A DNA stretch of 22,822 nucleotides, from NCBI RefSeq assembly GCF_026151205.1, contig NW_026971883.1, positions 1 through 22,822 of the forward strand, written 5' to 3'. The position numbers were made by a program, and so were the translations under genes. The notes beneath the pieces are model-generated. The model did no database searches and was not told where the DNA came from. It worked only from the letters and a program-made list of their open reading frames with translations. The DNA comes from Bolinopsis microptera (lineage: Eukaryota; Ctenophora; Tentaculata; Lobata; Bolinopsidae). Position 1 is the first letter of the stretch; every line of letters starts with the position of its first letter. This document shows positions 1 through 22,822 of the stretch, piece by piece.

Positions 1-5
1 AGAAA

Positions 6-69
6 GTATACCTGTAGAATGTATACCTGTAGAATGTATACCTGTAGAATGTATACCTGTAGAATGTAT
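6..69. repeat. 15-bp tandem repeat (minisatellite)
   Basis: The unit GTATACCTGTAGAAT is repeated four times without error, followed by a partial fifth copy. It begins at the window edge, so the array may extend further left. Confidence 0.95.
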
Positions 70-401
70 CCAGTAGCGTGCATGAGCTCCAGATCTATTA
101 TAGTGATCTGTCTTGGGTAGAGGAGTAGCAGCTTGTTTCTACAGTAGGGCGAGTGCACCACTTTTATTAAACCCTGACGATTATAATAGTATATCAAGTT
201 CATATGTTTTTACAGGCATACTAAGTAAGCATTATGAATATAACAAAATATAAAAATATAACAAAAATAACTATATGAGGAGCGGTGGATGCTCACAACA
301 ATTTTAACTTCAATGGGTGTTCTTAGATTTTTGACGGATAACCAAGTAATGAATTACAACCTGTTATAATATATGAGTTTTAAGATTATTAATTGTTATA
401 T
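70..401. other. AT-rich stretch, no gene seen
   Basis: I see no convincing exon, RNA gene or repeat boundary here. It would be an intron or the 3' flank of the minus-strand WDR11 gene, whose later exons lie outside the window. Confidence 0.5.
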
Positions 402-424
402 TATATATATATATATATATATAT
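402..424. repeat. (TA)n microsatellite
   Basis: This is a run of about 11 TA dinucleotides directly before the LINE fragment. The reverse-transcriptase reading frame fades into it, so it marks the 5' truncation point of that copy. Confidence 0.9.
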
Positions 425-862
425 CTGGTAGTATCCGTTTTAATGTACAATTCATCTTGCTGGGCTGCCCCTAAATCAGTATTGGAAAAACTAGATATTG
501 CTCACAGACGTCATCTGCGATCAATTTTGAATTACAAATACCCTCACATCATTTCCAACAAGAACTTGTATAAACGCTGCAATAGCGAACCATTGTCAGC
601 TAAAGTGGCTCGTAGTCGGTGGAGGATGCTCGGACATGTACTGCGTGGGCCTACAGATGGTCCAGCCTATTCGTCGCTTGTTTTTGCTGTTAACACCTTA
701 CAGCTTCAAGGGCGGCGTGGAAGACCGCAGTCAAACCTTTTCTCACTGATTCTACACGACCTTAGTGTTCGAAAATTATCGTTAAATAATTTATGTGATT
801 TAAACAATTTAACTTTAATCGCTCAGAATAGAGTTAAATGGAGAAGTATGCAAATTGCATGA
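425..862 (+). pseudogene. LINE reverse transcriptase, C-terminal fragment
   Basis: This is a 5'-truncated non-LTR retrotransposon. The frame is open from just after the TA microsatellite (the in-frame ATG at 443 is probably internal) to a stop at 862. It encodes only the region downstream of the catalytic RT motifs. Visible hallmarks are SVLMYNSSCW, the RRHLRSILN stretch, the RWRMLGHVLRG motif and a GRRGRPQSNL segment, which match the post-RT region of Ingi/RTE-type LINE ORF2 proteins. The catalytic motifs and endonuclease are missing. The copy lies antisense to WDR11, in its fourth intron or 3' flank. The clade is not certain; that it is a LINE fragment is. Confidence 0.85.
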
Positions 863-960
863 CTTTTGTTTGAGAAAGATTAGGGGACAGAAATGTTTAC
901 TTTGTTTACTATCTGTTTCTTAGAGCTTTTGTTTATATATATATATATTATATATATTAT
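863..960 (+). mobile_element. Probable LINE 3' UTR ending in (TA)n tail
   Basis: This is non-coding sequence after the RT fragment's stop, ending in an interrupted TATATA tract at about 935-960. LINEs commonly end in a simple-sequence tail, so I take this as the 3' end of the copy. No target-site duplication was identified. Confidence 0.5.
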
Positions 961-1076
961 AGCTGATGTAAGAAGGTGAAGAAGAAGGAACAAGAGATCC
1001 AAAGAGAAAGGAATTTTGTATTTTAATATCCCCAATTTTGGTGTATTATTAGGTATTGAATAGGTTGTAACAGAAC

Positions 1077-2421
1077 CTGCATGCTGTTGGAATGAGGGTG
1101 GTAGTCCCCGGTAATACTGGGTTGCAGGGAGTCAGATCTTCCTTTGTTACCCAGAGCTAGTTGGTATTTCTTAGGGTGGCTGTTTGGGGTTTTACAGAGG
1201 TCTAGATCATTTACAAAGATCAGGGAGTTGTCGCTAACCAGCACTAGCCTACTTTCGTCAAACGGGTCTGAGGTTGGTATGATTTGGTGGTGAGATTAAA
1301 TATAAGGAAGATTATGGAACGGTACATGGTCATTAAATTGTGACAATAATAAACTATCAAAATTGGTCCAGTTATCCAATGGAAATTCAGATAATCATGA
1401 TCTTTCTTCCACCAGTCACCACAATAAAAAAGGCAATGAAATATTTAACCGCTATTCTTTGAGAATTTAAATACCTAAAGAGAAGGAGTACATAGGATCT
1501 ACAAAAGTTTGTTTCCAGATCCTAGTTCCGGAAGCAGCATTCCACAGGACTACGTTGTGGGGAGGCAGTAAAACGATCAGGAAGAATGTGTTGGGGACCC
1601 AGCTCATTGTTACGTTGCCTGATGTTCTAGTGGCTTCTATCAACTCGTTCACCTTCCGACCGCTTAGTGCCTGGATAGATTGGATACAGTAATACACTAT
1701 ATATTTAACTCAATAATACACCATATATTTAATAAGATATTCGATCTAGATAGTGTTTGAAAATTTGAAAAAGTTGAGCTCTTTAAACATAAATCTTGAT
1801 TAATAGTAGAACAAGGGTAATAAGTTGAACAAGGGTAAGAAGATATTATCAAGATGTTATCAAGAGGAATTACTGACCTCCCACACAATGACTCTGCCAG
1901 ACTTGTCACCGGATGCTAACAACAGGGACACAGGTACAAGCAAGTTGTGGTAGGGATTGTGTCCACACCATTTCACCTGGGTAGTGAGGGTACTGAATCT
2001 CATATTATATTATAACGTTATGTATCTAATATTTAATATCTGTATATTTTGCGGGGGTCATCCCCCCCCCCCCTCTTCCTTCGAACACTACTCAAAAATC
2101 AAGATTAGGAAAAATATTGTGAAAGTTCCTCACTTAGATTTTAAAATATTAGCTCTCTAAAATGGGGATTTTATAGTTTACATGACACATAAGTCATAAA
2201 CTAATAAAATCAAAAAGATAACACCGACTATCAACACAACTTACAGTAGAAACATTGAAGTTGTGAGCAGCTAGGACCTGGAGCAACTGAAGAGACTCAA
2301 CATGAACCACAGCCACGGAGTTGTGAGACCCATACGCGATTAAACCTTGTGGGCCCCAGTCGAGAGCACCTGTATTTTGTGCAGAGAGAGGACCCGGTAT
2401 AGACCTAGGGCTCAACCTCAT
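1077..2421 (-). CDS. WDR11: WDR11 (WD repeat-containing protein 11), N-terminal exons only
   Basis: Four exons on the minus strand encode about the first 221 residues of WDR11, a large protein (about 1,220 residues in human) with two WD40 propellers. WDR11 acts with FAM91A1 at the trans-Golgi network in tethering endosome-derived vesicles and is linked to ciliogenesis. Exon 1 is 2245-2421 (ATG at 2421, in-frame stop just upstream), exon 2 is 1878-1976, exon 3 is 1475-1670 and exon 4 is 1267 down to about 1077. Introns are GT-AG with phases 0, 0 and 1, and the frame is continuous. Matches to human WDR11 that I recall include LDWGPQGLIAYG (residues 20-31), NVVLWNAASGT in exon 3 and SLDPFDESRL across the exon 3/4 junction. 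The exon 4 donor is ambiguous: 1077 (GCAG|GTTCTG) or 1151 (CTGG|GTAACA). The remainder lies beyond the left edge. Intron 1 holds a 12-C tract at 2062-2073. Confidence 0.93.
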
Positions 2422-2867
2422 CTTTTAAGGGGTTAGGGTATTTACATCCTATTACTGAGCTTGGTTGTTGGTGTGAGTATATGATTACGTGGAACTTATT
2501 TTCAAACGTTTTAGCAACCAATAAGTATTAATTGATCATGTGAGATGTCGAGGCAAAAGATAGATTGAAGATGAACACGTTTTTAAAGTTTATTCTGCTT
2601 TGCATTCAAATCAGTAAACAAGGAAATGCATTGTAAGTCTGAATTAGAAATATTATAAATATAGTACATAATCATGTTATGTCAGTAGAATGTGCAAAAT
2701 AAATAAAACAAAGCATACAAATAAAAATTTAGATTTCCTAACAATTCTGGAAAACTGGATAAAATAGGAGCTTAAAATAATTCAGTTTAAACATTCATTA
2801 ATTCTAATTTCTAGTCAGCTATAAGCTGTTAAAAAGATCATAGAAGATCCAGTACAAATACCTAAAT
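2422..2867. other. Intergenic spacer between Kelch gene and WDR11
   Basis: This 446-bp AT-rich spacer separates the Kelch stop codon (2868) from the WDR11 start (2421), both on the minus strand. It should hold the Kelch 3' UTR and the WDR11 promoter and 5' UTR. The sequence shows no CpG-rich block or obvious core-promoter motif. Confidence 0.6.
2589..2594 (-). terminator. Candidate poly(A) signal for the Kelch gene
   Basis: AATAAA on the minus strand, about 275 nt after the Kelch stop codon. It is the only canonical hexamer I found on that strand between the stop and WDR11. In AT-rich DNA a six-base match is weak evidence. Confidence 0.4.
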
Positions 2868-5085
2868 TCATACCCCAGCAAGCTTATCACTGGGAGTTTC
2901 ATTAGAGTCATCTGCCATATTACAATCTCCTACAGCACTAGGATCACTGACAATATCTTCAGTTTCCTCTACGACTGGAGGAGGTATTTCTACACTCTTC
3001 AGAAGATTACAATCCAATCGATATACACCTGTGTCAAACTCCTGAAAATATTCCCTTGTCATAGCTTAGTGGAAATCTAAAACAGGTGCTGCATCCAGTT
3101 TTCCAACTATTGTGGAAACTCTGATTTACTGACATCAACAGTTATCTGTTCAATCTTTCACGTATTTATGAACTTTCATTAGAGCTTTAACTTGCACATA
3201 TTTATAATTGATATTAAACCGACCTGACAGCACTGTTGGATCATATCAAACTTGTTAGAACCCCCAAACATAACCAAAGTACCGTCCCCCAATACTAACA
3301 AGGTGCTTTGTCCCCGAGGAGAAGGCATAGCTTCCACTACTGGAGAATACCAGCCCCCTGTCTCACAATCTGCAAAACATCAAGTTAATGTATCAAAATT
3401 GGTTTTTACTGTACACCCTTTATATAGATTTATGTGAAAGACAAAGCCGAGACTATAAAATTCGAGACAACGTTGAAATCAGCCCAACTAGGAAATAAGT
3501 ATTTAGTGACATTTCATCAGAATAACATGAAAACGCTGGTATACCTAAAACATTGAGTTGATCACTGTGGGAGTTGTCATTAAATCTGCCTCCATATGTT
3601 AGCATGAACTGGCCAAATTGGGCAGAGCTGTGAAATGAGGTTGGAGCAGGTCTGGCTCCAGCATCTTCAAAAGAGCTCCACTCCAACGTTGAAAGATCTA
3701 AGGTAAACAAATCCTGTGGGTTGAATATTTTGCAGATGCAGTGGAAAATTATCAGTATATCTGCAGCAAACTAGCTCTCCAGCAAACTAGCTGTCCAGTG
3801 CTGTTACAATACAAGAATACAACCTATTATCAATGTTCCTTCATATCACAAGTTTCATGACACTGACAATACTAAATAAACTTACCTGATTTCTGGCTTT
3901 ACTATCTTTTCCCCCAAATATCGTCATTTTATTTTTGTAGATGTTTGCAGAATGTGCAGCCCTGGGGACAGGGCCTCCAATCATGGAAACATTTGGTGCA
4001 TCCCATGAATTATTTTTAGGATCAAAAAGAAAGACATCGTTGTACCATGTGAAATTAGCACTTTGATCATCGTCATCTTCAGTATCCTCTACACCAGTAG
4101 CTGGACCAAACCCACCAAATATAACTATTCTCCCTTCCCATATGACTGATGTGTGTTTGTCTCTGGGTGAAGGCTTGATTCCAGTAATCGCCAGCTTCTC
4201 CCATTTTTCTGTTACTGCAAAATGATTTCGATTTGACACTTTTATCAAATTCAAATGTGTCAATCAATGAGATGGATGTAAAATATCTTCAATGAAACGA
4301 TTTTAATTGTACAATCTTACCAGTATCAAATGACCACATGTCATTATTCCATCCTGTTTCCCTATTCAGTCCACCAAAGAGATATAATTTTGTTCCAACA
4401 CAGTTCAAGCTCGCATTGCAAAGTGGGCCAGGCTTTTCACCAGTTACTTGGATTTCTCTCAGTGTATTCTTTTCTGAAGTTAAACTGTTATGCCTTAATG
4501 ATACTGTTTCACTGAAAAATATTAGAATTTATGATATATTTCCTAATTGATAAACAAAGTTCATTCACGAGTGGGGAGTCAAATTAGAGTTTAATTCGTT
4601 TACCTACATTTCAAATCAAAATTCTGCTGCTGTTATCTATGACATTGTTGCAGTTGTTGTTACATTAGATTAATGATACCTTGCAATAGTTTAGAGACTT
4701 GTAATTGTACATAAAATATAGGAAAACAAAATTGCTGATTCATAAATACCAGTATCAAAAACTGCAAGACCAAATAACCGTTCATCCAGTCCTAGCCCAC
4801 CATAACAGTAGATCTGAATGGATAAATTTGAAACCACAGTCACAACAATGAACTTCTTATTAAACAATTTTCCGAGGGGAGGTTTAAATTTAAGTTTTCA
4901 GTTTAAATGAACAAAAACTTGATGTCAAATTTTGGAGAACTGAACATTTTTACCTTATTATTCAAAGCAACTGAAGAATGCCCTTCCTTGCCTTGAATCT
5001 GAACATCAAGACCTTTGTTCCATTTTACTTCACAGGGTGACTTAAGAGGCTCCCTGTTAAGGACAGTTCCCTGCTCATTACCCAT
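2868..5085 (-). CDS. Kelch-repeat six-bladed propeller protein (KLHDC-like)
   Basis: Seven coding exons on the minus strand join in frame: 4954-5085, 4750-4813, 4321-4503, 3886-4214, 3545-3713, 3224-3369 and 2868-3041. They total 1,197 nt, or 398 residues plus stop, and all introns are GT-AG. Kelch double-glycine motifs occur at residues 49-50 (IYCYGG), 109-110 (LYLFGG), 160-161 (IVIFGG), 227-228 (MTIFGG), 277-278 (MLTYGG) and 328-329 (LVMFGG). That is one per blade of a six-bladed galactose-oxidase-type propeller. An acidic loop (DTEDDDD, about 170-176) follows blade 3, and the C-terminal 50 residues are acidic and outside the propeller. The layout resembles KLHDC1/2/3 and related Kelch-only proteins; I cannot assign an orthologue. 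There is no BTB, F-box or membrane segment. The start MGNEQG follows an acceptor-like AG at 5088-5089, so a non-coding 5' exon may exist. Exon 3 uses the AG at 4504-4505, because the nearer upstream AG gives a stop. Confidence 0.9.
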
Positions 5086-5504
5086 GTCTACAAATTAAGG
5101 AGAGTTAACTAGTTACCTGGAGATTATATATTGAAAAGTGTTAAAAGTAGGCATAAAAAATCACCACAAGCATAACATCATGCAAATGCCTGAGCGTTTA
5201 CGAAATATTTCAAATTCCCTGAATGTGTATTATGTATTTTAAGGCCACAGGGGGGGGTCTGAGGTCGATTTTGAGATTTTGAGATATGTTGTAGACCTCA
5301 ATCTACATTTTCAAATGCTTTTGTCTTAACCGAAAACAAAGTTTCCTATTTGAAGATATCGCTCGTTGAATTTTGAGGTTTACCTGTAATTCTATTGTAA
5401 ATGAAAACTTTAAATGAAATCGTGTTCAAAATCTATCTTCTTTTTCAGTTTATGACTTAGAACCTTGTAACCTTGCAAAACAGTGTTCTTCAAGGTATTT
5501 TGAG

Positions 5505-5650
5505 TTTTTGTTATGTAACGATTTATGATATCTTGCTCCAAAGCTGAGATATGAGGTTAACCATGAGTGCAGGTTACAAAATTTAAAATGGTTAACCTCA
5601 TAAAAAGAGTTAGGAGCAAAATTACAACAATCGTTACATAACAAACTTTT
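5505..5650. repeat. Long imperfect hairpin inside the TTAA element
   Basis: The left arm (5505-5563) and right arm (5589-5650) are inverted copies sharing TTGTTATGTAACGATT, TTGCTCC and ATGAGGTTAACCA, separated by a 25-bp loop. The motif GGTTAACCTCAT recurs near 7946, so it may be a family-specific subterminal motif. Confidence 0.85.
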
Positions 5651-5893
5651 AAATTTATAAAGCAATGAAAGGCATTAGTTTGGTCAAATCAAACGGAACA
5701 TATGCTATCAGACTTTCAACTGACTAAGGCAGGGTTAAAACAGTTTTGACGCTAGCAACGATCCCCTTTTACATAGTTCCACTAAAATGATAATTTAAGA
5801 TTAAATATGTATACTGTATAGTGATAGGTAAATAAAGTAAAAAATGTAATAAAACGGTAGGGATAAAGTATACTAAGTAAACGTAGTCGACAC

Positions 5894-5901
5894 GTCATAA
5901 A
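5894..5901. repeat. hAT target-site duplication, left copy (GTCATAAA)
   Basis: An 8-bp sequence directly before the hAT terminus, repeated exactly at 7481-7488. Eight-bp duplications are diagnostic of hAT insertion. Confidence 0.95.
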
Positions 5902-7480
5902 TAGGGTTTGCATTATCGGTCCAAAATTTTTTATCGCCGATAACCGATAATAATTTTTCAATTATCGGCGATAACGATAATTATCGGCGATAAAATTTGG
6001 TCAGAACAATTAGCTTATTTTCCATCGATTCAGTGGCTTAATTAATCATACGTTCATGATTTATAACTTCCGTGATTGAGGGTCATGAATTCCCGAGATA
6101 TCGTACACAAATTGTAAACGCGTAATTTCAAAATAGTCAATTAATTGAAAGTGAAGATCCGATATACTTTACAGTGAACAGTCAGTGACAATAACAATCT
6201 TACACAAAGTGGAACGCGTAATTCCAGAATTGTAAATTAATCAAAAGTGAAGTGGTAATAACAATCTCCCCCTATTTGTAATGTGTGCAAAGTTAGAACT
6301 TGCTACATAAGTAACTACTTAGAAGCTTTATTAGCAAAATAGTATTTCAGAAAAATCAACATATCTAAAGATTTGTCAGATAGTCTACATCTTAATTTCG
6401 TGAGAAAGAGTCCACTTGCACTGAAGGTCCGCTCTGCCTCAACAGACGTGGGCGGAATGTTCAAAATACGGAATGTTCATGGCATCTCTGATGAAACTGC
6501 TGGTTGCAATTTGATTAAAAGAGAGTCTGTCTACAGCCGCTAAACAGCTATACATTTCGGCTTGAGTTTTCTTTTCGATGTAAGATACTATTAGGGACTG
6601 ATTTTTTGGTCGCTTGACTTTGGGGGGATGCCGAAGGTTTATCATTATTAGCAGCTGCATTTTCTATACCGTGTTTAACTCTCAAGTGGTACCAAAGACT
6701 AGTGTAAGACCTTTTGGCTGTTGTGCTGAGAAAAGACTTGTCACATTGCATGCAGGCCACGTTGTCCCCCTCTTTTGTGAAATGTTTCCAGATCTCGTTG
6801 GTTGACATATCAAGATTAACTAGTTTTCCGAGACACAACAGAAAACAGATAACAACTGATACGTGTAACGTAATCAATCAACGATTTAAGCAAATGAGCG
6901 ACCCAGGCAAGTTAATCATAGGCATTTCTCAGGGGAGGGGCGTGGAGTGTGGACTGTGCAGGAGTGTATTGTGTTGTTATGATGTGTACTGTGTCGGGTT
7001 CAAATTATTACCTTATACGGTTGTAACTGAATTGATAGTTTGAAGTGAACAGCTTATCTGTAATAGGGTGGGCGAAACTACGGGATACTTATTACAGATT
7101 TACCGTTTAAACTTTAATTCCGTTGAATTCAAATATGCAACTATCCCATGAAATATGAATACTTTTACATAGTACATACCTTGTTTCACCAATCAACAGT
7201 GATAAGATAACATTGCAAATCTTGCTGATTTAAGTACTTAAGTAGCAAATTCAGATGTTTTGATCAGTTTCACACATATCTTATGATCAATCTTGTGAAA
7301 ATGGGAGGTAAGAATCTGCGAGTTAGCTGTTAAGTCTCGAAAATTCCGAAATTATTTTTGAAAAGAAATTTCTGAAATTATCGGTTTATCGGTCAGAAAT
7401 TATCGCCGATAACCGATAACGATTTTACTACGAATTATCGCCTATAATTTTATCGCCGATATTATCGATTGCAAACCCTA
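5902..7480 (-). mobile_element. hAT DNA transposon, internally deleted
   Basis: The 1,579-bp element has termini TAGGGTTTGCA at 5902 and the reverse complement TGCAAACCCTA at the right end (7480), and an exact 8-bp duplication GTCATAAA on both sides. Both subterminal regions (about 5930-5998 and 7377-7470) carry several near-palindromic TTATCGGCGATAA boxes, plausible transposase-binding repeats. The minus strand holds remnants of a BED-finger hAT transposase. The copy lies inside the older TTAA element and must be younger than it. It is non-autonomous because its transposase is broken. Confidence 0.95.
6315..6808 (-). pseudogene. hAT transposase remnant: BED finger joined to hAT C-terminal domain
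   Basis: Reading starts at 6808 (MSTNEIWKHFT), giving a BED zinc finger with CMQC and HLRVKH as ligand pairs, so the N-terminal DNA-binding domain is recognisable. A frameshift around the C-run near 6620-6630 moves the reading to another frame, which gives AAVDRLSFNQIATSSFIRD, the usual start of the hAT catalytic region. At 6453-6479 a large internal deletion joins this to the C-terminal dimerisation domain in a third frame (PPTSVEAERTFSASGLF and LSDKSLDMLIFLK), ending at a stop at 6315-6317. The RNase-H-like catalytic core is absent, so the product cannot be active. Confidence 0.9.
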
Positions 7481-7488
7481 GTCATAAA
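7481..7488. repeat. hAT target-site duplication, right copy (GTCATAAA)
   Basis: Exact match to 5894-5901, immediately after the right hAT terminus. Confidence 0.95.
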
Positions 7489-8081
7489 ACGAACTGACCC
7501 AAATAAACTGATAGATCTCCCGCGCAATTTCCCGCGCAATTCTAAAACTCCAATTTGCGCCGCTGCAAAGTTATTATAAAACTAAATTCAACACGTGCGA
7601 CAAATATTTCGCAACATTAGAAAATGATGCCAACAGGTCAAGCTATGGCATTAATATATTTCCAGGAACATAAGTTCCAAATTTGAGGTGAAATGGATAA
7701 AAACTCTAGGAGAAGATAGATTTTGAAGTCAAAAATTCGAGGTTTTCAGGAGAGGCAAAAAACTGTTTTTTATGTTATGTGATTTTTGAGTATTTTGCCT
7801 TTATTTGTATATTTTTCAAAGTTTAACTGCTGAAATAACACAAAAACAATAAAAACAAAGCTTATTGTAGTTTTCAGTTGTAATGGCATCAATATTTCTG
7901 CCCTCCATTATCGATTTATCAAAAAAATGACGTTAAGGAAGAATTGGTTAACCTCATTTATTAAAAAAAGTAAAATAGCTACAGACAAATGAGTGGTGGC
8001 AAAGTATCCACCAGAAAAATATATATTGATTCAAAGCATAATATTTTTTGCATTTTTTGAAGCCTCGATCCCCCCGTGGCC

Positions 8082-8531
8082 TTAACTTACTTATTCTGAT
8101 TTAATCTAATGTTATAATGATATTTTTATATTTAGAAAGTTATGATATATCATTGTGTGTGTGTGTGTAAATGAAGCACATCAGGCCTTAGATGGGGGCC
8201 CTGTTAAAAGTGCATGTATCATGAAAGGACATCCTTTAGTACAAATTTAGAGGAACATTGATCTAATATTTATTCAATCAGTTACATTGGAGCGTACTGA
8301 AAAATCTATTGAATTATGAATTATTACGAATTTGTGCTTCAATACCAGAGCACAACTGCATTGCTAAAAAAGGCCCTACTACGATAACAAGATATGCATT
8401 GAGCACCATCACTTCTCTTGCCGGGAAGTATTAATAGAATTTTTTCTTATAATTATATAGGTAATGAAATTGAAAATAAAAAGAAGAATAATAATAATAA
8501 TTAGTTTCATCCTGCCAATGAAATGCTTTAT
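8082..8531. other. AT-rich spacer with simple repeats, no gene seen
   Basis: No coding signal is visible. It contains a short (GT)n run near 8153-8168 and an AATAAT run near 8485-8500. Confidence 0.5.
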
Positions 8532-8563
8532 GAATATTTATTCTCCTGAATATTCATTCTCCT
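8532..8563. repeat. 16-bp tandem duplication
   Basis: GAATATTTATTCTCCT is followed directly by GAATATTCATTCTCCT, two copies differing at one base. Confidence 0.9.
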
Positions 8564-8565
8564 GC

Positions 8566-8855
8566 AGCCGGGCCCTAACGAAGGGCCCCGCTGACCCCGC
8601 TGTGCGGGGGGCGCCATCTTAGGGGGCGCAAAATTGTCGTTTGAATGTGGGACAATTTTGAAAGACTTGACTGAGGTACTAGCAAAACTACACGTTTTGC
8701 CCTAGAAACACACTTTTTTAGAGATTTTACCGGTGTATCCTCTAAAATCACCTAATCTGTTCAATTTTAGGAAGGGGCACCAAAAGGGGAGGGGGCGCCA
8801 ACAGGGGGGCGCGTTTTCGGCGGGGGGAGCGCCAACAGGCAACGTTACGCCACTG
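8566..8855. mobile_element. GC-rich transposon fragment with one terminus
   Basis: This GC-rich island in AT-rich surroundings has repeated GGGGGCGCCA blocks and a GGGCCC-TAACGAA-GGGCCC hairpin at its left. Its right edge reads, in reverse complement, CAGTGGCGTAACG. This resembles the CAGTGGCGTA-type termini of hAT-like elements. No matching left terminus is visible, so it is a fragment or a solo end. Confidence 0.55.
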
Positions 8856-9010
8856 GGTAGTATGAATAAATTTTTAAATTAAAATGTATAGTAATGTGCA
8901 GTTTTTGTTACGTGTTGATAATCTAGCTCTCTTATCTCTATTTTATCGCTACATTATAACTGCCATTGTGCGGGTACTGTGTTTTTACTTTATACAAGTA
9001 CATGTACACG

Positions 9011-9883
9011 ATGGATGATGATGAAATGGATATTCTTCAAAGATTGTCAAATTACTTTTCCTACATTACCGATCACCATCAGGTCTATAACTCTTGGGTC
9101 ACTGAACTCTCGGAAGCTATGAACTGTGACCATGAAAATGAGTTTTCAGCTGAAACGTTCAAAAAGCCAGTGAAGGCAGTTTTAGTCAAACATTTGTGTA
9201 ATGTGTATCGGACTACCAGTGATCATGTAGATACGTTTCTGGATATCAAGAAAGATATGGAGGAGTTGAAGAGCGATCTTATCCGATCGCAAAGTACTGT
9301 TATCAAGCTGCAGGCTGAACTTCTGGAAAGCAAATCGAAGCAATTGGAATCCGTGCACTCCACCGTCAAGACCACCGTCCAGGACACTGTTCAAGCTGGG
9401 ATAATCACATTCAGTCAAGCTGTTTCGAAAGCCGCACCTGTACTCACAGAAGAGAGCTTGAAAAAGGTTGTACAGAATGTTATATTAGAAGAGGATCGAA
9501 CTAAGAATGTGTTAATATTTGGTTTCGAGGAGACTAGTGAAGAGAATCTGAATCATGAAGTTGGCGAGATGTTTCAGCAGATTGAAGAAAAGCCACACTT
9601 CGAAGCTGTCCGGGTTGGGAAGAAGTCAGCTGAAAAGATTAGACCAGTTAAAGTTTCTTTTGAAAATTCAAGTACAGTCCATCAGATATTAGTGAAAGCC
9701 AAAGAACTGAGACTGATTTCACGTCATAAAACTGTTTTCATTTCTCCGGACCAATCACCTGAGGAACGAACTATCCATCAGCAGTTGGTCTTAGAGATGA
9801 AACAGATTGCCAAAGAAGACACAGATAAACATTATTATATCAGAAGTGGCAAAATTTGTTGTAAGGACAAGATAGTGGAGTGA
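9011..9883 (+). CDS. LINE ORF1 protein (coiled coil plus RNA-binding-type domain)
   Basis: This intact 290-residue ORF is a non-LTR retrotransposon ORF1 protein, the RNA-binding chaperone component of the retrotransposition particle. I choose MDDDEMDI at 9011; the frame also has upstream ATGs at 8966 and 9002. After an N-terminal segment, residues about 75-130 are heptad-rich and probably coiled coil (DIKKDMEELKSDLIRSQ and following). Residues about 165-235 look like an RRM-type fold, with NVLIFGFEET as a first strand and RPVKVSFEN further on. It ends with a VFISPDQSPEER segment followed by a basic helix, as in ORF1 proteins of CR1/Jockey-type LINEs. There is no zinc knuckle or PHD finger. 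No ORF2 follows on this strand. Family assignment is from pattern recognition, not a search. Confidence 0.8.
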   Translation: MDDDEMDILQRLSNYFSYITDHHQVYNSWVTELSEAMNCDHENEFSAETFKKPVKAVLVKHLCNVYRTTSDHVDTFLDIKKDMEELKSDLIRSQSTVIKLQAELLESKSKQLESVHSTVKTTVQDTVQAGIITFSQAVSKAAPVLTEESLKKVVQNVILEEDRTKNVLIFGFEETSEENLNHEVGEMFQQIEEKPHFEAVRVGKKSAEKIRPVKVSFENSSTVHQILVKAKELRLISRHKTVFISPDQSPEERTIHQQLVLEMKQIAKEDTDKHYYIRSGKICCKDKIVE

Positions 9884-9904
9884 ACGATTTATAATAATGT
9901 TTAA
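9884..9904 (+). mobile_element. ORF1-only LINE 3' UTR, first part
   Basis: Seventeen bases after the ORF1 stop, then the TTAA (9901-9904) used by the element inserted at 9905. The UTR resumes at 13796. Confidence 0.65.
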
Positions 9905-10230
9905 GACCCTGATCATTAGAAACACCCCTAAAAGTTCGTTTTTGAAAAAAAATTTAAAACATCCGTAATTTCTTTTCTGTTTTAGTTTTGCATTTAATTT
10001 TTTGTATGCGTATAGAAAATTAATACGGCTTAAAAATGAGATGTCCGGCGACCTCCTAGCTCACTCACAAGACTCAGTAGGAGTGATTGAACTGCGAGGG
10101 ACAATTGAGGCTAACGAATTTACTCATTATTTTCAAAAAAGAACATTCTCGTGTTACGTCCATGATATCCAAGTTGCAAGTATAATCCATAGTGATTATA
10201 CTTGATCGAGATCTAAGCTTTAATTATTCG

Positions 10231-11462
10231 AGGTGAAAATGAGACTAACCACCTTTTGAGAGGGTGAAATGAGGCTAACAAGTATACTTTTGTGTATATT
10301 TTTGAGCAGGTTCGGTATTGTGACTTTCTAATATAATGTCAACAATAAAAATGTATTCATCCTCTTCAAGCTCAACATTTCAGAAATCGCCGAGTCTACT
10401 TGTAGGAGGCTAAAATGAGGCTAATAAAGAATTTGACCGCATTTTAACTTTAATGTACGGAAACAGGTTATAGACCCACTAATAAACTTGTTATTGAAGC
10501 CCGAAGGTTATTGATACTTTATCGATATCTAAGCTCTTCAAATATTCGAGGTGAAAATGAGGCTAACCACCTTTTGAGAGGGTGAAATGAGGCTAACAAG
10601 TATACTTTTGTGTATATTTTTGAGCAGGTTCGGTATTGTGACAACAATACCTATCTAATGTGTCAACAATACAAATTTATTCATCCTCTTCAAGCTCAAC
10701 ATTTCAGAAATCGCCGAGTCTACTTGTAGGAGGCCAAAATGAGGCTAATAAAGAATTTGACCGCATTTTAACTTTAATGTACGGTAACAGGTTAACAACT
10801 CACAAGTTACTTGATATCTATGTTGCACATTAAATTCCTTGGGATTATAGCTTCAAATATTCGAGGTGAAAATGAGGCTAACCACCTTTTGAGAGGGTGA
10901 AATGAGGCTAACAAGTATACTTTTGTGTATATTTTTGAGCAGGTTCGGTATTGTGACTATCTAATGTGTCAACAATACAAATTTATTCATCCTCTTCAAG
11001 CTCAACATTTCAGAAATCGCCGAGTCTACTTGTAGGAGGCCAAAATGAGGCTAATAAAGAATTTGACCGCATTTTAACTTTAATGTACGGTAACAGGTTA
11101 ACAACTCACAAGTTACTTGATATCTATGTTGCACATTAAATTCCTTGGGATTATAGCTTCAAATATTCGAGGTGAAAATGAGGCTAACCACCTTTTGAGA
11201 GGGTGAAATGAGGCTAACAAGTATACTTTTGTGTATATTTTCGAGATGGTTCGGTATCATGACTATCTAATATGTCAGTTCAATAAAGATTGATTCATCC
11301 TCTTCAAACTCAATATTTCAGAAATCGCCGAGTTTACTTGTAGGAGGCTAAAATGAGGCTAATAAAGAATTTGACCGCATTTTAACTTTAATGTACGGAA
11401 ACATGTTATAGACCCACTATAAAACTTGTAATTGTAGCCCGAAGGTTATTGAGACTTTATCG
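10231..11462 (+). repeat. Left array: four tandem units of about 310 bp
   Basis: Units start with AGGTGAAAATGAG at 10231, 10549, 10864 and 11170 (steps 318, 315, 306). Each has three TGAGGCTAA sites (before ACCACC, before CAAG and in a TGAGGCTAATAAAG context); the first site of unit 1 is degenerate (GAGACTAAC). Units 2 and 3 share a tail (ACAACTCACAAGTTACTTGA) that differs from the tail of units 1 and 4, pointing to unit-level duplication or conversion. A decayed stretch with two more motifs follows to about 11525. Confidence 0.95.
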
Positions 11463-11525
11463 AAACTTATGTGAGGTTGGATTGAGGCTACCTTCCCTCC
11501 TTGAGGCAAAATTGAGGCTAACAGA

Positions 11526-12130
11526 TACACTACGCAGAAAAACGTCACTGTGCCAGCTGTCAAGTAGTTGCTGAGCAGCAGCAGCAGTTAGATGAAGAAA
11601 ATGAAGCTGAGGAAGGAAATGTATTCTAGAGCTGTTGGCTAGAGTAGGCCCCTTACTTCTATGGAGCTCTCTGGCCAATTGCTCTGGCAATGCTCTCCAT
11701 GGGGCCATGTAATATCACATGATCTGATATCATGCCAAATTAGACTCTAAACTATAAAGTATAATAAAAATGGAACTGTTTGAGAAATTTTACAAGGGAA
11801 GTCTTTATTTTGCTTGACACATCTCAAACGCAAGGAAATGTTTTTAAACAAATTATAAGTATACATTTTTCCAGAAGACGCAATGTAGGCTGATTAATGC
11901 ACTAATGAATAATAATCTACGTCAAGCTGCAGAATAACTCTAATATTTAAATCAATACCTCTTCGTGGTAGTACAACTGGCGAGAAGGCTCAAAAAAAGC
12001 AGTGCAATTAGTTTTGAAATGTGCGATTTTGAAAATAATAAGTGGCTTTCAAATGGGTCAAAAGTGGAGTTATATAAAGAAAATAAAAGCATCCAACATT
12101 AAAACTATCACTCATAAAATAGTATAATAA
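11526..12130. other. Central unique segment of the TTAA element
   Basis: This sequence lies between the two opposing arrays. Open frames here are short and show no domain, and I see no transposase remnant. Confidence 0.5.
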
Positions 12131-12136
12131 GCAGGA

Positions 12137-13500
12137 GTTAGCCTCAATCTTACCTCTCAAATGAATACAGGTTAGGCAGAAACAATTTGAAATTGAAGGG
12201 CTAGTCCGAAGAAGCAGTAGAACAAGAAATGCAATGAACACAACCTTGATAGTTAGCCTTATTTTACCCTCCATCAAAAGACAGAAAGGGTAGGTGGAGT
12301 CTACCATCGACCTAAAGTATCCATATAATGTATACCAGGGCAAAGGATAGTTTAAAGGACGTTATTGTTCAAACATAATTCAAAAATCAGAAAAGATCTG
12401 TTAGCCTCATTTTACCCTCCATTAGAAGGAAATGGGTGGGCCAGCCTTCGACATAGAGCATCCATCTCATGTATACCAGGGCAAAGGATAGTTTAAAGGA
12501 CGTTTTTGTTCAAACATACCTTAGTTCCCAAAAATTTGTGTGCCATTATATTGAGCACAATTTATTTGAGCCCGAAAAATTTGGGCAGAAAATTTGAACT
12601 CATTTGGGCGACCGAAAATTTGGGCACAAATTCTTCGAAAAATGAAAGATTTTCCACTAAAAAGTGAAATCTGTCATTTCACTTGATTAAGCCATGAATG
12701 ACAGATTAGAAAACTAAAATTTCGAATATTATTTCACTTGGATATGAAGAAAAAGCCATCTTTCTATAGATTTCAGGGCCACAGGCCAAATGCCAAAAGT
12801 TTGGTTAGCAAAAAATTTAGCTGACGGAAAAGATTTATGCAATTAATTTGGTCTGCAAAAAATTTGGGCGAGAGGCCCGCTCAAATTTTTTGTCGCCCAA
12901 ATTTTTGGGAATTAAGGTAATTCAAAAATTAGAAAAGATCTGTTAGCCTCATTTCCCCCTCCATTAGAAGGAAAAAAGGGGTCGGCTGGGCCAGCTTTCA
13001 ACCTAAAGAATCCATATCATGTATTTTAGGTCAGAGGATACTTGGATACGTTATTATTCAAATATAATTCACAACTTAGTAATGACTTGTTAGCCTCATT
13101 TCCCCCTCCATTAGAAGGAAAAAAGGGGTTGGCTCGGCCAGCCTTCAACTTAGAGCATCCATCTCATGTAATTTAGGTCAGAGGATACCTTGATAGACGT
13201 TATTATTAAATTATAATTCATGACTTAGTATTGACTTGTTAGCCTCATTCCCCCCTCCATTAGAAGGAAAAAAAGGGTCAGCTGGGCCAGCCTTCGACCT
13301 AGAGCATCAATCTCATTTATTTTAGGTCAGAGGATACTTTGATAGACGTTATTATTCAAATATAATTTCAAAATTATAAATAATCTGTTAGCCTCACTTT
13401 ACCCTCCATTAGAAGAAAACAAGGGGTCGGTTGGGCAATAATTCAAAAATTAGTAATAACTTGTTAGCCTCATTTTTCCCTCAATTAGTGAAAAAATTTC
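12137..13500 (-). repeat. Right array: about seven tandem units of roughly 148 bp
   Basis: GTTAGCCTCA, the reverse complement of the left-array motif, occurs at 12137, 12400, 12942, 13089, 13238, 13387 and 13463, with a degenerate copy at 12252. Spacing is about 148 bp once the inserted MITE is subtracted. Most copies are followed by a pyrimidine-rich block and CCTCCATTAGAAG. The units share little with the 310-bp left units apart from the motif. Confidence 0.93.
12519..12917. mobile_element. 399-bp MITE with TA target duplication
   Basis: Inverted termini CCTTAGTTCCCAAAAATTTG (left) and CCTTAATTCCCAAAAATTTG (right, reverse complement) are flanked by TA at 12517-12518 and 12918-12919. The neighbouring array unit has the uninterrupted sequence CAAACATAATTCAAAAAT at about 12370-12387. 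It serves as an empty site and fixes both ends and the 2-bp TA duplication. Multiple AAATTTGGGC motifs lie in subterminal positions. No ORF. TA duplication suggests Tc1/mariner-type mobilisation. Confidence 0.9.
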
Positions 13501-13795
13501 CCTCTTCTCTCTGGATTCTGAAAGAGTGAGATCTGATGAATCGATTAAACATGTTTAAACTTTTATAGCATGCTTGGAAGGTGTTATTAGGAGACAAAAT
13601 GTAAATGACTCGTTTGCCTCAATTTGCCCTCGACTAAATGCTTCAAAACTTTTATTAATCGAAACAAAATTAGTTAAACTATAGATATGTGAAATATCAT
13701 ATGCCTATCTTAAAAGTTCTTCCTGTGACAATCTTCTAAAGTTAAAATGGGAAAATGTGGTCCATCTCGTGCGAACTTTCCTAATGACCAGGGTC

Positions 13796-13909
13796 TTAAT
13801 GAGTATTGCTGAAAGCACAGTGTAAGGCCTACACGGACCGCCTCTAACTAGCCAATCCCTGTTTACATGCCGTGTAGCAGGGGACTAGAAAAATAAAATA
13901 AATAAATAA
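13796..13909 (+). mobile_element. ORF1-only LINE 3' UTR, second part, with A-rich tail
   Basis: This continues the LINE after the inserted element. It ends in AATAAAATAAATAAATAAAG (about 13891-13910), a typical LINE tail of short A-rich repeats. With the insert removed, the distance from the ORF1 stop to the tail is only about 130 bp, leaving no room for an ORF2. Confidence 0.7.
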
Positions 13910-14049
13910 AGTCAATTTTTACAGCACAGCAATATATATCTAAATATCAGATCCTCTGTAATCATAATGTATAAAAAAAGGAGCTTTTCTCTGTGCTGAA
14001 GGATGATTCAAGGCAGATCATGGTTCTGTTAGCAGGCCACCCTAGTTAT

Positions 14050-14506
14050 GGACAATACATATATATAAAATAATTAAATTATAATTTTAAAATTGTGTCA
14101 AGATTGAACTAAAACATAACTCAGGGTAAAATAGACGTATTCCCTTCGTCAAATTAACTATTTACAATACTAAACTTAAACGAACTCCGGGTAAAATAAA
14201 CGTAATCCCTTTGTCAAACTTGCTATTTACACTAAGTTAATAAATTAATACGGTTGAAAATTATTTCATATTCTATAACAATGTAGCATCAATATAATTG
14301 ATACAAATGAGGAGCATACATAGCAGTGAGAATTGCACATAACAGGAGGACTGGAGGTATGGAGCAATAATGATTGACAGTGCACCTTTCCACTGATGTT
14401 CCTAATTTCCTGTAATAGCTTAATAGGCATGGAAATACTTTGATTGCAGGGGATGGATTGGATTCACTTATGTACTGAGATAACTTAACTGAAATAACAT
14501 AACTGC
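14050..14506 (-). mobile_element. 3' UTR of the minus-strand LINE
   Basis: Non-coding sequence after the ORF2 stop. It includes a tandem duplication (14111-14236) and ends in an AT-rich tract near 14050-14090 that may be the tail. The precise 3' end is not defined. Confidence 0.5.
14111..14236. repeat. 65-bp tandem duplication in LINE 3' UTR
   Basis: Two units (14111-14171 and 14172-14236) share CGGGTAAAATA-like cores, CGTATTCCCTTCGTCAAA versus CGTAATCCCTTTGTCAAA, and an ACTATTTACA/GCTATTTACA end. They have diverged by roughly a fifth, so the duplication is not recent. Confidence 0.85.
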
Positions 14507-17500
14507 CTAGATACATTGGCTAGTGTTGGGTGGGATCATGAATTTATCGTAAGAGTTATCCCCTTGGTAATTCTCATCAGTTAGCACCATATTCATAAGA
14601 GTTTCTTTGTATAACTTAGAAAATTTCTTAACGTCGTCACACTCTCTAAGGGACTTTGGTAATATGTTCCAGGCCTTAGTTCCTAGATAGTTAAACTCCT
14701 TGTGAGATCTTGATTTAGGAGTATAAAGATTGCAGTTTTCTGCCTCACGTGATCCACCAGAAATATACGAGAATTTCCCGATAAAATGCTTTGGACATGT
14801 TTCATTGATTATACGGTACATATATGAGCTAAGATGAACCTGTCGTCTCAAATGGAGAGGAAGCCATCCCATATTTTTGTATACATTAACCGACCTCTCT
14901 CTGATGTTTACATCTAGGGCTATTTTAGCAACCTTTTTGTACATGATATCTAACTCTCCTAGTCGTTTTTTATATGTTCTTGACCAGATGGTGTCTAAGT
15001 AGTCAAAATGTGGCAACATAAGTGCATTAGCAAACATCTTCCTGAACTTAAGAGGGAGAAGTTTTTTTGATCTATACATAGCACCAATTCTTTTGGATAT
15101 CTTTTTCTTAATGTTATCAATATGTTCATTAAATGTCAATCTGCTGTCAACTATAAGTCCAAGGTACTTATGGGATTTAGTTTCACAGATTACCAAAGTA
15201 AGGTCATCACAAATTTCAACAAGGATGGCATCAAGGTTAGGCTTAGAGTCAAGGATCATTAGTTTTGTTTTTTCATTATTCAGGGATAGTTTATTAGCCT
15301 GAAGCCATCTGATAACTAATTTCAACTCTTGTTTGATGTTACCATAGTTTCCTCTAGATATATTGTCAAAATATAATGCACCGTCATCAGCAAATAGATA
15401 AGGTTTAGAAAATAGGCATGCATTAGGCAGGTCATTGATAAAAATGCTGAATAGAATTGGTCCTAATATACTTCCTTGAGGCACTCCAGAGTTCAATGAA
15501 TGTACACTGCTTATCCTACTCCCAACTCTAGTTTGCTGTAATCTATCTGTGAGGAAGCTCCTAAACCAGCTCAATGCAGTATCTTTTATTCCATAATGCT
15601 TCAGCTTTTGAATGAGAATATCATGGTTAACAGTATCAAATGCCTTTCTGATGTCCAGGAAGATAATTGCAGGATGCTTGGCACTGTTCTTAGCGGTAAA
15701 TATACGATCAAACAGATCTAACATGAGATAAGTTGTAGAGTGATCTTTACGGAAACCATATTGATGCTCTGAAAGTATTCCCTTTTCATCAAGATATTGA
15801 GTCAGTTGGGAGTTCACACAAAATTCGATGCACTTTCCAAGAATCGGTAAAATTGAGATTGGTCGATAATTACTAGGATTCTCAGTATCACCATCCTTAT
15901 GGATTGGGGTGACTTTTGCAACCTTGCAGCTGTTTGGCATGATGCCACTGGATAAACTCAAATTTACAAGATGTGTTAATGGAGCAATAAATGCAGGTAA
16001 AATTTGTCTAAACACTCTCAATGGTATACGATCATTAGTGGATTTGCTACAAGGGATACTTGCCACATAGTCTAAGATATTGGACTCAGTTATTTCAGTA
16101 AAGCTATGCAAGCTGGTCTCGTTGTCAATCTGCTCATTTTGTAGATAAGATAGAAATTCATTTTCATTTTCCAGCTGCACTTCTGCTTGGATCTTTGGAC
16201 CTATTTCAGCAAAATATTTATTGGTGGTTTCAGCATCAAGATTGTTATTGATATTGTTAGCTTTAACAGGCAGATTTGATGCTGTCTTTATCGTTTTCCA
16301 TACACCCTTTAGATCATTCATGGCACACTTGGCTTTCAGTTCTGTTGCTAAGTTAGTCTTCCTATTAATTCTAGACAAATGGGTTGAATAGTTTCTCTGC
16401 CGTTTATATGCCATCCATAATGAGTCACATTTATTACAGTGTATAAGACCATTTGGATGTATACGTCTGTTCTTGTTGTGTGTTAAAAATTTACGGTAAA
16501 GTTTCCCTTTCAATTTCTTACTTTCTAAAAATTCTGGAGATGGCTTATGGATGTAATCACTATGGCACTTAATTTGTTTAATTGGACAGAATTGATCATA
16601 GTAGTGATCAATATGTTCGTTTAAACCATCAACTGCATCATTCAGACTAGTTGAATCTATTATTGGTCTATAATCACAAGTTTCCAAAAATTCTTTAAGA
16701 GCAGTAACATTCATTTTGCTGTGATCTCTTATTAGTAACTTCTTGAATTTTGAGGCCTTATGCACATTGAAATCGACAATGAACTTTACGACCTGATGAT
16801 CTCCTATACAATCATCAAGGACTTTGCAGTCAAGAAACTTGGAGTAAGTGTTTGTTATGACAACATCGATTGTGGTCTTTGTGATTCTGTTTCCTAGTTT
16901 AGCAATGCGGGTAATATCCTGAACTACCTGTACCATTCCAAACATTTTCATTGTAATGTCTAATTTCTTATAGTTCATACTGCTGATGTTGTTTTGGTCT
17001 ACATTTACATCACTCAGCCAAATAACATTCTTACTTCCTATACTCATCATGCAGTCTGTCATATAATCTAAAAATTTGTCAAGAGGACTAAACAACTCAG
17101 ATCTGTAGAAACAGCAGATGAAAATATTGCAATCTGTAAGATGGATCCAAATAGCCTCGATTTGGTCATATTGCAAAACTAAGTTTAGTTGAATCATTTT
17201 AAACTTTATGTGCTCACTGATGAGAATGCCACATCCCCCATGACCATTGTCGTTAGGACGGTCTTTGCGGATAAAAGTAAAATTCTTGGGTAGGTTTAGA
17301 CTGGCTGAGTCAATATCCGACTTAAGATTTGTTTCATTCAGGCATAAAACATCTAATTTCTCTTTCCAGATTAGATCTTGGATTTCAAGACATTTTGGCA
17401 TACCTGTTAGTCCTCCCTGCATGTTGCAATGTCCCACTGCAAGCTTTTTGGCATGGTATGAAACTGTGATTTTACTAATGCACGGGTTAATGCAAGAACT

Positions 17501-17527
17501 GCTGTGAGAGCATGAAAATTTTTCCAA
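14507..17527 (-). CDS. LINE ORF2: AP endonuclease plus reverse transcriptase, intact
   Basis: An uninterrupted 1,006-codon ORF for the polyprotein that nicks the target and copies LINE RNA by target-primed reverse transcription. The APE-type endonuclease (about 28-252) has HCNMQGG (N35), LNETN (E65), LSDVNVD (D173, N175), TTIDVVIT (D221) and GDHQVV (D243, H244). The RT (about 530-770) shows NYRPISILP, YGFRKDHST, FLDIRKAFD (D625), GVPQGSILGP, LFADDGALY (FADD 712-715), LSLNNEKTK and KYLGLIVD. The C-terminal part has the GTKAWNILPKSLRE block common in CR1/Jockey-group LINEs. All expected catalytic positions are present, and the absence of stops or frameshifts suggests a young copy. The start MEKFSC is the first in-frame Met. 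No ORF1 is visible upstream on this strand. It differs in strand from the ORF1 at 9011-9883 and is a separate insertion. Confidence 0.96.
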   Translation of the reverse strand: MEKFSCSHSSSCINPCISKITVSYHAKKLAVGHCNMQGGLTGMPKCLEIQDLIWKEKLDVLCLNETNLKSDIDSASLNLPKNFTFIRKDRPNDNGHGGCGILISEHIKFKMIQLNLVLQYDQIEAIWIHLTDCNIFICCFYRSELFSPLDKFLDYMTDCMMSIGSKNVIWLSDVNVDQNNISSMNYKKLDITMKMFGMVQVVQDITRIAKLGNRITKTTIDVVITNTYSKFLDCKVLDDCIGDHQVVKFIVDFNVHKASKFKKLLIRDHSKMNVTALKEFLETCDYRPIIDSTSLNDAVDGLNEHIDHYYDQFCPIKQIKCHSDYIHKPSPEFLESKKLKGKLYRKFLTHNKNRRIHPNGLIHCNKCDSLWMAYKRQRNYSTHLSRINRKTNLATELKAKCAMNDLKGVWKTIKTASNLPVKANNINNNLDAETTNKYFAEIGPKIQAEVQLENENEFLSYLQNEQIDNETSLHSFTEITESNILDYVASIPCSKSTNDRIPLRVFRQILPAFIAPLTHLVNLSLSSGIMPNSCKVAKVTPIHKDGDTENPSNYRPISILPILGKCIEFCVNSQLTQYLDEKGILSEHQYGFRKDHSTTYLMLDLFDRIFTAKNSAKHPAIIFLDIRKAFDTVNHDILIQKLKHYGIKDTALSWFRSFLTDRLQQTRVGSRISSVHSLNSGVPQGSILGPILFSIFINDLPNACLFSKPYLFADDGALYFDNISRGNYGNIKQELKLVIRWLQANKLSLNNEKTKLMILDSKPNLDAILVEICDDLTLVICETKSHKYLGLIVDSRLTFNEHIDNIKKKISKRIGAMYRSKKLLPLKFRKMFANALMLPHFDYLDTIWSRTYKKRLGELDIMYKKVAKIALDVNIRERSVNVYKNMGWLPLHLRRQVHLSSYMYRIINETCPKHFIGKFSYISGGSREAENCNLYTPKSRSHKEFNYLGTKAWNILPKSLRECDDVKKFSKLYKETLMNMVLTDENYQGDNSYDKFMIPPNTSQCI

Positions 17528-18325
17528 TTTATGCTGCTATAAACTTGTCAGAATAAGATAATATGGATATACTTCTTTATTTTCAGCAGCTAGTATGTTA
17601 GCGCGCATAACAAGGCGCGTTAGCATTTTACCGCAATTCTAGGTTTCACTGATTTCACAATACACAATACTGAATACACAATATGTCCAATTTGATTCTA
17701 ATTGTTGCTCCTAATCTGATAATTCTAATGACAGTGACTGCTCCCTATTAACCAACCGACCAACATTTTCAGTCGAACCCTAAAATTACTAATACCAAAT
17801 TTAAACCCCACATATGCGTGTAGTCTCCAAATCTTCTCTCTGCTCTCGGACTTTGTTCTTTTGAATAGAACTGTTTGTATACTTTAACAAATAGTGATTT
17901 TAACTTTGAGATAAACTGCTAGATTATTATATTTTTGTACCAATGTTCACCTAACTTAACGTCTCTCACTGACACCATCACCCGGCAACCAATTTTAAAG
18001 TATAATTTATTAACGATCTGACTACAGACTGGCGGTCAACGTTCCCCGTATAGTAGCTCAACGGAAGGGGTAATCAGGGCACGTGTTAATGAAAAATGTA
18101 CGTGTCCTTCCACAATCCCCTCTGTTGGGTCACACGTTATTGGGAACTGAGATCGCTATCGTGTAACTAGAAGCAGTATATGCAAAGTAACTTAGGTAAT
18201 AGGTGATAGGCAATATGAAATTACACATCTAACTTTAACTTTATCCCGTCACTTATGGACTTATCAATTAACGGCTGGTGGTGGTGTCATTGTTTGTCGT
18301 ACTCAAAACGTTTCGCGGTTGCGAA
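17528..18325. other. Upstream of LINE ORF2; no gene seen
   Basis: If the LINE continues upstream of its ORF2, its 5' UTR lies here, but I find no ORF1 on the minus strand. A weak inverted repeat lies around 18050-18130 (CAACGGAAGGGG against CCCCTCTGTTG). Nothing else is supported. Confidence 0.5.
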
Positions 18326-18477
18326 TGCCGGCCCATCGAGGAAAATCTTTTTACTTTGTATTTTAACCATTATAAAGTGTGATTAGTCGGATATGGTACT
18401 GAGTTCAAACAGTCCCCGAAACGAAAAAGCAAACATTTGATTTTTGTTTCGGCGACTGAATCGTCGATGGGCCGGCA
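18326..18477. repeat. MITE-like nested inverted repeat
   Basis: Perfect 14-bp inverted arms TGCCGGCCCATCGA (18326-18339) and TCGATGGGCCGGCA (18464-18477) enclose a second hairpin with CCGAAAC at 18416-18422 and GTTTCGG at 18446-18452. Size (152 bp) and form fit a small MITE; no target duplication was identified. Confidence 0.8.
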
Positions 18478-18584
18478 AATATTTGTTGTCGAGTAGTGTT
18501 GAATACTCATATTAACATGATTATTGATTTAATTTAGGAATTGTATATAAATATCTTTGACCAAGTTTAATTGTTAATGAGAAT

Positions 18585-18685
18585 GCACCCCAGCACTGGG
18601 CGCGCGCGGCGGCTTTGTTGTTAGCGGCTACAAGCTTGAAGCTAGGCAGCTGCAGAAAAAATGCCGCGCGCGTTCAGCGTGGGGC
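18585..18685. repeat. GC-rich imperfect inverted repeat
   Basis: The left arm (18585-18610) and right arm (18663-18685) share GCGCGCGGC and a CCCCA-GC block in inverted orientation around about 50 bp. It is a compact, MITE-like structure with a base composition unlike its surroundings. Confidence 0.7.
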
Positions 18686-18992
18686 TTTTCGTTTTTGATT
18701 TTACAAATGACAAAGCAACTTTTAATGATTATTAATGGAATTATCGGATATTTATAATTCAATATGTATTGATTCTTCTGTGGAAAATAAAAATTGTATT
18801 TTACTTAAATTGTATTTTACTTATAACTAGTACAAACGTCAAACAATTCAGTTCAGGAACAAAAAACAGTAGAGAGTGAGGCCGACTCAATGCAGATGAT
18901 GATGATAGTCATCAGATCATAGATGACTACTCGTTTCCGGTTGATACGAGTTTCCGGAAACTTTCAAAAATGTTCAAAATTAGATTAAAACA

Positions 18993-19131
18993 ATCCCGGC
19001 CCCAGCCCCGGCGTATTTTAGCCAATCCTGGCCCCGGCCTTGGCAACATTTCAAAATCCCGGTTAATCCCGGCCCCGGCTGATTCAACTTGGTACCGGCC
19101 CCGGCTAAATTTCGTCCCCGGTCGATCCCTG
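18993..19131. mobile_element. CCCCGGC-rich hAT-like terminus
   Basis: Degenerate CCCGGCCCCGGC blocks recur at uneven spacing. The right edge, in reverse complement, reads CAGGGATCGACCGGGG, a typical hAT-type CAGGG terminus. No matching left end is visible, so this is a solo or truncated end. Confidence 0.5.
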
Positions 19132-19205
19132 CTATTGGGTCACCTAATGCGTGTTTTGACTCAGCGGGTAATTACTCCTACCCTTTTTAACTGCGGCAGT
19201 GAAAT

Positions 19206-19222
19206 CCCGGCCGAAGGCCGGG
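19206..19222. repeat. Short perfect hairpin CCCGGCC-GAA-GGCCGGG
   Basis: A 7-bp perfect stem with a 3-base loop, about 75 bp from the hAT-like terminus. It may belong to another element end. It is not a bacterial terminator in this context. Confidence 0.7.
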
Positions 19223-19247
19223 TTACAGTTACACTAGTATATATATA

Positions 19248-19388
19248 ATGTCACAATGACCCTATATAAAACCAACCTTTTAAAAATTATTATATTCCAT
19301 ATCTAAAATATTGAGAGAAACGTTTGAAAATCACCCTTGACCTTGTGGCTTCAAGTTCAAATCTAGACTATCTGTATTAACAAAGTTT
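19248..19388 (+). repeat. Dispersed repeat S, copy 1
   Basis: Starts ATGTCACAATGACCCTATAT and ends near ACTATCTGTATTAACAAAG. It shares a central CACCCTTGACCTTGTGGCT block and AAGTTCAAATCTA with copies 2 and 3. Confidence 0.85.
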
Positions 19389-19577
19389 CCCCGGAGAGAA
19401 ATCACTCCCAGAAAACTTTACTGGTAGGGGCCTAACTTCGAAAATTAAAGAGATAGAAACGTCTGGTTTTCAACAAAATGTTCGTTTCGTAAAACTAAAT
19501 TAGGGACATTGTAGATTTTGAGTTATCTCAAAATCTCCAAAAAATGAGTATAAAATGTTTCAAACAGTATACACATC

Positions 19578-19689
19578 ATGTCACAATGACCCTATATAAA
19601 AATAGCCCTTCAAAAACTCAATATTTTGAAAATCACCCTTGGCCTTGCGGCTCCAAGTTCAAATCTAAACTGTCTATATTCACCAATAG
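19578..19689 (+). repeat. Dispersed repeat S, copy 2
   Basis: The same start and the same CACCCTTGGCCTTGCGGCT and AAGTTCAAATCTAAACTG blocks as copy 1. It lacks a segment of about 40 bp (the TATTCC...GAGAAAC part). Confidence 0.85.
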
Positions 19690-19722
19690 TAAAATTATTC
19701 AAACAATATGCACATAATTGTC

Positions 19723-19972
19723 ATGCACAATAACCCTATATAAAAACAACCCTTCAAAAATCAATATATTCCCTATCTCAAATATTGGGAGAAACATTTG
19801 AATATTAGTAAAACAAAGTATTTTAGTAAAACAAAGTATTTTATTTATTAGCAGTGCAATCAATTCATATGATATAATTATAAAAATATAATAGTATGTC
19901 ACACCTATTTAACTGTTAACCTTGGCCTTGTGGCTCCATATTGAAATCTAAACTGTCTATATTGACAAAGTT
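19723..19972 (+). repeat. Dispersed repeat S, copy 3, with AT-rich insertion
   Basis: A full-length copy split near 19804-19915 by an AT-rich segment of about 110 bp, which starts with an exact 18-bp tandem duplication (TTAGTAAAACAAAGTATT at 19805-19822 and 19823-19840). Confidence 0.8.
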
Positions 19973-19990
19973 CTTTCTCGCCCCCTCTGT

Positions 19991-20146
19991 CTCCAGAAAA
20001 GTGTCATTTTGGGCCGATTAAAAGTTTGCAACTTTAACTTTGCAGATTTTTGTCGTCTGATTGGCCAAATTGTGTCACGTGCTAGCTGCTTGGACATGGA
20101 CATTGGAATGCGCCACGCGTGCAAATCAAACTTAATGTCGCTCGTG
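19991..20146 (+). repeat. Dispersed repeat R, copy 1
   Basis: From CTCCAGAAAAGT to about TGTCGC, this aligns throughout with 21477-21632. It includes AAAAGTTTGCAACTTTAACT, ATTGTGTCACGTG and CGCCACGCGTGCAAATCA. Further similarity upstream of copy 2 appears at 19425-19540, so copy 1 seems split by the S repeats. Confidence 0.85.
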
Positions 20147-20159
20147 GTTAATTGAAGTC

Positions 20160-20308
20160 GTTGTAGGTTTACAACCTACCAGGACGCGCGCCGAGTTGGA
20201 CTCGTCGACGGTCCAATATATGGAACAAATATTTTTCGAGTACCATCCGTTAATTGAAGTCGACGAGTCCAACTCGGCACGCGTCCTGGTAGGTTATAAA
20301 CCTACAAC
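20160..20308. repeat. 49-bp near-perfect inverted repeat (MITE-like)
   Basis: Arms 20160-20208 and 20260-20308 differ at only a few positions and are separated by 51 bp. Each arm contains an inner palindrome, GTAGGTTTACAACCTAC or its variant. A direct copy of TTAATTGAAGTCG lies before the left arm (20148-20160) and at the inner edge of the right arm. Confidence 0.92.
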
Positions 20309-21334
20309 ATGATACACCATATAATATACATCATATTTTTCATACGTTGTATGACCCGCCGCGCACGAGGGCGCGGCTCCCCTGTATCGTAGAAACTCTA
20401 AAGGGGTAGTTTGCTTTAACCAGAGCCCTCTCGCTTGCAGTAGCGCGCGTCACGCAGTACGTATATGTACGCGTAGACTCTGCATGGCTATGTTTACCTG
20501 GGGACCCTAGGCTATTATGTTCATGAACATAGCCTGGCGTAATTGAACCCTCTCAAACCACAAACGCGCAAGTAGGCGTGTTTATGCAATTTTACAATTA
20601 AATCATTTGTAGCGCGATGCACTACTGGGTCGCGTCGCGCATTTAGGCTTTCACAACTGTCCGAAAATTTTGGTGGATATCGGAGTTGATATAATGATGA
20701 AAATGGGGCAAAATACGCTGCTTTTAGCTGTAACATAATGTTTGATGGTTGGATTTGACCATTGTTAATGATCTGACCCGGCGCGCGCTACTTCGTAGCT
20801 CTTGCCATCGGGCTACTACTTCGAAAAAATTTAGACGAGTAACATCCGTCAATGGTTGCAGATATGCTTTAAATTTTTCGGACACTTTTCTTGTAAGTCT
20901 ATGACATATTAGTAGAGGCTCTTACGGGCAAAAAGACGTGTTCTCTGCTACGAGTTTAGAGACCTAACCGCTTATTGGACACAATAGTATGATGTCTAAG
21001 GATCGATAATATGTTAAGAAGTATAAATTTGGCCTTATTAGTCACGTGCTATACCAATGCGCGTTTTTGGTTTTAAACTTTGACAGTCTATTACTCTAAG
21101 GCAAATAAAGTAATTATATTCATATTATTACTCATATATGAGTAAGCTAACCAATTTTGGTTAAAATTGGATTAAGGGAAGGTTACTTAATATGCATTTG
21201 TTTCAAGAATTTTGTGCTGGCCGAAATTAGCGCTTAAAAACCATCCTACAGTCGGCACGCGCGGCTCACTGTCGATGGCGCACTACCTATTGGCAGCGGT
21301 CCACTCTACCCATCCCAGGAACCCTGACCGGATG
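20309..21334. other. Intergenic stretch, no gene seen
   Basis: Open frames are short and domain-free. It contains scattered GCGCGC blocks and a 16-bp perfect palindrome TATGTTCATGAACATA at 20516-20531, but no element boundary I can defend. Confidence 0.5.
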
Positions 21335-21632
21335 GGGCTTAACTTTGAAAGTAAAAGAGTTGGAGACTTCCGGTTTTTTGTAACATGTTCAATGTTATTC
21401 TTTTAAAAGTAACGTTACCTCTCCAGGAGGAAAATGCAAGACAACGTAATTGTTGATGGTTGAGTTATCTCAAAATCTCCAGAAAAGTCCCCTTTCGGGC
21501 CGATCAAAAGTTTGCAACTTTAACTTTGCGGATTCCTGTACTCTGGTTGGCTGAATTGTGTCACGTGGTAGCTGCCTGAACATTGGAATACGCCACGCGT
21601 GCAAATCATGCTTGTTGTCGCGCGCGAGGTCA
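21335..21632 (+). repeat. Dispersed repeat R, copy 2 (longer copy)
   Basis: The segment 21335-21480 resembles 19425-19540 (GGCTTAACTTTGAAAGTAAA and TTGAGTTATCTCAAAATCTC). The segment 21477-21632 aligns with copy 1 at 19991-20146. This appears to be the uninterrupted form of the repeat. Confidence 0.8.
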
Positions 21633-21850
21633 TGCCGTCTGTTTAAATTAAACCAACTCTAGTACCACCACCAGCCGGTAACTTTTCCTGGGATGATTAT
21701 GGGTTTTGGCGCTCAAATATCATCTCTTTTTGATTATAATGTCTGGGTACAAAGTCGAATTGTAAACTCATAACTTCACTAATAAGGAGGTCATTTCAAC
21801 GATTTCGAAATTTTACCTTTGAAAACATTTCCTTGTGTTTAGGTAGGCAC

Positions 21851-21883
21851 ATATATAATATATATATATAATATATATAATAA
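21851..21883. repeat. AT microsatellite
   Basis: An interrupted (TA)n tract directly before the TIR element at 21878, perhaps its preferred target. Confidence 0.85.
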
Positions 21884-22393
21884 ATAGTTGTTGTTTGGTT
21901 TCCCAAAGAGAGTGCTCGACTGCAGTTAAGCAGGAGCATTATAATTCGAACAATTGAAACAAATCAAATTGGCGGGCAAACGATCCGTTTCATGATATGT
22001 ATAAAAACAATACCAATCATCAGTGCCAAATAGAATAATGAATTGTAGCGCTATGACATGTTGCTCCTTTATAAAATAATTTTTATCGATCATGAAAAAT
22101 TTTCAAAATTATCAAAATTTACAAAATATCCAAAAAAACAGTTTATTGTGTCCGTCCCAATTTTAAAATTGTCTATGAAGTAAGGTAGCAAGATATCTTT
22201 GGCTTTTAAAGTTGTAAACTGCGTTGGCCTTCGTGTAGTGGTAGAGGAAAATTCTTTACTGAGTTCCGTGAAGCTGGTAGAAACGGATCGTTTGCCCGCC
22301 AATTTGATTTGTTTCAATTGTTCGAATTATAATGCTCCTGCTTAACTGCAGTCGAGCACTCTCTTTGGGAAACCAAACAACAACTATTTATTA
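21878..22393. mobile_element. 516-bp TIR element, copy 1 (long 114-bp inverted termini)
   Basis: The left terminus (21878-21991) and right terminus (22280-22393) are inverted copies, apparently identical. Both include CTGCAGTTAAGCAGGAGCAT and ATTGGCGGGCAAACGATCCG in the left-end orientation. The body (21992-22279) is AT-rich. On the minus strand it keeps a frame of about 60 codons (STSFTELSKEFSSTTT...) with no recognised domain. No transposase is present, so it is a foldback-like or MITE-class element. Confidence 0.9.
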
Positions 22394-22822
22394 GTTATGC
22401 TCCTTCGACTCGTCGTTGTTGAGCACTCTCGTTTGATAACCAGAATCAACAATTAACTCTCAAATACGGATCCTAATTCTACCAGCTTCACGGAACTCAG
22501 TAAAGAATTTTCCTCTACCACTACACGAAGGCCAACGCAGTTTACAACTTTAAAAGCCAAAGATATCTTGCTACCTTACTTCATAGACAATTTTAAAATT
22601 GGGACGGACACAATAAACTGTTTTTTTGGATATTTTGTAAATTTTGATAATTTTGAAAATTTTTCATGATCGATAAAAATTATTTTATAAAGGAGCAACA
22701 TGTCATAGCGCTACAATTCACTATTCTATTTGGCACTGATGATTGGTATTGTTTTTATACATATCATGAAACGGATCGTTTGCCCGCCAATTTGATTTGT
22801 TTCAATTGTTCGAATTATTATA
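22394..22822. mobile_element. Same TIR element, copy 2, inverted and running off the window
   Basis: The body (22479-22767) is the reverse complement of 21992-22279 with about one visible mismatch. It is followed by the terminus (22768-22822), which is cut by the window end. The left terminus (about 22390-22478) is a strongly diverged relative, with ATGCTCC and GAGCACTCTC conserved. The two copies lie back to back and form a long inverted repeat. Confidence 0.88.

Follow-up and report, generated by a model that had tools for sequence, protein, structure and literature searches.

The window, by which we mean the whole stretch of 22,822 bp that was analysed, carries at positions 9905-13795 a non-autonomous cut-and-paste DNA transposon that is present in many copies in the genome. 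The element is 3,891 bp long, has terminal inverted repeats (TIRs) of 15 bp, and contains two arrays of a short site on either side of a small centre:

9901-9904, no strand: left target site duplication, TTAA, a direct repeat
9905-13795, plus strand: whole element of the GACCCTGGTCATTAG family, recognised by its termini, the flanking 4-bp duplication and related genome copies
9905-9919, plus strand: left TIR GACCCTGATCATTAG (family form GACCCTGGTCATTAG), followed by the left-type subterminal sequence AAACACCCCTAAAAGTTCG
10096-11522, plus strand: left array of 15 bipartite sites, all plus, most start-to-start distances being 30, 142-152 or 129-134 bp
10096-10115, plus strand: outermost site of the left arm, at which several divergent copies have an inverted pair; in this copy the reverse half has decayed
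10216-11408, plus strand: tandem units with a period of 306 bp, 3.8 copies, 90% matches
11523-12136, no strand: centre between the arrays, 614 bp, with no recognised coding region
12137-13631, minus strand: right array of 9 bipartite sites, all minus
12519-12917, no strand: separate nested element of 399 bp within the right array, with ends CCTTAGTTCCCAAAAATTTG and CAAATTTTTGGGAATTAAGG and a TA duplication
12918-13436, minus strand: tandem units with a period of 149 bp, 3.5 copies, 85% matches
13781-13795, minus strand: right TIR CTAATGACCAGGGTC, followed inward by the right-type subterminal sequence GAAAGTTCGCACGAG
13796-13799, no strand: right target site duplication, TTAA, a direct repeat

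A frame of 117 aa at 12008-12361 (minus strand), which overlaps the end of the centre, gave no Pfam match over the cut-off. Site starts in the right array are 115, 148, 542, 147, 149, 149, 76 and 149 bp apart, the gap of 542 bp being the one that holds the nested element, and the outermost right site lies 184 bp from the right end. Among the matches listed, those of other family copies skip the nested element. The transposon itself is flanked by a repeated ORF1-like element on its left and another repeat on its right, and the junction is spanned by none of the 49 matches listed (40 of 432 candidates scored).

Searching the genome (264.65 Mb in 232 contigs) yielded at least 93 matches to relatives of the element (40 of 685 candidates scored). 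With up to 3 mismatches allowed, a 34-base pattern found 91 left-type ends, many of which are ends of the chimeras described below, and a 30-base pattern found 77 of the right type. The shortest of the 29 paired copies examined measures 110 bp and the longest (locus L007), which contains a retroelement, 7.6 kb; two of the copies, L009 and L010, are one insertion seen in two places. Two wider end pairs, of 15 kb and 17 kb, likewise have matching 4-mers. In literature searches covering titles and the beginnings of abstracts, we found no paper on this family, and its 13-base end GACCCTGGTCATT was absent from the papers listed in a search for short sequence terms (10 of 58).

The bipartite site and its two arrays

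The initial annotation described the element as opposing arrays of the 10-mer TGAGGCTAA, with 12 exact plus-strand sites at 10270-11515 and 7 exact reverse-complement sites in the right half. Both counts were borne out: there are 13 exact plus-strand occurrences, of which 12 start within 10270-11515 and one lies at 10106, and 7 reverse complements with starts at 12138-13464. When one mismatch is allowed, TGAGGCTAAC occurs 27 times in the window, 24 of these inside the element, against an expectation of 1.12 from 100 shuffles at the same threshold.

The 10-mer had been regarded as the only feature common to the two arms, a description that proved too narrow. What the arms share is a whole bipartite site of 20 bp, GAGGNNNAAWTGAGGCTAAC, with 17 fixed columns and NNN, in which two GAGG boxes stand 11 bp apart and the second runs on as TGAGGCTAAC. 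The window has 24 such sites, each with 0-2 mismatches and all within the element, 15 on the plus strand in the left arm and 9 on the minus strand in the right arm, compared with 0.15 expected in the shuffled window at up to 3 mismatches. Across the 29 paired copies, GAGG is found exactly 11 bp upstream at 240 of 287 core sites, in the finding of which the upstream box played no part; the arms therefore share the bipartite site and not the 10-mer. Genome-wide there are 445 exact bipartite sites and none of the reversed pattern.

The sites were further said to point always inward. This is true of the window's copy and fails for the family, in which inverted pairs occur at the outer left site. 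The inverted pair TGAGGCTAACRAATTAGCCTCA is present there in at least 11 of the 29 rows in which a site was found (9 exact, 2 near), rows that include the window again (L068) and two chimeras (L001 and L002). The 11 pairs are a lower bound, because in L007, L020 and L025 the site picked lay farther in; by its site positions, L020 has the pair. In the window's subfamily the reverse half has decayed and been lost.

That the two arms are different tandem arrays, with units of about 310 and about 148 bp, agrees with the measured periods of 306 and 149 bp. Ten young copies, with a mean similarity of 0.981 (minimum 0.968) over their joined termini, vary in array size, having 6 to 15 left and 5 to 9 right sites. 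We compared 52 right-array units from these copies, selected because their sites were spaced 120-175 bp apart. With positions numbered from the right end, units in corresponding places of different copies were 0.907 alike (197 pairs), whereas units within one copy were 0.700 alike (115 pairs); the nearest neighbour of a unit was at the same position in 30 cases, elsewhere in another copy in 19 and in the same copy in 3. The young copies therefore spread after the right array had formed and its units had diverged, so that independent amplification, in the sense of a recent one, does not hold for the right array.

The left-arm site is conserved in family copies and not in chimeric passengers

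If the motif is under selection, it should be more conserved than the unit sequence around it, and this was found to be so, less markedly for the right arm when compared with other copies. In a comparison with 18 divergent loci, among them an old chimera (L013), conservation is 92.5% for the 17 fixed columns and averages 86.1% for 202 other offsets; none of the 202 offsets matches the conservation of the site overall or in the left arm, and 6 of 202 do so in the right arm. For the 10-mer alone the corresponding values are 92.2% and 86.3%, with matching offsets numbering 0 of 218 overall, 2 of 218 in the left arm and 25 of 218 in the right. Within the 20-bp site the A, C and G columns exceed background conservation, and the T columns show no excess (0.869 vs 0.864).

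Comparison of units within an array gave a similar picture. In the right array of the window the site is 95.0% alike, the rest of the unit 80.2% and the NNN inside the site 56.7%, an order that each of the 8 copies examined keeps in its right arm. In left arms the site leads in the 7 copies with data, in L006 narrowly (0.922 vs 0.913); in that of L003 no pair of units could be aligned. The alignments exclude segments shorter than 80 bp and those that overlapped a previously used stretch by over 20%. These results support selection on the motif.

A natural control is provided by chimeras that carry the left half of the element. Many family matches, among those listed, end at element position 1883. 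Loci L001 and L002 hold a unit, 99% alike and about 3.3 kb long, which has other ends (GGGGTACCAATGGCATA...) and combines the family's left half with an ORF of about 330 aa that is matched in full or nearly so, without a stop, at 16 places. At L039 and L040, relatives of this ORF with 521 aa have ends of the GGGGG type, are flanked by 8-bp duplications (TGTTAGAT and TTTAAGGT) and lack the bipartite site; on these grounds the ORF was rejected as the transposase of the family. L002 is flanked on both sides by TAACGGAG, which lies within a G/C run, so that its exact length is uncertain. With other ends and another transposon's ORF around it, the left half is therefore a passenger in the chimeras. 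Loci L075-L080 were taken to be chimeras from adjoining ORF matches and, except for L079, from the stop at 1883.

In the left arm, which is the arm covered by this control, the site is conserved in family copies and is not conserved in passenger left halves. Mismatches in 8 chimeras fell on the site about as often as on the rest (24/1606 vs 153/9496; ratio 0.93, p=0.83), as against ratios of 0.29 in 10 subfamily copies (13/1444 vs 263/8566) and 0.37 in 16 divergent copies (42/1473 vs 666/8652; 15 copies with L073 added). Counting only copies that are paired at both ends, we obtained ratios of 0.31 for 9 subfamily copies (12/1240 vs 230/7441) and 0.33 for 8 divergent ones (18/735 vs 331/4478); the remaining 8 divergent copies, with one end or an unpaired end, gave 0.41. 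The site's share of mismatches differs between chimeras and paired divergent copies (p=0.0012) and between chimeras and paired subfamily copies (p=0.0025), p-values that, like all those given here, are indicative only, as the copies are related to each other. L013 supplies 13 of the 24 chimera site mismatches; without it the chimera ratio is 0.89 (11/1410 vs 73/8300), with p=0.014 against paired divergent and p=0.023 against paired subfamily copies. Counting variable columns instead, we found 21/204 in the site and 122/1273 in the rest for chimeras, 4/255 and 147/1326 for the subfamily, and 32/204 and 287/1273 for divergent copies. By this test chimeras differ from the subfamily (p=0.00023), and the comparison with all divergent copies (21 of 143 vs 32 of 319) is not significant (p=0.16).

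Possible roles of the site

The motif is probably a docking site for whatever moves the element, to judge from its pattern of conservation. In the explanation that we consider fairly probable, the protein that binds the bipartite site is the family's transposase or an accessory protein from an autonomous partner, and the arrays act as an enhancer of transposition by helping end recognition and pairing. According to this model, a hypothetical transposase or accessory protein encoded by the partner would bind the sites when the element moves by its own ends; the two GAGG boxes, about one helical turn apart, may be read by such a protein from one face of the DNA.

Some copies have no site. No core site, at up to one mismatch, occurs in 5 of the 29 paired copies, namely L009 and L010 (the same insertion), L014, L043 and L047. 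The copies at L014 and L043 are both 110 bp long, have 3 base differences and lie in different flanks, with a duplication that is exact in L014 and has one mismatch in L043; the site-free form therefore was mobile or arose twice. Because such copies exist at two loci, the motif is more likely an enhancer of transposition than an absolute requirement for it.

A reading in terms of binding sites has parallels in En/Spm and Galileo, and we draw it by analogy with these systems. In En/Spm and other CACTA elements, as here, a short TIR is accompanied by a short motif repeated in both subterminal regions; the repeats are bound by TNPA, a DNA-binding protein encoded by the element, and defective copies are mobile if they retain the cis motifs (PMC2613891). 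Unlike in En/Spm, the sites described here are set in tandem units that differ between the arms (306 and 149 bp), and the binding protein is hypothetical. In Galileo, a Drosophila element of the P superfamily, the long TIRs contain several sites for the transposase; two of these lie in internal direct repeats, the first two of four, where they are bound by its THAP domain, and a higher-order synaptic complex has been proposed (PMC3688188). The long ends of Galileo are inverted copies of each other, whereas the arms here are unlike apart from the site.

The role of repeated subterminal motifs is often argued from position and repetition alone. The occurrence of the same left array in two settings of one genome means that sequence comparison can test whether such arrays have a function, and the 20-bp site is a concrete bait for the protein that moves the family.

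It is conceivable, although unlikely, that the site is bound instead by a protein of the host, a factor of transcription, replication or chromatin, which aids the spread of the element, for example by opening chromatin or by timing transposition. Site conservation is tied to the element's own setting, yet no element-encoded protein was found, and the spacings of about 143-149 bp between sites in both arms are close to the length of a nucleosome. An independent use by the host is opposed by the distribution of double sites: among the 100 listed (108 in total), 85 lie within 3 kb of family ends, and 11 of the other 15 adjoin family or chimera matches, which leaves four without assignment (C1:11721502, C6:8959055, C6:10262590 and C7:3766142).

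More doubtful is the view that the site served a lost coding region as promoter or repressor element, and that it was kept by descent from a master copy in which it regulated the transposase gene and not by any need of the non-autonomous copies. Such a role has a precedent in En/Spm, where TNPA on the subterminal repeats also blocks transcription, according to the part of the source available (PMC2613891). However, the sites stand in both arms and point inward, and no coding copy is present among those read, yet variable columns in the subfamily remain as rare in the site, relative to elsewhere, as reported above.

Very improbable, in our judgement, is that the motif is a functionless word of satellite-like arrays that mutates slowly or is homogenised by recombination. 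Tandem arrays inside transposons are known: Tetris, a foldback element, is likewise non-autonomous and has internal tandem repeats of about 220 bp in variable number, but its duplications measure 8-10 bp, its inverted arms are long, and the part of the source available mentions no conserved short motif (PMC4079207). Right-array units are, however, 0.700 alike within a copy, yet the site reaches 95.0% in the right array of the window, and the excess conservation is missing in chimeric passengers that hold the same left array.

Target duplications, classification and the search for a partner

The annotation of a transposable element with TIRs and many copies is sound, and its assignment to TTAA-specific elements of the piggyBac or Kolobok type is not. 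A 4-bp duplication is identical in 19 of the 29 paired copies, has a one-base difference in 5 and is unmatched in 5, compared with 0.31 exact 4-mer duplications expected by chance. TIRs with a duplication of fixed length at independent sites place the family among cut-and-paste DNA transposons (TIR order). The duplicated sequence is TTAA in two of the 19 exact cases, the window's copy and L052, and varied in the other 17, which rules out a TTAA-specific element.

A TTAA-specific piggyBac or Kolobok derivative, for which these two copies and the Kolobok-like form of the termini might speak, is refuted by the duplications and retains practically no probability. For piggyBac, no DDE_Tnp_1_7 transposase was found in a copy with the same ends, and the nearest of 26 piggyBac DDE matches listed genome-wide, in a domain search that may miss weak matches, lies 100,305 bp away from the closest of 168 family ends; with no listed match near those ends, a piggyBac partner was rejected. 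The termini, which have GA...TC at both ends, do fit the 5'-RR...YY-3' rule of Kolobok, elements whose duplication is TTAA-specific in the part of the source available, whereas that of the present family is a variable 4 bp (PMC9587614). A THAP-domain, Kolobok-like element at L055 and L056, the loci and right ends taken in by the Kolobok transposase comparison, has a right end, ...ACTGGTCC before TTTAA, that differs from that of the family, and it lacks the bipartite site. L008 holds a fragment of this Kolobok-like element (as in L055) with a P2RX7_C domain, which belongs to the fragment and was rejected as a part of the family; the link to KolX is taken from PMC9587614.

CACTA/EnSpm elements have CACTA ends and 3-bp duplications, whereas the family has a GACCC terminus and 4-bp duplications. 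Duplications of about 4 bp are made by Sola, Academ, Chapaev and other superfamilies. One may tentatively speculate that the family represents a lineage of a superfamily not yet described, characterised by near-palindromic GACCCTGGTC ends, untargeted 4-bp duplications and an extended two-armed array of bipartite sites that would serve as a long-range synapsis enhancer, with the chimeric passenger as a natural loss-of-selection control.

An autonomous partner or transposase was not found at the loci read, whose open frames were inspected by eye and in some cases put to Pfam (100 of 228 places listed). The largest end pairs (7.6 kb at L007, 15 kb at L019 and L020, and 17 kb on C7) contain nested retroelements or exon-like frames, and no recognised transposase was present at 11 loci with an exact end and other subterminal sequence, at 11 further unpaired ends or at four site-bearing loci. 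As a separate observation, L073 has a frame of 186 aa at 210-767.

Chimeric copies and transposase-like frames

A different transposon, with GGGGTACC-type ends, carries the left half of this family's element as a passenger and was read at two loci:

L001:160-3500 and L002:2586-5927, chimeric transposon

Alongside the half element, this transposon contains an ORF of about 330 aa, for which stop-free full or near-full matches are found at 16 places in the genome. Transposase-like ORFs were located at three further loci:

L039:1983-3545, transposase-like ORF, 521 aa
L040:1908-3470, transposase-like ORF, 521 aa
L041:145-2442, transposase-like ORF, 766 aa

The ORFs of L039 and L041, the two that were scanned, had no Pfam match over the cut-off. 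L039 and L040 both show GGGGGTAATGCAACGACC ends with 8-bp duplications, and similar direct repeats lie close to each of their two ends. The P2RX7_C (ballast) domain was matched at 49 places in the genome, with L055 and L056 among the loci concerned, and at L055 a THAP-domain transposase frame adjoins the match. KolX proteins of such a kind are described in Kolobok in PMC9587614.

Arrangements of family ends

On contig C7 (1784216-1801390; loci L021, L026, L027 and L022), right and left family ends are separated by 17 kb, with TAGC flanking each side and exon-like frames in between, and another left end with the same flank occurs 4,544 bp beyond this pair. It is possible that this arrangement reflects macro-transposition, or a coincidence. 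On contig C10 (9185733-9194289) the element is present in three copies with a period of 3,042 bp, probably a segmental duplication. A family member of roughly 4 kb contains a minisatellite (L071:1225-2334).

Other features of the window

Further features were recognized within the window and its right array:

12519-12917, nested inverted-repeat element, 399 bp, TA duplication, inside the right array
14507-17536, - strand, open frame, 1,009 aa, reverse transcriptase domain (PF00078, 3e-37)
8960-9883, + strand, frame, 307 aa, without Pfam match
6548-6877, - strand, BED zinc finger (PF02892, 1.4e-4)

Among the matches listed, other family copies skip the nested element. We infer that the 1,009-aa frame belongs to a non-LTR retroelement. 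The 307-aa frame probably represents the ORF1 of a non-LTR element. The final 165 bases of this frame, together with the sequence that follows them, recur at 89-99% in at least 18 other places among the matches listed.
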